The notes under the pieces: generated by a model | Databases searched by the model: none | Seen by the model: the letters and a program-made list of their open reading frames with translations, nothing else | Told to the model about the DNA's origin: nothing | From: Natronococcus occultus SP4 | GTDB lineage: Archaea; Halobacteriota; Halobacteria; Halobacteriales; Natrialbaceae | Direction: 5' to 3' | Assembly: GCF_000328685.1 (NCBI RefSeq) | Contig: NC_019974.1 | Span: 3,091,001-3,155,000 of the forward strand | DNA: 64,000 bases | Made by a program: the position numbers and the translations under genes | Shown here: piece by piece, positions 1 through 64,000 of the stretch | How positions within the stretch are numbered: the stretch's first letter is position 1 | How the letters are laid out: each line of letters starts with the position of its first letter

Positions 1-740
1 GCGTTAGCGGCGCCCGATACGATCTCGGGAATCGTTTCCGAGAACTGCTCTCCGCGCAGTCGGTTTTTCGGTCCGGAGACAACGATCGCTCCGACCTGGC
101 CATCCGGTGCCGAAACCGGACTGGCAACCGCGCGGAACCCCTCGATCGATTCCTCGTCGTTGAACGCCACGTTTCGCTCGCGGACCGTCTCGATCTCTTC
201 CAGCAGTTCGTCGAGATCCGTAATCGTGTTCGGAGTTCGGTCCTGTAATCCGTTCTTCTCGGCTATCTCTCTTATTTGTGGCTCGGTAAACTGGGAGAGA
301 ATCGACTTCCCGGCTGCAGTGTCGTGTAGCGTGATCCGCTTGCCGATCTGTTTGTACGGCTGGACGGCTAGTTCCCCTTTCTCCTTTCGCAGACAGACTC
401 CCTCGCCGTACTCCTCTACCACAAGCCAGACGATCTCCTCCGTCTGCCGTGCCACCTGCCGAAGAAACTCGCCGGATTTCTGATAGAGAGCGTTCCGCTT
501 TTGGACTTTCGTCCCGTGACAAAGAAACGTCATTCCCAGCCGATACTCGTTTTCCTCCTTGACGAGTAGTTCTTGTTCGACGAGCGTCGACAGGTGTACG
601 TGAAGCGTGCTCCGAGGCATGTCCAGCGCGGCGGCGAGTTCGGTAAGCGACGCTCGCTCGAGTTCACTCAGCGTTTCGATAATGTCGACGACGGTCTCGG
701 CGGTTTTCACGGTCCGTTGCCCCGTATTATCCCCGGTCAT
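1..740 (-). CDS. IclR-family transcriptional regulator (3' end cut by window edge)
   Basis: About 246 residues are visible from an ATG at 740; the C-terminus lies beyond base 1. Residues about 10-70 form a winged helix-turn-helix (helix TLSELERASLTELAAAL followed by MPRSTLHVHLSTL), typical of the IclR DNA-binding domain. The rest matches the IclR effector domain: GMTFLCHG, then TAAGKSILSQF, then AIVVSGPKNRLRGEQ near the cut end. IclR proteins bind small carboxylic or aromatic acids and control neighbouring catabolic genes. The gene is divergent from the semialdehyde dehydrogenase, permease and alcohol dehydrogenase that follow, so local control of that set is likely but inferred. The effector cannot be read from sequence. 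Confidence 0.9.
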   Translation of the reverse strand, partial: MTGDNTGQRTVKTAETVVDIIETLSELERASLTELAAALDMPRSTLHVHLSTLVEQELLVKEENEYRLGMTFLCHGTKVQKRNALYQKSGEFLRQVARQTEEIVWLVVEEYGEGVCLRKEKGELAVQPYKQIGKRITLHDTAAGKSILSQFTEPQIREIAEKNGLQDRTPNTITDLDELLEEIETVRERNVAFNDEESIEGFRAVASPVSAPDGQVGAIVVSGPKNRLRGEQFSETIPEIVSGAAN

Positions 741-1104
741 GGTACACACTCTCGCTCCGTTATCGCATATAACTTCCGCTCGCAGCCCGAACACCGAAAA
801 GCGGCCGAGCCGAATTCGTTACCGCCGGGAGATACGTCTCCCATGAACTGATTCAGCATGTGCAAAAGAGAGGCAGACCGGGAGTATAGAGCTTCGTGTC
901 GGAGGTCTGCTGTGAGAATACCTGGGCGGAGGGTTCGAAGAGATAATTATATCGCCCTCTAATTACACAAGTACCTCTGTAAACACCATCGGAACAGAGA
1001 GGAGACTGGCCTTATCCAAATCCGGAGTCTTTTGGCAATCCTGAAAGGCGGACACCACCCTGCCGACCGAAACAGTTATTTCGAGCCGGCTTATGGTACG
1101 ATTC
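741..1104. promoter_or_regulatory. Divergent intergenic region between the IclR gene and the dehydrogenase
   Basis: No gene is seen. The stretch is richer in A+T than its surroundings (for example 945-985). A TTATTT-like box at about 1076-1081 lies roughly 27 nt before the ATG at 1105, the spacing expected for a leaderless haloarchaeal transcript. IclR operators would be expected here, but I found no clear long palindrome. Confidence 0.4.
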
Positions 1105-2586
1105 ATGGTTCAGTTAGAGACGCTTCCGGACAGCGGCGAAGTACAGAACTATGTTGGTGGGAGTTGGCACACGCCAGAGAGCGACGAGGGACGCGACGTC
1201 ATCAACCCCGCAACGACGGAACGGCTCGCCCACGTCTCGTTCAGCTCCGAGCACGATATCGACCGTGCCGTCGAAACGGCCACTGAAGCGTTCGAGGACT
1301 GGTCCGCCCGGCCCGTCGAAGACCGGATTCAACCCCTCTTCGAGCTGAAGCAGCTCCTCGAGGAACACCAGAACGAGCTCGCGGAAATAGTCGCTCAGGA
1401 GCACGGAAAGACGGTCGACGAAGCCGCTGGCGAGATCCGCCGAGGTATCGAGAACGTGGAGGTCGCGTGCGGAATACCGACGATGATGCAGGGGGGGACG
1501 CTTCTCAACGCTGCTCCCGAAATCGACGAGAGCGCCGTTCGAAAACCGCTGGGAGTGTTCACCGCGATCACCCCGTTCAATTTCCCGGCGATGATTCCCC
1601 TGTGGTTCCTTCCGTACGCCGTTGCGACCGGAAACAGCTTTATTCTGAAGCCAAGCGAACAGGATCCGCTGGTAGCTCAGCGAATGTTCGAGCTCATCGA
1701 CCAGGCCGGATTCCCTGACGGGGTCGTCCAGCTCGTTAACGGCGGTGTCGATACCGTCAACTCGCTGTTAGACCACGACGAAATCGTCGGCGCGTCTTTC
1801 GTCGGGAGTACGCCTGTCGCGAAGACAATCTACGAACGGGCCGCTCAGAACGGCAAACGCGTCCAGGCCCAGGGTGGTGCGAAAAACCATATTATCGTCA
1901 CGGAGACGGCCGACCTGGATTTCGCAGCCGAAAAAACGGTGGGTTCGGCGTTCGCCTGTGCTGGTGAGCGGTGTCTGGCAAACGACGTCGTCGTCGTCGA
2001 GGACTCGGTGTACGACGAGTTCGTCGAGAAGGTCGTCGACACGGCCAAAGCACAGACAGTCGGATACGGTCTCGAGGACGAAACGGACATCGGCGCGCTC
2101 ATTTCGGCCGAACACGAACAGCGCGTTCGCGAGATTATCGAGACGGGCCTCGAGGAGGGAGCGGACCTCCTCTTGGACGGACGGGACGTTACCGTCGACG
2201 GATACGAGGACGGAAACTTCCTCGGACCGACCCTGTTCGGCGACGTGGAGCCGGAAATGACGATCAGCCAAGAGGAGATCTTCGGACCGGTGCTTGGGTT
2301 GATGGCGGTCGAAAGTGTCGACGACGCGATCAACGTTCTCAATCGGAGCGACTTCGGAAACGCGGCGAGCCTGTTTACGGGGAAGGGGGCAGACGCCCGA
2401 AAGTTCCGACACCAGACCGATATCGGAAACCTGGGCGTAAACGCCGGGACGGCAGCACCGATGGCGTTTTTCCATTTCGGTGGACGCAAAGAGTCCTTCT
2501 TCGGCGATCTCCACGCACAGGGGGAGGACATGATCCACTTCTACACCGATAAGACGATATATATCGAGCGCTGGCCGGACGCGTAA
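1105..2586 (+). CDS. mmsA: CoA-acylating (methyl)malonate-semialdehyde dehydrogenase
   Basis: 493 residues; an in-frame ATG at 1093 is possible, but 1105 fits the upstream TATA spacing. The aldehyde dehydrogenase fold is full length. ITPFNFPAMIPLWFLPYAVA and LKPSEQDP are hallmarks of the methylmalonate-semialdehyde dehydrogenase branch. The nucleophile is Cys in GERCLA (about residue 290), the oxyanion Asn is in PFNFP, and QGGAKNH stands where other ALDHs carry the catalytic Glu, as expected for a CoA-acylating enzyme. Known reaction: methylmalonate or malonate semialdehyde + CoA + NAD+ to propionyl- or acetyl-CoA + CO2. Neighbours are an LctP carrier and an Fe-alcohol dehydrogenase, consistent with breakdown of a hydroxy-acid. 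Substrate choice is inferred. Confidence 0.9.
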   Translation: MVQLETLPDSGEVQNYVGGSWHTPESDEGRDVINPATTERLAHVSFSSEHDIDRAVETATEAFEDWSARPVEDRIQPLFELKQLLEEHQNELAEIVAQEHGKTVDEAAGEIRRGIENVEVACGIPTMMQGGTLLNAAPEIDESAVRKPLGVFTAITPFNFPAMIPLWFLPYAVATGNSFILKPSEQDPLVAQRMFELIDQAGFPDGVVQLVNGGVDTVNSLLDHDEIVGASFVGSTPVAKTIYERAAQNGKRVQAQGGAKNHIIVTETADLDFAAEKTVGSAFACAGERCLANDVVVVEDSVYDEFVEKVVDTAKAQTVGYGLEDETDIGALISAEHEQRVREIIETGLEEGADLLLDGRDVTVDGYEDGNFLGPTLFGDVEPEMTISQEEIFGPVLGLMAVESVDDAINVLNRSDFGNAASLFTGKGADARKFRHQTDIGNLGVNAGTAAPMAFFHFGGRKESFFGDLHAQGEDMIHFYTDKTIYIERWPDA

Positions 2587-2812
2587 CCGCGTTGCGCTCC
2601 GGTGGCCCCACCGACGAAATTTTTCGTAACGTCAAAGCGATCTCAGAGTTAGCTCGGAGTTGGATTTCTACTACTCGATATCTGGTATAGATATTTCCGA
2701 TAGGTTTATGTATAGTGTCTGTACTATTCCCGTGTGCCCATGGGTACCATAGAGCGATACCTATCAGGGAGTTACGTACCAGTACTGATCCGCCGAGTAT
2801 CGGGTGATTTTG

Positions 2813-4534
2813 ATGGCTAGCCCCGTTGAGATCTTGCTCGCCGGATTGCCGCTGCTACTCGTCGGGATACTGCTCGTCGGATTCCTGTGGCCGGCAACGC
2901 GAGCGACGCCGATTTCGTGGTTGGTTGCGGTCGGCGTCGGCTACGTGGTCTGGAACAATCCGCCGGAGTATCTTGCGGGAGCTTCGATAGTCGGGGTAAT
3001 GACTGCCCTCGAGATTCTGTGGATCATTTTCGGTGCGCTCGTGTTACTGTATATGCTGATGGAGGCCGGTGCGTTCGATCGTATCAACGAAGGGTTTGCA
3101 TCTGTATCGGAGGACCGACGAGTGCAGATCGTGCTGATCGCGTTCTTTCTGACGACGTTTATCGAGGGAGCCGCGGGGTTCGGATCGGCGGCCGCGGTCG
3201 CTGCACCGTTGATGTTGGCGCTTGGCTTCCCGGCGCTTGCAGCCGTCGTTGCAGCGCTTATCGGGCACACGATCGCCGTTACCTACGGCGCCGTCGGAAC
3301 ACCGATCCACGTCGGTGTCGAGTCGCCGCTCCAGATCCACCAGGAACAGATCGTTCAGGAAGGAGAAATGAGCCTCAGTACGTTCGCAACTGAAGTAGCA
3401 GCGTGGGCGGCAACACTCCATACGCTTGTAGGATTTGTTATGCCGCTTTTTGCAGTTGGAATGGTCGTATACTTTTTCGATTCCAAGGACGAGCGCTCAC
3501 TGAAACCGCTTCTACAGGTGTGGCCGTTGTGTCTCTTTGCGGGAGTCGCGTTCGCCGTCCCGTACTGGTTGTCGGCGTGGTTCCTCACTGCCGAGTTCCC
3601 GTCGATAATCGGTGCGATGGTCGGCGGCGCGCTGACGATCGCCGCACTTCGTGCTGGATATCTCCAGCCCGACGACGAATGGGAGTTTCCGGCGCGCGAA
3701 GAGTGGCCGTCCCACTGGGTCGGTACGATCGAACCCGGCAGCAATGGCGACAGTAGCGGCGGCACGCCCGATAGCGGCCCTTCGATGTCGCTACTAAAGG
3801 CCTGGGCACCGTATATTCTCCTCGTCGGTCTACTGATCGTCACGCGTGTCATCGAACCCGTTCCGCAGCTACTCGTTGAAACACCCGGCTTCGTGATCGA
3901 GTGGACGACGATTTTCGGGTATGAGAATCTGTCCGCAGAGATCGAGTGGATCAATGCTCCCGGGTTCTGGTTGCTGGTCAGCGCTTCCGTGGCGATTCCG
4001 CTGTACGGGATGAACGGTGAGCAGGTCAAAAGCGCTTGGACGAAGGCGGGCAAGAAAATCGTCTCACCGGTTATCGCTCTCGTGTTTGTCATTGCGATGG
4101 TTGAAGTAATGATCAACTCCGGAGACGCCCCCGGAGCCCACGACGCCGGAAGCATGATGGACGTCCTGGCGATCACTACTGCTAATATCGCTGGTGCCGC
4201 CTATCCGTCGATCGTCGCACTTATCGGCGCGCTCGGTGCAGCGATGGCGGGTTCCAACACCGTCTCCAACATCGCGTTCGGGAGCTTTCACTTTACGGCG
4301 GCACAGGAGCTCGGACTCCCGACACAGATTATCGTTGCAGCCCAGACCGTCGGCGGCGCTGTCGGAAATATCGTCGCCATTCACAACGTCGTCGCCGCGC
4401 TGGCGACGGTCGGACTCGTCGGCCAGGAGGGCCGGACGATCCGACTCAACTTGATTCCGGTGATCTACTACACCGTGTTCGTTGGTCTCTGGACGATGGT
4501 GTTCACGTACGTCTTCTTCCCCAACATCTTCTGA
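2813..4534 (+). CDS. lctP: LctP-family L-lactate (short-chain hydroxy-acid) permease
   Basis: 573 residues from ATG 2813 (a GTG at 2804 is an alternative). It is highly hydrophobic with about 12-14 membrane segments. The family signature is clear: FIEGAAGFGSAAAVAAP, then LGFPALAAVVAALIGHT, and near the C-terminus GALGAAMAGSNTVSNIAFGSF. A hydrophilic loop around residues 285-325 separates the two halves. LctP proteins import lactate or glycolate with protons. The position between a semialdehyde dehydrogenase and an alcohol dehydrogenase suggests it brings in the acid those enzymes consume. The actual substrate may be lactate, 3-hydroxypropionate or similar, and sequence cannot decide. Confidence 0.88.
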   Translation: MASPVEILLAGLPLLLVGILLVGFLWPATRATPISWLVAVGVGYVVWNNPPEYLAGASIVGVMTALEILWIIFGALVLLYMLMEAGAFDRINEGFASVSEDRRVQIVLIAFFLTTFIEGAAGFGSAAAVAAPLMLALGFPALAAVVAALIGHTIAVTYGAVGTPIHVGVESPLQIHQEQIVQEGEMSLSTFATEVAAWAATLHTLVGFVMPLFAVGMVVYFFDSKDERSLKPLLQVWPLCLFAGVAFAVPYWLSAWFLTAEFPSIIGAMVGGALTIAALRAGYLQPDDEWEFPAREEWPSHWVGTIEPGSNGDSSGGTPDSGPSMSLLKAWAPYILLVGLLIVTRVIEPVPQLLVETPGFVIEWTTIFGYENLSAEIEWINAPGFWLLVSASVAIPLYGMNGEQVKSAWTKAGKKIVSPVIALVFVIAMVEVMINSGDAPGAHDAGSMMDVLAITTANIAGAAYPSIVALIGALGAAMAGSNTVSNIAFGSFHFTAAQELGLPTQIIVAAQTVGGAVGNIVAIHNVVAALATVGLVGQEGRTIRLNLIPVIYYTVFVGLWTMVFTYVFFPNIF

Positions 4535-4718
4535 GAGCGGACCGCGTTCCTCTTTCTGCGCGGAGTCTATCGACGGGTCGGGCAAACCTATTCTCCCACG
4601 TTGACATAAGAATTAATGTGGTCGGAGCTAACGCATCATACGGAACGCTGGTACGGGCGAGACCGACTACGGACCCGTACCACCAACCGGAACGGCTGTG
4701 ATCCGAAACACCGACACC

Positions 4719-5972
4719 ATGCAACCCGAGTATCCAACACCAGCTCACGGAACGCGCGTCGTTGTATCGCCGTCTAACGTCGTCCTTGGACGAGAAGCCG
4801 TTACAGAGGTCGGTGAGTATGCCGACCTCTACGGGAGCAAAGCGCTCGTCATCGCGACACCGCAAATATTCGACATCCACGGCGACCGAGTTACCGAGAA
4901 TCTACAGCGCAAGGGGATCAAAACGGTCACGTACACGGACGTTCAACCCGATCCAACGGTCAAAAACATCGAAGACGCACACCGTCTCTGGGACGAACAC
5001 GACTGCGACGTTATCGTAACGCTCGGCGGTGGATCCTCGATCGACACGGGGAAGGCCGTTGGTGTGCTGGCGAACAATGCCGGATCGATACGGGAGTTCG
5101 GCGTCGATAGAGCCGGTTACGAAGGAGTACCGAATCCGATTCCACCACTAATCGCCGTCAACACGACTGCTGGGACAGGAAGCGAAGCAACGCGATCGAT
5201 CGTCGTCACAGATAGCGAGACGTCGACGAAGTTCCTGATCGTGTCCAAGAACGTGGTTCCGGAAGTCGCGATCGAGGACCCGGTTCTCACCGTCTCGCTA
5301 CCGCAGAGCCACACTGCGTTTACTGGCATTGACAGTCTTACCCACGCGATCGAGGCGTTCGTGTCGGTGAAATCGTACGGTGTCCCGGACGACTACGCTC
5401 GAGCAGCTATTCGCCGGATCTCTACCTGGTTCCCGAAAGCGTGGGCGAACGGCGACGACATCGAGGCTCGGACGGAGATGATGATCGGGCAGCTACAGGC
5501 GGGGCAGGCGTTTACCAATTCGTCCGTAGCGCTCGTACACGGGATGGCTCGACCGCTCGGTGCACAGTTACACATTCCTCACGGACTCGCAAATGCGCTT
5601 CTCCTGCCATACGTGATGGATTTCTCTGCAATGGCTGCGCCGGAAAAGTACGCGGAGATCGCCCGTATGTTCGATGTAGCCGACGATACCGACCCCGATC
5701 GAACGGCTGCAAAGAAGGCCAGCGAGGGTGTGTTTGAGCTCTGTGCCGACGTAAATCTCTCCTCGTATCTCGACGAATTCGGGGATGTGCCGGATCGGGA
5801 ATCGTACCTGGAAGTCGTACCGAAAATGGCACAGGACGCGATCGATTCCGGATCACCCGACAACAATCCCAGAAAACCAACGAAAGAAGAGATCGAAGAG
5901 CTGTTCGTGCACCTCTACGACGACGCATTGGCACCTGAGAGCCCGCGGCGATCCTCGAGCGAGAGGTACTGA
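4719..5972 (+). CDS. Iron-containing (group III) alcohol dehydrogenase
   Basis: 417 residues from ATG 4719; a GTG at 4698 is in frame. It shows the dehydroquinate synthase-like fold of Fe-ADHs. LGGGSSIDTGKA is the nucleotide-binding loop, and TTAGTGSEATR is the family signature. The predicted metal ligands are Asp and His in FTGIDSLTHAIEAF (about D205, H209), His in HGMARPLGA (about H274) and His in IPHGLANALLLP (about H288). The family oxidises primary alcohols or 2-, 3- and 4-hydroxy acids with NAD(P)+. Placed after the dehydrogenase and permease, it could make the semialdehyde that MmsA consumes. The C-terminus ends shortly before a hairpin repeat copy at 5986. Confidence 0.9.
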   Translation: MQPEYPTPAHGTRVVVSPSNVVLGREAVTEVGEYADLYGSKALVIATPQIFDIHGDRVTENLQRKGIKTVTYTDVQPDPTVKNIEDAHRLWDEHDCDVIVTLGGGSSIDTGKAVGVLANNAGSIREFGVDRAGYEGVPNPIPPLIAVNTTAGTGSEATRSIVVTDSETSTKFLIVSKNVVPEVAIEDPVLTVSLPQSHTAFTGIDSLTHAIEAFVSVKSYGVPDDYARAAIRRISTWFPKAWANGDDIEARTEMMIGQLQAGQAFTNSSVALVHGMARPLGAQLHIPHGLANALLLPYVMDFSAMAAPEKYAEIARMFDVADDTDPDRTAAKKASEGVFELCADVNLSSYLDEFGDVPDRESYLEVVPKMAQDAIDSGSPDNNPRKPTKEEIEELFVHLYDDALAPESPRRSSSERY

Positions 5973-5985
5973 CACAAACATAGCG

Positions 5986-6018
5986 GAAGTCCACGACTTC
6001 AGTCGTGGGAGGACGTCA
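5986..6018 (+). repeat. Hairpin repeat copy 1 (IS200/IS605 right-end-like)
   Basis: Perfect stem CCACGAC/GTCGTGG at 5991-6008 with a TTCA loop, followed by GAGGACGTCA. The same core recurs at 15647, 19384, 42025 and 43831. This copy lies 14 bases after the alcohol dehydrogenase stop and has the least preserved flank. Such hairpins are typical of the 3' end of haloarchaeal TnpB (IS1341-type) elements; no tnpB is next to it. Confidence 0.6.
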
Positions 6019-6149
6019 CGGAGCACAGTAGACACTCTCGGCGAGATCTGTCGAGGAGTTGGGAGATAGTTTCACAACAACAAAGCCGACGAATCGTGTG
6101 AACGGTCGTTCTTGTATTTGCCGTTAGAACTTTCTACCCATATTCGCTA

Positions 6150-6640
6150 GTGTGAGACTGGCTAGTTCTGAGCCGCCTTGGACGGCACTTTTCTACCGAC
6201 GTTTGGTACGGTCTCTGGCAGTTATCGTAATCTGCAAGCTGTTCACTCCGTTTGCGTACGCTCGCCCGACTTCCGACCCACGAGTTGGGACGTCGGTCGA
6301 TCCGAACTTTGAAGATCTGTAGCTACGTTCCGATGGTTTCGGTCAGTGTAGTCGACCTGATCGGACACTCCTACTCGTGGGAGGGCAGTCCGATCGTCGA
6401 ACTGACCAACGAGAAGCTCGGCATCCAAGAGATTGTGTTTCTCACGGAGCGTTCTGAGAGGCCACACGAAGCCTCGCTCCCGTGGACGTCGGCGGGACGT
6501 GGTCGCTGTCAGACAGCCCGACGACCTAGTTCCGGATCGCTCCGTAAGAGCGTCCAACACCTGATTCAGCGAGAATCCGTGATAGCTCTCGAAGCAAACA
6601 GCCGATCTGACAAAGACCGACCGTGAATACCCTGATGGAC
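6150..6640 (-). pseudogene. Probable IS6-like (haloarchaeal ISH) transposase relic
   Basis: There is no intact gene between 5973 and 7049. On the minus strand, 6408-6449 encodes LREKHNLLDAELLV, followed by DDRTALPRVGV. This resembles the block around the second catalytic Asp of haloarchaeal IS6-type transposases (LREKH..DA.FLVD...QTAL). An upstream piece in another register (GFSLNQVLDAL) could be the GLSLSNTV region. The reading frame is broken and the ends are not recognisable. The assignment is by eye only; boundaries are approximate. Confidence 0.35.
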
Positions 6641-7049
6641 GTCACCGTCAGTTCGCTCTCCACAACTCTTCTACGTTCGCGTTGCAACTCTCACGGAGCA
6701 GGCCTGCCAGCAGCCGATCAAACCAACTCAGTACTCTGTCTCCATCTCAGATAGGATCAGTCAGACAGCGAAAGGTGGGAAATTATTTCTGATTTCCAAT
6801 GTGGTGGTTACTGGAAAGCATTCCTGATAGATTTCTCGAAACACTCACTGAACGAACAACAGCGGTTGACGTCGCTTTCGACCGGCTCGTGGTCCCAAAG
6901 TGAGTTCAAGCAAGGTGCATATCCCGTGCCGCCGTACGCATGGCAGCTAATCCGAGTGATCCGTACGGATACGAGATCGATCGGTCGAGCGACGGACTGT
7001 GCAGACGACCCCCACAAGCCATATACGTCTCGATGGCCTGCAGCTGACA

Positions 7050-7163
7050 ATGACGACCGATCGGTACAACTGCACAACGTGTGGCTCCGAACTCCACTAC
7101 AAGACGACGAAACACAACGGCTGCCCGAACTGCGGTGCCGTCCCGCTTCACAGCGCCGACTGA
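7050..7163 (+). CDS. 37-residue zinc-ribbon microprotein
   Basis: This small gene encodes 37 residues from ATG 7050 to TGA 7161-7163. It carries two CxxC knuckles, NCTTCGSEL and GCPNCGAVP, 16 residues apart, which can bind one zinc ion. Haloarchaea are known to encode many such one-domain zinc-finger microproteins, some of which affect motility and biofilm. The next gene (FKBP isomerase) starts 44 bases later on the same strand, so the two may be co-transcribed. No specific partner can be named. Confidence 0.65.
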   Translation: MTTDRYNCTTCGSELHYKTTKHNGCPNCGAVPLHSAD

Positions 7164-7207
7164 CCGGAGACCTGTCCTTTATTCCGTCGCAACGCCGACG
7201 GTTCGCC

Positions 7208-7684
7208 ATGGCGATCGAAACCGGTGACTCGGTCACGATCGAGTACACGGCCCGGTTCGAGGACGGCCTGGTGTTCGATACGACCCGTGAACGCGTCGCC
7301 GAGGAGACGGGCCTGGCCGAGCAACTCCCCGACCGCGAGTTCGAGCCGCTGACCTTCGAGGTTGGCGACGCCGAGATCATCGATGGGGTTACCGAGGCGC
7401 TCGTCGGCATGGAGGAGGGAGCAGAAACCACGATCACGGTCCCGCCGGAGGACGCCTACGGCGAGCGATCCGAGGACCGGGTCATCGAACACAACACCGT
7501 CGAGTTCGAGCAGATGCTGGAATCGGAAGGGCGGGACCTCGAGATGGGTGCCGAGATCGAGACGAAAGACGGCAGCGTCGGCGAGATCACCCACATCGAT
7601 CCCGAGATCGTTCGGATCGATTTCAACCACCAGCTAGCGGGCGAAACTCTCGAGTTCGATCTCGAAGTCCTCGAGGTGAACTAA
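7208..7684 (+). CDS. slyD: FKBP-type (SlyD-like) peptidyl-prolyl cis-trans isomerase
   Basis: 158 residues. The N-terminal FKBP domain starts at GDSVTIEYTARFEDG and includes GLAEQLPDREFEPLTFEVGD split by the inserted-in-flap (IF) chaperone region, which covers about residues 75-130 (VPPEDAYGERSEDRVIE through GEITHID). The C-terminal part returns to the FKBP fold (VRIDFNHQLAGETLEFDLEV), and NHPLAG is a family signature seen here as NHQLAG. The His-rich bacterial tail is absent, as usual in archaea. The protein catalyses prolyl isomerisation and chaperones folding in the cytoplasm. It may form an operon with the zinc microprotein upstream. Confidence 0.92.
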   Translation: MAIETGDSVTIEYTARFEDGLVFDTTRERVAEETGLAEQLPDREFEPLTFEVGDAEIIDGVTEALVGMEEGAETTITVPPEDAYGERSEDRVIEHNTVEFEQMLESEGRDLEMGAEIETKDGSVGEITHIDPEIVRIDFNHQLAGETLEFDLEVLEVN

Positions 7685-7740
7685 CCCCTCGCGTTCGAGG
7701 ACGGTCCGGGTAGAACGAGCGGTTCGTACCCGGGCCGACG

Positions 7741-8043
7741 TTACGCGTCGCGGTCGACGGTGACACACTCGGGCGTGATCGTCACGTCATAGGTCACAGC
7801 GGCCTCGATGGTCACCGAGACGCTGGCGCGCGTGAACTCGCTCGTAAACATCGCGTCGAGCGCCGCCGGATCGAGGTGATCGTGGAGGACGAGACCGAAC
7901 TCGTCGCCGAGTGTGGTGGCGTCGACGTCCTCGAGGGCGGCGATCGTCTCGAGGACGGCGACGGTCGGCGCGGTGTCCGGACCGTACTCGCGTTCGATGC
8001 GGGTCGCTCCTGGCATAGTGGATTCCGTATCGCTGGCAGCCAT
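7741..8043 (-). CDS. HalOD1 output-domain protein
   Basis: 100 residues. Features of the HalOD1 domain: an N-terminal TRIEREYGPDTAPTVAVLETIAALEDVDATTL helix-turn segment, here cited at its start TRIEREYG, then HDHLDPAALDAMF and a C-terminal beta hairpin (SVTIEAAVTYDVTITPE). HalOD1 is a short domain known from haloarchaeal signalling proteins, and its molecular role is unclear. The gene lies 3 bases downstream of the 98-residue gene at 8047-8343 on the same strand, so the two form a pair. Confidence 0.75.
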   Translation of the reverse strand: MAASDTESTMPGATRIEREYGPDTAPTVAVLETIAALEDVDATTLGDEFGLVLHDHLDPAALDAMFTSEFTRASVSVTIEAAVTYDVTITPECVTVDRDA

Positions 8044-8046
8044 GGA

Positions 8047-8343
8047 TTACTCGGAGCCGTACTCGACGTGGATCGTCGGCGACTGCGACGCGGAGCGGTC
8101 GAGGACGTGGGCGTTGGCCATGTCGCCGGAGAACCGGAACCGGGTGCTGCCGGCTTCGATCGCTCCTTCAGCGGCGTGTTCCGAAACGACGGCGGTCCCG
8201 TCGTCGTCTGCGGCCTCGATCGCGCCGTCGACGGTGATTTCGAAGCTCGCGGGAATGCCGTGTCCGACGACGGTTACGCGGTTGGGGAGGGCGGCGTGGC
8301 TGTTCGGGGCGTCTTCGTTCAGGTTCGCGGCGTCGCGTGCCAT
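8047..8343 (-). CDS. Haloarchaeal conserved hypothetical protein, 98 residues
   Basis: The likely start is ATG 8343 (MARDAANLNEDA); an ATG at 8448 would add a stretch unlike the rest. The body is acidic and beta-rich, with NRVTVVGHGIPASFEITVDG and RFRFSGDMANAHVLD. This two-block layout (a V.GHG.PASFEITVDG strand pair plus a FSG.(M/L)A motif) resembles small haloarchaeal proteins of unknown function, which is recognition from memory only. No transmembrane segment, signal peptide or cysteine pair is present. It is three bases upstream of the HalOD1 gene and probably shares its transcript. A low-GC block at 8395-8445 upstream is the probable promoter. Confidence 0.65.
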   Translation of the reverse strand: MARDAANLNEDAPNSHAALPNRVTVVGHGIPASFEITVDGAIEAADDDGTAVVSEHAAEGAIEAGSTRFRFSGDMANAHVLDRSASQSPTIHVEYGSE

Positions 8344-8660
8344 ACACCTGACGAGCGAGCAAGAGAACTTAGTACTTTCTGTCGAAGTAACGGTGTATTG
8401 GGACGAATTACATAGATATACGAACGTACTAAGTATATTTTGATCCAATCGTTCAGAAATTCAAGTCACTCACGCGAACGACGATCACGAAATCGGGGTC
8501 AGAGACGAGATGGTAATCGCATGCTACCCCGATCGGGGAGCGATAACGAGAGCCTACTGGCGTCGGTACGGTCGTGCTCTTGGCGGTCCGCAGACGCTGC
8601 CGGCGGTCCCCGACGAGGTGAGTGTAGCGACGAGGACGCCGGCCCGGGTCTCGTGTGTGG

Positions 8661-9827
8661 TCAGTTCTCCGTCGTTCCCGACGCGAACGGCCCCCACTCG
8701 AGCAGCCAGCGGGCACCTATGACGACACCCAGCAGCGCCGCCCCGACCGTGCCGTAAAACAGCGCCGGACGGCGCTCGGAGATCGACCTGGCGAGAAACA
8801 GTGCGACGCCGACGCCGTGTGTGACCGGGTTGAGCGTCTGGCCGTCCACGCCCTCGTATCGGACGTCGATCGGCCGTTCGGTGATCGTCAGTCGCGCGTC
8901 CTGCGCGTCCATGATCAGCTCGCTCTCGACGCCCATCCCGCTGGTTTCGATCGAGAGCGTCTCGATGGCGTCCCGCGAGAACGCGCGGAAGCCACTCTGG
9001 GTGTCCGAGAGCTTCGTCCCGCTCGAGCCGAACGTTAAATAGTCGAGCACCTGCTGGCCGACGCGACGATGGAACGGCGTTTCGTCGGGCCCGCCCTCGA
9101 GGTAGCGACTGCCGACGACCATGTCGGCGTCCGCGGTCTCGACGGGGGCGGCGACGGTCGGGATGTCGTCCGGATAGTGTTGGCCGTCCCCGTCGAGGAT
9201 CACCACCGACTCGTGGTCGGTCGTCCGGGCGTACTCGAACAGCGTTCGCAGCGCCTCCCCCTTCCCGCGGTTGCTGTCGTGCTCGAGCACCGTCGCGTCG
9301 GTCTCGGCGACGATCTCGACGGTCTCGTCGCTGCTCCCGTCGTCGACGACGACGACCTCGGCTGCAAACGTCGACGCGTCACGGACGATGTCCTCGATAC
9401 TGCCTGCCTCGTCGTACGCCGGGATCCCGACCAGTCGGCCGGCCGTCGACCGGGATTCGGCGACGACTGCGTCGGCGTGATACGCCGGCGAGGCGAGACT
9501 CCGCTGTCGGCTCGCCTCGAAATCGATCGGAGCGTCGCCCGCTGCGACGACGAGGCTGTCACAGCCGTCGGCCCGGGCGGCCGAAACGAGTGTTTCCCGG
9601 CGGTCGTCCTCGTCGGGACCGGGCGATTCCAGAACGGTGACGTCCGGATCCGCCGAAAGCGAGTCGAGGTCGTCCGCGAGACCCGTATCGAGGACGAAGA
9701 CCGAGTGATTCCTGTCGCGCGCTCGGGATACCGTCTGAAGCGAAACCGATCCGGTTTCGTCCGGGATCAGTCCGAGCCCGAGCCGTGTCTCTGCGTCCGG
9801 TGTCGATGGGTGGTGTTGGGATTGCAT
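8661..9827 (-). CDS. Family 2 glycosyltransferase with an extra N-terminal domain
   Basis: 388 residues. The catalytic GT2 (GT-A) domain covers about 130-340: VGIPAYDEAGSI, VVVDDGSSDET (residues 160-170), HDSNRGKGEALR, and DGDGQHYPDD (212-221) with the metal-binding DxD-like group. It resembles polyprenyl-phosphate mannose or glucose synthases (DPM1 and AglJ type), which start lipid-linked glycan assembly at the membrane. A membrane helix at about 362-385 follows (LFYGTVGAALLGVVIGARWL). The first 130 residues look like a weakened second GT-like Rossmann half (VFVLDTGLADDLDSLSADPD) with no catalytic motif. The gene stands alone, so its glycan is unknown. Confidence 0.85.
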   Translation of the reverse strand: MQSQHHPSTPDAETRLGLGLIPDETGSVSLQTVSRARDRNHSVFVLDTGLADDLDSLSADPDVTVLESPGPDEDDRRETLVSAARADGCDSLVVAAGDAPIDFEASRQRSLASPAYHADAVVAESRSTAGRLVGIPAYDEAGSIEDIVRDASTFAAEVVVVDDGSSDETVEIVAETDATVLEHDSNRGKGEALRTLFEYARTTDHESVVILDGDGQHYPDDIPTVAAPVETADADMVVGSRYLEGGPDETPFHRRVGQQVLDYLTFGSSGTKLSDTQSGFRAFSRDAIETLSIETSGMGVESELIMDAQDARLTITERPIDVRYEGVDGQTLNPVTHGVGVALFLARSISERRPALFYGTVGAALLGVVIGARWLLEWGPFASGTTEN

Positions 9828-10282
9828 CAGTGGGTGAGCGAGTCGACTGTCGGTGTTTGAGTGGTGACGTCGACGAGAGGTCGACGAGAGGATGGGACGA
9901 GCGTCGCCGTCGGGATCGAGAACCGCACGAACAACGGGACGAGCGACGACACGAGTCGAGTACGTAGTGATCGGTTCGTCGTTCCGTCGAACACGTTCTG
10001 TCGAAAAGCTCTTTCTGCAGAAGTGATAAATAGTTACTGCTTTAATTGTTCAGGATCGGAATACAGTCGTGTAATAGTCACAATATCATTACAGTGTAGC
10101 AGATAATTATAGTGTAAATTGAATTTCTCTTTAAGATACTTATCTGGTGGGTCGAGGACGTTCCGACAGACGATGATTCGGACGCGTTGATCGTCACGAG
10201 CGCGTGACTTGCAGGTCCAACCTCCACCAAAGCAGTTTGGAAGCAGCGTTTCGGAACCGTCCGTCGACGGTTCGAATGACCG
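9828..10282. other. Intergenic stretch with an AT-rich block
   Basis: No gene is seen. An 11-base tandem duplication (GTCGACGAGAG twice) lies at about 9869-9890. The block from about 10010 to 10148 is strikingly AT-rich next to its neighbours. It probably carries the promoter of the glycosyltransferase gene or of the following gene, or marks an old insertion. Confidence 0.4.
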
Positions 10283-10633
10283 ATGACCGACCGCCAGGAA
10301 ACCACCCTCAACCTATCGAGAGCCCAGCAGTGGGTGCTTCACCACGTCCTGCTCGATCGTCTCGAGCTAGAAGCGAACGCGCCCGCGGCGACCGACCCGC
10401 CCTCCCCCGCAGTGTACCGCGCGTTCGACAAACTCGATCACGGCTGCGTTCGCTTCACGCGACGCGAGCGCCACCGACTGTGCGAGGCGGTACGCCAGTA
10501 CGCGGACGCGGCCGAAACCCCCGAGCGGGACCGCCCGATCGCCGAGCGCGTCCTCGCGGAGCTCCGGGACTCCCTGGCGGTGCCGACGACCGCCGCGAGC
10601 GCCGATCGAATGCGCGCCACCGAAGCGAACTGA
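10283..10633 (+). CDS. Haloarchaeal hypothetical protein (DUF7853-like)
   Basis: 116 residues, soluble and helical. The N-terminus LNLSRAQQWVLHHVLLDRLE followed later by YRAFDKLDHG and FTRRERHRLCEAVRQY matches a small haloarchaeal family of unknown function that I recall as DUF7853. No cysteine cluster, signal peptide or membrane segment is visible. An in-frame-independent ATG at 10276 lies just upstream, but the frame beginning MTDRQETT is the one with coding character. It is not obviously linked to its neighbours. Confidence 0.65.
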   Translation: MTDRQETTLNLSRAQQWVLHHVLLDRLELEANAPAATDPPSPAVYRAFDKLDHGCVRFTRRERHRLCEAVRQYADAAETPERDRPIAERVLAELRDSLAVPTTAASADRMRATEAN

Positions 10634-10673
10634 CGCGGGCGCCGACCGCCGGAGGACGACGGACCGGTTGCCC

Positions 10674-10904
10674 TCATCCCTCGCTGTGTCGACCGCCTTC
10701 TTCAGTCGGATCCGGCCCCTCTCTCCGACGTGTGTAGAGGTAGACGACCGTCACGACAAGTCCACACAGCGGCACCAACACCCCGAACTCGTAGGTCGCC
10801 GGGTATCGGAGCTTGCGCCGCTTCGCGTCGAAATGAACGAGGACGGAGATCGGAATCTGCAGAAGAACGACGGCCGCGAGCGCGGGGAAGACGAACGGTT
10901 CCAT
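10674..10904 (-). CDS. Small two-helix membrane protein
   Basis: 76 residues with two predicted membrane helices, PFVFPALAAVVLLQIPISVL and YEFGVLVPLCGLVVTVVYLY. They are joined by a basic cytoplasmic loop (HFDAKRRKLRYP) and followed by an RRREGPDPTEEGG tail. The layout resembles many uncharacterised haloarchaeal membrane peptides. It follows the lipoprotein gene's strand in the opposite order (it is downstream of 10960-11880), so co-transcription is possible. Function unknown. Confidence 0.6.
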   Translation of the reverse strand: MEPFVFPALAAVVLLQIPISVLVHFDAKRRKLRYPATYEFGVLVPLCGLVVTVVYLYTRRREGPDPTEEGGRHSEG

Positions 10905-10959
10905 CCTCTGATGGCTGGCCGTTCTCGTGTAAAAGCGTTTGCATCACGGGCGCGCTCGG

Positions 10960-11880
10960 TCAGTCGTCGGCTCGGAGCGTCGCCGTATACTCCGTGTTGC
11001 CGGTGAGTTCGACGCCCTCCTCGAGCGTGGGATACTCCTCGGCGGCGACGACCAGGACGTACTCGCCGGACTGGAACTCGAACTCGGCCACGCCGTGGTC
11101 GTCGACTGTCTCGGTCTCCCCCCAGCCGCCCAGCCCCCGTTCTTCGAGAGTGACGGTCGCGTGATCGATCGGCTCGCCGAACTCGTCCTGGACGACGACC
11201 CGGAACAGGTGTCGCTCTACGGGCTCGCCCCCCTCGTCGTCGGCCTCGACGTCGTCGAGTTCGAGTTCGTACGCGGCGGCGTCCGCGCAGTTGTTCAGTT
11301 CGAAGGAGTAGACGGCGTCGTCGGCGCCGGGCTCCGGTCCGTCGGCCCCGGCCTCGGTCGTCGAGGACAGCTCGTTCCCCTCCGCGTCGTAGAGCCGGGC
11401 GGTTACGGTGGCCGTAACCTCGGCGCCGCTGGCGTTTGCGAGCATCAGGTGGACCTCACAGAACTCGTGGGGCGGCTCGTCGCCCCAGGTGAAGGTGTGG
11501 CGCTCGACCGCGAGGTGTCGCTCGGCGGCCGCAGACAGCGAGACCTCGCCGTTGATCGACTCGTCCTCGTGGATCTCGTCGTCGCGGTCGACGTCCTCGT
11601 CGGACTCGTTTGCCTCGCCCGACTCCGTACTCTCGGGTTCGTCCTCGTCGTCACTCTCGGCGTCCGGTCCGTCCTCAGTGTCACTCTCGGCGTCCGGTCC
11701 GTTCTCGTCGGACGAATCGTCGGCGTCGCTTGCGGACCCGTCCTCGTCGACCGCATCGTCGCCCGTCGACTCGGGCCCATCGGTCTCGTCGCTCCCGTCG
11801 TCCTCGGTATCGGTACAGCCCGCGAGCAACGCCGACAACGAGACACCCGCAGCGGCAAACTCGCGGCGATTCATTCGCAT
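10960..11880 (-). CDS. Tat-dependent lipoprotein with acidic repeat linker
   Basis: 306 residues from ATG 11880 (ATG 11874 also fits). The N-terminus has RREF followed by a short hydrophobic stretch and the lipobox LLAGC, as in Tat-exported haloarchaeal lipoproteins anchored at Cys. Residues about 25-105 are an Asp/Glu/Ser linker containing an exact 30-base tandem repeat (11651-11710, GPDAESDTED in protein). Two beta domains follow: one with EVHLMLANASGAEVTATV, and a C-terminal carboxypeptidase-regulatory-like (Ig-type) domain with DEFGEPIDHATVTLEE and ATLRADD. It is probably a surface-exposed binding or structural protein; the ligand is unknown. Confidence 0.8.
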   Translation of the reverse strand: MRMNRREFAAAGVSLSALLAGCTDTEDDGSDETDGPESTGDDAVDEDGSASDADDSSDENGPDAESDTEDGPDAESDDEDEPESTESGEANESDEDVDRDDEIHEDESINGEVSLSAAAERHLAVERHTFTWGDEPPHEFCEVHLMLANASGAEVTATVTARLYDAEGNELSSTTEAGADGPEPGADDAVYSFELNNCADAAAYELELDDVEADDEGGEPVERHLFRVVVQDEFGEPIDHATVTLEERGLGGWGETETVDDHGVAEFEFQSGEYVLVVAAEEYPTLEEGVELTGNTEYTATLRADD

Positions 11881-12076
11881 CGCTCCCCCTCTCGCGGCCG
11901 TCGGCCGCCGATCTCTCCCCAGTACATTCACGCTCTAGAAAACGTCTTCGAGCACATAACGCTTTACAGGCGGTCGAATGAGTCCGCGGGGTCGTCCCCC
12001 GGCGTTGGCCGATATCCGACGCGGTAGTGAGCGATTGAATAGAAGATGTTCATATATTGATTTTATCACGAATCGT

Positions 12077-12448
12077 ATGAAACGGCGATGGATCCTCGCG
12101 CCGACGGGGACTGTAACCGCAGCCGCGATCGCAGGTTGTCTCGGCAACGAGGACGGGGTGCCATCCCGAACGGATGAGGACGCGAACGCGGCGGACGCCG
12201 ACGAGGACGCGACCGTCGACCGGGAACACCCTACACTCGCGGTCGTCGACGCTCACCTGACGGCGGCAGCCGAGGACGGCGAGACCGTCGAGGCGTTCGA
12301 GCGGTTCACGCTCCTGACCGACGACGGCAACGAGGTCGTCGCCGTCCTGGTCGATGGCGAGGAGCTGGTGATCCACCGCGAGAGCGATGGGTCGTCGCGT
12401 CACCGACCGTTCGAATCTCCGTCCTCGTCGCCCGAATCGACACCATAA
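12077..12448 (+). CDS. Small lipoprotein, 123 residues
   Basis: The start is ATG 12077 (MKRRWILAPTG), then a hydrophobic segment and the lipobox AAAIAGC, so the mature protein begins at Cys around position 21. An acidic linker (DEDANAADADEDATVD) precedes a single beta domain with LAVVDAHLTAAAEDG and VVAVLVDGEELVIHRES. It sits divergently from the larger lipoprotein gene at 10960-11880, and the sequence between them, AT-rich around 12040-12070, probably carries both promoters. There is no recognisable enzyme motif. Confidence 0.65.
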   Translation: MKRRWILAPTGTVTAAAIAGCLGNEDGVPSRTDEDANAADADEDATVDREHPTLAVVDAHLTAAAEDGETVEAFERFTLLTDDGNEVVAVLVDGEELVIHRESDGSSRHRPFESPSSSPESTP

Positions 12449-12502
12449 CTACACGTCGAAAGGCGACAACGCTCATCTGTGAGCGGAACCTACTCGGTGG
12501 GG

Positions 12503-13693
12503 ATGGTTCGTCGGTCGCGGTACGTACACGCGCTGGGACTGCTCATTATCACGATCGCAGCCGGCCAGTCTCTCCTGAAGGTCGGAGGCGGCGGATCGAT
12601 CCTCGATGCGGCTATCGATTTCCTGCTGCTGGGGCTGACCGGCGCGCTGTTTCTGTACGTCGGCAGCTGGCTCTCCGACTCCGACATCGAGCCCGATCTC
12701 TACCCGCGGATCGCGCTGTGGAGTCTCGGCGGCGTCGGTGTCATGGTCGTCTTTCTCGTCCTCCGGGCGGTCCATCCCGGGATCCCGACCGAATTCACGT
12801 TCGGGACCCGCGCGGTCGCGCTGGCGATCGGCTCCGTCGCCGGCCTCGGGATCGGGATCCACGAGTCGCGGGCTATCTCCCGGGAGCGGGAGATCGAGCG
12901 ACACAACGACGCGCTCCGCCGGGTGCAAAACCGCCTGGAGGAGCGCAACGACGAACTCAAACGAACGCAGTGGGAACTCGAGGAGACGGTTCACCGACTG
13001 GAGGACTCGAACGAGCGCCTCGAGCAGTTCGCCTCCGCCGCCAGCCACGACCTCCAGGAGCCCCTGCGGATGGTCTCGAGCTACCTCGAGTTGCTCGAGA
13101 GCAGATACGCGGGCGCGCTCGACGAGGACGCAGCAGAGTTCATCGCGTACGCCGTCGACGGCGCCGATCGGATGCAGGTGATGGTCGACGACCTCCTGCA
13201 GTACTCCCGAATCGAAACCCGTGGGGACCCCCTCGAACCCGTCGATCTCGGGGACGTCCTCGAGGACGTGCTGACCGATCTCCAGATGCGGATCGAGGAG
13301 ACCGACGCCGAGATCACTGTCGGCGAGCTACCGTGGGTTGCGGGCGATCGGAGCCAGCTTCGGCAGCTGTTCCAGAACCTGCTCGACAACGCCATCGAGT
13401 ACAGCGGCGACGGCCCGCCGCGGGTCGGCGTCGACGCCGAGCGCCACGGGGACGAGTGGGCGGTCGCGGTTCGGGACAACGGGATCGGCGTCGATCCCGA
13501 ACACCAGGAGCGGATCTTCGAGATCTTCGACCGGCTCCACACGCAGGACGAACACGAGGGGTCGGGAATCGGGCTGGCGCTCTGTCAGCGGGTCGCCAGA
13601 CGCCACGGCGGTCGGATCCGACTCGAGTCCGAACCCGGCGAGGGGTCGACTTTCATCGTTACGCTCCCGTCCACGGAGTCGGCCTCGACGTGA
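12503..13693 (+). CDS. Membrane histidine kinase
   Basis: 396 residues from ATG 12503 (a GTG at 12479 is in frame). About four membrane helices fill residues 8-120 (HALGLLIITIAAGQSL; FLLLGLTGALFLYVG; ALWSLGGVGVMVVFLVL; AVALAIGSVAGLGIGI). A coiled coil follows (about 130-175). The HisKA domain carries the phospho-acceptor His in SAASHDLQEPLRM (about H182). HATPase_c has QNLLDNAIEYSG (N box), VRDNGIGVDPEH (G1), IFEIFDRLH (F box) and GSGIGLALC (G2). There is no PAS or periplasmic sensor, so the membrane domain itself or a partner must sense the signal. No response regulator lies next to it. Confidence 0.9.
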   Translation: MVRRSRYVHALGLLIITIAAGQSLLKVGGGGSILDAAIDFLLLGLTGALFLYVGSWLSDSDIEPDLYPRIALWSLGGVGVMVVFLVLRAVHPGIPTEFTFGTRAVALAIGSVAGLGIGIHESRAISREREIERHNDALRRVQNRLEERNDELKRTQWELEETVHRLEDSNERLEQFASAASHDLQEPLRMVSSYLELLESRYAGALDEDAAEFIAYAVDGADRMQVMVDDLLQYSRIETRGDPLEPVDLGDVLEDVLTDLQMRIEETDAEITVGELPWVAGDRSQLRQLFQNLLDNAIEYSGDGPPRVGVDAERHGDEWAVAVRDNGIGVDPEHQERIFEIFDRLHTQDEHEGSGIGLALCQRVARRHGGRIRLESEPGEGSTFIVTLPSTESAST

Positions 13694-13702
13694 GCGTCGC
13701 CG

Positions 13703-14212
13703 TCAGGATCGCTCCGTGGGGTTCGACACCACGTCGTGGAGGCGGATCCGACGCGCACGCTCGTGACAGCGAAGCTCCGCGCGGGCGGCCTCCCAGTCGG
13801 CGAGGTCCGCTTCGGTCACGTTCGCGCTCGTTACGTCGACCTCGAGCGGCGTCTCGGCGTCGTACCGCCGCTGGTAGCGCCACACCCGATCGACCAGCTC
13901 GTCCATACGGGACTCGAGGTCCTCGAGCGACCGCTCCCGTGCGAGCGTCGCCGCGGCGTCTCCCGGGAACTGCGCGTCGTTGCGCACGTAGGTCGGCGGC
14001 GACTCCGCTCGTTCGGTGACGATTCCGAGTTCGACGAACGACTCGAGAGTCTCCGCGACCGTCCCGCGATCCCGGGCCAGACGCCTGGCGAACTCCGCTT
14101 CGGTCAGCGGCGTCTCGGTTCGGGCGAGCAGGTCGTACAGCTGTTCCGCGACGGATCCGGCGACGAACGGGTTCTCGACTACCCGCGAGTCACCCTTCGA
14201 GCGACGTGCCAT
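13703..14212 (-). CDS. Winged-helix regulator (DUF7342-like)
   Basis: 169 residues, convergent with the histidine kinase gene and ending 10 bases from it. The N-terminal half is a winged helix-turn-helix: AEQLYDLLARTETPLTEAEF, then RLARDRGTVAETLESFVELG. A helical C-terminal part follows, LEDLESRMDELVDRVWRYQR. The arrangement matches a haloarchaeal family of small DNA-binding proteins (recalled as DUF7342). Targets are unknown; the adjacent kinase is a possible but unproven partner. Confidence 0.7.
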   Translation of the reverse strand: MARRSKGDSRVVENPFVAGSVAEQLYDLLARTETPLTEAEFARRLARDRGTVAETLESFVELGIVTERAESPPTYVRNDAQFPGDAAATLARERSLEDLESRMDELVDRVWRYQRRYDAETPLEVDVTSANVTEADLADWEAARAELRCHERARRIRLHDVVSNPTERS

Positions 14213-14765
14213 CGTGTGATCGTCTCTCGCATCCGATATGGGTAATTGCCGAGTGCAACCGTTTTTCTGCGGCTAAACCGGGCTGTAGTGGTCGGCTACC
14301 GACGTCGCTGGCGACTCCCAGCGAACAGACCGCCCGGACGGAACTCGAGCGCCGCCGGTGGAAGCCGGAAACGACGCTCGTGGAACGGGTTGGGCCGTAC
14401 CGTTCCGAGGACGGCAGCGAAAAGGCCGAACATGGCAGTCGGCGCCTGGACGGCGCTCCAGCACTGATCTCAGGAGCTACGTATCGGTGCGACAGTCACG
14501 GAGCATCGTGGGGATCGTCGTATGCTATTCGTTGGCATCACCACCGTAGTAGCTATTACGGGTTTTCAACTTATAGTTCCTTCTATCGGGGTAAGTAATC
14601 CATCCCTGCAGAAATAGTCGTACGTTCGTGGACTATGTCCGAATAAGACGAAACTTCCACAGATATCGAGCCCAGATCTGACGAACCCCGTTCGACTGAC
14701 AATCGTGGCGGGATCCACGGACCGTGCGGTGACCGCGAGGACGCAGCCACGGAGCCGCTCCCACG
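14213..14765. other. 553-base intergenic stretch
   Basis: No gene with coding character is seen on either strand. A short AT-rich block at about 14550-14600 is the only contrast. The downstream half lies beyond the stop of the stress-protein gene at 14766, and the upstream edge carries the promoter of the winged-helix gene. Confidence 0.4.
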
Positions 14766-15188
14766 CTACTTGACGACCGTGACGGGAACGGTCGATTTGT
14801 CGACGACCGTCTTCGCGACGCTGCCGACGACCTGCTCCTGGCGTTCCGAGAGCCCGCGGTGACCCACGTAGATCCGATCTGCCGACGTCTCGGTGGCGTA
14901 GTCGGCGATCGCGGCGGCCGGCCGTCCGGCGAGCAGTTCGGTGGTGATTTCGATCTCCGTGGCCGCGGTCTCGGCTGCCAGCTCCCGGGCCTGTCGTAGC
15001 GTTCGCTCGCCGTACTCGACGGCCTGTTCCTCGCCCGGAAGGACGAGGCTCCCGTCTACGAGTTCGGTTTCGGGCGTCAACACGTGGACGATCTCCAGGG
15101 CGGCGTCCCGGTCGCTCGCCTCCTGGGCCGCGCATTCGACTGCGGTGTCGCTGACCTCCGAGCCGTCGGTTGCAATCAGGATTCGCAT
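14766..15188 (-). CDS. Universal stress protein (UspA family)
   Basis: 140 residues, a single USP domain. The N-terminal strand MRILIATDGSEVSD has the conserved Asp, and the ATP-binding loop is readable as GHRGLSERQEQVVGSVAKTV (G-2x-G-9x-G-S/T). The ATP-binding form is therefore intact. USPs accumulate under starvation or stress and bind ATP or other small ligands. The gene stands alone. Other stress-protein genes lie at 15718 and 22443, and a fused USP domain lies in mnhE. Confidence 0.9.
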   Translation of the reverse strand: MRILIATDGSEVSDTAVECAAQEASDRDAALEIVHVLTPETELVDGSLVLPGEEQAVEYGERTLRQARELAAETAATEIEITTELLAGRPAAAIADYATETSADRIYVGHRGLSERQEQVVGSVAKTVVDKSTVPVTVVK

Positions 15189-15367
15189 ACGTATCCCTCC
15201 CGCTCGAACAACGATAATGCCGACCAGTCGTTCCTACACTGCGGGAAAAAACGGTTCCGTGACCGTCGTCCGGCGCGAATTCGGGGCAATCCGACCTTCG
15301 CCCAATAGTCCCAGATTCGTCTCGGTGGCAACAAAACTTATTGCGGCACGTAGCAGATCGATAACAA

Positions 15368-15520
15368 ATGAGCGAGTCGATCCCGCCGCAGTGTCCCGAA
15401 TGTGACTCCACGCAGCTGAAGCTCTCCCGGGTTGCTCCCGCCGAACACGACCGGGGTGAGGAGTGGGTTACCCACGTCTCGTGTAAGTCCTGCGACGAGT
15501 ACACCGAGTGGTACGGATGA
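15368..15520 (+). CDS. 50-residue zinc-ribbon microprotein
   Basis: ATG 15368 to TGA 15518-15520. Two CxxC knuckles, PQCPECDSTQ and VSCKSCDEY, are separated by 28 residues. A basic and aromatic stretch lies between, and the protein ends in YTEWYG. The spacing allows one zinc ribbon. It belongs to the class of haloarchaeal zinc-finger microproteins; the function of this one is unknown. It stands alone between two minus-strand stress-protein genes. An AT-rich TATA-like stretch (AAAACTTATT) at 15334-15343 lies about 25-34 bases upstream, which suits a leaderless transcript. Confidence 0.7.
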   Translation: MSESIPPQCPECDSTQLKLSRVAPAEHDRGEEWVTHVSCKSCDEYTEWYG

Positions 15521-15646
15521 GACACTTTGCGAGCGCCCGCCGTCGGTCTCGCAACGCTCAGCTCCACTGACGCGTTCTCACCAACGCTGCACGGTCGCGG
15601 AGATGTCGTCCTCGAGTCGAAGCGAGAGCGTCGGCGCGACCGATGA

Positions 15647-15693
15647 CAGCGATTCGGGGAGAAAGCTCACGACTTCAGTCGTGGGAGAAGTCA
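15647..15693 (+). repeat. Hairpin repeat copy 2 (IS200/IS605 right-end-like)
   Basis: Eight-pair stem (one G-T pair) at 15666-15685 with a TTCA loop, preceded by CGGGGAGAAAGC and followed by GAGAAGTCA. It matches the copies at 43831 and 42025 over about 47 bases once oriented. It lies 25 bases beyond the stop codon of the minus-strand gene at 15718, and reads TGACTT-hairpin-GCTTTCTCC from that gene. Confidence 0.65.
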
Positions 15694-15717
15694 TCAGAGT
15701 GTCTTCCGGCCCGGCGG

Positions 15718-16146
15718 TCAGTACACCGGGACGACCGATAGCTCCCGTTCTCGGAACGGCTCGAGCGGTTCCGAAGCGCGTCGCCAGGCACCGGCGCCCG
15801 CCGTCAGGTCGCCGTCGGCGACGACGGTGTCGGCCCCGACCTGTGTGGCGTACTCGACGATCTCGTCGATCGGGTGACCGATCCGGCCCGCCGTCTCGTA
15901 CGTCTCGAGTGCGGGCGCGGCGACTCGATCAGCCTTCCGTTCACAGACCTCTCGAATCGTCTCCGTCCCGGTCGGGATCCGCAGGCGTTCGGCCAGCCAG
16001 AGCTCCGCGCTCGCGTACCACTCCAACCCGAGGACGTAGAGGACGTAGACGGCGCCGCCGGAGTCGTCGGCGCGCCGGGCCGCCTCGAAGAGCACGCGCT
16101 CGGGGGAGGTGGTGCCGCTGACGACGGCGACGATTCCATCGCTCAT
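15718..16146 (-). CDS. USP-like stress protein without the ATP loop
   Basis: 142 residues with a USP-type alpha/beta fold: GIVAVVSGTTSPERVLFEAA, AVYVLYVLGLEWYA, IDEIVEYATQVGADTVVADG. The usual glycine-rich G-2x-G-9x-G ATP loop near the C-terminus is missing (DLTAGAGAWRRASEPLEP instead), so it probably belongs to the non-ATP-binding branch. A 3'-end hairpin repeat follows the stop. Cellular role unknown. Confidence 0.7.
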   Translation of the reverse strand: MSDGIVAVVSGTTSPERVLFEAARRADDSGGAVYVLYVLGLEWYASAELWLAERLRIPTGTETIREVCERKADRVAAPALETYETAGRIGHPIDEIVEYATQVGADTVVADGDLTAGAGAWRRASEPLEPFRERELSVVPVY

Positions 16147-16218
16147 CGGGACAGCGAACGTGCCGAGGACGAATAAACTCGCCGCGAGGACGGACCTCCC
16201 GTCGCGCTGACCCGCCGA

Positions 16219-16323
16219 TCACTCCGCGTACTCGAGTTCGACCCCGCTGTCGACCAGCACGTCCCACCAGTACCACCACGCGAGCAGGTACGCGCCCGAC
16301 AGCGTGCCGGCGACGGCGAGCAT
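16219..16323 (-). CDS. Possible 34-residue single-span membrane peptide
   Basis: From ATG 16323 the frame encodes MLAVAGTLSGAYLLAWWYWW, then a short acidic tail ending VELEYAE. The aromatic-rich helix and the acidic end look protein-like and resemble short haloarchaeal membrane peptides. The same frame stays open upstream to 16518, but that part lacks coding character and overlaps the promoter region of the MFS gene. Kept as a candidate only. Confidence 0.4.
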   Translation of the reverse strand: MLAVAGTLSGAYLLAWWYWWDVLVDSGVELEYAE

Positions 16324-16568
16324 CGGCTCGACGGGAGTCACTCGCCACCCACCCCCGCTCGCTCGGCTGGCAGCGATCGCCGCGACGACCGGCTCGAAAA
16401 CCGTACTGTGCGGTCGGACATGGCTGCTGGATGACGAGACGTCCGCCCTCACGTCGTTCCATGACATGTGGACACATAGCTTCGGGGGCCGTCGTTCGAA
16501 TCGAGACGGTTCCGGCAACCCGTTCGCGGATCAGAATCCTTTCGAGCGATCGCAAACGAGAGACTGGC

Positions 16569-17765
16569 GTGGACTCCGAGCACGCCGAGCGTCCGGACGG
16601 ACGCCGCAGCTGGCTGGTCGCGATCGTCGGCGCCGTCGCGATGGTCTTTACGTTCGGCACGCCGCTGTCGTACGGCATCTTCCGCGCGCCGTTCAGCGAC
16701 GCGTTCGGCGTCTCGCCGCTGGCGCTGTCGGGCGTGTTCGCCGTCATGCTGTGTACCTTCTTCATCGGCTCCGGACTCGTCGGGGTCTTCGGCACCCGAC
16801 TGGACTCTCGGGCCGTGCTGCTGGCCTGTTCGCTCGTGACGGGGCTGCTGGCGCCCGCGTTGTACCTCGTGGAGTCGCTCGCCGGGCTGGCGGTCGTCTT
16901 CGCCCTCCTCGGGCTGGCGCTTGGTACGGCGTTCGTCCTGCTGGCGTCGGTCGTCCCGCGCTGGTTCGAGCGCCGACGGGGTGCCGCGACGGGGCTGATC
17001 TTCGTCGGTAACGGGCTCGGCCTGACCGTGCTCCCGCCGGTCTGGCAGTACGTCCTCGCCGAAATCGGCGTCCGGCCCGGCTTTCTGCTCGTGATGTCGC
17101 TGACGACGGTCGCCTTCCTGCTCGCAGGCCTGGTCTGTCGGCGGCCGCGGTGGGCCGAGCAGTCGACCGCGACCGCGGGGGAGCTCCTCGAGTGGCTCGC
17201 CCGTCTCGGCGGCACCCGCACGTTCCAGCTGCTGTTCGTCGGCATCGCGCTCTCGTTCGCCTGGTACCAGCTACTGGCGGCCTACGCCGTCGATCTGTTC
17301 GCCTACCGCGGACTGACCGAAGCCGGCGCGTCGGCTGCGTTCGGCCTGATCGGCGGCGTCAGCATCATCTCCCGGATCGGCAGCGGCTACCTCGCCGATA
17401 TCGTGGGTTCGCGTCGTGCTTTTCTCACGTCGCTCGTCTCTGCGGCCGCCGGTATCGCCCTGCTGTTCGTCTCCTCGATCCCGACGCTCCCGGTCGCGAT
17501 CTTCCTGATCGGACTCGGGCTCGGCGGCTCCGCGACGCTGTACATCCCGCTGTTGATGACGATCTACTCGCCCGAGAAGGACACCGCCGTCGTCGGGATC
17601 TTCAATATCGCGATCGGCGTGACTGCGCTGGCGATGCCCCCGATCGGCACCGCAAGCGTCGCCTACACCGGGAGCTTCACGATCGCGATCCTCCTGACGT
17701 TCGGCGCGGCTCTCGCCGGACTCTGGTCGACCGCCGCCGGGACGACCGGGCCGGTGCGAACGTGA
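16569..17765 (+). CDS. MFS transporter (OFA/monocarboxylate-type)
   Basis: 398 residues from GTG 16569; longer in-frame starts add a basic stretch with no membrane character. It has twelve membrane helices in two halves separated by a cytoplasmic loop near residue 195. The first helix pair, MVFTFGTPLSYGIFRAPFSD, and the repeated RxGxG-like loops (FGTRLDSRAVLLACSLVTG; GYLADIVGSRRAFLTSL) are typical of the oxalate/formate antiporter and monocarboxylate branch. A carboxylate substrate is therefore likely, but inferred. No enzyme gene is adjacent that would reveal the substrate. Confidence 0.88.
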   Translation: MDSEHAERPDGRRSWLVAIVGAVAMVFTFGTPLSYGIFRAPFSDAFGVSPLALSGVFAVMLCTFFIGSGLVGVFGTRLDSRAVLLACSLVTGLLAPALYLVESLAGLAVVFALLGLALGTAFVLLASVVPRWFERRRGAATGLIFVGNGLGLTVLPPVWQYVLAEIGVRPGFLLVMSLTTVAFLLAGLVCRRPRWAEQSTATAGELLEWLARLGGTRTFQLLFVGIALSFAWYQLLAAYAVDLFAYRGLTEAGASAAFGLIGGVSIISRIGSGYLADIVGSRRAFLTSLVSAAAGIALLFVSSIPTLPVAIFLIGLGLGGSATLYIPLLMTIYSPEKDTAVVGIFNIAIGVTALAMPPIGTASVAYTGSFTIAILLTFGAALAGLWSTAAGTTGPVRT

Positions 17766-17814
17766 CTCGAACCGCTGGCCGACCACGGGAGTCGAAATTC
17801 GAGCTCCGGGGGAC

Positions 17815-19245
17815 TCAGCGGGTTCCGCCGGACGGTCGGTCCCCGACCTCCGCCTCGATCGGGGTCGACTCGTCTCGCTCCTCGAGGACGGACGCCTCGT
17901 CGGCCTCGATCACCGCGTCGGTCTCCTCGTGGGACGGCGCCGCCTCGAGGGTCGCCCGGTTGCTGTACCGCGTCGCCGTCGACGAGGCGAACGCGTCGGC
18001 CTCGAAGGCCTCCCGGAGCTCGAGACAGTGATCCCGAATCGTTCGGGTCGGTTCGAAGTCGAGCCGCGATTGCAGCTTCGCGAACTCGACGCGGTAGCTG
18101 CGCTCGTCGGTCCGATCGTCGTGGTACTCGATCTCGGCTTCGGGGAACGTGTCGGCGACGACCGTCGCGAGCTCGTCGATCCGGTAGTTCTGCTCGTTCG
18201 AGCCGACGTTGAACGTCTCTCCAGCGACGTCTTCGAACGGCGCGTTCAGACAGTCCCGGTAGGCCCGCGCGACGTCCTCGACGTGGACGTTCGGGCGGTA
18301 CTGATCGCCGCCGAAGACGGGAACGACGCCCTTCTCGTGGGCCTTCGCGGGGAGGACGTTCCCGACGAGATCGAAGCGCATCCGCGGCGAGTAGCCATAC
18401 ACCGTCGCCATCCTGAGGATCGTCGGCTCGAACCGATCGTCGGCGAGCTCCCGGAGGACCCGCTCGGACTGGATCTTCGCCCGCGCGTACAGCGAGACCG
18501 GGTTCAGGGGGTCGTCCTCGGTACACCGACCGGTCCCGTCGGTTCGCCCGTAGACGCTACAGGTCGAGGCGAACAGGAACCGGTTGAGCCCGTGGTACTT
18601 GCAGATCGACGCCAGCAGCTGCGTCGAGTGGAGGTTGTACTCGAGGGTCTTGCGCGGATCGAGCTCGGTCGCGGGGTCGCCGACGATCCCGCCCAGATGG
18701 ACGACCGCGTCGACGTCCTCGATCGCACCGAGGACGTCGCCGACCGCGCGGGCGTCGCCGCGGTACAGCTCGAACCGCTCGCGGTCGGCGAGCGCGGCGA
18801 CGCCGCGGGCCCCGTACATGAGCGGATCGAGGACGCGGACGGCGAAGCCGTCCTCGAGCAGGCACCGACACAGAACCGAGCCGACGTAGCCGGCGCCCCC
18901 GACCACGAGGATCGTTTCGATGTCCGCCTCGTTCGGCCCGGCGGTGCGTTCGGTCCAGCTGGCAACGGTTTCTACCGTGTCGTCGATTCGTTCGTCCTCG
19001 GCGTCGGGACCGGGAACTGACGGCGCGTCGTCTCTAGCGGTCGTTGGCTCGTCGAGAACCGAGGAAACCGGCGCGTCCGGCGTCGTTCCCTCGAGCAATG
19101 CCCCCCTGAGTCGGTCGCTCGTTGCGGCGCCGACGAGTCGGTTCCGGTCATCGAAGACGACGACGCCGCGACCGTCGGTCCGATCGACGCGGGCGATCGC
19201 CTCGCTGATCGACGTGTCGTCACCTGTGAGTGGTACCCATCTCAT
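17815..19245 (-). CDS. CBS-domain / NAD-dependent nucleotide-sugar epimerase fusion
   Basis: 476 residues. Residues 1-62 form a CBS-like half module (SISEAIARVDRTDGRGVVVF; RLVGAATSDRLRGALL), followed by an acidic linker to about 110. From 112 to 420 runs an extended short-chain dehydrogenase domain: VVGGAGYVGS (115-123) for NAD, DVDAVVHLGG, STCSVYGR with the catalytic Ser, and YARAK (Y253, K257). This is the fold of UDP-glucose 4-epimerases and dTDP-glucose dehydratases. The C-terminal 50 residues are acidic and unique. It is downstream of a DegT aminotransferase on the same strand. The two probably make an amino- or deoxy-sugar nucleotide; the exact sugar is unknown. Confidence 0.88.
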   Translation of the reverse strand: MRWVPLTGDDTSISEAIARVDRTDGRGVVVFDDRNRLVGAATSDRLRGALLEGTTPDAPVSSVLDEPTTARDDAPSVPGPDAEDERIDDTVETVASWTERTAGPNEADIETILVVGGAGYVGSVLCRCLLEDGFAVRVLDPLMYGARGVAALADRERFELYRGDARAVGDVLGAIEDVDAVVHLGGIVGDPATELDPRKTLEYNLHSTQLLASICKYHGLNRFLFASTCSVYGRTDGTGRCTEDDPLNPVSLYARAKIQSERVLRELADDRFEPTILRMATVYGYSPRMRFDLVGNVLPAKAHEKGVVPVFGGDQYRPNVHVEDVARAYRDCLNAPFEDVAGETFNVGSNEQNYRIDELATVVADTFPEAEIEYHDDRTDERSYRVEFAKLQSRLDFEPTRTIRDHCLELREAFEADAFASSTATRYSNRATLEAAPSHEETDAVIEADEASVLEERDESTPIEAEVGDRPSGGTR

Positions 19246-19383
19246 AGTTGTGCGTTCGGTGCGCCGACCGTCCCACGCCGGCGGCGAGGACGGGTTCGGC
19301 GCCTACAGTCGCGAAAACAGGATGAGAGGCTTTGTTATGCGGCGGCTGGGGGATGGTCGGCACCGCATTACTGTAAAAACAGG

Positions 19384-19418
19384 AGAAAGCCCACGACTGT
19401 AGTCGCGGGAGGACGTCA
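19384..19418 (+). repeat. Hairpin repeat copy 3 (IS200/IS605 right-end-like)
   Basis: Stem at 19390-19409 (one A-C mismatch) preceded by GAGAAAGC and followed by GAGGACGTCA. The last triplet on the plus strand, TCA at 19416-19418, is the complement of the TGA stop codon of the aminotransferase gene, so that gene ends inside the repeat. Confidence 0.65.
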
Positions 19419-20612
19419 GTCTCCAGATTCGGCACCGTCGTCGGCGGCCCGCGGCTCGGCCCGATCGGCGGGGGTTGCGACTCGCGTCGACTCGACGGCG
19501 GTCTCGAGGGCAGCGACGACGCGGTCGACGGCGTCGGTTTCGAGGACAGGAGAGATCGGCAGGGAGAGAACGCACCCGCTAACGCGCTCCGTGACGGGCA
19601 GCGATCCCGGCTCGTGTCGATCCCGGTAGGCACGGGTCAGGTGGACGGGCGGATCCCAGTAGATCTTCGAAGCGATCCCCCGGGCCGCGAGGGTCTCGAT
19701 TACGGTCTCGCGGTCGATACTCGGTGCCAGCGTCACGGTGTAGAGCTGGCGAACGTGGCGCCCGTCGGCCGGTTCGGGATGGGGCTCGACGCCGTCGATC
19801 CCGGCCAGTCCCGCGGCGTACCGGTCGGCGACCCGTCGGCGCTGTGCGATCAACTCGTCGACCTTCGCGAGCTGTGCACAGCCCACGGCCGCGACGAGAT
19901 CCGACATCCGGATGTTCGTACCGAGCCCGACGTAGTCGCCGCTGGCGGCCGAATCGAAGTACTCCGCGGAGGCCCGCCCGTGGGAGCGAAACCGCTCGAG
20001 CCGGCGAGCGAGCTCGTCGTCGTCGGTAACGACCGCGCCGCCCTCCCCCGTCGGCAGGATCTTGTTCTGACAGAAGCTCAGCGCCGCGGTCTCGCCGAAC
20101 GTGCCGAGCGTCCGTCCCTGGTGCGTGCTCCCGAACGCCTCGGCTGCGTCCTCGATCACGGGGACGTCCGCCTCGGCTGCTATCGCGGCGATCTCGGCGA
20201 TCCGGCAGGGCGCGCCGTAGGGGTGGACGGGGACGATCGCGGCCGTTCGTTCGGTGATCGCGTCGGCGACGGCCGCCGGATCGAGCCCGTACGTCTCCGG
20301 CTCGATATCGGCGAACGTCGGCTCGGCGCCGGCCAGGCGAACGGCGTTTGCCGTCGCGATGAAGGTAAACGCCGGGACGACGACCTCGTCGCCCTCGCCG
20401 ATCCCGTGGGCCTCGAGCGCCGCGACCAGTGCCGTCGTCCCCGAGTTGACCGTCACCGCGTGCTCGACGCCGAGGTAGCGCTCGAGGCCGTTTTCGAACT
20501 CCTCGACGTAGGGGCCGTTGGCCCAGTACGAGCCTCGCGTGATCGAGTCGATCGCGTTCTGCACGTCCCGTTCGTCCCAGGCGATCTCGAACAGGGGAAT
20601 GTCGTCGCTCAT
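19416..20612 (-). CDS. DegT/DnrJ/EryC1-type PLP sugar aminotransferase
   Basis: 398 residues, normal family length. PLP is held by Lys184 in FCQNKILPTGEGG, with Asp and Ala in VIEDAAEAFG. The N-terminal TRGSYWANGPYVEEFE and VNSGTTALVAAL, and VPAFTFIATANAV, are family hallmarks. These enzymes transfer an amino group from glutamate to a keto-sugar nucleotide for surface polysaccharides or glycoproteins. The epimerase fusion lies 170 bases downstream on the same strand and would supply or use the same sugar. The stop codon TGA is the first triplet of a hairpin repeat, so the C-terminus (DDGAESGD) may have been set by an insertion. Confidence 0.9.
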   Translation of the reverse strand: MSDDIPLFEIAWDERDVQNAIDSITRGSYWANGPYVEEFENGLERYLGVEHAVTVNSGTTALVAALEAHGIGEGDEVVVPAFTFIATANAVRLAGAEPTFADIEPETYGLDPAAVADAITERTAAIVPVHPYGAPCRIAEIAAIAAEADVPVIEDAAEAFGSTHQGRTLGTFGETAALSFCQNKILPTGEGGAVVTDDDELARRLERFRSHGRASAEYFDSAASGDYVGLGTNIRMSDLVAAVGCAQLAKVDELIAQRRRVADRYAAGLAGIDGVEPHPEPADGRHVRQLYTVTLAPSIDRETVIETLAARGIASKIYWDPPVHLTRAYRDRHEPGSLPVTERVSGCVLSLPISPVLETDAVDRVVAALETAVESTRVATPADRAEPRAADDGAESGD

Positions 20613-20849
20613 CGGCGCCCGGTTCGGGATCCCGTGTGGTAAGTAGCCGTTCGCTACCCGACAGCTGCGGTCGTTTCGTTCGACGAACGATACCGGGCTT
20701 GCAACCGATCCCCGGGACGGGTCCCGACCTCGGTCGGCGAGTCTCCGCGCCGTCCCCCGTGAGCGCTACTCCCTCGCATTCGAAAGCGGTGGCCTCTGCC
20801 GCGGCGAGAAAGCACTTTTACCGCAGTCGGCTACGAACTGTAGATTCTC

Positions 20850-22358
20850 GTGGTCCGGTTTCCGAATCCGATCCGACTCGTAATCCTCTGGATCGGGCTG
20901 GCGCTCGCCCGGTTCGGATTGATCAGCTCCGAGCGAGCGCGTCGCACGACGAACCTCGCCTGGCCCCGCGTCCTCACCGGGCTGGCGCGGATGTCGAAAA
21001 ACGCGGTCGACGTTGCGATGGTCGGCGTCGCGGTCGGCTCGACGGCGATCGCCGGCGTCGGCTTCGCCGCCCCCTTCTGGGGACTGGCCTTCGCCATCGG
21101 CGGTGGGGTCGCCGGGGGAACCATCGCGCTGGTCTCCCAGCGCTACGGCGCCGAGGCGTTCGACTCGCTGGGTCAGGCCGTCCGCTCGAGCGTCGTACTG
21201 GTCTTACTGCTGACGCTCCCGGTGACGGCCCTGTTCTGGACGTACCCGACCGAGCTGATCTCGATCATCGGCAACGATCCCGAGACGATCTCCAAGGGCG
21301 CGACCTACCTCCAGATCGTCGGTCTCGGAGTGCCGTTCGCGGGACTGAACCTCATCGGAAGCCGGACGTTCGTCGGGATGGACGACGCCTGGACACCGAT
21401 GGTCGTCCGAGCTGGCGGTGCGGTCGCCAACATCGGGCTCAACGCCGTGTTGATCTTCGGCCTCGGGCTCGGCGTCGCCGGCGCCGCCCTCGGAACCGTC
21501 CTGGCGAACGTCGTCGTCACCGTGACGTTCGCGATCGGGCTCGTCGCGGGCTGGCTCCCCGGGATCGGTTCCTTCCAGTTCAGCGTCGATCCGTTCGGCG
21601 GCTACTTCGACGCGGAGACGATTCGGGATCTGACCTCGATCGGACTGCCGGTTATGGGAACCAAATCCGTCTGGACTGTCGCCGAGTTCCCCATGCTCGC
21701 AATCGTCGCGCTGTTCGGCCCGCAGGTCGTCGCCGCCTACGTCATCGCCCGGCGAATCTGGGGACTGATGAACACGCCCGGCTGGGGCTTCGGCCTTGCG
21801 GCCTCGAGCCTCGTCGGCCAGGAGCTGGGCAACGGCCGCGAGGGAACCGCCGAGCGCTACGGCCGCGAGATCGTCCTCTTTGCCGTCGCCGTCTACGTCG
21901 TCGCCGCGGCGATCGTTTTCGCGTTCGCGGAGCCGATCGTCCTCGCCTTTACCGACGATCCGGCCGAACTCTCGGTCCCGACTGCCGTCGCGCTGATCTA
22001 CGCGGCCTGCCTGGCGATCGTCCTCAAGGGGGTCTCGACGGGCGCCGAGGGCGCGCTCAAGGCCAGCGGCGACACCCGGTGGCCGTTCTACAGCCAGCTC
22101 GTCGGTATGTTCGGGCTCGCGATCCCGCTTGCCTATCTGGGCGCCGCGGGGCTGACGATCCCCGCCGTGACGCTCCCGGTGCTTGGTGTGTCGACGCCCG
22201 GAATTTCGATCCCCGCACTCGGGCTGACGGGGCTGTACCTCGCGTTCATCGCCGAAACCGCCGCGCCCGCCGTGATCAACTACTACCGGTTCTCGACCGG
22301 ACGCTGGAAGGCCATCAGCCGCGGCTACCGACCCGGGGCCGCACCCAGCGACGACTGA
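20850..22358 (+). CDS. MATE-family multidrug/metabolite exporter
   Basis: 502 residues from GTG 20850. Twelve membrane helices in two six-helix MatE repeats (about 35-190 and 265-420). The first repeat has VDVAMVGVAVGSTAIAGVGF and ALVSQRYGAEAFDSLG. The second has GFGLAASSLVGQELGNGREG, the signature glycine and glutamate region of the family. The C-terminal loop around residues 430-460 is longer than usual (TIPAVTLPVLGVSTPGISIP). MATE proteins expel cationic compounds using Na+ or H+. It is divergent from the aminotransferase gene, and a link to glycan export is possible but unsupported. Confidence 0.9.
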   Translation: MVRFPNPIRLVILWIGLALARFGLISSERARRTTNLAWPRVLTGLARMSKNAVDVAMVGVAVGSTAIAGVGFAAPFWGLAFAIGGGVAGGTIALVSQRYGAEAFDSLGQAVRSSVVLVLLLTLPVTALFWTYPTELISIIGNDPETISKGATYLQIVGLGVPFAGLNLIGSRTFVGMDDAWTPMVVRAGGAVANIGLNAVLIFGLGLGVAGAALGTVLANVVVTVTFAIGLVAGWLPGIGSFQFSVDPFGGYFDAETIRDLTSIGLPVMGTKSVWTVAEFPMLAIVALFGPQVVAAYVIARRIWGLMNTPGWGFGLAASSLVGQELGNGREGTAERYGREIVLFAVAVYVVAAAIVFAFAEPIVLAFTDDPAELSVPTAVALIYAACLAIVLKGVSTGAEGALKASGDTRWPFYSQLVGMFGLAIPLAYLGAAGLTIPAVTLPVLGVSTPGISIPALGLTGLYLAFIAETAAPAVINYYRFSTGRWKAISRGYRPGAAPSDD

Positions 22359-22442
22359 GACGGATTGCTGTACCGCGTTCCCGGTACAACCGCCGCCCGG
22401 GTCGCGGTTGCGCCGGAACTGACGGACAGCAAACCGTATGAC

Positions 22443-22799
22443 TCACTCGAGGTCGGGAACGGGAACAACGACGACCGGCCAGCGCTCCGCCTCGAGCAGC
22501 GCCCGCCGCTCGGGCTCGAGGACGTCGCTCGACCCTACGATCACCTCGTCGGGCTCGATCGTCGCGGCAACCTCGCACAGCACCGAGCCGGAGCCGTCCT
22601 CGCGGAGCTCGGTCTCGACGTCGGCGCCGACGAGCCGAACCGACGCGACGTTCAGTGCCTCTTGCCCGTCGCGTCTTGCGGTTTCGTCGCCCGGCTCGAC
22701 CGGCGCGACGATCGTCACGTCGTCGACGAGTTCGTCCTCGAGATAGTCACAGATCGCCGCAGTCGCGTGTACGGAGTCGGTCCCGACCAGCCGATGCAT
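22443..22799 (-). CDS. Universal-stress-like protein, 118 residues
   Basis: The start ATG 22799 (MHRLVGTDSVHATAAICDYL) fits a USP-like N-terminal strand with Asp; upstream in-frame sequence lacks coding character. A core of VDDVTIVAPVEPGD, LNVASVRLVGADVETEL and EPDEVIVGSSDVLEPERRAL follows the USP alternation of strands and helices. It ends VVVVPVPDLE where the fold's last strand sits. The ATP loop G-2x-G-9x-G is not recognisable. It converges with the MATE gene on the plus strand, 84 bases apart. Role unknown. Confidence 0.7.
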   Translation of the reverse strand: MHRLVGTDSVHATAAICDYLEDELVDDVTIVAPVEPGDETARRDGQEALNVASVRLVGADVETELREDGSGSVLCEVAATIEPDEVIVGSSDVLEPERRALLEAERWPVVVVPVPDLE

Positions 22800-24056
22800 A
22801 CCGAGGCTTGGGCGAGCCGTGCCAAAAGGTTCGTCCTCGAAACTCGTTTCACTCGCGACGGACGTAGCCTCCATACTCATGGAGGCGAGCCACACGCATC
22901 GTCGGATCCCCCGGGTCGGCGGGATCGCGGTCGCCAGCGCCGCCGGCCGTACGAGTTTCGAGTTCGGCGAGGACGCGACGCCGACGGCCGACCTATCCAC
23001 GCTGAGCGCGACCTGGCGCGGGCGGGATCCGACCGGTGCGGTGACGCTGCAGTGACTCGACGCCGAGGACGTCGGGAAGTGAGTCACCTTCCTCGGAGAA
23101 TGCGGGTCGGCGACCGGCTGGTGCCGCTGGTCGCCAGCATCAGCGACCACGAGCTCCGCAGGATGGAGTACTGCGGAACCCCGAGGACGCCCCGTTTTTC
23201 TACAGGCGGAGCAAGCCGAGTGCCTCGGGGTCGTACGGAAATTAAAGATTTCCGTGATCAAGCGAACCCGGAGGGTTCGCGGACCTCGCGGGATCTTCGA
23301 TCCCGCTCAGTGACGAGACACCGAAGGCGTCTCGAACCACTTGACCCCGAGCGGTTCACTCGCTGTTCGACAACGTACAGACCACCGGGCTGACTGGGCT
23401 TTGACGTCGGCGACAAGGAGCGCCCGTGAGCGACACCTCCACGTGATCGACGTCGAACTCGAAGCGGACGGCGCCCGACGATTCGAGGTCCGGACGGGGA
23501 AACGATCGATCGGACCATCGCGAGCCCGGCTCACACCGGGTTCGGCTCGCTGAGAGCGCGACGACGCCCGTTCGACGCTCGCTGGAGCGCGGTCGCCACG
23601 GAGCCAGTTTCGTATCGTCGTAAGTGGTTTATCCCAGGGGGCGACGACAGTTCGTTTGCGATTCGTCGCGCGAGCCGGCAATCGGTCGGCCACCGAATCG
23701 GCTTGCCGGAATCCGACTGCACCGAAACCGGTCCGTTCGGTCAGAACGGACGCTTCAACCGGAGACGAGGACGGCGTCGCGGCGCCGTCGACGGAGACCC
23801 GGCCCCTGGGGTCGAAACCGAACGACCCCCGCCGACGCTCAACCGTCGGCTTGTCGTCCTCGGGTCGCCGAGATTTCAGAGCCGACTCCTCGACTCCGCG
23901 GGTGCCGCCCGGTGCTTGGCACCCCACTTACGGACCCGATCCGCTGGAAGAAGTCGGATTTCCGTTCGGTTCCGTTCCCGGGCGTCGCAACGCCGATACT
24001 GCACGGACGCTTTCGGAGCCCGATAGATGGATCGGCGGTACCGAACCGTTCGCGAG
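22800..24056. other. 1.26-kb gene-poor stretch
   Basis: No intact gene is supported on either strand; the open frames here have no sensible composition. The stretch holds four evenly spaced hairpins (listed separately) and a 7-base inverted repeat GTGACTC/GAGTCAC at about 23052-23087. The proportion of unexplained sequence and the lack of coding bias suggest decayed mobile-element DNA or a non-coding transcript. Confidence 0.45.
23235..23334 (+). other. Array of four evenly spaced hairpins
   Basis: Hairpin 1, 23235-23255: 8-pair stem (ACGGAAAT/ATTTCCGT), 5-base loop. Hairpin 2, 23262-23280: 8-pair stem (GCGAACCC/GGGTTCGC), GGA loop. Hairpin 3, 23288-23306: 8-pair stem (GCGGGATC/GATCCCGC), TTC loop. 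Hairpin 4, 23314-23334: 9-pair stem with one mismatch, GAA loop. The spacers are 6, 7 and 7 bases. The four stems differ in sequence, so this is a repeated architecture and not a repeated sequence. It could be a structured RNA or the end of a mobile element. Confidence 0.6.
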
Positions 24057-24437
24057 CTACAGGAACATGAACCGAACCCGTCGTACGCCGTCAAAATCCT
24101 TCAGCCGGTAGATGAGCTGTCTGACCCGTTCGGCCTCGCCGTCGACGAACACCGTCTCGAGACACCACTCGCCCCGGTGGGCGTGGCTGGTCGAGATGAT
24201 CGCCTCCTGGTAGTCGTGCTGGACGTCGTGGAGTCGCTCGATCACTCGCTCGTGCTCGTAGTCGAAGACGATGACGCCCGTTACGGAGCCGGTCGTCGTC
24301 TCGAGAGTCCGGTGGCGCTCGACGTACTCGGCCATCGCCTCGCGAACGGCTCGCGACCGCGAGTCGAGCCCCTCGGCCTGCCAGGTCGCGTCGAACTCCG
24401 CGAGGATCTCGTCCGGAACGGCGAGACTTGTGCGCAT
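24057..24437 (-). CDS. nikR: NikR-type nickel-responsive regulator
   Basis: 126 residues. The N-terminal ribbon-helix-helix covers MRTSLAVPDEILAEFD and SRSRAVREAMAEYVERH. The C-terminal ACT-like domain carries the square-planar nickel ligands of NikR in the expected order: H74 (DVQHDY), H85 and H87 (STSHAHRGE), C92 (EWCLE). The spacing is nearly that of E. coli NikR (H76, H87, H89, C95). It should act as a tetramer that binds DNA when nickel is present. No nickel transporter, urease or hydrogenase gene is adjacent, so its targets are elsewhere in the genome. Confidence 0.88.
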   Translation of the reverse strand: MRTSLAVPDEILAEFDATWQAEGLDSRSRAVREAMAEYVERHRTLETTTGSVTGVIVFDYEHERVIERLHDVQHDYQEAIISTSHAHRGEWCLETVFVDGEAERVRQLIYRLKDFDGVRRVRFMFL

Positions 24438-24552
24438 AGTCGCTCCACGGTCGCCGGGTCCATTACCGCTTCTCTTCGAGGCGACCGCCTCGACCGTCTC
24501 GTGCTCGGCCGACTCCCCCCATAGTTATTTCCGTCACCGACCTAGTTCGAGT

Positions 24553-24921
24553 ATGGGCAGCGACGGCGGCTACAGCCTCACCGAGATCTTCGCCATCAAG
24601 TTCGTGCTGGCCGATATCGTTATCATCGCCGCCCTGCTTTTCGCCGGGCCGATCTACGCGGTCGCGATCACCGTTCTGCTGGTCATCAGCGTCTTTCTCG
24701 TCTGGTATCTCACCGAGCGAGTGGGAAGCGACGAGGACGCCGACGCCCAGCCCGCCCCCGAGCCGGCCGACCCCGTCACCGAGCTGCAGAACCGCTACGC
24801 CGCCGGCGAGCTCTCGGAGGCCGAGTTCGAGGCGAAACTCGAGCGCCTGCTCGACTCGAACGAGCGGGCCGAGCGGGCGGGCGTCGAGACCCGCGAGCTC
24901 TCCCTCGAGCGCGAGCAGTAG
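24553..24921 (+). CDS. Membrane protein with C-terminal SHOCT domain
   Basis: 122 residues from ATG 24553. One or two hydrophobic helices (FAIKFVLADIVIIAALLFAG; YAVAITVLLVISVFLVWYL), then a proline-rich acidic linker, then the SHOCT motif PVTELQNRYAAGELSEAEFE at about residues 75-105. SHOCT is a short helical oligomerisation-like domain found at the end of many membrane or secreted proteins. It is divergent from the nikR homologue, and a functional tie is not supported. No enzyme motif is visible. Confidence 0.75.
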   Translation: MGSDGGYSLTEIFAIKFVLADIVIIAALLFAGPIYAVAITVLLVISVFLVWYLTERVGSDEDADAQPAPEPADPVTELQNRYAAGELSEAEFEAKLERLLDSNERAERAGVETRELSLEREQ

Positions 24922-25065
24922 GGAGCCAGATTTAGGGTGGTCCGACGGTACTGTTCCAAACGAGATGTACGCCGGCGAGGACCCGAATCGAATCGAGCGA
25001 CGGTGCCCTCGAGTCCGACGGTCACACCCTCGTTCGCCGGAGCACGACGTGGGGGTAGGGATCGC

Positions 25066-26244
25066 GTGACCGATATCGCGATCGCCGACGCCGTCGACGG
25101 CTACCTCGAGCGGAAGGCGCTCGGCGACCCCGACGGCTCCGGCGCGGGAACCTACGCCGCGAACGCCGAATCCGTCCTCCGGCGATGGGTCGACTGGCTC
25201 GACGCCGAACACGATCTTCGGTCGCTCTCGGCGCTCGAAACCGACCAGATGCGGGCTTACGCCGAGACGCTCCGGGCTCGGACCGACGAGGGGACCTACG
25301 CGGCCTCGACGGCTCGCACCTACTACGCGGTCGTCCGGGCCTTCCTCTCGTGGTGCGTTCGGAGCGGGCTCCGCGACACGAACCCCGCCGCAGTCGAGGA
25401 CGTCGCGGCCGCGCTGCCGCCGACCGTCGACGGCGACGCCGACGCCGAACCGGGCTGGACCGCCGACCGACGGCACGTCCTCGAGCGCCACGTCCGCGAG
25501 CGCGCGATCGCCGCGACGAGCGAGGACCGCGACCGCGAAACCCGTCGCGACCGCCTGCGGGAGTACGCCCTGGTCGCGCTCTTTCTCTACTCGGACGTGC
25601 GGGGTAGCGAGCTGTTCCGGGTCCCTAGGGACGACCGACGAACGGGTGCGGTCTGGGACGACGTCGACTTCTACACCGGAACGATCCGCGTCCTCGGTCG
25701 CTCCCAGCGACTCGAGGAGGTGCTGCTGTCGGCTGCGGTTCGGACCCCGCTGCGGCGGTACCGGGTCGCGCTCGATCCGCCGTCGAACGACTGGCCGCTG
25801 TTCCCGACGCGTCACGCCCCCTCGATCGCCCGTCGAGTCCGGGAGGTGCTCCGGGCACGGGGCCACGATGCGGAGGCGATCGACACCCTGCTCGCGGACG
25901 CGACGGCGACGGAACTGGCTCGCGAGCGATCGATCGCCCCGCCGGCGATCACCACCGAGGGGGCCCGATCGGTGCTCAAACGGCTGTGTCGAGAAGCGGG
26001 GCTCGAGGTCGATGGCGACTCCCCGACGCCGCGGGGCGTCAGGGACGACAGCCGGGGCGACGGCCGATACCGCCGCGAGGCGACGTCCGCGAGTCCGGCG
26101 CTGCGGGCCTCGGTCATGGAGCGGTCGATCGTGGTGTCGGCGTCTCGGGAAGGGCCCGGATCGATCGTCGACGTCCCAGCTCGGGTCGTCCGCAGCGAGG
26201 AACGTGACGCGGGCGGCGAACCCGAAGCCGACCCGGAGCCGTAA
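25066..26244 (+). CDS. Degenerate tyrosine recombinase / integrase-like protein
   Basis: 392 residues from GTG 25066. The N-terminal SAM-like core-binding domain (about 1-100: TYAANAESVLRRWVDWLDAE; YAASTARTYYAVVRAFLSWC) is well preserved. The catalytic domain keeps the first Arg in LYSDVRGSELFRV (about R179). Where the family has Lys it reads LGRSQRLEEV, the HxxR box reads PRGVRDD with Arg for His, and no nucleophilic Tyr follows near the end (MERSIVVSASRE). The acidic C-terminus ends EADPEP. It is therefore probably inactive as a recombinase, or diverged to DNA binding. No att sites or phage genes are seen around it. Confidence 0.75.
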   Translation: MTDIAIADAVDGYLERKALGDPDGSGAGTYAANAESVLRRWVDWLDAEHDLRSLSALETDQMRAYAETLRARTDEGTYAASTARTYYAVVRAFLSWCVRSGLRDTNPAAVEDVAAALPPTVDGDADAEPGWTADRRHVLERHVRERAIAATSEDRDRETRRDRLREYALVALFLYSDVRGSELFRVPRDDRRTGAVWDDVDFYTGTIRVLGRSQRLEEVLLSAAVRTPLRRYRVALDPPSNDWPLFPTRHAPSIARRVREVLRARGHDAEAIDTLLADATATELARERSIAPPAITTEGARSVLKRLCREAGLEVDGDSPTPRGVRDDSRGDGRYRREATSASPALRASVMERSIVVSASREGPGSIVDVPARVVRSEERDAGGEPEADPEP

Positions 26245-26438
26245 CGCGTCGCTGTTCTCGAGTCGACGCCCGTCGCCGCCACACCGCTTTCCTCGAACGG
26301 CGAGCGCTCGAGCCCACACTCTTCACAGCCGGGCGGTGGTCGGTGAGCGCGCTACGCCCCGTTCTCAAGGACGATGAGTAGGGCAGGCTCGTTCACCGGA
26401 GAAAAAACGGCCGAGAACGGAGCCGCAGTCCGCCGTGG

Positions 26439-27914
26439 CTAGGCGACCAGTCGATCGACGGACGTGCTGATCGCGTCCTGGATCTCCGCGGAGGCGAACC
26501 CGAGGGTCAGGCCGAGCGCGGCTCCGATGACGATGGCGATCAGCATCCCTTTCGTGATCGCGGCCGGATCCACGTCTTTCCCATCGAAGGGATGGAAGTA
26601 GATCCGGTTGATGAAGGGCAGGATGTACCCCGCCGATAGCAGCGTGCTGCCGAGGACGAGCAGGGAGACGACCCACATCCCCTCCTCGAAGGCCCCCAGC
26701 GCGATGTACCACTTGCCGACGAACCCGACCGTCGGTGGCAGGCCGATCATCGCGATCCCGAGCACGGCGAAGGCGCCGGCCATGACCGGTGCGCGCTTCG
26801 CGACGCCGGCGTACTCCTCGAGCGTGCGGATGCCGCCGAAGCGAAGCGCGAACATCCCGGCCAGCACGAACAGCGAGGCCTTGACGATTCCGTGGCCGAA
26901 GATCTGTAGGATGGAGCCGAAGACCGCGGTCTCGTTTGCGATCGCGATGCCGACGAAGATGAGCCCGAACTGCGAGACCGTCGAGTAGGCCAGTACGAGC
27001 TTGATGTGGTCCTGCAGGAGCGCGAAGAAACTCCCGGCAAAGAGGCTAAAGAGCGCAGCGACCAGCAGCATGTTCCCGATCGCAGGGTTGGCCGCCAGGA
27101 AGTCGAGCGTGTAGACGGTAAAGAGCACGCGGACGAAGGCGTACATCGCGACGGCGGGCACGAGCGCCGAGATGACGGCACTGATCCCGTCCGGAGCGGA
27201 GGCGTGGGCGTCTGCTAGCCAGGTGTGGACCGGGAACAGCGCGATCTTGATCGCGAGCCCGACTGCTATCAGGATGAACGCGGCGGTCACCACGGGGTCG
27301 GTGTAGCCGACGTCGGCCAGCAGCTCCGGCAGCATTCGCATTGTCAGCGTCCCGGTCGAAGCAAGTATCAGCGCGACGCCGAGCAGGTAGAAACCGGCGC
27401 CGACGGTACCGACCAGCAGGTACTTGAACGCCGCGTAGGTCGACCACCGGTACTTCGAGGACGCGACCAGGGCGTAGGAGGAGATCGCCATGATCTCGAG
27501 GAAGACGTACATGTTGAACAGGTCGCCGGTGAGCAAGATGCCGAGCATTCCACCGACCAGCAGGAGGAAACCGCCGTAGAAGGCGTTCCCTCGCGGACCG
27601 TCCACACGCGTATAGACGAGCACGCCGAGACAGACGAGCAACACGAGCAGGATGACGACGACCGAGAACTCGTCGGCAAACAGCTCGATCCCGACCGGAA
27701 CCTCGACACCACCCAGCTCGTGGCTCAGCTGTCGATCGTCGGTTTGCGTGATCATCCACGCGAGCGCGGCCGACATCGCGAGCGTCGCGGTGACGATTAC
27801 GCTGGCGAACGCCCAGCCGACGTTTTTCCACCGGATGGTCGCGGCGATCGGCACCGAGGCCGAGATCAGCGGCAGGAGGACGATGATGGCCAGCAGCCAG
27901 CTGTACTCCTCCAT
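26439..27914 (-). CDS. mnhD: Mrp Na+/H+ antiporter subunit D paralogue (third NuoL/M/N-like subunit)
   Basis: 491 residues, about 14 membrane helices. Signature parts of the proton-channel subunits are clear: DLFNMYVFLEIMAISSYALV with the key Glu, FKYLLVGTVGAGFYLLGVAL, IKIALFPVHTWLADAHASAP with the membrane Lys and His, and FGLIFVGIAIAN. Last gene of the operon that runs from mnhE at 34937 downwards. In the Mrp complex, MrpA and MrpD are antiporter-like subunits that exchange Na+ for H+. This operon encodes three such subunits (here, 28017 and 29846), as is common when MrpA is split. Confidence 0.9.
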   Translation of the reverse strand: MEEYSWLLAIIVLLPLISASVPIAATIRWKNVGWAFASVIVTATLAMSAALAWMITQTDDRQLSHELGGVEVPVGIELFADEFSVVVILLVLLVCLGVLVYTRVDGPRGNAFYGGFLLLVGGMLGILLTGDLFNMYVFLEIMAISSYALVASSKYRWSTYAAFKYLLVGTVGAGFYLLGVALILASTGTLTMRMLPELLADVGYTDPVVTAAFILIAVGLAIKIALFPVHTWLADAHASAPDGISAVISALVPAVAMYAFVRVLFTVYTLDFLAANPAIGNMLLVAALFSLFAGSFFALLQDHIKLVLAYSTVSQFGLIFVGIAIANETAVFGSILQIFGHGIVKASLFVLAGMFALRFGGIRTLEEYAGVAKRAPVMAGAFAVLGIAMIGLPPTVGFVGKWYIALGAFEEGMWVVSLLVLGSTLLSAGYILPFINRIYFHPFDGKDVDPAAITKGMLIAIVIGAALGLTLGFASAEIQDAISTSVDRLVA

Positions 27915-27915
27915 A

Positions 27916-28014
27916 CTAGCTCACCTCCATCGAGCCGCCGTTGTGGTCGGAGCCGTGTTCGCGTTCGCTACCCCGTCGAGCCGTCTCCGTCGTCTCCGTT
28001 AGGTTCCCCGTCAT
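27916..28014 (-). CDS. Candidate 32-residue peptide inside the mrp operon
   Basis: An ATG at 28014, two bases after the stop of the preceding subunit gene, opens a frame of 32 codons that ends TAG at 27916, one base before the next gene's start. The product is hydrophilic and Thr/Glu-rich with no membrane segment, ending GGSMEVS. The tight spacing equals that of the neighbouring genes, which supports translation. The composition could also be a chance frame in a short spacer, so I keep it as a candidate. Confidence 0.35.
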   Translation of the reverse strand: MTGNLTETTETARRGSEREHGSDHNGGSMEVS

Positions 28015-28016
28015 TG

Positions 28017-29846
28017 TTAGATGAAGAGTGCGACAGCGAGTGCAAGTGTGAGCACGCCTGCGGCCACGTAAACCGTCAGGCCGACACCGAGCTTGCCGCC
28101 GGTCTTCCCGGGCGTGTCCTCGTACCGGCGGTCGTAGGCGTCCCGCCAGCGGTCGGGAATCGTTCCTCGAATAGCCGTGTTCGGGTCGTGGATGGCACCG
28201 ATGAGCCGCCAGCCGGTGCCGACGACCAGGTCGTTGACCCGGTTGTAGACGGCGCCGATACCTCCCGAGAGCCCGCGTGTGCCGTAGAACGTCGCCGGAT
28301 CGTAGATCTGGTCGACGTCGAACCCGCCGTGAAGCCGATCCATGATCGGCTTACCGAGGACGAAGATCGCGATCCCCCCGGCGGCGAGATAGCTGGCCTT
28401 GAACAGATGGGCGGACGAGTAGGGGTTGAGATCGAGCTCGCCGGACATCGGCAGGTACGGAACCAGTGCCTGGTAGTAGACGCCGAAGACGATACAGGCG
28501 GCAGCGACGGCACCGGAGACGACCGCGTGACCGAGGTTTGCGTCGGTCGTCTCGATCGGGTCGCCGTCCAGGAAGGCGTAGTAGCCGAACTTGATGAACG
28601 ACGCGAACGTGCCCATGCTGCCGATCACGATCATCCAGAACAGGACGTCGATTGAGAAGTCGCCGAAGATGACGAGATCGGAAGCGAAGTCGTAGTCGGC
28701 GGCGTCCATCACCATCCCCTTGCTGATGAAGCCGTTGAAGCCGGGGACGCCGCTAATCGACATGGCGCCGATGAGGAAGACGACCAGCGCGATCGGGGCG
28801 GAGGTCCCGACCGCCCCGAAGTTGTCGAGCCGATTCTCCTTCAGCTGGAGGATCAGGATGCCGGCGGCCATGAACAACAGCCCCTTGTAGAGGATGTGGT
28901 TGAACAGGTGGGCGAACGCGCCGGCAATTCCGAGGGCGGAGCCGACGCCGATGCCGGCGAGCATGATTCCGACCTGGGACTGGATGTGATAGGACAGCAG
29001 CCGTCGCATGTCCTTCTGTGCCAGTGCGAAGCTCGCCCCGTAGATCGCCATCCCGGCGCCGACGAACGCGAGCACGACGTTCCCGTCGGGGAACGCACGG
29101 TAGGCGGCGTAGACGGCCGACTTCGTGGTGTAACAGGCGAGGAAGACCGACGTGGCGACGTGGGGCTGCGGGTAGGTGTCGGGCAGCCAGCTGTGGAGCC
29201 CGATCATCGCCGTGTTGACACCGATCCCGACGCCGGCGAGGACGGCGGCCAGCGAAACCGTGCTCCCGGCGACCTCGATTGGAACGCCGCCGATCCCCGT
29301 CCCGTCGAAGTGGAGGGCGGTCGGGCTCGGATCGACTGCGAACAGGTAGAGCACGACCCCGGCCAGCAGAAGGCTCCCGCCGATACCGTGTGCGATCGCG
29401 TAGCGATAGCCCGCCCGCACCGCGGTCCCGCCGGAGAGCCAGACGAAGATGGTGCTCGTGATGGCCATCACTTCCCAGCCGACGACCAGTCCGAGCCAGT
29501 CGCCGACCGTGACCGTCCAGATCGACGGTGCGACGTAGGCCAACCCCCACAGAAGGTGGCGGTTGTCGGTGTCGGCGAAGTACGCCCACGCGACCGCGGC
29601 GGCGCCGAACCCGCCGAAGATGATCGCCATCAGCCTCGAGAAGTCGTCGACTGCCACGACGATGATCTCGAGGCCCATGAACGTGTACGTCGGACCCACG
29701 CCGTCGGGGACGAGCAGCGCCCAGGCAACGACGGCCAGCAGCGAGGCGACGCTGACGCCGTGGGCGATTCGCCGGGAGGCGAACGGTACGATCAGGGCCG
29801 CAACGGCGACGATCAGCGCCGGCGGGATCGAGAGTAGTTCGTTCAT
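28017..29846 (-). CDS. Mrp antiporter large subunit (NuoL/MrpA N-terminal-like)
   Basis: 609 residues, about 16 membrane helices. It has the proton-translocating module: WLGLVVGWEVMAITSTIFVW with the conserved Glu, the membrane His/Lys region IGLHSWLPDTYPQPHVATSV, and the KDMRRLLSYHIQSQVGIML and HILYKGLLFMAAG blocks. The C-terminus bears an extra cytoplasmic part (GGFDVDQIYDPATFYGTRGL) before a last helix. The start TAATG overlaps the stop of the previous gene by one base. It most likely plays the MrpA N-terminal role in a split complex. Whether it is better called A or D is uncertain. Confidence 0.88.
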   Translation of the reverse strand: MNELLSIPPALIVAVAALIVPFASRRIAHGVSVASLLAVVAWALLVPDGVGPTYTFMGLEIIVVAVDDFSRLMAIIFGGFGAAAVAWAYFADTDNRHLLWGLAYVAPSIWTVTVGDWLGLVVGWEVMAITSTIFVWLSGGTAVRAGYRYAIAHGIGGSLLLAGVVLYLFAVDPSPTALHFDGTGIGGVPIEVAGSTVSLAAVLAGVGIGVNTAMIGLHSWLPDTYPQPHVATSVFLACYTTKSAVYAAYRAFPDGNVVLAFVGAGMAIYGASFALAQKDMRRLLSYHIQSQVGIMLAGIGVGSALGIAGAFAHLFNHILYKGLLFMAAGILILQLKENRLDNFGAVGTSAPIALVVFLIGAMSISGVPGFNGFISKGMVMDAADYDFASDLVIFGDFSIDVLFWMIVIGSMGTFASFIKFGYYAFLDGDPIETTDANLGHAVVSGAVAAACIVFGVYYQALVPYLPMSGELDLNPYSSAHLFKASYLAAGGIAIFVLGKPIMDRLHGGFDVDQIYDPATFYGTRGLSGGIGAVYNRVNDLVVGTGWRLIGAIHDPNTAIRGTIPDRWRDAYDRRYEDTPGKTGGKLGVGLTVYVAAGVLTLALAVALFI

Positions 29847-31534
29847 TATTCAGACACCTCCATTGCTCCGTCGACGATTCCTTCGATGAGGTCGAAGAAG
29901 ACGACGTAGTCCGGAGCCATACCGAACAGGAGCATCAACGTCGCGGTAGTCATCAGCGGAACGAGCAGCAACGGCGTCGTCTCCCCGCCGCGCCAGTCCG
30001 AGCGGTCCCATCCGCCCGCCGGCGGGAGGTCGGGGTGACCGTGGTGGTCGTGGTCCTCGTGCTGTGCTTCGTCGTCCGGAGACGTGCCTCCGTCCGGACG
30101 GTACGCGCGTTCGCCGGGCGAGCCGCCGAAGGGGTTGTCGAGCACCGGCTTCTCGCCGGCGGCGTCCTCGGACTCGAAGAACGCCGTGTAGACGACCGGC
30201 CAGAAGTAGCCGACGTTCAGCGCGCCCGAAAGGACGAGCAGCGGGGCGACCAGCAGGTAGCCCGCTTCGGCCCCGCCCCAGATGAGGTGCCACTTGCTGA
30301 CGAAACCGGCAAGCAGCGGAATGCCGGCCATGCTGAAGCTGGCGAGGCCGAACGCGCTCATCGTGATCGGCATCCGCTTGCCGACCCCGGCCATCTCACT
30401 GATGTACTTGACGTCGAGCTGGACGTACAGCGCGCCGGCACACAGGAACAGCGTCAGCTTCGAGAACGCGTGTGCCGGGATGTGGAGTAACCCGCCCATC
30501 AGCCCCATCTGGGACAGCAAGGAGAGTCCGAGCACGATGTACGACAGTTGCGCGATCGTCGAGTACGCCAGTCGTGCCTTGAGGTTGTCCTGCCGGAGCG
30601 CGAACAGACTCGCGATGAGGATCGTCGCGCCGGCGGCGATCGTCAGTGGCAGCCCCATGCCGATATCGGCGACCGTCCCGGGTCCGAAGACGTCGATTAC
30701 GGTCCGGGCGATACCGAACGCGCCGGCTTTGACGACCGCGACCGCGTGCAGTAGCCCCGAAACCGGCGTCGGCGCGACCATCGCGCTGGGCAGCCAGGAG
30801 TGAAGCGGCATCACGCCCGCCTTCACCGCAAAGCCACCGGCAAGCAGCGCGAAGGCCCCGCGTGCGGCCCACGGATCGGCTGCCGCAACGTCGGCGAGTC
30901 CCTCGATGCCGCCTCGAGTGAACGCGATACTGCCGGTCAGCCAGTAGATCGCGAGCATTCCGCCGAATATCGCCAGTCCGCCGGAGAGCGCGTACGCGAG
31001 GTATTTGTATCCCGAAACGCGGGCCTCCTCGGATTCGTCGTGGGCGACCAGCGGATAGGTCGCGAGCGTCAGCACCTCGTAGAAGACCAGCAGCATGAAC
31101 AGGTTCGACGCGAACGCGACGCCCAGCGCCGCGCCGACGCTGGCACACAGCATCGCGAAGAAGCGTGTCTGGAACGGCTCGTGATGGCCGCGCATGTAGC
31201 CGATGCTGTAGACGGCGGTGATGACGTAGAGGCCGCTAGCGACGAGGGCAAAGAGCATACCGAGCTCGTCGGCCCGTAACATGAGCTCGATACCCTCGAC
31301 GAAGAATCCGAGGTCGGTTTCGTGGACTCGTCCCTCAAGGACGTCCGGGACCATGCTGGCGACGATCCCGAACATCGTCACGGCGGCGAGGATCGACCAC
31401 GCCTCCCGGACGTTGGGTCGGTTCTTCGAGAGGAAGATGAGTCCGACAGTGAGAAGCGGGACGAGCAGTACGGCGAGCGGTCGCAGCGAGTCGACGGTCT
31501 CGGTTCCGGCGCTCGCAACGATCGCCTCAGTCAT
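29846..31534 (-). CDS. mnhD: Mrp Na+/H+ antiporter subunit D
   Basis: 562 residues from ATG 31534, which overlaps the mnhC stop in ATGACTGA; a GTG at 31543 is in frame. It has about 14 membrane helices with FMLLVFYEVLTLATYPLVAH (key Glu), GGFAVKAGVMPLHSWLPSAM (Lys and His), and QLSYIVLGLSLLSQMGL. A long His/Asp-rich loop near residues 470-510 (DEAQHEDHDHHGHPD) is unusual and could bind metal or simply add acidic charge on the cytoplasmic side. Function is as the proton-path subunit of the Mrp complex. Confidence 0.9.
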   Translation of the reverse strand: MTEAIVASAGTETVDSLRPLAVLLVPLLTVGLIFLSKNRPNVREAWSILAAVTMFGIVASMVPDVLEGRVHETDLGFFVEGIELMLRADELGMLFALVASGLYVITAVYSIGYMRGHHEPFQTRFFAMLCASVGAALGVAFASNLFMLLVFYEVLTLATYPLVAHDESEEARVSGYKYLAYALSGGLAIFGGMLAIYWLTGSIAFTRGGIEGLADVAAADPWAARGAFALLAGGFAVKAGVMPLHSWLPSAMVAPTPVSGLLHAVAVVKAGAFGIARTVIDVFGPGTVADIGMGLPLTIAAGATILIASLFALRQDNLKARLAYSTIAQLSYIVLGLSLLSQMGLMGGLLHIPAHAFSKLTLFLCAGALYVQLDVKYISEMAGVGKRMPITMSAFGLASFSMAGIPLLAGFVSKWHLIWGGAEAGYLLVAPLLVLSGALNVGYFWPVVYTAFFESEDAAGEKPVLDNPFGGSPGERAYRPDGGTSPDDEAQHEDHDHHGHPDLPPAGGWDRSDWRGGETTPLLLVPLMTTATLMLLFGMAPDYVVFFDLIEGIVDGAMEVSE

Positions 31535-31919
31535 CGCTTTCACCTCCGGTCTCCGTGCTGTTGTTGCCCTCGCTGGCGGCGATCTTCGCTTCGATCTCGC
31601 GAGTGTCTAAGGTTCCGAACTCCGAGTAGAGCCGGATCACGAGCGCGAGCGCGAGCGCCGTCAGCGAAACACCGACGACAATCGCCGTCAGAACGAGCAC
31701 GTGAACGATCGGGTTGGAGTAGGGTTCGCCGAGCCCGATGATCGGCGGGTTCGAGTCCTCGACGTAGCCGATCGTCACGAGCATCAGATAGACCGAAATC
31801 TGGGCGAAGTTGAGCCCGATGACCTTCTTGATGAGGTTCGGGTTGTCGATCATCATGTACGTCCCGATCAGGAACAGCGTGAACGCTGTCAGATAGTAGT
31901 GATAGGTTCCCTCGATCAC
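31527..31919 (-). CDS. mnhC: Mrp antiporter subunit C (NuoK-like)
   Basis: 130 residues, three membrane helices, the NuoK/MnhC fold. LFLIGTYMMIDNPNLIKKVI and GLNFAQISVYLMLVTIGY, followed by VHVLVLTAIVVGVSLTALAL, are typical. The acidic C-terminal tail (EGNNSTETGGESDD) is longer than bacterial versions. The first ATG overlaps the mnhB stop (ATGA), and its own stop overlaps the mnhD start, so translation is coupled. The subunit packs between the antiporter-like subunits in the membrane arm. Confidence 0.92.
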   Translation of the reverse strand: MIEGTYHYYLTAFTLFLIGTYMMIDNPNLIKKVIGLNFAQISVYLMLVTIGYVEDSNPPIIGLGEPYSNPIVHVLVLTAIVVGVSLTALALALVIRLYSEFGTLDTREIEAKIAASEGNNSTETGGESDD

Positions 31920-32632
31920 GCGTCGTCACCTCCGGTTTCGGTGTCGCTTTTGCTTGTTGTTTTCTCGGCCTTCTCGTAGCCGGCAGCGAGCCAGATCACG
32001 AGTCCGGTGATCACGCCGCTGACGAGGGCGGCGATCGCGACCTCGGCGAGCTTGACCATGTCTTCGACCGTTAGCGGAAAGACGAACAGCTCGAGGATCG
32101 CGCCCCCGAGCGGGACCGCGGCGACGGCGATCCCCCCGAACAGGAACGCGCCGAGCACGAACAGCCCGGCCAGCCCCCGTGGATCGATCCATTGCCGAGT
32201 CGGGTCGAAGCCGAACGCCAGCCCGATCAGCACGATCGCCGACGCCATCACGACGCCGCCCTGGAACGCGCCACCGGGAAGGCTAGTTCCGAACAGGGTC
32301 AAGTAGACGCCGAACGCCACGACGAACGGCGTCAGGATCCGGGCGACCGTCTTGACGACTGGCGTCTGGATGACCGGCGACGTGGTTTCTTCGACCTGTT
32401 CGTCGACGACCGCCCCGGAGCGGGCGTCCTCGGCAGTATCCTGTGTGTCCGTCCGCGGCTGCTCTTCGGTAACCGCCTCCTTCGGATCGGGGTCGTCCTC
32501 GGGAACGTAGCCGTGAACGTCCTCGTCGGCGGCATCGGCGTCGGTGCCGCCGTCGGGGCGCAGCTCCGTGGCACGGTCCGTTCCGTCGCCACTATCCGTG
32601 ATATCCCGGGGCGTCTCATCGGTGCCAGTCAT
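31916..32632 (-). CDS. mnhB: Mrp antiporter subunit B with acidic N-terminal extension
   Basis: 238 residues. Residues about 90-230 are the MnhB domain with four helices: SPVIQTPVVKTVARILTPFV, LTLFGTSLPGGAFQGGVVMA (the family hallmark), LAGLFVLGAFLFGGIAVAAV, AEVAIAALVSGVITGLVIW. The first 85 residues are an Asp/Glu/Thr-rich soluble extension that most homologues lack. The start ATG overlaps the stop of the preceding gene, and its stop overlaps mnhC. The extension is unexplained and may contact other proteins or simply reflect halophilic adaptation. Confidence 0.92.
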   Translation of the reverse strand: MTGTDETPRDITDSGDGTDRATELRPDGGTDADAADEDVHGYVPEDDPDPKEAVTEEQPRTDTQDTAEDARSGAVVDEQVEETTSPVIQTPVVKTVARILTPFVVAFGVYLTLFGTSLPGGAFQGGVVMASAIVLIGLAFGFDPTRQWIDPRGLAGLFVLGAFLFGGIAVAAVPLGGAILELFVFPLTVEDMVKLAEVAIAALVSGVITGLVIWLAAGYEKAEKTTSKSDTETGGDDA

Positions 32633-33249
32633 AGGATGTCCTCCCGTTCGAGTACGATGAGAATGCTCACTGCTGCGGCGAACGCGACGATAAGTTCGCC
32701 GAGCGTGTCCAGGCCGCGGTAGACGACCAGCACCGCGACGACCGCGTTGGGGAATCCGGCCTCTTCGAGCGTGTTCTCGATGTAGTGGCCGTACGGTGTG
32801 AGTTCGCCGTCGGCGTACGTCTCGACGACCGCGGGCGCGTTCTCGGCACCGACGGGTTCGAGCGAGAAGATAACATAACCCAGCGGAATCGCGAGGGAGC
32901 CGACTAACACCAGCGCCGGCACGTTGATCGGACGGAACGCCCCGCCCTCATCAACGGTGCTCCCGCCGTCGGTTTCGGCGGTTCGAGCGCCGGTTTCTTC
33001 GCTCTCGCCGGACATGCCCGTCGTTTTCATCACGGTGATCAGGAAGAGGACCGACGTGACGCCGGCGCCAACCGCCGCTTCGATCAGCGCGACGTCCGGC
33101 GCGGCCAGTAGTACCCAGATCACCGCGATTCCGAGGGTGAACGCGGCGAACGTAACGATCGCGCCGACGATGTCACGCGCGAACGCGACGAACACCGCGG
33201 CTGCGACGACGAACAGTATTAGTGCAAACTCGACTCCGAGCCACATCAT
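32629..33249 (-). CDS. MrpA C-terminal/MbhD-E-like subunit (DUF4040)
   Basis: 206 residues. Residues 1-80 hold three helices with FARDIVGAIVTFAAFTLGIA and LLAAPDVALIEAAVGAGVTS, the DUF4040 or MbhD signature. After a hydrophilic linker (GARTAETDGGSTVDEGG) come further helices and NAVVAVLVVYRGLDTLGELI, the MbhE-like signature. In bacterial Mrp this material is the C-terminal part of MrpA, so here MrpA is split into at least two genes. Overlaps both neighbours by ATGA. Role: structural and ion-path part of the antiporter membrane arm. Confidence 0.88.
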   Translation of the reverse strand: MMWLGVEFALILFVVAAAVFVAFARDIVGAIVTFAAFTLGIAVIWVLLAAPDVALIEAAVGAGVTSVLFLITVMKTTGMSGESEETGARTAETDGGSTVDEGGAFRPINVPALVLVGSLAIPLGYVIFSLEPVGAENAPAVVETYADGELTPYGHYIENTLEEAGFPNAVVAVLVVYRGLDTLGELIVAFAAAVSILIVLEREDIL

Positions 33250-33587
33250 GGCGAGTCACCTCCGCTTTCCGCGGCGGAATCGTTCTCGTCGGTCGTCCAG
33301 ACCTCGACGTCCTGACTGTACGCGGCGCGGGTGATCGAGTGGGCCGCCGTCGGGTTCGTGATGTAGATGAACACGAGCAGCAGGCCCGCTCGAAGCACCT
33401 CGCCTGCGGTACCGAAGTAGATCCCGACGGCGACGATCGTGAACCCGGCGCCGAGGGTGTCGGCCTTGGTCGCCGCGTGCGAGCGCGTGTAGACGTCCGG
33501 AAGACGGAGTACGCCGACGGCGGCGACCAGCGTGAAGAACACGCCAAACGCCACGAAGAGTACGATGACGGCCGTTGTCAGCGTCAT
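33246..33587 (-). CDS. mnhG: Mrp antiporter subunit G
   Basis: 113 residues from ATG 33587, which overlaps the mnhF stop as ATGA. Three helices: TTAVIVLFVAFGVFFTLVAA, GAGFTIVAVGIYFGTAGEVL, LRAGLLLVFIYITNPTAAHS. VGVLRLPDVYTRSHAATKAD is the strongly conserved MnhG motif (LPDxYxRxHAxTKxxTLG). The acidic tail after residue 95 is lineage-specific. It is a small membrane subunit needed for complex assembly in studied systems. Confidence 0.93.
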   Translation of the reverse strand: MTLTTAVIVLFVAFGVFFTLVAAVGVLRLPDVYTRSHAATKADTLGAGFTIVAVGIYFGTAGEVLRAGLLLVFIYITNPTAAHSITRAAYSQDVEVWTTDENDSAAESGGDSP

Positions 33588-33868
33588 CGCCACTTCACCT
33601 CCTCGGTCCGGTAGGAGAACCGACCGACCGCCAGACTCAGGACGAAGTTGAGGATGGCGTAGACGATGGCGATATCCAGGTACTCCGGTCGATCGAGTCC
33701 GGCGGCGATCAGTGCCAGGATGATGACGGTGCTGGTCCCGATCACGTTGATCGCAACTACCCGATCGTGCGTCGTTGGGCCGACTACGACGCGGTACAAC
33801 ACCGCGATCGCAAGCACCACGACGACCGCCGCGCCGAGTACCATGGCCGCGTTGGCGAGATCAGTCAT
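33584..33868 (-). CDS. mnhF: Mrp antiporter subunit F
   Basis: 94 residues from ATG 33868; a longer frame to 33898 is not needed. Three helices, with VLYRVVVGPTTHDRVVAINV as the MnhF signature (R..GP...DR..A.N) and YLDIAIVYAILNFVLSLAVG near the end. The start overlaps the mnhE stop within ATGACTGA, and its own stop overlaps mnhG. In Bacillus, MrpF is tied to bile-acid and Na+ efflux. Here it is simply part of the antiporter. Confidence 0.92.
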   Translation of the reverse strand: MTDLANAAMVLGAAVVVVLAIAVLYRVVVGPTTHDRVVAINVIGTSTVIILALIAAGLDRPEYLDIAIVYAILNFVLSLAVGRFSYRTEEVKWR

Positions 33869-34937
33869 CGGTCTCACCTCCGGATTCCGTTCCTGCACCC
33901 GGTCCGGCTCCGGCTACGGCGTCGGTCGACTGTACGACCGGCTCGATGTCGTCTCGAGCGATCGGACCGGGGAGATCGGTCCCGTCACGGCCGTAAAAGA
34001 GGAACCGGACCGCCCGCTCGTGAACGCCCTTCGCGAGGTCCTCGCGCGCCGAGGGAGCCAGCGAGTGGACGAGCAGTTCGCTTCCGACGGTATCGACCGT
34101 CAGCGTCCCCGGCGTCAGCGTGATGCTGTTGGCGAAGGCGGTAACGGAGAGGCCGTCGCCGACCGCGGCGTCGACCCGATCGAGACAGGGGTCGATCGGC
34201 AGCGACGGATGCAAAACGACGTAGGCGAACTGGACGTTGGCCTTGATGATCTCCCACAGCAGGTAGGGGACGAACAGCACGCCGCGGCCAAGCGTCGCCA
34301 GCGCGGGGCCGACGTGGGGCGTCCGCTCGAACGCGACGTTTCGCAGGAGTACGGCGGTTATCAGCGCGGTCACAGCTCCGGTCCAAAGCGCGAACGGATA
34401 GGTCGGACCACCCAGCGCGACGTAGAACGCGAACGCGACAACTGCGATAAAACCGCCGCGAATCAGCTCCGGACCGGTCGGTCGCCAGCTGCTCGAGACC
34501 GGCGAGACCTCGTACCGGATGTTCGATTCGGCCAGCACCGTCTCCATGTTCTGCAGCACGTGCGCGGTCGAGTCGACGGAGTAGTCGGGATCGATAATCA
34601 CCCGATCGAGATCGTGCTCCGCGACGTAGTCGACCAGCAGTTCGAAGTGGCTCACCGGGTCGGCGAAGTACTCGTTGGTTCCAAGCAGGTTCGCCCGGAC
34701 CGCGACGCCGTTTCCGGCTACTTCGGTCGCGTACCTCTCGGCCGTCGAAAGGAGTTTCTCGTCACGCTGGAGACCCTCGCGGCCGACGTGGTGACCGGGG
34801 GCCGTGAGGACAAGGTGAACGGCACCGTCGCCGTCTCCCTTCCTGACCATGTCGACGGCGTACTCGACCGTTTCCTCGAGCGTCGGCGATGGGCTCACCG
34901 GAACGAGGACGCCGTTCGTGGCGCTCACGCTGTCCAC
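33861..34937 (-). CDS. mnhE: USP-domain / MnhE fusion, first gene of the mrp operon
   Basis: 358 residues from GTG 34937. Residues about 8-150 form a universal-stress-type alpha/beta domain (NGVLVPVSPSPTLEETVEYA; DLDRVIIDPDY) without an obvious glycine-rich ATP loop. Residues about 160-330 are the MnhE domain: helices GGFIAVVAFAFYVAL and WTGAVTALITAVLL, then FVPYLLWEIIKANVQFAYVV and SITLTPGTLTVDTVGSELLV, the MnhE signature. The last 30 residues are acidic. The soluble USP part would sit in the cytoplasm and may sense stress or a nucleotide for the antiporter. Bacterial MnhE lacks it. Confidence 0.9.
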   Translation of the reverse strand: MDSVSATNGVLVPVSPSPTLEETVEYAVDMVRKGDGDGAVHLVLTAPGHHVGREGLQRDEKLLSTAERYATEVAGNGVAVRANLLGTNEYFADPVSHFELLVDYVAEHDLDRVIIDPDYSVDSTAHVLQNMETVLAESNIRYEVSPVSSSWRPTGPELIRGGFIAVVAFAFYVALGGPTYPFALWTGAVTALITAVLLRNVAFERTPHVGPALATLGRGVLFVPYLLWEIIKANVQFAYVVLHPSLPIDPCLDRVDAAVGDGLSVTAFANSITLTPGTLTVDTVGSELLVHSLAPSAREDLAKGVHERAVRFLFYGRDGTDLPGPIARDDIEPVVQSTDAVAGAGPGAGTESGGETDD

Positions 34938-35467
34938 CTCCGTCGGTACTTCCGATCCGAACCGATCGAGCGACGCAGGGGGGTACTCGATGCGGGCGTT
35001 CGATCGTCGGTCCTACAGGAGACCGCTTGTCGGACGGCCACCGTGTCCGACAGCGGTACGTGCAGTCGTTTAGCTGCCACCGCAGATCCCTCCTGGTGAC
35101 CGTCGTTTGCTACTCATAGCTCTCTTCTCGTTAGTCGGACCAAGCGCCAGACGTAGGAAAACTATTTCGTTATCCGCCGGCACGACGGGAATCGATAAAC
35201 AAACGGAAGCAAAGCGATATTGTCTTCACTTGATAGCCGATACCGAATTTCGGTTTTCGAATGTTATATTCTGGAGAGTCAGGTCGCGTGGACCGGACGC
35301 ACACTCCCGGTCCGGGCGCGGACTCCCCGACGCTCCGGCCGCGTGTCTTCTGGCCCATTTTTCCGCTGGAACGGAGGGCGATACACCCCCCCCTCCGCAA
35401 GGTCGGACGGTTCGACATCGAACCCCAACCTTTACAACTGCAGTTTCAGTAGACAAACCTGATTTGC
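34938..35467. promoter_or_regulatory. Divergent region between mrp and cbt operons
   Basis: 530 bases without a supported gene. AT-rich blocks occur at about 35156-35180 and 35240-35275. A TTTACA-like box at about 35431-35436 lies roughly 32-37 bases before the CbtB start. The end nearest 34938 should hold the mrp promoter. I saw no long palindrome. Confidence 0.4.
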
Positions 35468-35650
35468 ATGACTCGAGAGACCGTTGCCGACCGAATCGAC
35501 GCCGCACGTGCGATGCTAACGCCAATACAGGCCGCAACCGGCCTGACGTTCGCCACGGGGATCGCGTTCGTTCTCGTGTTCCTGCAGGACCCGCTCGCAC
35601 ACGACGCGATGCACAACTTCCGCCACGCGGCGGGAATCACCTGCCACTGA
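35468..35650 (+). CDS. cbtB: CbtB-type cobalt transporter small subunit
   Basis: 60 residues. One membrane helix (LTFATGIAFVLVFLQDPLAH) precedes the family's His-rich end, HDAMHNFRHAAGITCH, which supplies metal-binding side chains. CbtB was proposed, from its co-occurrence with cobalamin genes, to be a cobalt uptake subunit together with CbtA; direct transport evidence for this class is limited. Four bases separate it from CbtA. Confidence 0.9.
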   Translation: MTRETVADRIDAARAMLTPIQAATGLTFATGIAFVLVFLQDPLAHDAMHNFRHAAGITCH

Positions 35651-35654
35651 ACCG

Positions 35655-36389
35655 ATGCTCTACGACTACCTCCGCCGGGGTGTGCAGGCGGGTGCGATCG
35701 CCGGCCTCGCGTACGGACTGTTCATGGCGTTCGTCGCGAATCCGCTCAGCGAGTACCTCCACCACGCACAACACGACCACGGTCACGATCACCACGACCA
35801 CGCCCACACCGTCTCCGAGACGACGACGGCGATCGTCAGCGTCGGGAGCGGCGTCCTCTGGGCGATCTTCCTCGGCGGCGTCTTCGCGATCGCGGTGTAC
35901 TTCCTCGAGCCGGCGCTTCCCGGCCGCGGTGCGGGCAGCACGTTCGTCCTCGCCGGCGCCGGATTCCTGACCGTGTCGGCGACACCGTGGCTCGTCCTCC
36001 CGCCAGCGGCCCCCGGCGCGGAACAGCTGTATACCGTCGAGTTGCGACTGGCAATCTACGCCGGACTCGTCGCGCTCGGCGCGCTCGTCTCGGCCACAGC
36101 GATCGGTTCGTACAGACGGGGCGCGTCCCGACACCGGGCGCTCGGAGTCGTCGCCGCCGCGGCCCCGATCGTCGCGACCACGGTCGTCCTTTCGACTGTC
36201 GCGCCGACGGTCGTAAGCCACCCCGACCTGGCCGGCGAGCTCGTCTCGGCGTACCAGGCGATGGCCGCGCTGAGTCAGGCCGCAATCTGGGCGATCCTCG
36301 CCGCGTCGGTGAGCTGGCTTGAACGTCGTGACGCGACCTCGACAGCCGGTGTCGCCGGCCCGAACGACCGCCGCTCGACGAGCCCCTGA
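35655..36389 (+). CDS. cbtA: CbtA-type cobalt transporter membrane subunit
   Basis: 244 residues, five to six membrane helices. After the first helix (GAIAGLAYGLFMAFVANPLS) comes an extracellular-type His/Asp cluster, HHAQHDHGHDHHDHAHT, a plausible metal-gathering loop. The CbtA pattern continues with VGSGVLWAIFLGGVFAIAVY and the PWLVLPPAAPGAEQLY motif (P..PPA.PG.E). Two bases separate its stop from the ferredoxin-like gene. CbtA is predicted to move cobalt for cobamide synthesis; the window also encodes CobA and CbiP farther away. Confidence 0.9.
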   Translation: MLYDYLRRGVQAGAIAGLAYGLFMAFVANPLSEYLHHAQHDHGHDHHDHAHTVSETTTAIVSVGSGVLWAIFLGGVFAIAVYFLEPALPGRGAGSTFVLAGAGFLTVSATPWLVLPPAAPGAEQLYTVELRLAIYAGLVALGALVSATAIGSYRRGASRHRALGVVAAAAPIVATTVVLSTVAPTVVSHPDLAGELVSAYQAMAALSQAAIWAILAASVSWLERRDATSTAGVAGPNDRRSTSP

Positions 36390-36391
36390 CC

Positions 36392-36772
36392 ATGCAACGA
36401 CGAACGACCCGACAGCGGGAACGTCTCGGCGCGTGCGTGTTCATCTGTACGAACGACCGCGACTCCGACTACGCCTGCTGTAGTGACGCCGGTGCCGAGG
36501 AGACGCTCGCGGCAGTCAACTCCTGGCTCCGCGAGCGTGGTGCGTTCTGGTCGCCGGTCGGCGTCACGACGACCGGCTGCCTCGGCCTCTGTAGCGCGGA
36601 CGGTACGGCGATCGCGATCCAGCCCCGCGACGAGTGGTACGCCGACGTCACTCCCGAGGACGTGCCCGCGCTGCTCGAACGCGAGTTCGGCCCGGACGCC
36701 GACTCGATCGACGAGCGGGCGGCCGACGCGGACGGGAGCGATTCGCTCGGTGTGACCCACCCCGACGATTGA
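36392..36772 (+). CDS. Thioredoxin-like [2Fe-2S] ferredoxin
   Basis: 126 residues. It has a thioredoxin-fold ferredoxin pattern: VFICTNDRDSDYACCSDAGA, then TTTGCLGLCSADG, giving Cys ligands in the C-x10-CC and C-x3-C arrangement of this class. The final 35 residues are an acidic tail. It directly follows cbtBA, and such ferredoxins are frequent partners of cobalt transporters and cobaltochelatase genes in haloarchaeal cobalamin clusters. It may donate electrons in cobalt reduction, which is inferred from context. Confidence 0.85.
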   Translation: MQRRTTRQRERLGACVFICTNDRDSDYACCSDAGAEETLAAVNSWLRERGAFWSPVGVTTTGCLGLCSADGTAIAIQPRDEWYADVTPEDVPALLEREFGPDADSIDERAADADGSDSLGVTHPDD

Positions 36773-36798
36773 TCCTGCTGGATGTCGTGGCTCGTCGT

Positions 36799-37971
36799 AT
36801 GCCAGGCGAGATCGTCGTCGTCGACGGCGCACGGACGCCCCACGGAACGCTTCTCGGCTCCCTCGCCGGGGTTGGCCCCGTCGAGCTCGGCCGAACGGCC
36901 CTTGACGGCCTGCTCGAGCGAACTGCCGTGTCCGGGGAAGAGATCGACTGGGTGGCACTCGGTAATGCGATCCAGGCCGGAATCGGACAGGTCCCGGGCC
37001 GACAGGCCGTCGTCGAGTCCGAGCTGCCAAACGAGACGCAGGTGACGACGGTCAACGAGGCCTCGGGGTCGGGGCTGCGGGCGATCGCGCTGGCGGTCGA
37101 CCGAATCGAGGTCGGACGGGCCGAGTTCGCGGTCGCCGGCGGCTTCGAATCGATGACCAACGCCCCCTGGATTCTGCCGGACTACCGGAAGGGACGGCGC
37201 CACGGCGACGCGACGTTGAAGGATTCAATGATCATGGACTCGCTGTGGGACGTCAACCTCGACGTCCACATGGGCGAGATCACCGAGCGACTCGTCGATC
37301 GCGAGGACGTCTCCCGGGAAGCCCAGGACGAGTACGCCCTCGGGAGCCACCGCCGTGCGGCCGACGCGATCGAGACGGGCGCGTTCGACGACGAGATCGT
37401 CCCCGTCGAGACGGGAGGGGAGACGGTCGACACGGACGAGGGACCGCGTCCCGACTCGACGCTGTCGGATCTGGCCGAACTTCCCGCCTCCTTTCGCGAG
37501 GACGGGACGGTCACCCCGGGCAACGCCTCGAAGCTCAGCGACGGCGCCGGGATGGTGTTGCTCGCCGACGCGGACGCCGCGGCCGATCGCGGACTCGAGC
37601 CGATGGCTCGGCTCGTCGACTACGAGCTGGTCTATCGCGACCCCGACGAGTTCAACGAGGCGGTCGGCGACGTCGTCGCGAGCCTGCTCGCGGATAACGA
37701 GCTCGCGGTTTCGGACGTCGACGCGTTCTGGATCAACGAGGCGTTCGCGGCCCAGTCGGTGTACGTCATGGAGCGGCTCGGGATCCCGCGCGAGAAGATG
37801 AATCCCTCGGGCGGAGCGATCGCCTTCGGTCACCCGATCGGCGCCTCCGGTGGAATGCTGACGACCAGCCTGGCATACCAACTCCGGGACGATCCGGACG
37901 TCGAGCGCGGCCTCGTCGGAATGAGCGTCGGCGGGGGCGGGGCGATCATGGCATTGCTCGAGCGCGTCTGA
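36799..37971 (+). CDS. Thiolase-family protein with Ser in place of both catalytic Cys
   Basis: 390 residues, full thiolase length. The fold motifs are present: GARTPHGTLLGSLAG, GGFESMTNAPW, WINEAFAAQSVYV, and GGAIAFGHPIGASGG with the active His345. The nucleophile position reads NEASGSGLRA, so Ser89 replaces Cys. The second Cys position reads GMSVGGGGAIM, so Ser376 replaces Cys. Haloarchaeal beta-ketothiolases of the two-subunit BktB/PhaA type are known to use Ser-His-His. No OB-fold partner gene lies next to this one. It probably condenses or cleaves acyl-CoAs, but the atypical site makes activity uncertain. Confidence 0.88.
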   Translation: MPGEIVVVDGARTPHGTLLGSLAGVGPVELGRTALDGLLERTAVSGEEIDWVALGNAIQAGIGQVPGRQAVVESELPNETQVTTVNEASGSGLRAIALAVDRIEVGRAEFAVAGGFESMTNAPWILPDYRKGRRHGDATLKDSMIMDSLWDVNLDVHMGEITERLVDREDVSREAQDEYALGSHRRAADAIETGAFDDEIVPVETGGETVDTDEGPRPDSTLSDLAELPASFREDGTVTPGNASKLSDGAGMVLLADADAAADRGLEPMARLVDYELVYRDPDEFNEAVGDVVASLLADNELAVSDVDAFWINEAFAAQSVYVMERLGIPREKMNPSGGAIAFGHPIGASGGMLTTSLAYQLRDDPDVERGLVGMSVGGGGAIMALLERV

Positions 37972-38036
37972 ACCGCCATCGTGCCGAGACAGGGGTTTCG
38001 AGGGGTTTACCTATCCGCTGTTCCCAGTGGTTATCA

Positions 38037-39107
38037 ATGACGCTGTACTCGCGAGTTCGCCCGCTCGCGTTCAAACTCCCTGCCGAGACGGCCCACACGC
38101 TCGGGAAACGGGCGTTGCGTGCCGCCCAGTCGACGTGGCTGACGCGGGCGGCACTCGCCTCGAACTACCGGTACGCGCATCCGGCACTCGAGACCGAGCT
38201 GTTCGGCAGTCGGTTTCCGAACCCGGTCGGGGTAGCCGCGGGGTTCGACAAGAACGCCGAGGTGACTCACGCCCTCGAGGCGCTCGGGTTCGGGTTCGTC
38301 GAGGTCGGGACGGTGACGCCGTACCCCCAGGCCGGAAACGATCGCCCGCGGCTGTTCCGGCTCCGGACGGACGAGGCGATGATCAATCGAATGGGGTTCA
38401 ACGGGCAGGGGATGGAGCGGGTTCGGGCCCGGCTCGAACGACGCGGACCGCCCCAGGTTCCCCTCGGAGTCAACATCGGGAAGATGAACTCCTCGGACGA
38501 GGACGAGGCGATCGAGGACTACCGGCGCGTGTTCGATCGGCTCGCACCCTTCGCCGACTACGTCGTCGTCAACGTCTCCTGTCCGAACACGCCCGACGAG
38601 TTCGACGAGGCCTCGCCCGACCACCTCCACTCGATCTTCGAGACGCTCGCGGCCGAGAACGACGACGACGTTCCGATCCTCGTCAAGATCGGCCCCGACT
38701 CGCCGGAGGACTCGATGCTCGAGCTGCTCGGGATCGTCGAGGACCACGACCTCGACGGGATCGTCGCGACGAACACGACCACCGGCCGCGAGGGCGTCAA
38801 CTCGCCGAAGGCCGCGGAGCGGGGCGGGCTCAGCGGGGCGCCGCTGGCGGAGCGCTCGACCGAGGTGATCCGGACGCTGGCGAGAAACGCGGACGACGAT
38901 CTGCCAATCGTCGGCGTCGGGGGCGTCGACTCGGCCGAGGGCGCCTACGAGAAGATCCGCGCGGGCGCCTCGCTCGTCCAGCTCTACACCGGGTTCGTCT
39001 ACGGCGGGCCCGGGACAGCCAGACGGATCAACCAGGGACTCGTCGACCTGCTCGAGCAGGACGGCTTTTCCTCGGTCGAGGACGCGGTCGGAGCCGACCT
39101 CGAGTAG
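38037..39107 (+). CDS. pyrD: Dihydroorotate dehydrogenase (quinone), class 2
   Basis: 356 residues. The class 2 N-terminal helical extension (SRVRPLAFKLPAETAHTLGK) for membrane and quinone docking is present. FMN motifs: NPVGVAAGFDKNAEV and GFVEVGTVTPYPQAGNDRPR; active-site Ser in VNVSCPNTP; GVGGVDSAEGAYEKIRAGAS binds the flavin phosphate. It oxidises dihydroorotate to orotate in pyrimidine synthesis, passing electrons to the quinone pool. Convergent with a dihydroorotase-like gene that ends 21 bases away, which may be coincidence or functional pairing. Confidence 0.95.
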   Translation: MTLYSRVRPLAFKLPAETAHTLGKRALRAAQSTWLTRAALASNYRYAHPALETELFGSRFPNPVGVAAGFDKNAEVTHALEALGFGFVEVGTVTPYPQAGNDRPRLFRLRTDEAMINRMGFNGQGMERVRARLERRGPPQVPLGVNIGKMNSSDEDEAIEDYRRVFDRLAPFADYVVVNVSCPNTPDEFDEASPDHLHSIFETLAAENDDDVPILVKIGPDSPEDSMLELLGIVEDHDLDGIVATNTTTGREGVNSPKAAERGGLSGAPLAERSTEVIRTLARNADDDLPIVGVGGVDSAEGAYEKIRAGASLVQLYTGFVYGGPGTARRINQGLVDLLEQDGFSSVEDAVGADLE

Positions 39108-39128
39108 CGGTTGGCCGGTCGTCTGCCC

Positions 39129-40502
39129 TCAGGAGCCGTCGACGTCGACCCGTGTCCCGTACCCCGACTCGCCGACGACGCTCCCGTCCTCGTAGACGAC
39201 CTCGCCGCGGACGACCGTCGCGATCGGTTTCCCGGTGAACGACTCGCCGATAAAGGGCGTCACGCAGTTTTTCGAGTGTAACTCGTCAGCGCTCTCGAGG
39301 GTCCACTCCTGATCGGGGTCGACGATCGTGAAGTCGGCGTCGGTGCCGATCTGGAGCGACCCCTTCTGGGGGTACATCCCCCACACCTGCGCCGGCCGAG
39401 TCGAGTGGCGACGCACCCACTCCTCGAGGGAGAGCCGTCCTTCGTCGACGAAGCTGAGCGCGACGGACACCTCGGTCTCGAGGCCGACGAACCCCGAGCT
39501 TGCCTCCCAGGTGTTCCCGAACGGGTCGTCGACTTTCTTCTCCTCGGGGGTGTGGGGCGCGTGGTCGGTCGCGATACAGTCGATCGCGCCGCCGTCCATA
39601 CCGACCGTCCAGAGGCGCTCTCGCTCGTCGGCGTCGCGGATCGGCGGCTGGATCCGGGCGACGTTGCCCTTCTCGTGCATGACGTCCTCGGTGAACCAGA
39701 GGTAGTGGGGCGTCGTCTCCGCGGTGACGTCGACGCCTCGATCCTTCCCGCGGGCGACGGCCTCGGCCGCCGACCCCGAGGAGACGTGGAACATGTGAAT
39801 CGACGCGTCGGTCTCCGCGGCGAAGGTGAGCATCCGCTCGACGGCCTCCCGTTCGGCGATCACGGGCCTCGAGTGAGAGTGGTCGATCGGCTCGTTGCGT
39901 CCCTCGCGTTTGAACCGCTCGGTGTAGTGGTCGATGATCTCGCCGTTCTCCTCGTGAAAGCCCAGCCGCTTGCCGGTCTCGGCGATCCGCTCCATCGCCT
40001 CAAGGATCTCGCCGTCGGTCGGCGGCGGGACGTCCCCGACCGTCGAGCCCAGGAAGATCTTGTACCCTAACACGCCGGTTGCGTCGAGCTCGGGGATCAG
40101 CTCTATGTTCTCGCTCGTGACGACCGCGTAGCTCTGGAAGTCGACGTGGGCGCCGTCCTCGCCCCGTTCGTACTTCAGCTCGAGGTGTTCGGGGCGATCG
40201 ATGACGGGATCGGTGTTTGGCATCCCGACGACGGTCGTCACGCCGCCGGCAGCCGCGGCCCGCGTGGCCGACTCCCAGTCTTCCTTGTACTCGAGGCCCG
40301 GCTCGCGGTTGTGAATGTGACAGTCGACGACGCCGGGCGCGAGGACGCCCCCCTCGCCGTCGAGGACCCGGTCGGCGTCGGGGAGGCGATCGCTCCGCGC
40401 GAGGGCGGTGATCGTTCCGTCCTCGACGGCGACGCCGGCGTCGGGGGTCCGTCCGGCGGGGGTGACGACGGTGCAGTTTCGCACGACGAGATCCGCGCTC
40501 AT
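39129..40502 (-). CDS. Dihydroorotase/allantoinase-family amidohydrolase
   Basis: 457 residues. Metal ligands of the cyclic amidase family are readable: HIH in DCHIHNREPG (H62, H64), the carboxylated Lys in LGYKIFLGS (K148), His in RLGFHEENGE, His in SIHMFHVSSGS, and Asp in ATDHAPHTPEEK. ETTPHYLWFTEDVM is a dihydroorotase/allantoinase hallmark. It hydrolyses a cyclic amide, either N-carbamoyl-aspartate/dihydroorotate or allantoin; sequence by eye does not decide. Its position beside pyrD favours dihydroorotase, but many haloarchaea carry another pyrC. Confidence 0.88.
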   Translation of the reverse strand: MSADLVVRNCTVVTPAGRTPDAGVAVEDGTITALARSDRLPDADRVLDGEGGVLAPGVVDCHIHNREPGLEYKEDWESATRAAAAGGVTTVVGMPNTDPVIDRPEHLELKYERGEDGAHVDFQSYAVVTSENIELIPELDATGVLGYKIFLGSTVGDVPPPTDGEILEAMERIAETGKRLGFHEENGEIIDHYTERFKREGRNEPIDHSHSRPVIAEREAVERMLTFAAETDASIHMFHVSSGSAAEAVARGKDRGVDVTAETTPHYLWFTEDVMHEKGNVARIQPPIRDADERERLWTVGMDGGAIDCIATDHAPHTPEEKKVDDPFGNTWEASSGFVGLETEVSVALSFVDEGRLSLEEWVRRHSTRPAQVWGMYPQKGSLQIGTDADFTIVDPDQEWTLESADELHSKNCVTPFIGESFTGKPIATVVRGEVVYEDGSVVGESGYGTRVDVDGS

Positions 40503-40627
40503 GGGGAGTACCTATCCGCGAGGTCCGGATATAGCTTCTGTTGGCGCGAGCGAGCGGTCACGAGGACGCGGTGGCGTCACGTTCCGGTGGTGAGGAGAGT
40601 ACTGAGACGCCACTCGTGCAATCCTGG

Positions 40628-40700
40628 AGTTGGACCCAACTAACCTATTGTAGCTGGTGTAGCTTAGCCAGATAAGGTAGTTGGAATAGGTGCCTATTGT
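40628..40700. promoter_or_regulatory. Cluster of inverted repeats upstream of the riboflavin reductase
   Basis: Three inverted repeats lie within 73 bases: AGTTGG/CCAACT at 40628-40641, ACCTATT (40643-40649) with AATAGGT (40685-40691), and AATAGG/CCTATT at 40685-40698. A CTGG/CCAG pair sits inside the second. The stretch is AT-rich and lies between two divergent genes. It may be an operator or a short structured leader. Confidence 0.4.
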
Positions 40701-40782
40701 ATCTCACCACCGTCCGGTTCGACGAGTTCGTCCGAACGCCTTCACCCGCGGGTTCTTTAGGATCGCTCCCCCAGCGAACGGT

Positions 40783-41448
40783 ATGCACGTCGTCGTCAAC
40801 GCCGCCGTCAGCGCGGACGGAAAACTCTCCTCGAGACGCCGCGAACAGATCGCGATCAGCGGCGACGCCGACTTCGCGCGGATGGACCGCCTCCGAGCGG
40901 AAAGCGACGCCGTCGTCGTCGGCGTCGGCACCGTCCTCGCGGACGACCCCCACCTCACCGTCAAAGACGAGACGCTGATCGACGAGCGACGCCAGCGGGG
41001 CGACCCGGCCCATCCCGCGCGCGTGGTCGTGGACTCGACGGGCCGAACGCCGCTGGACGCGGCCGTCCTCGACGACGCGGCGACGACCTACGTCTGTACG
41101 AGCGAGCGGGCGACCATCGACGAGCGAATGGATCTAGCCGACCGCGCGGAGCTGATCACGGCCGGGGACGGTCGGGTCGATCTCCTGCGGGCGTTCGCGA
41201 CGCTGCAGGAACAGGGGCTCGAACGGATCATGGTCGAGGGTGGCGGCGAGCTCATCTTCTCGCTGTTCGAGGACGGCCTCGTCGACGAGCTGCGAGTCTT
41301 CGTCGGCCCGAAACTCATCGGCGGACGCGACGCCCCGACGCTTGCCGACGGTGAGGGCTTTATCGCCGACTTTCCGATCCTCGAACTCGAGAGCCTCGAG
41401 CGGGTCGGCGAGGGGGCGCTGTTGACCTGGCGGACGGCCGACGGCTGA
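40783..41448 (+). CDS. 2,5-diamino-6-(ribosylamino)-pyrimidinone 5'-phosphate reductase (RibD C-terminal type)
   Basis: 221 residues from ATG 40783. The dihydrofolate-reductase-like RibD_C fold is seen: VVVNAAVSADGKLSSRRREQ, RLRAESDAVVVGVGTVLADD, HPARVVVDSTGRTPLDA, RIMVEGGGELIFSLFEDGLV, and DELRVFVGPKLIGGRDAPT. Archaea and fungi reduce the pyrimidinone before deamination in riboflavin and F420 synthesis. NADPH would bind near VEGGGE. Gene is 46 bases upstream of msrA on the same strand. Confidence 0.92.
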   Translation: MHVVVNAAVSADGKLSSRRREQIAISGDADFARMDRLRAESDAVVVGVGTVLADDPHLTVKDETLIDERRQRGDPAHPARVVVDSTGRTPLDAAVLDDAATTYVCTSERATIDERMDLADRAELITAGDGRVDLLRAFATLQEQGLERIMVEGGGELIFSLFEDGLVDELRVFVGPKLIGGRDAPTLADGEGFIADFPILELESLERVGEGALLTWRTADG

Positions 41449-41493
41449 GGCCGTCCCGTCAGGTCTTTGCGCGCTCGTCTCCTACGGCCGAGC

Positions 41494-42027
41494 ATGGAAC
41501 GAGCGACCTTCGGCGGCGGCTGTTTCTGGTGTGTCGAGGCGGCCTTCGAGCAGCTCGAGGGCGTCGACTCGGTGACCTCAGGGTACGCGGGCGGCCACAC
41601 CGAGGACCCGACCTACGAGGCGGTCTGTTCGGGCTCGACCGGCCACGCGGAAGTCGTCCAGGTGGAGTACAACCCCGACGAGATCGCCTACGAGGACTTA
41701 CTGGAGGTCTTCTTTACGGTCCACGACCCGACCACGAAGGACCGGGAAGGTCCCGACGTCGGCAGCCAGTACCGCTCGGCGATCTACGCCCACGACGAGG
41801 CCCAGCTCGAGACGGCCGAGGCGTTCGCCGACGAGCTCGAAGCGGAGGGCCTCTACGAGGGGATCGTCACGGAGATCGAGCCTCTCGATACGTTCTACGA
41901 GGCCGAGCAGTACCACCAGAACTATTTCGAGAAGAACCCGAACGACGCCTACTGTTCGATGCACGCGGCGCCGAAAGTCGAGACGGTCCGCGAGAAGTTC
42001 GGTGAGAACGTGGCTCCCGAACACTGA
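41494..42027 (+). CDS. msrA: Peptide methionine-(S)-sulfoxide reductase
   Basis: 177 residues. The family signature ATFGGGCFWCVEAAF carries the catalytic Cys10. VTSGYAGGHTEDPTYEAV, GHAEVVQVEYNPDEI, HDPTTKDREGPDVGSQYRSA, and EQYHQNYFEKNPN are all present, so the enzyme is complete. It repairs oxidised methionine using thioredoxin-like reductants. The stop codon TGA (42025-42027) is the first triplet of a hairpin repeat copy, so the C-terminal end may be set by an insertion. The gene is close to the riboflavin reductase, probably by chance. Confidence 0.95.
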   Translation: MERATFGGGCFWCVEAAFEQLEGVDSVTSGYAGGHTEDPTYEAVCSGSTGHAEVVQVEYNPDEIAYEDLLEVFFTVHDPTTKDREGPDVGSQYRSAIYAHDEAQLETAEAFADELEAEGLYEGIVTEIEPLDTFYEAEQYHQNYFEKNPNDAYCSMHAAPKVETVREKFGENVAPEH

Positions 42028-42072
42028 TATCCTTCCACGACCGAAGTCGGAGGCTTTCCCCTCGAGTCTCTG
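42025..42072 (-). repeat. Hairpin repeat copy 4 (IS200/IS605 right-end-like), degenerate
   Basis: Reading the plus strand: TGATATCCTTCCACGACC, then GAAGTCGGAGGC and TTTCCCCTCGAGTCTCTG. The stem is partly decayed but aligns with copy 5 over 48 bases. The first triplet is the msrA stop codon. On the minus strand a possible tnpB tail lies just upstream (42159-42334), which is the expected gene order for a TnpB element right end. Confidence 0.6.
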
Positions 42073-42158
42073 CCGTGAGTCCGCTACACCCAACAGCTGG
42101 GAACCGACCCGGCATCGCTGTCGTACTCCTCGTCGAGCTGTTCGCCGTGCGCTCCCCG

Positions 42159-42334
42159 TTACAGAAGGCGAGGACTCACGACGTCAGCCGACAGAGAGTA
42201 CCCGCTCGCCTCGGGACGGGTGCCGTTGCGCTCGAAATTCAGATACTGGGACACCGGAACGATGACCCCGCGGATCGGGATGTCGAGAGACCACGCCCCG
42301 AGGATCGAGCCGGGGGACGCGATCTCGTCCGTAC
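42159..42334 (-). pseudogene. Possible tnpB 3'-end fossil
   Basis: A minus-strand frame of about 58 codons ends TAA at 42159. Its tail PVSQYLNFERNGTRPEASGY followed by VVSPRLL resembles the variable C-terminal tail of haloarchaeal IS1341-type TnpB proteins (..NSGTLN..GEYSPS...SPRL). No RuvC or zinc-finger part remains. The similarity is judged by eye and the tail is not a conserved region, so this is tentative. It is supported by the right-end-like hairpin 90 bases further on in the same direction. Confidence 0.3.
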
Positions 42335-42399
42335 AAATTCGGCCTCTTGAGCGGTATGGAGGGGGGTCGAAGCCCTCAGTCGGCTCCGTTAGCTCCGTC

Positions 42400-42986
42400 A
42401 GCGGGCTCCTCGATCTTGCCCTGACTTTCGAGGCCGTCCTCGAGAACGCTCCGCATAGTCGTGGCGGCAGCCGTACCGACGATCCGCTGGAGTTGCTGGA
42501 CGGTCACGGTCTGGTTCTGGACCCCGTTCGCGATACCGAGAACGGCACCGCGGGCGGCGAACGCTTTCGCGAACCGGAGAGCGAGCCCTCTCCGAGGTTC
42601 GGTGGCGCCCGGAGCGCGACGGCCTCGTTCGCGCACTCGTCGATTCGCAGGCGAAGACCCTCGAAGCGAGCGGCGACACCGAGTGCTGGAGCCTGCGGCT
42701 GCGATTCGCGACCCACGAAGACCTCGCCGCGTTCAACGTGGCGATTATCGACGATGGCACATCTACAACCCTGCCCGCTCGACCAGGGACGCCTCGCTCA
42801 CGGACGAGCAACGCGAAGCGCTCTTAGTGGCATACTACAACGTTCCGCGTTCCGCGGCGAACGACGCTCTCCGGACTCGCCGGCGGCGTCGGAATCAGCG
42901 ACACCGCACTCTCTCAACGGATCCGACGGGGGATGGCGACGCCGATCGAACGAACGCTGTTGGCGGACGACCGACCCAACGGATAG
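42400..42986 (+). pseudogene. Frameshifted HTH_10 (bacterio-opsin-activator type) regulator
   Basis: Three consecutive parts of a Bat-type regulator lie in changing frames. 42606-42730 encodes ALVDSQAKTLEASGDTECWS and LRLRFATHEDLAAFNVAI, the region before the HTH. 42760-42860 in another frame encodes LTDEQREALLVAYYNV. From 42867 the first frame resumes with GISDTALSQRIRRGMA, LIERTLL-like text, and a stop at 42984-42986. At least two frameshifts are needed, so the gene is broken. The 5' boundary is approximate. An intact homologue of the same architecture is at 50660. Confidence 0.75.
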
Positions 42987-42999
42987 CACCTCCGGATCG

Positions 43000-43239
43000 T
43001 CACTCGGAGATCGTCAATACGCCGTTGTTGGCCGTGACCTCGGTTGCACCCGCAGGCAGTTCGAACTCGAACTGCCGGTCGTCCATCACGACCAGCACCC
43101 GGTCGTCGACGACGTCGACTGACATGTCGGCGGCGTCGGAGCCGAAGTCGACGGTGATCACGCACCCGTCATCGCCCTCCATCTCGCGGACGACCGCATC
43201 GTCGGTGTGACCGTCTCGAAGCTGTTTTGGGACTCGCAT
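43000..43239 (-). CDS. Hsp20-fold small protein (DUF7127-like)
   Basis: 79 residues, acidic and beta-rich. The text CVITVDFGSDAADMSVDVVD, DRVLVVMDDRQFEFELPAGA and NNGVLTISE follows the strand order of the alpha-crystallin/Hsp20 fold, and NGVLTI is the hallmark of that fold's last strands. The protein lacks the usual flanking arms and the C-terminal IxI motif. It matches a haloarchaeal family that I recall as DUF7127. Possible small chaperone; function unknown. Confidence 0.75.
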   Translation of the reverse strand: MRVPKQLRDGHTDDAVVREMEGDDGCVITVDFGSDAADMSVDVVDDRVLVVMDDRQFEFELPAGATEVTANNGVLTISE

Positions 43240-43407
43240 GGTTCGGCTAGGTGCCCACCCACCGTAAGCACTGCCCCCGCAGCATCCGGCCGACCGACTT
43301 CAAGAAATTCCCACTGCAACCGATCAGTGAGCGCGTTCGGCGACCGCCTTGCTGCGCTCATTCGAAGGCCGTGCCGTCACAAAGGAACACGGCGTCGGTC
43401 GATCCGT

Positions 43408-43833
43408 ATGCCAGTCGGTGAACTCGGTCCGGAAGATGTCGTAACTGCACAGCCAGACGACGATCTCGAGACGGTCGCCGAGCAGTTCGCCGAGGAGAAC
43501 GTCGGCGCCGTCGTCGTCACCGAGGACGAGGAACCGGTCGGGATCCTCACCGACCGCGACGTCGCCCTCGCGGTTCCTAACAGCGACGACGTTGGCTCGG
43601 TCGCAGTTGAGGACGCGATGACCGCTGACCCGGCGATCCTCCAGGAGGACGACGAGGCCATCGCGATCTCGCGGGCGATCGAGCAGCACAACGCCCGTCG
43701 GTTCCCCGTCGTCGACGACGACGGCGCGCTGACGGGGATCGTGACGCTCGACGACCTCGTGGCGACGATCGGCGAACAGCTCGACGACGTCGCCGAGACG
43801 GTCGAGGTCCAGTCGCCGGGCTACAGCCCCTGA
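43408..43833 (+). CDS. Two-CBS-domain protein
   Basis: 141 residues from ATG 43408; longer frames upstream have no coding character. CBS 1 spans about 5-62 (DVVTAQPDDDLETVAEQFAE; VGAVVVTEDEEPVGILTDRD). CBS 2 spans about 72-130 (AMTADPAILQEDDEAIAISR; RRFPVVDDDGALTGIVTLDD). Each domain ends in the G(I/V)(L/V)TxxD pattern that binds adenosine nucleotides. It is a stand-alone ligand-sensing module whose partner is unknown. The stop codon TGA is the first triplet of a hairpin repeat. Confidence 0.88.
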   Translation: MPVGELGPEDVVTAQPDDDLETVAEQFAEENVGAVVVTEDEEPVGILTDRDVALAVPNSDDVGSVAVEDAMTADPAILQEDDEAIAISRAIEQHNARRFPVVDDDGALTGIVTLDDLVATIGEQLDDVAETVEVQSPGYSP

Positions 43834-43878
43834 CTTCCTCCCACGACTGAAGTCGTGGGCTTTCTCCTCGAACCTCTG
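43831..43878 (-). repeat. Hairpin repeat copy 5 (best preserved)
   Basis: Perfect 8-pair stem at 43840-43859, CCCACGACTGAAGTCGTGGG, preceded by TGACTTCCT and followed by CTTTCTCCTCGAACCTCTG. The opening TGA is the stop codon of the CBS-domain gene. On the plus strand the stem is followed by a pyrimidine-rich run, so it could also end transcription. On the minus strand it matches a TnpB-type right end. Confidence 0.7.
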
Positions 43879-44124
43879 TAACGCCGGTTCCGGTCGCAGT
43901 CGACTCCACTCCACGATCCGCTTTCGTTGCCGATCGTCCCGGGTAGCGACCGCTTTCGACCTGCGTCTCGGCTGGTTCGTCCGCGACAGTCGTGTCGTGG
44001 CGTCGTGCACCAGTCAAATCCGTTCGAGCCGTCCTCGAATCGCGTCGACCGAGGTAGTAAACCAATAGTTACGATATGGAAACCGGTCCGAAACAATGAC
44101 CGCCGGAGCCGTCGTCCTCTCGTA

Positions 44125-44886
44125 ATGAGCACCGATCGACCGGTTCGAGAAACGACACAGCCGACGGCCTCCCGGTCGCCAGAACGCGACGCGACGGCGG
44201 TCCGACTCGCGGCAGTCACCCACGAGTACGGCTCCGACGGCGGGTTCCGCTCGCGATCGGAGCGAACGGTGACCGCCCTCGAGGACGTCTCCGTTGCGCT
44301 CGGCAGCGGCGAGATCGTCGGCCTCGAGGGGCCAAGCGGGAGCGGGAAGTCGACGATCCTCCACGCCGTCGCCGGCCTGCTGGTGCCGACGGCGGGGAGG
44401 GTGACGGTCGAGGGCACCGACCTGACGGCGCTGTCGGCTCGCGAGCGAACTCGCCTCCGTCGCGAGCGGATCGGGATCGTCTTCCAGCGGTTCCACCTCC
44501 TGCCCTCGCTGTCCGCGCGGGCGAACGTCGCGCTCCCGCTGGTGCAGGACGGCGTCCCGAAACGAAAGCGCCGAGAACGGGCGACGGCGCTGCTCGAGCG
44601 GGTCGAACTTGGCGACCGGATCGAACACCTTCCCGGGGAGTTAAGCGGCGGCGAGTGCCAGCGGGTCGCGATCGCCCGGGCGCTGGCGACCGACCCCGAC
44701 GTGATCGTCGCCGACGAGCCGACCGGCGAGCTCGATACCGCGACCGGACAGCGCGTCCTCGAGCTGCTGACCGAGATCGGCCGAGAGCGAGCGATGCTCG
44801 TCGCCTCCCACGACGCCGAGACCCTCGCTGCCGCCGATCGCGTCCTTGAGCTACGGGACGGCAGGATCGTCTCGGATGGACGGTAA
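44125..44886 (+). CDS. Orphan ABC transporter ATPase (LolD/MacB type)
   Basis: 253 residues from ATG 44125; upstream in-frame sequence lacks coding character. Motifs: Walker A GPSGSGKST, Q loop VFQRFHLLPSL, signature LSGGECQRVAIARAL, Walker B VIVADEP, D loop GELD, and switch His in VASHDAE. The order and HLLPSLSARANVALPL match the LolD/MacB/FtsE branch, whose partners are FtsX-like permeases. No permease gene is adjacent. The first 35 residues are an unrelated polar lead. It is followed after 13 bases by a convergent helix-turn-helix gene. Confidence 0.88.
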   Translation: MSTDRPVRETTQPTASRSPERDATAVRLAAVTHEYGSDGGFRSRSERTVTALEDVSVALGSGEIVGLEGPSGSGKSTILHAVAGLLVPTAGRVTVEGTDLTALSARERTRLRRERIGIVFQRFHLLPSLSARANVALPLVQDGVPKRKRRERATALLERVELGDRIEHLPGELSGGECQRVAIARALATDPDVIVADEPTGELDTATGQRVLELLTEIGRERAMLVASHDAETLAAADRVLELRDGRIVSDGR

Positions 44887-44899
44887 ACGGGGAGAGAAA

Positions 44900-45256
44900 T
44901 CAGGAGTCCTGAGTCCAGAGACCGACCAGCGGGTCGCTCGAGCCGTCGACCTCGACCCGAATCGAACGATCGTCGTCGAGCGCGATCGCGACCCGCTCGA
45001 AGTCAGCGACGTAGCGGGACTTGCGGTGGCAGCTCCGACCGACTCCGGACGTTTCCCTGACCAGTCCGGCCTCGGTCAGTCGGTCGAGTTTCCGGTAGGT
45101 CGTCGAGAGCGGGCGCTCGATCTCCTCGGCCGTCTCCTCGACGGTCAGGGGCTCCTCGAGGGCCGCGATGATCTCCCGACACGCGTCGTCGGTCAACGCA
45201 CTGAACACGTGTTCGCACGAGGGGGCGTCGTCCGACGAGGAGAACTCGAGTGGCAT
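44900..45256 (-). CDS. Winged-helix (ArsR-like) transcriptional regulator
   Basis: 118 residues. It has a winged helix: CEHVFSALTDDACREIIAAL, EPLTVEETAEEIERPLSTTY, RKLDRLTEAGLVRE. The last part (ADFERVAIALDDDRSIRVEV) is a beta tail with DPLVGLWTQ. Cysteines at positions 14, 26 and 76 are present, but no classical metal-sensor motif is seen. It is convergent with the ABC ATPase gene and diverges from cobA. Targets are unknown; control of cobA is possible because the intergenic region is shared. Confidence 0.8.
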   Translation of the reverse strand: MPLEFSSSDDAPSCEHVFSALTDDACREIIAALEEPLTVEETAEEIERPLSTTYRKLDRLTEAGLVRETSGVGRSCHRKSRYVADFERVAIALDDDRSIRVEVDGSSDPLVGLWTQDS

Positions 45257-45351
45257 ACGAGTACACGCGGGTTGGGAACGAAGCCTAAAGACACGTTTGG
45301 TCGGCCACGCGAGGGGGTAGCTACATGTAGGCTCCGGGCCAGGCCATCCGT

Positions 45352-46044
45352 ATGAGCGACGACCGATCCGCGAACGGCGACGTCCTCGAGAACACGCCGG
45401 GCGAGGGACGAACGCCCGAAGCCGAACGCATCGAACCCGCGGCGCCCGAGTCGTTCGGGCTCGTCCAGGTCTGGTGGGGCGACGGAAAGGGAAAGACGAC
45501 CGCCACGCTCGGAATGGGGATGCGCGCGGCCGGCCACGGCTACCGGGTTCATCTGCTCCAGTTCATGAAAGGCGGCGCCTCGAGCGTCGACGCCGTCCGC
45601 GGCGAGTACAACGCGATCGCCGCCCTACCGGGGATGAGCTACGAGAACCTCGGCCACTACGGCTGGCACGGGATGGCCGACGGCAGCGAGGACGCCGACC
45701 ACCAGGCGGAGGCCGAAGCGGGGCTCGAGCGCGCCCGCGAGCTGCTCGCGGCGGCCGACGAGGCCGATCTCGCGGCGCCGATCGACCTCGCGGCCGAGCC
45801 CGAGGCGGGCGTCCACATGCTACTCCTCGACGAGGTGCTGTACGCGGTCGACCAGGAGCTGCTCGCCGAGGACGACGTCCTCGAGTTGCTCGACGACAAG
45901 CCCGACGACCTGGAGCTGGTGCTGTCGGGGAGCCACGCCGAGCCGTCGTACCTCGAGGAACGCGCGGACCTGATCACGAACGTTCGGAAGGTGAAACACC
46001 CGATCGAGGCGGGCCAGCGGGCGCGACAGGGGACGGAGTACTGA
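45352..46044 (+). CDS. cobA: Corrinoid (ATP:cob(I)alamin) adenosyltransferase
   Basis: 230 residues. The P-loop GDGKGKTT (residues 43-50) and VQVWWGDGKGKTTATLGMG, HLLQFMKGGAS, VHMLLLDEVLYAVDQELL, and LVLSGSHAEPSYLEERADLI, then ITNVRKVKHPIEAGQRARQG, are all CobA/BtuR hallmarks. It adds the adenosyl group to cobalt in corrinoids. It has about 30 extra acidic residues before the P-loop. Stands alone here but is within 10 kb of cbtBA and 2 kb of cbiP, so several cobamide genes share this region. Confidence 0.95.
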   Translation: MSDDRSANGDVLENTPGEGRTPEAERIEPAAPESFGLVQVWWGDGKGKTTATLGMGMRAAGHGYRVHLLQFMKGGASSVDAVRGEYNAIAALPGMSYENLGHYGWHGMADGSEDADHQAEAEAGLERARELLAAADEADLAAPIDLAAEPEAGVHMLLLDEVLYAVDQELLAEDDVLELLDDKPDDLELVLSGSHAEPSYLEERADLITNVRKVKHPIEAGQRARQGTEY

Positions 46045-46114
46045 CCGTTCTCCTGACGATCCCATCGTGAGGACCGCCCGTGGACTTATGTTGCCGATCG
46101 TACAGTAACGTGGT

Positions 46115-47005
46115 ATGACAGTTACGCTCGACACCGTCGACCTGCCGAACGGCGAAACGATCGGCTACCGCGAACGCGAGGGGGGCGACGTCCCGGTCGT
46201 CCTGTTGCACGGGAACATGACCTCCTCGAAACACTGGGACGTCGTCCTGGAGGCGATGGACGACCGGTACAAGCTGTACGCGATGGACATGCGCGGGTTC
46301 GGCGAGTCGAGCTACGAGGAGCCGATCGACTCGATCGCGAAGTTCGCCGAGGACGTGGCGCTGTTCGTCGACGAACTCGACCTCGAGCGGTTTCACCTCT
46401 GGGGGTGGTCGACCGGCGGCGGGGTCGCGATGGAGTACGCCGCCGCCCACCCCGACCGGGTGCGGAAGCTCGTTTTGCTCGCGCCCAGCAGTACGCGGGG
46501 CTACCCGATCTATCGGAAGGACGAGGACGGTACCCCGACCGACGAGGTGCTGACGACTCGCGAGGAGATCGCGCGGGATCCCGTCCAGGTCGCGCCCGTC
46601 CTCGAGGCCTACGAGCAGGAGGACGCGGCGACGATGAAGGGGATCTGGAACCAGCTCATCTACGTCAACGACGAACCCGACCCCGAGCGCTACGACGAGT
46701 ACGTCGCGGACATGTTCACCCAGCGGAACCTCGTCGACGTCGACTACGCGCTCACCCGGTTCAACATGAGCGACGAGCACAACGGCATCACGGAGGGCTC
46801 CGGACGCGCGTCCGATATCGTGGCCGACACGCTCGTCCTGCGGGGCGAGGACGATCTGGTCATCACCGAGGCGATGATCGAGGAGACGCTCGCGGATCTG
46901 GGCGAAACCGCGACGTTCGTCGAGCTGGAGGGCTGTGGTCACTCGCCGCTGATCGACGACCGCGAGCAGCTACTGCGGGAGGTCGAGTCATTCCTCGAGG
47001 GCTAA
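46115..47005 (+). CDS. Alpha/beta-fold hydrolase
   Basis: 296 residues. Oxyanion region VVLLHGNMTSSKHWDVV; nucleophile Ser in WGWSTGGGVAME; acid Asp in LVLRGEDDLVI; catalytic His in LEGCGHSPLIDDRE. A complete triad with a helical cap (about residues 130-220). The family covers esterases, lipases, dehalogenases and ring-cleavage hydrolases, and substrate cannot be assigned. Its stop overlaps the vapC stop on the other strand by three bases, so the two genes are tightly convergent. Confidence 0.9.
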   Translation: MTVTLDTVDLPNGETIGYREREGGDVPVVLLHGNMTSSKHWDVVLEAMDDRYKLYAMDMRGFGESSYEEPIDSIAKFAEDVALFVDELDLERFHLWGWSTGGGVAMEYAAAHPDRVRKLVLLAPSSTRGYPIYRKDEDGTPTDEVLTTREEIARDPVQVAPVLEAYEQEDAATMKGIWNQLIYVNDEPDPERYDEYVADMFTQRNLVDVDYALTRFNMSDEHNGITEGSGRASDIVADTLVLRGEDDLVITEAMIEETLADLGETATFVELEGCGHSPLIDDREQLLREVESFLEG

Positions 47006-47394
47006 AACGTCTCGACGTCAAGCCCGTCGATCCGCTCGAAGTGTGTAACATTTTTCGTAAGAACTGATTCCTCATGGACGAGTGCCGTTGCCGCGACGAT
47101 CGTATCACCCATTCCGATCGCATCGCCGTCAGACGTCAGCCGCCCGTCGATACGACCGGCTTTCTTCATCACCGCGCTGTCAGCCGGATACACGGGCTTT
47201 GTGTCGAGTACCGCCTCGATCGTTCGACGACGGGCAGCCGAATCGTGTACTCGTTCGATACTGTGATAGAGTTCGAACTGGGAAATCGACGAGATGTGAA
47301 GGGGAACGTGCTGGTTCTCGAGTGCGGAAATCTTCTGCGTAGCGTTCTCGTTGCCCTGCATCAGGTGGATGAGGACATCCGTGTCGACGATCAC
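47002..47394 (-). CDS. vapC: VapC-type PIN-domain toxin
   Basis: 130 residues. PIN nuclease metal ligands: D4 and D6 in MIVDTDVLIH, Glu in ISQFELYHSIE, Asp in GMGDTIVAATA, and late acidic residues. VapC proteins are endoribonucleases, often of tRNA, that bind their antitoxin VapB. The start ATG overlaps the stop of vapB by ATGA, as in most vapBC pairs. The pair is intact. Confidence 0.9.
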   Translation of the reverse strand: MIVDTDVLIHLMQGNENATQKISALENQHVPLHISSISQFELYHSIERVHDSAARRRTIEAVLDTKPVYPADSAVMKKAGRIDGRLTSDGDAIGMGDTIVAATALVHEESVLTKNVTHFERIDGLDVETF

Positions 47395-47636
47395 GAGTCG
47401 AGTTGATCGGTGAGCCGATCGAGTCGCTCCCGTGACTGGGTTTCCCGCTCGTCGATCGCGTCTCGCATCTCTTCGGCTTCCTCATCCGAGAGGATTCCTG
47501 CCAAGTCGAGCAGCGATCGTTCGCCGGCGATTCGCTCGACGGTATCCGAGAACGATTCTCCCTCTTGTTTGCGACTCTTGAGCCGCTGGTACGCTTCCTC
47601 GGTGAGTCGGACGTTCCGATACTCGGTTTCTCCCAT
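47391..47636 (-). CDS. vapB: VapB-type antitoxin (DUF217-like)
   Basis: 81 residues from ATG 47636; longer frames would run through the operator. The N-terminus ETEYRNVRLTEEAYQRLKSR is a ribbon-helix-helix-like DNA-binding region, followed by KQEGESFSDTVERIAGERS. The C-terminal half (LDLAGILSDEEAEEMRDAID) is the toxin-binding arm. The type is typical of haloarchaeal VapB of the DUF217 group. A perfect 18-base palindrome touches the start codon (separate entry). ATGA coupling with vapC. Confidence 0.88.
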   Translation of the reverse strand: MGETEYRNVRLTEEAYQRLKSRKQEGESFSDTVERIAGERSLLDLAGILSDEEAEEMRDAIDERETQSRERLDRLTDQLDS

Positions 47637-47670
47637 GCACACACGTGTGTGCAGATCGGTCTTAATTGTT
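47636..47670 (-). promoter_or_regulatory. vapBC promoter with palindromic operator
   Basis: Perfect palindrome TGCACACACGTGTGTGCA at 47636-47653. Its base 47636 is the A of the vapB ATG on the minus strand. A TATA-like AACAATTAAG lies at 47670-47661, 25-34 bases before the start, so the transcript is probably leaderless. A VapBC complex bound to the palindrome would cover the start site, which fits autoregulation. Confidence 0.65.
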
Positions 47671-47836
47671 CTGTCGCATATCAAGGAGTAACTACCTGTC
47701 TTACCGATATCGATCAAGCGGTGAACGATCGGCCTCGAGCGCAGGAGCCGTCGCCTCGAGAACCTGTCGGAAGCGCTGAAAACACCTTTCGCCTGCAAGG
47801 GCAGGGAAAACCCGAAACCCGTGCGACGTGAGACGT

Positions 47837-48049
47837 ATGAAGGTCGTCTACAAACCGGGCAACGCCTACGAGGAGATCAACTGCTTCGACTTCCGGGAGT
47901 ACGAACACGGCGTCGTCCTCCACAACGAGGAGGGGTACAACATCGGCTACGTCCCCCACGAGATCCTGAGCCACATCGAACCACATCCGGAGGAGGAGGT
48001 TACCTTCGACGGCAGCGGGCGCCGCGGGGAGGAAACCGACGAGGAGTAA
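47837..48049 (+). CDS. Conserved haloarchaeal small protein, 70 residues
   Basis: Start at ATG 47837 (MKVVYKPGNAYEEINCFDF); a GTG at 47828 is in frame. Acidic, no membrane part: YEHGVVLHNEEGYNIGYVPH, then ILSHIEPHPEEEV. One Cys and several His, but no obvious metal site. It ends in an acidic tail (GEETDEE). It precedes cbiP by 48 bases, so they may share a promoter. No function is recognised. Confidence 0.7.
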   Translation: MKVVYKPGNAYEEINCFDFREYEHGVVLHNEEGYNIGYVPHEILSHIEPHPEEEVTFDGSGRRGEETDEE

Positions 48050-48097
48050 TCGCTCGAACCGACAGGACGATACCCCGTCCCGTTCGAGTTCGGGGCG

Positions 48098-49675
48098 ATG
48101 ACGCGGACGCTTCTCGTCGCCGGCACCGCGAGCCACGTCGGCAAGTCGACCGTGGTCGCGGGGCTCTGTCGCCACCTCGCCGACCGGGGCGTCTCGGTCG
48201 CGCCGTACAAGGCACAGAACATGAGCAACAACGCCCGGGTCGTGGTCCGTCCGGAAGCAAGCGACGGGGACGGCAAGGCGGACGGAGACCGCTGGGGCGA
48301 GATCGGCGTCTCCCAGTTCGTCCAGGCCCGCGCGGCCCGAGCGGCGCCGACGACCGACTGCAACCCCGTCCTGTTGAAACCCCGCGGCGACGGCGAGAGC
48401 CAGCTCGTCGTCCAGGGTCGGGCCCGCGAGCACGTTCCCGCTGGCAGCTACTACGACGCACACTGGCACGAGGCCCGCGAGGCTGCCGTCGACTCCTACC
48501 GCCGGCTCGCGGCCGACCACGAGGTCGTCGTCGCCGAGGGCGCCGGCAGCATCGCCGAGATCAACCTCCACGACCGGGACCTCGCGAACCTCGAGACGGC
48601 CCGCTTCGCCGACGCCGACGTCCTCCTGCTTGTCGACATCGAGCGCGGCGGCGCGTTCGCGAGCCTCTACGGGACGATCGAGCTGTTGCCCGACGACGTC
48701 CGCGAACGGGTCGTCGGCGCCGTGATCACCAAGTTCCGGGGCGACCCCGCATTACTCGAGCCCGGCATCGCGGAGATCGAATCCCGGACCGGAGTGTCGA
48801 TCCTTGGCGTGCTCCCCTACGACGATCCGGGACTGCCCGAGGAGGACAGCGTCGGGCTGCCGGACCCGGGCGAGCGGGACGTCCTCGGCGCCGACGACGG
48901 CGTCCCCGCGGAACGACGGCTGACGATCGCCGTCCCCCGGCTCCCGCGGCTCTCGAACGCGACCGACCTCGAGGCACTGGCGGCCGAGCCGGGTGTCGCC
49001 GTCGAGTTCGTTCCCCTCGAGGAGGACGGAAACGACGCGAGCCGTACCCCCCTGGCCGACGCGGACGCGGTCGTCCTTCCGGGGACGAAAAACGCCGTCG
49101 ACGACCTGCGCGCGCTCCGGGCGTCGGCGGTCGGCCCGGCCATCCAGCGGTTCACGGGCCCGATCGTCGGGCTCTGTGGCGGCTACCAGCTGCTGGGCGA
49201 GCGGCTCACCAACGCCGCGCTCGAGGGCGTCGGCAACGAGGACGTCCTCGAGGGACTCGGCCTGTTGCCGGTCGAGACCCGCTTCGAGCCCGAAAAACAC
49301 CTCGAGCGGACCGCGGTGACCGTCGACGGCGCGGCCTCGCCGCTGCTCGCGGACGCCGACGGCGCCACGGCGCGGGGGTACGAGATCCACGCGGGCCGCA
49401 CCCGGGCGATCGAAATGGTCGACCGACCACTCGGCGAAACTGGCGCGGCTCGCGGCGAGGTGCTTGGCACCTACCTCCACGGGCTGTTCGACGCCCCACC
49501 GGTCCGGGAGGCGTTTCTCGCGGCCGTGGCGGAATCGGCGGGGGTCGATCGACCCGACGATTCGAGCGGGAGCGATGACGCGGGCCTCGAGGGGCGACGG
49601 CCGGCTGATCGGGCCGCGTCGCTGGTCGCGGACAACGTCGCACTCGAGGCGCTGGGAGAGCCGTTCGACGCCTAG
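48098..49675 (+). CDS. cbiP: Cobyric acid synthase
   Basis: 525 residues. The N-terminal dethiobiotin-synthetase-like domain has the P-loop [17 protein letters not shown] and [35 protein letters not shown], and [20 protein letters not shown], all CobQ/CbiP hallmarks. The C-terminal triad-type amidotransferase has the nucleophile Cys in [15 protein letters not shown] and a late His in YLHGLFD. It amidates the corrin ring side chains using glutamine and ATP. Part of the adenosylcobalamin pathway with cobA at 45352. A 22-residue acidic-Ser insert near residues 495-515 is lineage-specific. Confidence 0.95.
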
Positions 49676-50046
49676 TCGCGGTAGGTGCCGAGCAGTTCCT
49701 CAAGGATGAGACACTCCCGGTCGGTCGGCTCGTAGTGGTCGTCGATGAACCCCTCGGCGGCCTCGTAATCCCCCCGGAGCCCGTGTTTGCGGACGGTGAT
49801 GATCGCCTCGAGGAGGAAGGAGTCGGCGTCGGCGTCGGCGCCGTCGCTCTCCTCGGGGATGTCGAGTTCGGCCTTGATTTCCTCGAAGTTGAAGGTCTCG
49901 ACGTCGTGATCCGGATCGACGAGCGTGAGGACGTACTCGGCGGAAAAACGGTAGAACTCGGATTTGCTCTCGAACATACCGTCGTCGACGAGGGCGTCGA
50001 TCTGGTCGACGACCGCGTCGGGATATCTGACGGTATCTTTCGCCAT
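49672..50046 (-). CDS. Ribbon-helix-helix (CopG-type) protein
   Basis: 124 residues from ATG 50046; ATG 50061 is also in frame. The DNA-binding part is [20 protein letters not shown], then [20 protein letters not shown], a ribbon-helix-helix. The rest is acidic ([20 protein letters not shown]) and ends with a helical domain ([20 protein letters not shown]). Its stop overlaps the cbiP stop region by four bases (convergent genes). It resembles haloarchaeal regulators of unknown targets. It diverges from the MTH865-like gene, with a TATA box between them. Confidence 0.8.
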
Positions 50047-50138
50047 ACCGAAACCGTTCATAGCGCTGACTCATTACTGTTTCGGGCGTCAGGAGCGCAA
50101 AACGAACTGAGCATCGTCCGCTTGGAGTTCACAACAGG

Positions 50139-50150
50139 TTTATTATTTAT
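50139..50150 (+). promoter_or_regulatory. TATA box of the MTH865-like gene
   Basis: TTTATTATTTAT is centred about 27 bases before the ATG at 50172, the canonical spacing for a leaderless archaeal mRNA. Confidence 0.65.
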
Positions 50151-50171
50151 CATACGCAATTAGCGGACGCG

Positions 50172-50423
50172 ATGGCAGATGAATCCGAACTCCGCGACCA
50201 GATGATCGACGCGTTCGAAGGCGCAGACTACCCCATCTCGAGTCCGATGGACCTCGTTCCGGCCCTACCGAACGGCCCCGGAACGACGTTCGAGTCGGGA
50301 GAGTTCTCGATGACCGCGATGGAGCTCAACACCAAGACCTCGGGCGGGGACTTCCCCTACGAGAACCCCGAGACGTTCGTCGACGACATCATCGAGGACC
50401 TCAAAGAGCAGGGCGAGCTCTGA
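50172..50423 (+). CDS. MTH865-like EF-hand-related small protein
   Basis: 83 residues, acidic and helical. LRDQMIDAFEGADYPISSPM, then LVPALPNGPGTTFESGEFSM, and NPETFVDDIIEDLKEQGEL match the archaeal MTH865 family, whose fold has two helix-loop-helix units related to EF hands but without known calcium binding. It is transcribed from the TATA box at 50139. Function unknown. Its strong promoter suggests it is well expressed. Confidence 0.8.
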   Translation: MADESELRDQMIDAFEGADYPISSPMDLVPALPNGPGTTFESGEFSMTAMELNTKTSGGDFPYENPETFVDDIIEDLKEQGEL

Positions 50424-50659
50424 GAGGGATCAGCGTCGGCAGTTGGGGATACACGCGGTTCTTTCGTGTGGCCCAGCACGAACAGTCGCTCGGACGAGAG
50501 AAACCGGTTCCGTCGGTCCCGTTCTCGCTGGCTGATAGTTCGTCCCTTTTCTCATAGCTATGAGTACTGCGAATGGCAAGCACTTACGTCGGTGGCCGAT
50601 GATGGTCTCGAAGTACTCGAATCGGCGCCAGCGGGTGCCGGAAACTGAACCGAGACGCT

Positions 50660-52639
50660 ATGCAAGACGTAACCAACGACGCCACGGTCGCCCTGATCAC
50701 GGAGTCCGCCGAGAGCGAACTGTCGTCCGCGATCGAAACGACGTCTTCCGTTCGTGTTCGCACGATTCCGCCCGATCAGGCCCTCGAATCGCTCCGAGCG
50801 GACGCTGCCGCCGACGAGAGACCGTCCGTCGTCGTCCTCGAATCCGACCGGCCGGCGACGATCCGGTCGGTCCTCGATCGAGTGCAGTCGGTGTTACAGA
50901 CCGTCCCGGTCGTCGTCGCACCGCCGGAGGGAAGCGAACGCGCCGCGACGGCCGCGTTGCGGGCAGGAGCGAGCGAGTATCTCGCGGCCGACGATCCCGG
51001 GTCGAAGGCGGACCGGATCGTCGACACGATCGCCAGTCCGTCGATCGACAAGTCGGCGGCGTACCACCGGATCCTGGCGAACGAACTCCCCGACGAGGCG
51101 TTCGTCATCGGCGAGGACGGGACCTACTTCGAGTCGAAGGTCCGGCCCGACTCGGCGGCGCTGTACTCGACGCCCCAGGACGAACTCGTCGGGCAAACGT
51201 TCGCGTCGGTGTTTCCCGAGGACGTCGCCGCACGGCTGCAGTCGGCACTCGAGCGCGCGATCGAGACCGACTCGATTCAGTCGATCGAGTACGGCGCCGA
51301 CACGACCGAGGGACGACGCCGATTCGAGGCCCGCATCGTCCCGGTCGAGGGACGAATCCAGGGGCAACGCGCCGTCGTCTGGCTGGCCAGGGACATCACC
51401 GAGCGGGCCGAGCGCGAACGGCGGCTCCAGTCACGCCGGGACCAGCTCGAGACCGTCAACCGGATCAACCAGGTCGTCCGACAGGTGATCGAGACCCTCG
51501 TCGAGGCACCGACCCAGGAGGCGATCGAGCGGAAAGTCTGTGAACAGCTCGTCGAGTCGGAGCTGTACTGCGGTGCCTGGATCGCCGAACGCACCGGCGA
51601 AGGGGAGCTCTCCTACCGGACCGGTGACGGCGCCGCACAGCGCTACCTCGAGGCAGTCGAGAGCTGCGATCCCGAGGACCAGCGACCCGCCCAGCGGGCG
51701 GTCACGACCGGCGAGATCCAGCGGATCGACGACGTTTCCGGCGACGAGTCGATCCCCGAGGCGATCCGCGAGGCCGCTCGCGCCGACGGGATCGACGCCG
51801 CCGTCGTCGTCCCGATCAGCCACGGCGGAACCATCTACGGCGTCCTCGCGGTGGTCGCCGACCGGAACGACACCTTCAGCGAGAGCGAGGTGAGTGGCTT
51901 CCAGCTGCTCGGGGAGACGACCGGGTTCACCATCAGCGCCGTCAAGAACCGACAGCTGCTGTTTTCCGACACCGTCCTCGAACTCGAGTTTCGGGTCGAC
52001 GACGGCGATACCTTCACGTTCTACCTCTCGACGGAGTACGACTGTACGGTCTCGCTGGAGTGGGCCGGCTCGACCGCCGACGGCCGGATCTTCCAGTACG
52101 TGACCGTCGACGGAGTCGACGGCGAGACCGTCCTTGAGGAGGCCGAGAACCACGACACCATCGAGGAATGTCGGCTCATCTACGACGGGACCGACAGCTG
52201 CACGCTCGAGATCCGAATGGCGGAGTCGGGCGTCCGGACTCTCGCCCACCACGGCGCGACGATCCGGGACGTGGTCGTCGAGGACGGCTCCGCGTCCGTC
52301 CTGGTCGAGGTGCCACGGGACGCCGACGTCCGCGAGGTCGCCGAGGCGCTGAAGTTCGTCTACGAGAACACCGAGCTCGAGGCCCGCCGCGAGGTCGACC
52401 ACCCCGTCAGGACGGCCGCCGAACGCCGCGACGACGTCCTCGATCAGCTCACGGACCGCCAGCTGTCGACCCTGCGGCTGGCCTACTACAGCGGCTTTTT
52501 CGACTGGCCACGCGAGAGCACGGGTGAGGAGATCGCCGAAGCGATGGACGTCTCGCCGCCGACGATGCACCAGCACCTCCGGAAGGGGCTCAAGACGGTG
52601 CTGGGCGAGTTCTTCGAGGAGAGCGGCGGAACGCTGTGA
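50660..52639 (+). CDS. Bat-type sensor regulator (REC-like, PAS, GAF, HTH_10)
   Basis: 659 residues. Domains in order: a receiver-like region (about 8-125; VALITESAESELSSAIE), PAS (about 135-255; NELPDEAFVIGEDGTYFESK), GAF (about 270-435), a bacterio-opsin-activator beta domain (about 445-590), and the HTH_10 DNA-binding domain (about 595-650; LTDRQLSTLRLAYYSGFFDW; MDVSPPTMHQHLRKGLKTVL). The receiver-like part lacks a clear phospho-Asp pocket. Homologues sense redox or light and regulate membrane and energy genes. No target is evident; a broken relative is at 42400. The intergenic region upstream (50424-50659) has no gene. Confidence 0.9.
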   Translation: MQDVTNDATVALITESAESELSSAIETTSSVRVRTIPPDQALESLRADAAADERPSVVVLESDRPATIRSVLDRVQSVLQTVPVVVAPPEGSERAATAALRAGASEYLAADDPGSKADRIVDTIASPSIDKSAAYHRILANELPDEAFVIGEDGTYFESKVRPDSAALYSTPQDELVGQTFASVFPEDVAARLQSALERAIETDSIQSIEYGADTTEGRRRFEARIVPVEGRIQGQRAVVWLARDITERAERERRLQSRRDQLETVNRINQVVRQVIETLVEAPTQEAIERKVCEQLVESELYCGAWIAERTGEGELSYRTGDGAAQRYLEAVESCDPEDQRPAQRAVTTGEIQRIDDVSGDESIPEAIREAARADGIDAAVVVPISHGGTIYGVLAVVADRNDTFSESEVSGFQLLGETTGFTISAVKNRQLLFSDTVLELEFRVDDGDTFTFYLSTEYDCTVSLEWAGSTADGRIFQYVTVDGVDGETVLEEAENHDTIEECRLIYDGTDSCTLEIRMAESGVRTLAHHGATIRDVVVEDGSASVLVEVPRDADVREVAEALKFVYENTELEARREVDHPVRTAAERRDDVLDQLTDRQLSTLRLAYYSGFFDWPRESTGEEIAEAMDVSPPTMHQHLRKGLKTVLGEFFEESGGTL

Positions 52640-52791
52640 AAAATCCGGCGTCGGCGGTGGAAACGGTAGGTGGTGGCGTTTCGAACGGTTCCCGTCGCGC
52701 CGGTGCCTTCGACCGACGAAGGCGGATTCGGGTAGGTACTCGAGCGCTATAAGGGTGAAGAATTCGATGACGGCGTCGGGACGGTCGGTTG

Positions 52792-54408
52792 TCAGTTCCC
52801 GCTCGATCCGGTGGCACGAGCGATCGATTCATCGACCAGTCCTCGCGAGAGCAGCGCCGCGGCGCGGTCGACGTCGTCGTGGACAGGTCGATCCGCCTTG
52901 AGGGAGGGAACGACCTCCCGAACCAGCTCGTAGACGGCGCCCGTTCCCACACCCAGCGACAGCGAGTCGTCGGTCTCGAACGCGTCGTCGACGTACTCTG
53001 CGGCCTGAGCCCCACAGACGAGTTCGGCGCCGACGACCTGCGTGGCGTTCTCGACGGCCCGACGGACGTGCAGCGCTGACTGGGCGCTCATGCTGACGTG
53101 GTCCTCCTGGCCACCGCTGACGGGCGTGTTGTCCGCCGAGGCGGCTCCGAGCGACCGCAGCTCGTTGACCAGCGCCGCCGCGGTGTACTGGGCGATCATG
53201 TAGCCCGACTCGACGCCGCTATCGGCCGCGAGAAACGGCGGCAGGTGTGGCTCCTGCAGGTTGGGGTTCAGCAGGCGGTCGATCCGACGCTCGCTGATCG
53301 CCGCGAGGTCGGTCAGCGCGAGGCGAGCGTACTCCAGGCGCAGCGCCAGCGGCGCGCCGTGGAAGTTCCCGCCCGAGAGGACGGCCGCACGGTCGGTGCC
53401 CGAGGCCCGGGCGTCGACGCGGTCGCCCGCGAACACCAGCGGGTTGTCCGTCGCGCTGTTGAGTTCGACCTCGACGGCCTCCCGGAGATGCTCGAGGGCG
53501 TCCCGAACCGCGCCGTGGACCTGCGGGAGACACCGCAGCGAGTAGGCGTCCTGAACCCGATCGCAGTTGCGGTGGGCCTCGACGATCTCGCTGCCCGCGG
53601 TGAGCTCGCGAACCGTCCGGGCGCTCTCGAGCTGACCCGTGTGGGGACGGGCCTCGTGGATCGCCCGATCGGCCGTCGCCGTCGTCCCGAGCGACGTTTC
53701 GATCGTCAGCGCGCCCGCGGCGTCCGCGCCGCGAACGAGCCGTTCGCCGTCGACGACCGCAAGGGCAGCCAGGCCGGCGGTCAGCTGGGTGCCGTTGATG
53801 AGCGCGAGCCCTTCCTTGGGCTGTAAGGAGAGCGGTTCGAGACCGATCTCGGCGAGTGCCGCCTCGCCGTCGAGTCGCTTCGTGTCGGGCGCCCCGTCCT
53901 CGGCGTCGTGGCGATCGACGTCGGCCTCGCCCTCGCCGATCACCACCAGCGACGCGTGAGCGAGCGGCGCGAGGTCGCCGCTGGCACCGAGACTCCCCCG
54001 CGACCTGACGACCGGGTGGACCCCCTCGTTGCACATCGCGACGAGGTGGTCGACGACCGTCTCGCGGATCCCCGAGTAGCCCGTCACGAGGGCGTTGATC
54101 CGGGCGACCAGCATCGCGCGAACCTCCTCGCGCTCGAGCTCGCGTCCCGCCCCGGCGGCGTGGCTTCGCAGCAGGTTGGTCTGGAGCTGCTCGATCTCCG
54201 CGGGCGGGATGCGCTCGTCGACCAGCTCCCCGAACCCGGTGTTCAGCCCGTAGACGGCCTCGCCGCTCTCGATCACGTCCTCGACGCGGGCCCGGGAGGC
54301 TCTGAGACGCTCGCGGGCCGGCTCGGCGACCTCGATCCGTTCTTCGTCTCGTGCGACTGCTGCGACGTCCTCGGGAGTCAGCGACTCGCCGTCGAGGACG
54401 ACCGTCAC
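52792..54408 (-). CDS. hutH: Histidine ammonia-lyase
   Basis: 538 residues. The MIO prosthetic group forms from ASG 142-144 in GSLGASGDLAPLAHASL. Other signature text: ESGEAVYGLNTGFGELVDE with Tyr53, NLLRSHAAGAGRELER, and FHGAPLALRLEYA. It removes ammonia from histidine to give urocanate, the first step of the Hut pathway. It lies downstream of hutI, with a divergent DsrE-like gene in between, so hutH may be transcribed separately from hutUGI. Confidence 0.95.
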   Translation of the reverse strand: MTVVLDGESLTPEDVAAVARDEERIEVAEPARERLRASRARVEDVIESGEAVYGLNTGFGELVDERIPPAEIEQLQTNLLRSHAAGAGRELEREEVRAMLVARINALVTGYSGIRETVVDHLVAMCNEGVHPVVRSRGSLGASGDLAPLAHASLVVIGEGEADVDRHDAEDGAPDTKRLDGEAALAEIGLEPLSLQPKEGLALINGTQLTAGLAALAVVDGERLVRGADAAGALTIETSLGTTATADRAIHEARPHTGQLESARTVRELTAGSEIVEAHRNCDRVQDAYSLRCLPQVHGAVRDALEHLREAVEVELNSATDNPLVFAGDRVDARASGTDRAAVLSGGNFHGAPLALRLEYARLALTDLAAISERRIDRLLNPNLQEPHLPPFLAADSGVESGYMIAQYTAAALVNELRSLGAASADNTPVSGGQEDHVSMSAQSALHVRRAVENATQVVGAELVCGAQAAEYVDDAFETDDSLSLGVGTGAVYELVREVVPSLKADRPVHDDVDRAAALLSRGLVDESIARATGSSGN

Positions 54409-54506
54409 CGTCGATCACCTCGGCGTTCCCTCGCGACGATCGCTCGTGGGAAGCCCGCACACGAGCGCCCAACGGGGATCCGTGCGGGTACCGAAGCTGC
54501 GGCTAC

Positions 54507-54860
54507 ATGCCAAACGCAGCAATCGTCGTCCTCGCGGGAACCGAATCGCCCTCCGACCTCGGCCGCGTCGTCAACGCGCTCCAGACCGCCCAGGAGTTCG
54601 ACGAGGCAGGTGACGACGTCGAAATCGTCTTCGACGGGGCGGGTACCCAGTGGATCCCCGAACTCGAGGACGACGGTCACGACTACCACGAGCTCTACGC
54701 AGGGCTGACCGACCTCATGTCGGCGTGTCACTACTGCGCGAACGCCTACGAGGTCGCCGACGAGGTCGAAGCGAGTCCGGCCGAGCTGCTCGACGAGCAC
54801 GAGGGGCATCCGAGCATCCGCTCGCTGGTCGAGGACGGCTACGAGATTATCACCTACTGA
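54507..54860 (+). CDS. DsrE-family protein
   Basis: 117 residues from ATG 54507. The DsrE/DsrF fold: AIVVLAGTESPSDLGRVVNA, LQTAQEFDEAGDDVEIVFDG, and two Cys in MSACHYCANAYEV where sulfur-relay proteins carry a reactive Cys. The pattern VFDGAGTQWIPEL is common in the family. It sits on the plus strand between hutI and hutH, which is unusual placement for a sulfur-transfer-like protein. No sulfur gene is near. Role unknown. Confidence 0.85.
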   Translation: MPNAAIVVLAGTESPSDLGRVVNALQTAQEFDEAGDDVEIVFDGAGTQWIPELEDDGHDYHELYAGLTDLMSACHYCANAYEVADEVEASPAELLDEHEGHPSIRSLVEDGYEIITY

Positions 54861-54937
54861 AGTCGTCCGTTTCGGAGCCGTATTCGGTTTTAGCTCGAGC
54901 GTGCCCGAGCGAGACGTCGCATCGGCGATCGTAGCCG

Positions 54938-56200
54938 TCATTCTGCCACCACCTCCCCAGCCTTGAGCACTGCATCGACTGCCGACGTGTCGAACCGATA
55001 GGCGATGTGGGCGTACGACGGCGCCTCGAGGACGACGGCGTCTGCGGGTGCGCCCTCGCGGAGCGTCCCGGTTCCGTCCTCGAGACCAAGCGCCAGCGCC
55101 GCGTTCCGGGTCGTGGCCAGCAGCGCCTCCGCGGGCGTCAGCCCCATCTCGACGGCGGCCAGCGTCTGGACGAACTCCATGCTCCGGGAGTGGCAGTTGG
55201 GGTTGAAGTCGGTCGCCAGCGCGACGGGGGCCCCAGCCTCGAGGAACGCTCGCGCGTCGGCGTAGGCCTCGCCGAGACCGAAGGCGGTCCCCGGTAACAG
55301 GACGGGGACCACTCCCGCCTCGCACAGCGCGCCGATGTCGTCGTCGGTCGCGTACAGCAGGTGGTCGGCGCTCACCGCCCCGAGGTCGGCCGCGAGCTGG
55401 GCTCCGCCGAGGCGGGTGAACTCCTCGGCGTGAACTTTCGGTGACAGGTCGTGTTCGCGGCCGGCCTCGAGGACGCGGCGGGACTGGTCGACGTCGAAGA
55501 CGCCGTCCTCGCAGAAGACGTCGCAGAACTCGGCGACCCCCTGCTCGGCGACCGCGGGGAGCTGCTCGGCGACGACCTCGTCGACGTACGCCTCGGCGTC
55601 TTTCCCGTCGGGAACCGCGTGGGCACCCATGAACGTCGGGACGAGAGCCGCGGGCTGGGCGTCGGCCGCGCGGTCGATCGCCGCGAGCAGTTCGAGTTCG
55701 GTCTCGGTGTCGAGTCCGTACCCCGACTTCACCTCGATCGTCGTGGTGCCGTGTTCGAGCATCGTCTCGAGGTGGCTCGTGAGGGTCGCGACCAGCTGAT
55801 CCTCGCTCGCCTCGCGGACCGCCCGAACGGTCCGGAGAATGCCACCGCCTTCCGCGAGGATCTCCTGGTACTCCTTGCCCTGCAGCTTGGCCTCGAACTC
55901 GTCGGAGCGATCGCCCGCGAAGACGGCGTGGGTATGGGGGTCGACGAACCCCGGCACGACCGCCCGTCCGTCGGCGTCGATCGCCGTGTCCGCGTTCTCC
56001 GGTGGGTACTCGCGGGTCACCTCGTCGCTCGCGCCGACGGCGACGACCTCGCCGTCGACCGCTGCGAGGGCGGCGTCCTCGCGGATCTCGAGTTGCGTGT
56101 CGGCGTCCTCGCTCGGCCCGACGACGAGTTCACCGATGTCGTGGACGACGCAGGTGCCCTCGTCCGCCGTGTCGCCGCGGGCGCGCTCGATCCCGCTCAT
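54938..56200 (-). CDS. hutI: Imidazolonepropionase
   Basis: 420 residues from ATG 56200. Metal ligands of the amidohydrolase: HTH in [20 protein letters not shown], His in [19 protein letters not shown], and Asp in [27 protein letters not shown] and [14 protein letters not shown] are specific to imidazolonepropionase. It cleaves the imidazolone ring in histidine degradation. The start overlaps the hutG stop (ATGA), so translation is coupled. Confidence 0.94.
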
Positions 56201-57186
56201 CGTCGTCCCTCCGTGTAGCCCGCCAGGAAGTGCGCGATCGCCCGCGCGGCGGCGTCCGCCGTCAGTCCCTCGGGGTCCAGCGGCGGGGCACACTCGACGA
56301 CCTCGAAGCCGGCGATCCGCTCGTCGCTCGCGAGGACGCGAAGCAGACGGAACAGTTCCCGGGTCGTGAGCCCACCGGGAGTCGGCGCGCTGACCCCCGG
56401 TGCGGCGCTTGCGTCCAGGACGTCGCAGTCGACGCTGACGTAGACGGCGTCGGCGTCGCCGACCGCCTCGAGCGCACGGTCGGCGGCCTCGACGACGCCG
56501 TCGGCGACCTCCTCGCTCGTGACGACCTCGCCCCCCTGCTCGCGACAGTAGTCGTGGTACTCGGTAGACGTCTCGAAGTGGCGGGCGCCGACGCAGGCGT
56601 AGCCCGCGAGCCCGTCCGCGAGCAGCTGGCGGTACGGCGTCCCGCTCGTGGGACCGTCCGCGAGCGCGCGGACGTCGAGGTGGGCGTCGAGGTTGATCGC
56701 ACCGACGGAGCCGTCCGCGAGCAGCGGCGCGACGTTGGGGTAGGTCAGGGAGTTGTCGCCGCCGACGAAGATCGGGAGGGCGTCGCTTGTGTGGACGCGT
56801 CGAGTCGTCTCGCGGAGCTCGGCCTGTACCGCGGCGACGTCGGGTGCTGCGTCGGCGCCCTCGGACTCGAGGACGTCGACCAGCGCGGCGACGTCGCCGA
56901 GATCCGCGACCCCCGCGACGGGGCCGCCGTCGAAGTGGTGGGTCTTGGTTCGGGCGAGCGCTCGCCTGATCGCGGGCGGCCCCTCACGGGCGCCCTGTCG
57001 GCCGAGGACGGCGTCGTCGTACGGCTCGCCGACGAGGACGGCCTCGTGCGCGGCGGCGTCCTCGAGGGCGACCCGCTCGACGATATCGCCGAACAGCTCG
57101 TCGTTCGGGTCGCCGTCGGCGAAGGCGTCCCAGCCGCCGGTAGCAGCCCAGTCGGGGTTGGTCGCAAATCGGGCGACGTCGCTCAC
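56197..57186 (-). CDS. hutG: Formimidoylglutamase (arginase family)
   Basis: 329 residues. Two-manganese site motifs of the ureohydrolase family: [20 protein letters not shown], and [11 protein letters not shown]. The enzyme converts N-formimidoylglutamate to glutamate and formamide, ending the pathway in one step. The first ATG overlaps the hutU stop. Arginase and agmatinase share this fold, but the hut context supports formimidoylglutamase. Confidence 0.9.
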
Positions 57187-58928
57187 GCGCGATCCCCTCC
57201 CTCCATCGGAACGTGAACCCCCGACTCGCGGGCCTCCTCGAGGGCCGCTTCGTAGCCGGCGTCGGCGTGGCGGACGACGCCCGTTCCGGGATCCGTCGTA
57301 AAGACGGCCCTCGCCTTCTCCGCGGCGAGCTCCGAGCCGTCCAGCACGACGTGGTTGTTCGCGTGCAGCGAGTTGCCGATGCCGACACCGCCGCCGTCGT
57401 GGACGCTGACGATGTCGGCGCCGGCGGCGCAGTTCAACAGGGCGTTGAGGATCGGCCAGTCGGCGACGGCGTCAGTGCCGTCTCGCATCGCCTCGGTCTC
57501 GCGGTTCGGGCTCGCGACCGAGCCGGCGTCGAGATGGTCTCGCGTGACGACGATCGGGGCCGTGATCTCCCCCTCGGCGACGAGGTCGTTGATCCGCAGG
57601 GCGAAGCGCGCCCGTTCGGTGAGTGCGTCCTCGCCCTCACCGTCCGTGCTGTACCCGAGCCAGCAGACCCGACTGGGCAGGCCCTGGAACTGCACCTGTT
57701 CCCGTGCGAGCTCGATCCAGCGACGGAGGTGATCCTTCTCAGGGAACAGCTCGAGGACGGCCTCGTCGGTTCGGTGGATGTCCGCGGGATCACCCGAGAG
57801 CGCGGCCCACCGGAACGGCCCCTTGCCCCGACAGAACTGCGGGCGGATGTAGGCGGGGACGAAGCCGGGGAACGCGAACGCGTCCTCGTGCCCGCGGTGG
57901 TCCTGGACCTGCCCGCGGATGTTGTTGCCGTACTCGAACGCGATCGCGCCCCGATCTTGCATCGCGAGGATGGCGTCGACGTGGCGCTCCATCGTGTCCA
58001 GACTCGCCTCGAGGTAGGCGTCGGGGTCGTCCTCGCGCAGTTCGTCGGCCTCGGCGACCGTGTAGCCGTCGGGGTAGTACCCCTCGAGTGCGTCGTGCGC
58101 GCTGGTCTGGTCCGTCACCACGTCCGGAACGTACCCCTGCTCGAGCATGGTTTCGAGCAGCGACGCCGCGTTGACGTGAACGCCGACGCTGTAGGCTTCG
58201 CCCGCCTCACGCGCCGCTTCCGCGCGCTCGATCGCTTCCCCGACGTCGTCGACCTTCTCCATGCAGTAGCCGGTTTCGAGACGACGGTCGATCCGCTTCT
58301 CGTCGACTTCGGCGGCGATACAGACGCCCCCGTTCATCGTCACCGCGAGCGGCTGTGCGCCGCCCATTCCGCCGAGGCCGGCGGTCACGACCGTCCGTCC
58401 GCACAGATCGCCGTCGTACTGCTGGCGGGCGAGTTCGGCCAGGGTCTCGAACGTTCCCTGGATGATCCCCTGGGTGCCGATGTAGGCCCACGAGCCCGCG
58501 GTCATCTGGCCGTACATGATCTTCCCCTCGGCCTCGAGTTCGTGGAAGTGGTCCCAGTCGTCCCAGTTCCCGACGAGGTTCGAGTTCGCGATCAGCACCC
58601 GCGGTGCGCGCTCGTGGGTCTCGAACCGACCCACCGGCTTGCCCGACTGCACCAGCAACGTCTCGTCGTCCGCGAGCGAGCGCAGTTCCGCGAGGATCGC
58701 GTCGTAGGCGTCCCACGACCGCGCTGCTCGCCCGGTCCCGCCGTAGACGACCAGATCCTCGGGTCGCTCGGCGACCTCGGGGTCGAGGTTGTTGTTGAGC
58801 ATCCGGAGGGCAGCCTCCTGGCGCCACCCCTCACACTCGAGGTCGGTGCCGGTCGGCGCGCCCCGGTACTCCTGCCACTGCTCGCTTGGATCCCCGTCGC
58901 CGAGGGTCGATCGGTTCTCGCTGTCCAT
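57183..58928 (-). CDS. hutU: Urocanate hydratase
   Basis: 581 residues from ATG 58928; a longer frame reaches 59360, but that part overlaps the divergent regulator and has no coding character. NAD-dependent urocanase text: [120 protein letters not shown]. It adds water to urocanate. First gene of the hutUGI set. A palindromic promoter lies just upstream. Confidence 0.95.
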
Positions 58929-58965
58929 GCCCGGACCCACGGTGCGAAGCCCCAACACGTTCGCT

Positions 58966-58994
58966 GTTCCGTACGGAACTGTATTTATAAATAA
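58966..58994. promoter_or_regulatory. Bidirectional hut promoter: operator palindrome and palindromic TATA box
   Basis: GTTCCGTACGGAAC, a perfect 14-base palindrome, at 58966-58979. It is followed by TATTTATAAATA, a perfect 12-base palindrome, at 58983-58994. The TATA element lies about 27 bases before the GTG at 59016, the right spacing for a leaderless regulator mRNA. In the hutU direction, the operator falls between the TATA element and the predicted start point. Confidence 0.7.
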
Positions 58995-59015
58995 ACGGGG
59001 CGCATCCTCCTCAGC

Positions 59016-59663
59016 GTGTACGAGGCGACCCTCGCGATCACCGACTCGAGCGCCTACACCGAGCCGACGGCGGACACCGACTGTCGGATCGAGCTCTGGT
59101 GTAACGACCACGCCGACCTCCTCTCCGTGAGGGGGTCGTCGATCGGCTCGGTGCTCTCCCGGCTCGAAGCCGACGTCGGGATCGACGACTGCGTCCGCGA
59201 GGACGGGGAGGCGGTCGTCATCACGACGTCCTGTCTGAAACGCCACGAGACGTCGTCCGTCGATCGCTACCTCGAGGCCCACAGCTGCCTGTTGCTCCCC
59301 CCGTTGCGCTACGAGGACGGCCGGAAGCGCTGTCGCGTCCTCGCGCTCCGGGCCGACCACCTCGCCGACCTCTACGCCGCGCTCCGCGAGGACGGGTTCG
59401 CGGTCGAGGTGCTGTCGAAACGCGAGGTCGACGTTCCCGCGCGGTCGACCCCGCTGCTGTCAGCCGCGGAGCTGCTCCCGGAGCTGACGGCCCGCCAGCG
59501 GGAGGTCCTCTCGCTGGCGATCGGGACGGGCTACTACGAGATCCCCCGCGAGACGACGACGGCCGAGCTCGCCGACGAGATCGGAATCGGTCGACGGGCC
59601 GTCGACGACCACCTCAGGCGAGCCGAGCGAAAGCTCGTCACCACGCTCTCGACGCACCTGTAG
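59016..59663 (+). CDS. HTH_10-type regulator divergent from hutU (candidate HutR)
   Basis: 215 residues from GTG 59016. An N-terminal beta domain ([40 protein letters not shown]) leads into a ligand-like region with several Cys ([36 protein letters not shown]). The HTH_10 domain is at the end: [20 protein letters not shown], then [20 protein letters not shown] and [15 protein letters not shown]. Divergent arrangement with a palindromic operator suggests control of hut genes. Inferred from position, not proven. Confidence 0.85.
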
Positions 59664-59784
59664 CGTCGGCTCGCCCGACCGTCCGTCGGCGACGGCAGTC
59701 CGGTCGCAAAGAGAGTCACCCCGACAAAACTGTTGTAATTGATAACCCGACGGGCAATGGGGGTCGGCCGACTCGGTTCGAGCA

Positions 59785-60141
59785 ATGTGCGATCGGAACG
59801 GGCCACGAGGGTGCGCGGGCGAGGACGGGGAGCCGACGACGCCGCAGCTCCGAGCCGACGACGTCCTCGCGGGGTCGAACGGGAGCTACTACACCGGCTG
59901 GGAGGTCCGCCGCCGCCTCCGTGCGGGCGAGTGGCAGCGTCGGCTTCGGCAGGCCGACCCCGATCGGTTGCTGGTCGAGACCGACGCCGGAGCGGCGCTG
60001 TTGCTCGCTGCGATCGATCCCGAGGCGCTGCCAGCGCGGACGGAGGTGCGGATCGAGGGGGAGGCAGTTCGCGTCGTTCGACGTCGGTACCGGTGGAGCC
60101 GTCACCAGAACCGACAGTACGGACGTCCTGATCCTCAGTAG
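59785..60141 (+). CDS. Hypothetical protein, 118 residues
   Basis: ATG 59785. Soluble with a helical core, SYYTGWEVRRRLRAGEWQRR and LLVETDAGAALLLAAIDPEA, and a basic end (VVRRRYRWSRHQNRQYGR). No signal peptide or metal site. Composition looks like a real haloarchaeal protein but I do not recognise the family. The basic C-terminus is unusual for this acidic proteome and might contact nucleic acid. It is 78 bases upstream of the metzincin gene on the same strand. Confidence 0.55.
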   Translation: MCDRNGPRGCAGEDGEPTTPQLRADDVLAGSNGSYYTGWEVRRRLRAGEWQRRLRQADPDRLLVETDAGAALLLAAIDPEALPARTEVRIEGEAVRVVRRRYRWSRHQNRQYGRPDPQ

Positions 60142-60219
60142 GCCGAATGGAACCGTTTTAGGACGGGCCGTCGTAGTTCGTAGGGATCGCCAACCGCGAG
60201 CCGTGACCGGAACACAGAC

Positions 60220-61029
60220 ATGAGCGACGACACGGACGAGCGACCTGCGGGGTTCACGCGGCGCCAGCTGCTGGTCGGGTTCGCCGGCTCGGCCGCCTCG
60301 GTCGCCACCGTCGGAACGGTCGGCTACGTACGGCGGGAGCCGACCGACCGGCTCGAGATGCGGGTCTGGCTCTCGGAACGGGCCACAGAGTACGACGGCG
60401 TCACCGGACGGCTCCGGGAGTACCTCGAGGCGCTGCTTACCTACGAGTACTGGGACCTCGAGCTCTCGATCGGCGGGACGGTCTCGGTTTCGCGCGAGGA
60501 CGGCGCTCGGGTCACGAGCGAGGGCGAGTGGCCCGCGACGCTCGCGTCGGGTGCGGTCGGGATCGGGGACGTCGACCCAGTCTCCGACGTCAACCTGCTC
60601 GTGACCGACGGTCAGATGACGACCGCGCCGACAGGGTTTGCCCTCCCCCAGGTCGCCTCGGTCGGCGGCGCCCGCTATCTCGCGACGCTGCCGCCGTTCG
60701 CCGAACTGGAGTCGGTCCACGACGGCGGCGCAGTTCACCGGATCGTTCCGAACGAGCGCCCGATCCGAACGATCCAGATCCTGTTACACGAGGTCGGACA
60801 CGCGCTCGGCCTCGAGCACGACCACGGTATCGCGTTCCACAGCGGGGACCGTGTCGTCGCGACGCCGATGCTCAGCAGCTACGCCTGGGATCCCGACTAC
60901 GACGGTGATCGGACGCGGTGTGGAACCGCGTACCCGCCGATCGGAGATCGGGAGCGAGCGCTGAGTCTTACCTTTTCGACGTGTTCACGTCGCGAACTGG
61001 AAGCCTACAGCGGCGGCTTCAGGCTGTGA
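60220..61029 (+). CDS. Tat-exported zinc metalloprotease (metzincin type)
   Basis: 269 residues. A twin-arginine signal (FTRRQLLVGFAGSAASVATV) directs export of folded protein. The zinc site HEVGHALGLEH (H190, E191, H194, H200) is the full metzincin HExxHxxGxxH consensus, with a Met-turn candidate in ATPMLSSYAW (M217). These are the hallmarks of matrixin- or archaelysin-like peptidases. No lipobox Cys is visible after the signal. The gene after it is a convergent winged-helix regulator. Confidence 0.85.
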   Translation: MSDDTDERPAGFTRRQLLVGFAGSAASVATVGTVGYVRREPTDRLEMRVWLSERATEYDGVTGRLREYLEALLTYEYWDLELSIGGTVSVSREDGARVTSEGEWPATLASGAVGIGDVDPVSDVNLLVTDGQMTTAPTGFALPQVASVGGARYLATLPPFAELESVHDGGAVHRIVPNERPIRTIQILLHEVGHALGLEHDHGIAFHSGDRVVATPMLSSYAWDPDYDGDRTRCGTAYPPIGDRERALSLTFSTCSRRELEAYSGGFRL

Positions 61030-61052
61030 CTGACGGCGAACCCGTCCGGATC

Positions 61053-61427
61053 CTACTCCTCGCCGGCGTCGGTCTCGCCGCGGGCGAAGCTTCGCTGTTC
61101 GCCGGTGTCGTCGGCCGCCGGAGACGGCCCCTCGTCGGCCGTCTCGAGGTCCGCTTCGTTTCTGAGCAGCGTCTCGAAGTCGTCGACGTCGTCGTATCTG
61201 TCGCGGTAAACCAGCGCCGCTTTCCCGAGCGACGTGATCTCGTAGAGCCCGGACCGTTCGGCCGGACCGATCTTCTCGACGAGTCCGTAGTCCTCGAGCA
61301 CCGGAAGTCTGGTGTTGATGTTCTTTCGGCTCTTGCCAGTGTGGGCTGCCAGGTTGGTCGCGACGTTTCGGCCCTTGTCCTCGAGCTCCTCGAGGATCAG
61401 GAAGTCAGTTGGCTGTCGTAGTTTCAC
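61053..61427 (-). CDS. Winged-helix PhiH1-repressor-like regulator
   Basis: 124 residues. The HTH is clear: FLILEELEDKGRNVATNLAA, HTGKSRKNINTRLPVLEDYG, LVEKIGPAERSGLYEITSLG. This layout is shared with the haloarchaeal phage PhiH1 repressor and its chromosomal relatives. The C-terminal 40 residues are acidic and variable. It converges with the metzincin gene, ending 23 bases from it. Targets unknown. Confidence 0.85.
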   Translation of the reverse strand: MKLRQPTDFLILEELEDKGRNVATNLAAHTGKSRKNINTRLPVLEDYGLVEKIGPAERSGLYEITSLGKAALVYRDRYDDVDDFETLLRNEADLETADEGPSPAADDTGEQRSFARGETDAGEE

Positions 61428-61575
61428 TCTCTGTCACGCTCGTACCGCCCACTATATTTCCAGTGGTGACTAATACTTTCGACTCCGGCCGGTGTTTACT
61501 ACAGCCGCTCGAACCGACTCGAGAGCGGCTTTCGGACCGAAACAGCCGCTCTGGGGTCGGTTTGGGGGTCGTCGA

Positions 61576-62406
61576 CTACGGCTGCCCGGTCGGGCCGTCC
61601 CGAACCCGTTCGAGCCCGTCGGTCGCGAACCACTCGATCAGGTCGGCGACCGCCTCGGGCGAGCGGACGCGCCCGGAGGCTGCGGTGGGCGCGTCGTCGC
61701 CGACGCGGACGCCGATTCCGTCGGGTTCGACGGCACCGAACGCCGACTCGTCGGTGACGTCGTCGCCGATATAGACCGGTAGCGTACCGTCCGCGCCGTC
61801 GGCGATGAGCATCTCGACGGCGTTGCCCTTCCCCCAGTCGATCGCGGGACCGATCTCGAGGATTGCCTTCCCGTCCGAGAGCTCGAGCCCGTCGCCGCCG
61901 AACCGCGAGACGGCCTCGCGGGTGAGCCGACGGACCTGCGGTCTCGCCGGCTCCGGAACCGACCGGAAATGAACCGTCGCGGTCAGACGCTTGTTCTCGA
62001 TGTGGGCGTTCGGCACCGGATCGAGCGCGACCTCCAGGACCTCGCAGACGGCGTCGATGCGCGCGCCACGTTTGCGTGCGACCGGGTGGACAGCTACCGA
62101 GTCGCCCCGCTCGAGCTCGAGGCCGTGGTTGCCGGCGTAGATCCGCGGGCCGTCGACCCGCTCGCGAACGTCCGCGAGCGCGCGGCCGCTGACGACGGCG
62201 GTCGTCACCTCGGGCTCGGTCGTGATCGCGTCGAGGACGTCCTCGACGCGATCCGTCGGCTCCGCCTCGTCCGGATCCTCGACGATCGGCGCCAGCGTCC
62301 CGTCGAAGTCCAGACAGAGCAACAGCTCCGAGGCATCGGCCAGCTCTGACCGGACGCGGGGTCGAAGCTCGTCGACCGGTTTCGGTTTCGTTCGCTGGCG
62401 TTGCAT
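61576..62406 (-). CDS. otsB: Trehalose-6-phosphate phosphatase
   Basis: 276 residues from ATG 62406. HAD-superfamily phosphatase: LLLCLDFDGTLAPIVEDPDE (nucleophile Asp in DFDGT), TTAVVSGRALADVRERV, RIYAGNHGLELERGDSV, and PVYIGDDVTDESAFGAVEPD for the metal. It removes phosphate from trehalose-6-phosphate. One base separates it from otsA, so the two form an operon. Trehalose is a compatible solute that helps salt-stressed haloarchaea. Confidence 0.93.
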   Translation of the reverse strand: MQRQRTKPKPVDELRPRVRSELADASELLLCLDFDGTLAPIVEDPDEAEPTDRVEDVLDAITTEPEVTTAVVSGRALADVRERVDGPRIYAGNHGLELERGDSVAVHPVARKRGARIDAVCEVLEVALDPVPNAHIENKRLTATVHFRSVPEPARPQVRRLTREAVSRFGGDGLELSDGKAILEIGPAIDWGKGNAVEMLIADGADGTLPVYIGDDVTDESAFGAVEPDGIGVRVGDDAPTAASGRVRSPEAVADLIEWFATDGLERVRDGPTGQP

Positions 62407-62407
62407 G

Positions 62408-64000
62408 TTAGACGGGCGGTGTCTGGGCACCCTGCTCGTCGGTCGACTCGCGCGACCCGTGCAGGCGGGCGATCGCCGCGAACTGGCTGTCCATCCACGC
62501 CTCGAGGTCGGCCTCGAAGACGTCCTCGCGCAGGGTTCGCATCCGGCGTCGGCGCTCGTCTGCGGGCATCTCGAGGGCGGTCTCGAGCGCGGCCGCGACG
62601 CCGTCGGTGTCGGTCGGATCGATCGTCACCGCGTCGTCGCCGAGCCGTTCGTGGGCCCCCGTCTGCTCGCTGAGCAGCAAGACGCCGTCCTCGTCGACGC
62701 TCGAGGCGACGAACTCCTGAGCGACGAGATTCATCCCGTCCAGCAGCGGGCTGATGAGCATCGCGTCGGCCCGCCGGTAGAGCGCACAGAGGTTCTCCTG
62801 GGAGACGTACTCCTCGGTGTAGACGATCGGCTGCCAGTCGTCGGTTCCAAAGCGGCTGTTGATCCGGGTCACCTCGCTGCGGACCAGCTCGCCGAGCCGC
62901 TGGTAGGCCGGAATGCCGGTTCGCGAGGGCGTCGCCTTCTGGAGAAACGTGAACTCGCCGCGCCGATCGGGGTTGCGCTCGAAGAACCGCTCGAGGGCCG
63001 CGAGCCGTTCGGGGATCCCCTTCGAGTAGTCGAGCCGATCGACCCCCAGCCCGAGTGTCACGTCGGGGGAGACGCCCAGTTCTGCGAGCACCGCGTCGAC
63101 GTCCGTGTCCTGACGGGCCGCCCTGTCGTAGGTGTCCGCGTCGACACCCATCGCGTCGGTCGTCAGGTGGGTCGTCCCGTCCTCGTAGTCGACGATCCAC
63201 CGGTCACGATCGACGACCGCGCCGTCGAGGTACTGCTCGACACACTCCATGAACAGTCGTGCGTACCGATCGACGTGGAATCCGAGCAGGTCGTTGCCGA
63301 GCAGCCCCGCAAGGACGTCCTCGCCGGCGGGACACTCGGCGAACGTCTCCGGCGTCGGCCACGGGATATGCCAGAAGTGTGCGATCGTCGCCGTCTCGGG
63401 GATCTGCCGGCGGATCAGCCGCGGTGCGAGCCCGAAGTGGTAGTCCTGGATCCAGACGACCGACTCGGCGGTCGCGTGTGTGGCGACGGCGTCGGCGAAC
63501 CGCTCGTTGACGGTGTGGTACCACTCGAAATCGTTCGACCACGTGTCGCCGTTCTCGATCAGGTCGGGAAACTCGTGGCACAGCGGCCAGAGGACCTGGT
63601 TGCTGAAGCCGTAGTAGTAGGAGTCGACGGCCTCCTCGGAGAGGTCGATCCGCTGGAGGGTGTAGGCGTCCTCACCCGGCGGGACGGCGACGCAGTCGTT
63701 CTCGTCCGTGACCGCGAAGTCGGCCTCGCCGTCACCCCAGGCGATCCAGGTGCCGCTCGCCTCCCGGACGACCGGGTCCAGACCGGCGGTCAGCCCGCCG
63801 GCGGGCTCGTCGACGGCGATCGACCGCTCGTCGCCGTCGCCGTCCTCGTACTCGTGGCGGTACGGCTGGCGGTTCGAGACGACGATCAGCGACTCCGGAC
63901 AGTCCGGATCGTCGGCATCCGTTTCGTCGGGGCGGCTCCCCCCGTCCGCTCGTCGCCCGTCGGCACTCCCGTCGGGCAGCCGATGCTCCGTATTTCGCAT
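62408..64000 (-). CDS. otsA: Trehalose-6-phosphate synthase (start at the window edge)
   Basis: 530 residues; the ATG is at 63998-64000, so a longer N-terminus outside the window cannot be excluded. Retaining GT20 text: VSNRQPYRHEY, PAGGLTAGLDPVVREASGTW, VWIQDYHFGLAPRLIRRQIP, HFWHIPWPTPETFAECPAGE, GLGVDRLDYSKGIPERLAAL, FLQKATPSRTGIPAYQRLGE, DGMNLVAQEFVASSVDED. Transfers glucose from a nucleotide donor to glucose-6-phosphate. The first 35 residues are an acidic lead with no recognised function. Confidence 0.93.
   Translation of the reverse strand: MRNTEHRLPDGSADGRRADGGSRPDETDADDPDCPESLIVVSNRQPYRHEYEDGDGDERSIAVDEPAGGLTAGLDPVVREASGTWIAWGDGEADFAVTDENDCVAVPPGEDAYTLQRIDLSEEAVDSYYYGFSNQVLWPLCHEFPDLIENGDTWSNDFEWYHTVNERFADAVATHATAESVVWIQDYHFGLAPRLIRRQIPETATIAHFWHIPWPTPETFAECPAGEDVLAGLLGNDLLGFHVDRYARLFMECVEQYLDGAVVDRDRWIVDYEDGTTHLTTDAMGVDADTYDRAARQDTDVDAVLAELGVSPDVTLGLGVDRLDYSKGIPERLAALERFFERNPDRRGEFTFLQKATPSRTGIPAYQRLGELVRSEVTRINSRFGTDDWQPIVYTEEYVSQENLCALYRRADAMLISPLLDGMNLVAQEFVASSVDEDGVLLLSEQTGAHERLGDDAVTIDPTDTDGVAAALETALEMPADERRRRMRTLREDVFEADLEAWMDSQFAAIARLHGSRESTDEQGAQTPPV

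What the first reader, a model, noticed from the sequence alone, without database searches (positions are those of the whole stretch)
36799..37971. Thiolase with Ser89 and Ser376 in place of both catalytic cysteines
The nucleophile box reads NEASGSG (normally N..C.SG) and the second Cys box reads GMSVGGGG (normally C.GGG.G), while His345 and the NEAFA box are intact. Haloarchaeal two-subunit beta-ketothiolases (BktB/PhaA type) are known to use Ser-His-His. Here the third position is also Ser, and no OB-fold partner gene is adjacent.
Basis: partly seen in the sequence, partly recalled or inferred. Interest (0 to 1): 0.55.

Follow-up and report, generated by a model that had tools for sequence, protein, structure and literature searches.

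The report
Thiolase with serines replacing catalytic cysteines
Many salt-loving archaea carry a one-piece thiolase-like enzyme whose two key cysteines are both fixed as serines, a change that arose once and is kept unchanged, so it probably makes or breaks carbon-carbon bonds with serine instead of cysteine, although nobody has yet tested its activity.

Summary
The 390-aa protein at 36799-37971 is a type I thiolase homologue (TIGR01930, 373 bits; AlphaFold model within about 2 Å of bacterial thiolases). Ser89 (TCG) and Ser376 (AGC) sit exactly where bacterial thiolases have their two catalytic cysteines; Asn313 and His345 are kept; the protein has no cysteine. The pair is invariant in all 70 distinct full-length orthologues read, from several haloarchaeal families (57-89% identity). 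They form one clade (support 100/100); the 75 Cys-type relatives compared have Cys at both positions. dN/dS is 0.11-0.16. It is not a BktB/PhaA alpha subunit: 23% identity, different C-terminal domain, NEAF instead of HD.F, no spare OB-fold partner. Best reading: a working single-subunit Claisen/retro-Claisen enzyme with an O-acyl-serine intermediate, probably linked to polyhydroxyalkanoate (PHA) metabolism. It lies beside PHA genes in 4 of 43 loci, and 74 of 76 genomes with it have PhaC. Against a main PHA role: a review reports that deleting both two-subunit thiolases stops PHA in Haloferax mediterranei, which carries this gene. An active-site loop is also rebuilt, so another reaction is possible. 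Activity is untested.

The parts
36799..37971 (+). Ser/Ser type I thiolase homologue, 390 aa, no cysteine
   Evidence: TIGR01930 373 bits (cut-off 240.55); PF00108 264 bits, PF02803 95 bits; orthologue matches begin at residues 1-5
37063..37065 (+). Ser89 codon TCG, at the nucleophile position
   Evidence: invariant in 70 of 70 distinct proteins; codon TCN in 71 of 71
37735..37737 (+). Asn313 of the NEAF box (oxyanion-hole Asn; role recalled and in PMC3406046 passages)
   Evidence: invariant 70 of 70
37831..37833 (+). His345 of the GHP box
   Evidence: invariant 70 of 70; aligned to the GHP His of solved thiolases
37924..37926 (+). Ser376 codon AGC, at the second catalytic Cys position
   Evidence: invariant 70 of 70; codon AGY in 69 of 70 and TCG in 1
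37633..37671 (+). Loop 279-291, at the place of the VMGxGP fingerprint: Tyr279, Arg280, Phe285, Val289, Asp291 are clade-specific
   Evidence: each at least 96% in the Ser clade and at most 10% in 75 Cys-type relatives; the Pro there is in 75 of 75 Cys-type and is Val in the Ser clade

Best explanation
It is a haloarchaea-specific, single-subunit descendant of a bacterial-type thiolase in which both catalytic cysteines were replaced by serine once and then fixed. SHOWN: the substitutions, their invariance, the intact Asn/His, a single clade, purifying selection, the thiolase fold in a confident model, and the lack of a spare OB-fold partner of the PF01796 type. INFERRED: it works like a thiolase through an O-acyl-serine intermediate. 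His345 would activate Ser89, Ser89 would take the acyl group from acyl-CoA or 3-ketoacyl-CoA, Asn313/His345 would stabilise the enolate of the second substrate, and Ser376 would replace the Cys proton shuttle. Its likely place is acetoacetyl-CoA/3-ketoacyl-CoA supply or recycling next to polyhydroxyalkanoate metabolism, as an accessory to the two-subunit BktB/PhaA enzymes. A possible benefit is a thiol-free active site that oxidants cannot poison.
For: Ser89, Asn313, His345 and Ser376 invariant in 70 of 70 distinct proteins, and no column holds a common Cys (highest 9 of 70), so the nucleophile has not moved to another cysteine. dN/dS 0.11-0.16 in 6 pairs. One clade, 36 rows, support 100/100. 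AlphaFold2 mean pLDDT 94.5; best PDB matches are bacterial biosynthetic thiolases, PhaA among them (TM about 0.95; Z about 61, 1.6-1.7 A over about 387 residues). The gene is beside SDR/phaB-like, MaoC/phaJ-like, PhaE and PhaC genes in L038, L039, L158, L159, 4 of 43 neighbourhoods (not every gene was checked by family search in each locus). PhaC present in 43 of 43 family genomes with the gene against 62 of 82 without and in 74 of 76 against 155 of 316 in the order (Fisher, not corrected for kinship). Precedent: haloarchaeal BktB/PhaA alpha use Ser-His-His and are active (review PMC7137286, passages and section 19).
Against: Activity is untested. Loop 279-291 is rebuilt: an invariant Pro became Val and Met became Phe, so substrate or reaction may differ. 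Haloferax mediterranei carries an orthologue (WP_004061064.1), yet a review says that deleting both two-subunit thiolases stops PHA (PMC6631277, passages), so this gene does not suffice there. BktB-type alpha genes co-occur in 73 of 76 genomes, so PHA co-occurrence is not specific. 39 of 43 neighbourhoods, the window's included, have no such PHA cluster among the conserved neighbours found. Engineered Cys-to-Ser thiolase mutants are slow (recalled).
Confidence: 0.55

Rival explanations
1. A thiolase-fold enzyme that does a different reaction, for example 3-ketoacyl-CoA hydrolysis, decarboxylation, acyl transfer to another acceptor, or aldol chemistry, using Ser89, His345 and Ser376.
For: Long stem branch (0.8) below the clade; 21 clade-specific columns, among them the VMGxGP loop, Glu87, His15 and Gly352; Sal and Ltp2 are thiolase-fold enzymes that became aldolases (PMC12329534, passages); not sufficient for PHA in H. 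mediterranei.
Against: The Asn/His pair and the overall fold are those of Claisen-type thiolases. Sal and Ltp2 work with a DUF35 partner, which is not found beside this gene.
Confidence: 0.25
2. Non-catalytic thiolase-like protein, such as a regulator or CoA binder, comparable with the mycobacterial TLP1.
For: MsTLP1, with Gly in place of the nucleophile Cys, shows no thiolase activity (PMC3406046, passages).
Against: MsTLP1 keeps none of the catalytic residues; here every catalytic position is invariant and filled by Ser, Asn or His. Ser is held at 376 even in the one sequence that uses the other Ser codon class (TCG).
Confidence: 0.1
3. A catalytic subunit that borrows an OB-fold beta subunit of BktB/PhaA in trans.
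For: The beta subunits of BktB and PhaA are interchangeable (review PMC7137286); four OB-fold genes exist in the genome.
Against: All four OB-fold places lie beside their own alpha genes; P0001 belongs to the classical class with Thiolase_C and fits solved bacterial thiolases over its full length. The DUF35 zinc-ribbon family was not searched on its own.
Confidence: 0.05
4. Sequencing error, pseudogene or misaligned serines.
For: None found in the window.
Against: 70 of 70 distinct proteins; dN/dS 0.11-0.16; residue alignment to solved thiolases.
Confidence: 0.01

Closest known systems
Bacterial type I thiolases (PhaA/AtoB/ThlA; TIGR01930; e.g. Clostridium acetobutylicum and E. coli thiolase, Ralstonia PhaA)
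   Same: Fold, both Pfam domains, single-subunit length, NEAF Asn, GHP His, glycine-rich C-terminal loop; 33-42% identity to the best solved members, up to 48% to other Cys-type relatives
   Different: Both catalytic cysteines are Ser; loop 279-291 and residues 15, 87, 88, 352, 375 and 381 are changed
Haloarchaeal two-subunit beta-ketothiolases BktB/PhaA alpha (Ser-His-His)
   Same: Ser at the nucleophile position; no Cys at the second catalytic position; in haloarchaea; linked to PHA
   Different: HDMF instead of NEAF; Asn of LCCNVGGFG where this protein has Ser376; Thiolase_C_1 domain; OB-fold partner; 23% identity
Thiolase-like protein TLP1 of Mycobacterium smegmatis
   Same: Thiolase fold without the nucleophile cysteine
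   Different: TLP1 has Gly there, keeps no catalytic residue, has an extra C-terminal domain and is inactive (PMC3406046, passages)
Engineered Cys-to-Ser thiolases (C. acetobutylicum C378S; Z. ramigera C89S and C378S, recalled)
   Same: The same single substitutions made by hand
   Different: Here both occur together, in nature, with many co-changes

Membership tests
Type I thiolase (acetyl-CoA C-acyltransferase, TIGR01930) | Thiolase_N + Thiolase_C domains above curated cut-offs | tested here: met
   373 bits against cut-off 240.55; PF00108 and PF02803 over cut-off
Type I thiolase (acetyl-CoA C-acyltransferase, TIGR01930) | Nucleophilic Cys in the CxS motif | tested here: not met
   Ser89 in 70 of 70
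Type I thiolase (acetyl-CoA C-acyltransferase, TIGR01930) | Second catalytic Cys in the CxGGG motif | tested here: not met
   Ser376 in 70 of 70
Type I thiolase (acetyl-CoA C-acyltransferase, TIGR01930) | NEAF Asn and GHP His | tested here: met
   70 of 70
Type I thiolase (acetyl-CoA C-acyltransferase, TIGR01930) | Thiolase activity | not testable with these tools
   needs purified protein
Haloarchaeal BktB/PhaA (alpha-beta, Ser-His-His) | Ser at the nucleophile position | tested here: met
Haloarchaeal BktB/PhaA (alpha-beta, Ser-His-His) | His of an HD.F motif in place of the NEAF Asn | tested here: not met
   Asn313 in NEAF, 70 of 70; BktB-type alpha has HDMF. That this His is one of the named triad is my reading.
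Haloarchaeal BktB/PhaA (alpha-beta, Ser-His-His) | Adjacent, cotranscribed OB-fold beta gene | tested here: not met
   no PF01796 place near the gene (C1:3127799); the four places lie by other alpha genes
Haloarchaeal BktB/PhaA (alpha-beta, Ser-His-His) | Sequence class (Thiolase_C_1) | tested here: not met
   P0001 matches PF02803, not PF22691; 23% identity
BktB or PhaA equivalogs of NCBIfam (NF042999, NF042967) | Score above the curated cut-off | tested here: not met
   297 against 725 and 275 against 740 bits
PHA-biosynthetic thiolase (role) | Gene beside pha genes | tested here: inconclusive
   4 of 43 neighbourhoods; none in the window
PHA-biosynthetic thiolase (role) | Sustains PHA synthesis without BktB/PhaA | not testable with these tools
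   a review reports loss of PHA in the H. mediterranei double knockout; the H. mediterranei ATCC 33500 record carries the orthologue

The most novel reading that the evidence does not exclude
Haloarchaea evolved serine-nucleophile thiolases at least twice, independently: in the two-subunit BktB/PhaA line and in this one-subunit bacterial-type line, where a Ser-His-Ser site with no conserved cysteine anywhere runs Claisen condensation through oxyester intermediates and resists oxidants that inactivate ordinary thiolases.
Probability: 0.4. Interest if true: 0.72.

Novelty: new variant of a known kind. Interest (0 to 1): 0.56.

Why it matters
Thiolases are textbook cysteine enzymes: PMC3406046 calls the Cys the key residue in all characterised members (passages). 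A natural, conserved double-serine version would show that the carbon-carbon bond-forming step can run without any thiol on the enzyme, would be a second, separate case beside BktB/PhaA of the same swap, and could give an oxidation-proof one-gene thiolase for making polyesters or other acetoacetyl-CoA products. If instead it is a new reaction on the thiolase fold, it is an unassigned, widespread haloarchaeal enzyme.

Tried and rejected
Rejected: sequencing error or pseudogene. Rejected: relocated cysteine nucleophile (no conserved Cys column). Rejected: membership of the BktB/PhaA alpha family. Led nowhere: the window neighbourhood (Mrp antiporter genes, CbtA, ferredoxin-like, pyrD, dihydroorotase/allantoinase-like) gives no functional clue to the thiolase. 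Idea dropped: that genome G088 lacks BktB alpha and so would be a natural test; one search shows short BktB-alpha pieces, two of them 92% and 96% identical, on separate contigs, so an assembly break is likely. Idea dropped: that the Ser/Ser enzyme occurs outside haloarchaea. Of the hits below 57% identity in the phylum scan I fetched 12; all 12 had Cys at the nucleophile position and the 11 whose second motif could be read had Cys there too. The other hits were not read, and bacteria were sampled only through the best 80 loci and the plasmid listing. Literature: the searches listed no report of a Ser/Ser type I thiolase. The key paper (Hou et al. 2013, AEM 79:5104) I know only through reviews and recall: I looked up a wrong PubMed id for it and did not try the right one (23793631, seen), so its own list of eight thiolase genes is unseen. 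The kinetics of Z. ramigera C89S/C378S are recalled, not read.

Full report
WHAT IS THERE. The ORF 36799-37971 (+) encodes 390 aa without a single cysteine. It scores 373 bits against TIGR01930 (cut-off 240.55) and matches Thiolase_N and Thiolase_C, so it is a classical, bacterial-type thiolase by sequence class. phmmer against PDB sequences aligns its Ser89 to the Cys of NKVCGSG and its Ser376 to the Cys of LCIGGG in Clostridium acetobutylicum thiolase, the residues that PMC4595758 calls catalytic Cys88 and Cys378 (passages). GHP (His345) and NEAF (Asn313) are intact. The codons are TCG and AGC.

IT IS A FIXED TRAIT OF A CLADE. Protein searches found the gene in 43 of 125 genomes of the window's family at E <= 1e-100 and gave a match in 77 of 392 genomes of the order at E <= 1e-70. 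One of the 77 (G197, locus L160, 38% identity) is a Cys-type thiolase, which leaves 76. I read the motifs directly in 57 of these 76; for one of them (G049) only the N-terminal motif. The other 19 were assigned by identity (60-79%). Over all loci fetched, 79 hold NEASGSG, 78 are full length, 78 of 78 have both Ser motifs, and 70 proteins are distinct. In these 70, positions 86, 89, 91, 115, 313, 314, 345, 346, 350, 376 and 378 do not vary, while no column holds Cys in more than 9 of 70; 32 of 70 proteins have no Cys at all. All 75 Cys-type relatives used for comparison (L040-L113 and L160) have Cys at both aligned columns. Twelve further relatives picked from the phylum scan have Cys at the nucleophile position, and at the second position in the 11 where I could read it.

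SELECTION AND ORIGIN. NG86 dN/dS of the window gene against six orthologues is 0.11-0.16. Position 89 uses TCN in 71 of 71 distinct sequences; position 376 uses AGY in 69 of 70 and TCG in one (L135). A tree of 36 Ser/Ser and 31 Cys/Cys rows places all Ser/Ser rows on one side of a branch (100/100, all of 200 bootstrap trees), with a long stem of 0.8 changes per column. The nearest rows outside it are bacterial (actinobacterial, support 88/79), so one transfer or duplication followed by one double substitution is the simplest reading; this is inference.

NOT JUST TWO RESIDUES. Comparing 70 Ser-type with 75 Cys-type proteins gives 21 columns that are at least 95% one residue in the Ser clade and at most 10% that residue in the others. 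They include His15, Glu87, Ala88, Ser89, Tyr279, Arg280, Phe285, Val289 (where all 75 Cys-type have Pro), Asp291, Gly352, Met375, Ser376 and Gly381. Columns 279-291 fall on the VMG stretch that PMC3406046 describes as determining substrate size (passages) and on the regulatory region 280-292 of the clostridial enzyme (passages). The site has been rebuilt around the serines.

STRUCTURE. AlphaFold2 on an alignment of 35 sequences gives mean pLDDT 94.5 and pTM 0.94. Foldseek and VIA-align 2 both put bacterial biosynthetic thiolases at the top (TM about 0.95; Z about 61, rmsd 1.6-1.7 Å over about 387 residues), PhaA and BktB of Ralstonia among them.

THE GENOME'S OTHER THIOLASES. The genome has eight Thiolase_N places. 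Their motifs are: this gene (NEASGSG/NEAF/GHP); two Cys-type classical enzymes (NRWCASS, NRMCGSG); two BktB/PhaA-type alphas (QTSSSGG/HDMF), each with an OB-fold place beside it; two Cys-type enzymes of the other class (ESACASSG, ENACAASG, both HDCF), each with an OB-fold place within 2 kb; and one ENTSATG/HDAF protein on C3. The four OB-fold places (two of them below the family's cut-off) are thereby all accounted for. The BktB-type alpha carries Thiolase_C_1 and is 23% identical to P0001. A close homologue of that alpha lies on the H. mediterranei plasmid (79% identity). Because each of the two classes also has Cys-type members in this genome, the loss of the cysteines looks independent in the two classes; I did not build one tree of both.

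FUNCTIONAL CONTEXT. Of 43 neighbourhoods compared (42 loci plus the window), four (Halegenticoccus L038 and L039; L158; L159) have PHA genes within about 7 kb: SDR/acetoacetyl-CoA reductase-like (L158, L159), MaoC/phaJ-like, small proteins resembling PhaP and a phasin, PhaE and PhaC. Family assignments were checked on representatives only: PhaC from L039 (TIGR01836, 419 bits), PhaE from L159 (PF09712, 36 bits), MaoC from L038, SDR from L159; the PhaP-like and phasin-like proteins have no Pfam match, so those names are my guess. All four loci belong to one family by the labels and the family codes, so this may be a single event. PhaC co-occurs with the gene in 43 of 43 against 62 of 82 family genomes without it and in 74 of 76 against 155 of 316 order genomes (counts read off the listings; Fisher 1.5e-4 and 1.3e-17). 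These tests ignore kinship and genome size. The two exceptions, G256 and G286, belong to one genus, and contig lengths identify both with Haladaptatus records. BktB-type alpha is present in 73 of the same 76 genomes. Of the three misses, one is broken over contigs and two genomes are incomplete.

AGAINST A MAIN PHA ROLE. H. mediterranei ATCC 33500 carries an orthologue on pHME505 (E6P09_RS15290, WP_004061064.1, 74% identity, with NEASGSG and MSIGGGG), about 53 kb on the record from the BktB-type alpha at 97.9-99.0 kb. A review states that only HFX_6004-6003 and HFX_1023-1022 of eight potential thiolase genes serve PHBV synthesis and that deleting both stops PHA (PMC6631277, passages). CRISPRi of both left 0.58 of 2.32 g/L PHBV (PMC8387396, passages), which leaky repression could explain. 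So the Ser/Ser protein is at best an accessory or works elsewhere in 3-ketoacyl-CoA metabolism.

HOW IT MOST LIKELY WORKS. By analogy with thiolases and with the active Ser-His-His BktB/PhaA enzymes (reviewed in PMC7137286, passages and section 19), His345 would help to activate Ser89, an O-acyl-Ser89 intermediate would form, and Ser376 would take the place of the Cys that shuttles the proton. All of this is inference. One possible gain: PMC4595758 reports that E. coli and Zoogloea thiolases are not recovered after strong H2O2 treatment while the clostridial one is protected by a disulfide between its two cysteines (passages); an enzyme without cysteine avoids both. The rebuilt 279-291 loop leaves room for an unusual substrate or a different reaction, which I hold at 0.25.

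NOVELTY. Ten library searches listed no paper on a Ser/Ser type I thiolase; 'thiolase' with 'Ser-His-Ser' gave none. The library lacks most subscription papers, and Hou et al. 2013 was not read. I call it a new variant of a known kind.

Noticed in passing
L161 (G049:C1:2911461-2924189): The Ser/Ser thiolase gene of this genome is interrupted: the first part ends after about 250 residues and a second piece that clusters with the thiolases starts about 1.77 kb downstream of the gene start.
   Followed up: no
G000:C3:210110-210724 (L119): A further Ser-type thiolase-fold protein (ENTSATG, HDAF, GHP), with no OB-fold (PF01796) place found on that contig.
   Followed up: partly
window 31916-39107: Mrp antiporter genes, CbtA, ferredoxin-like protein, Ser/Ser thiolase and quinone-dependent dihydroorotate dehydrogenase (pyrD) recur as a block in related genomes; in Haloterrigena turkmenica the block, pyrD included, lies on plasmid pHTUR04.
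   Followed up: partly
plasmid records H1-H10: The Ser/Ser thiolase lies on a record filed as a plasmid in ten haloarchaeal strains (70-83% identity), which suggests movement between replicons. Motifs were read in only some of the ten.
   Followed up: partly
L038, -1809 to -816 relative to the thiolase: Two tandem ribbon-helix-helix, NikR-like proteins lie upstream of the thiolase in Halegenticoccus (only one of the two was checked by Pfam).
   Followed up: no
L037, L129, L130, about -325 to -5 relative to the thiolase: In Haladaptatus an MTH1187-family thiamine-binding protein gene is directly upstream of the thiolase and overlaps its annotated start in L172.
   Followed up: no
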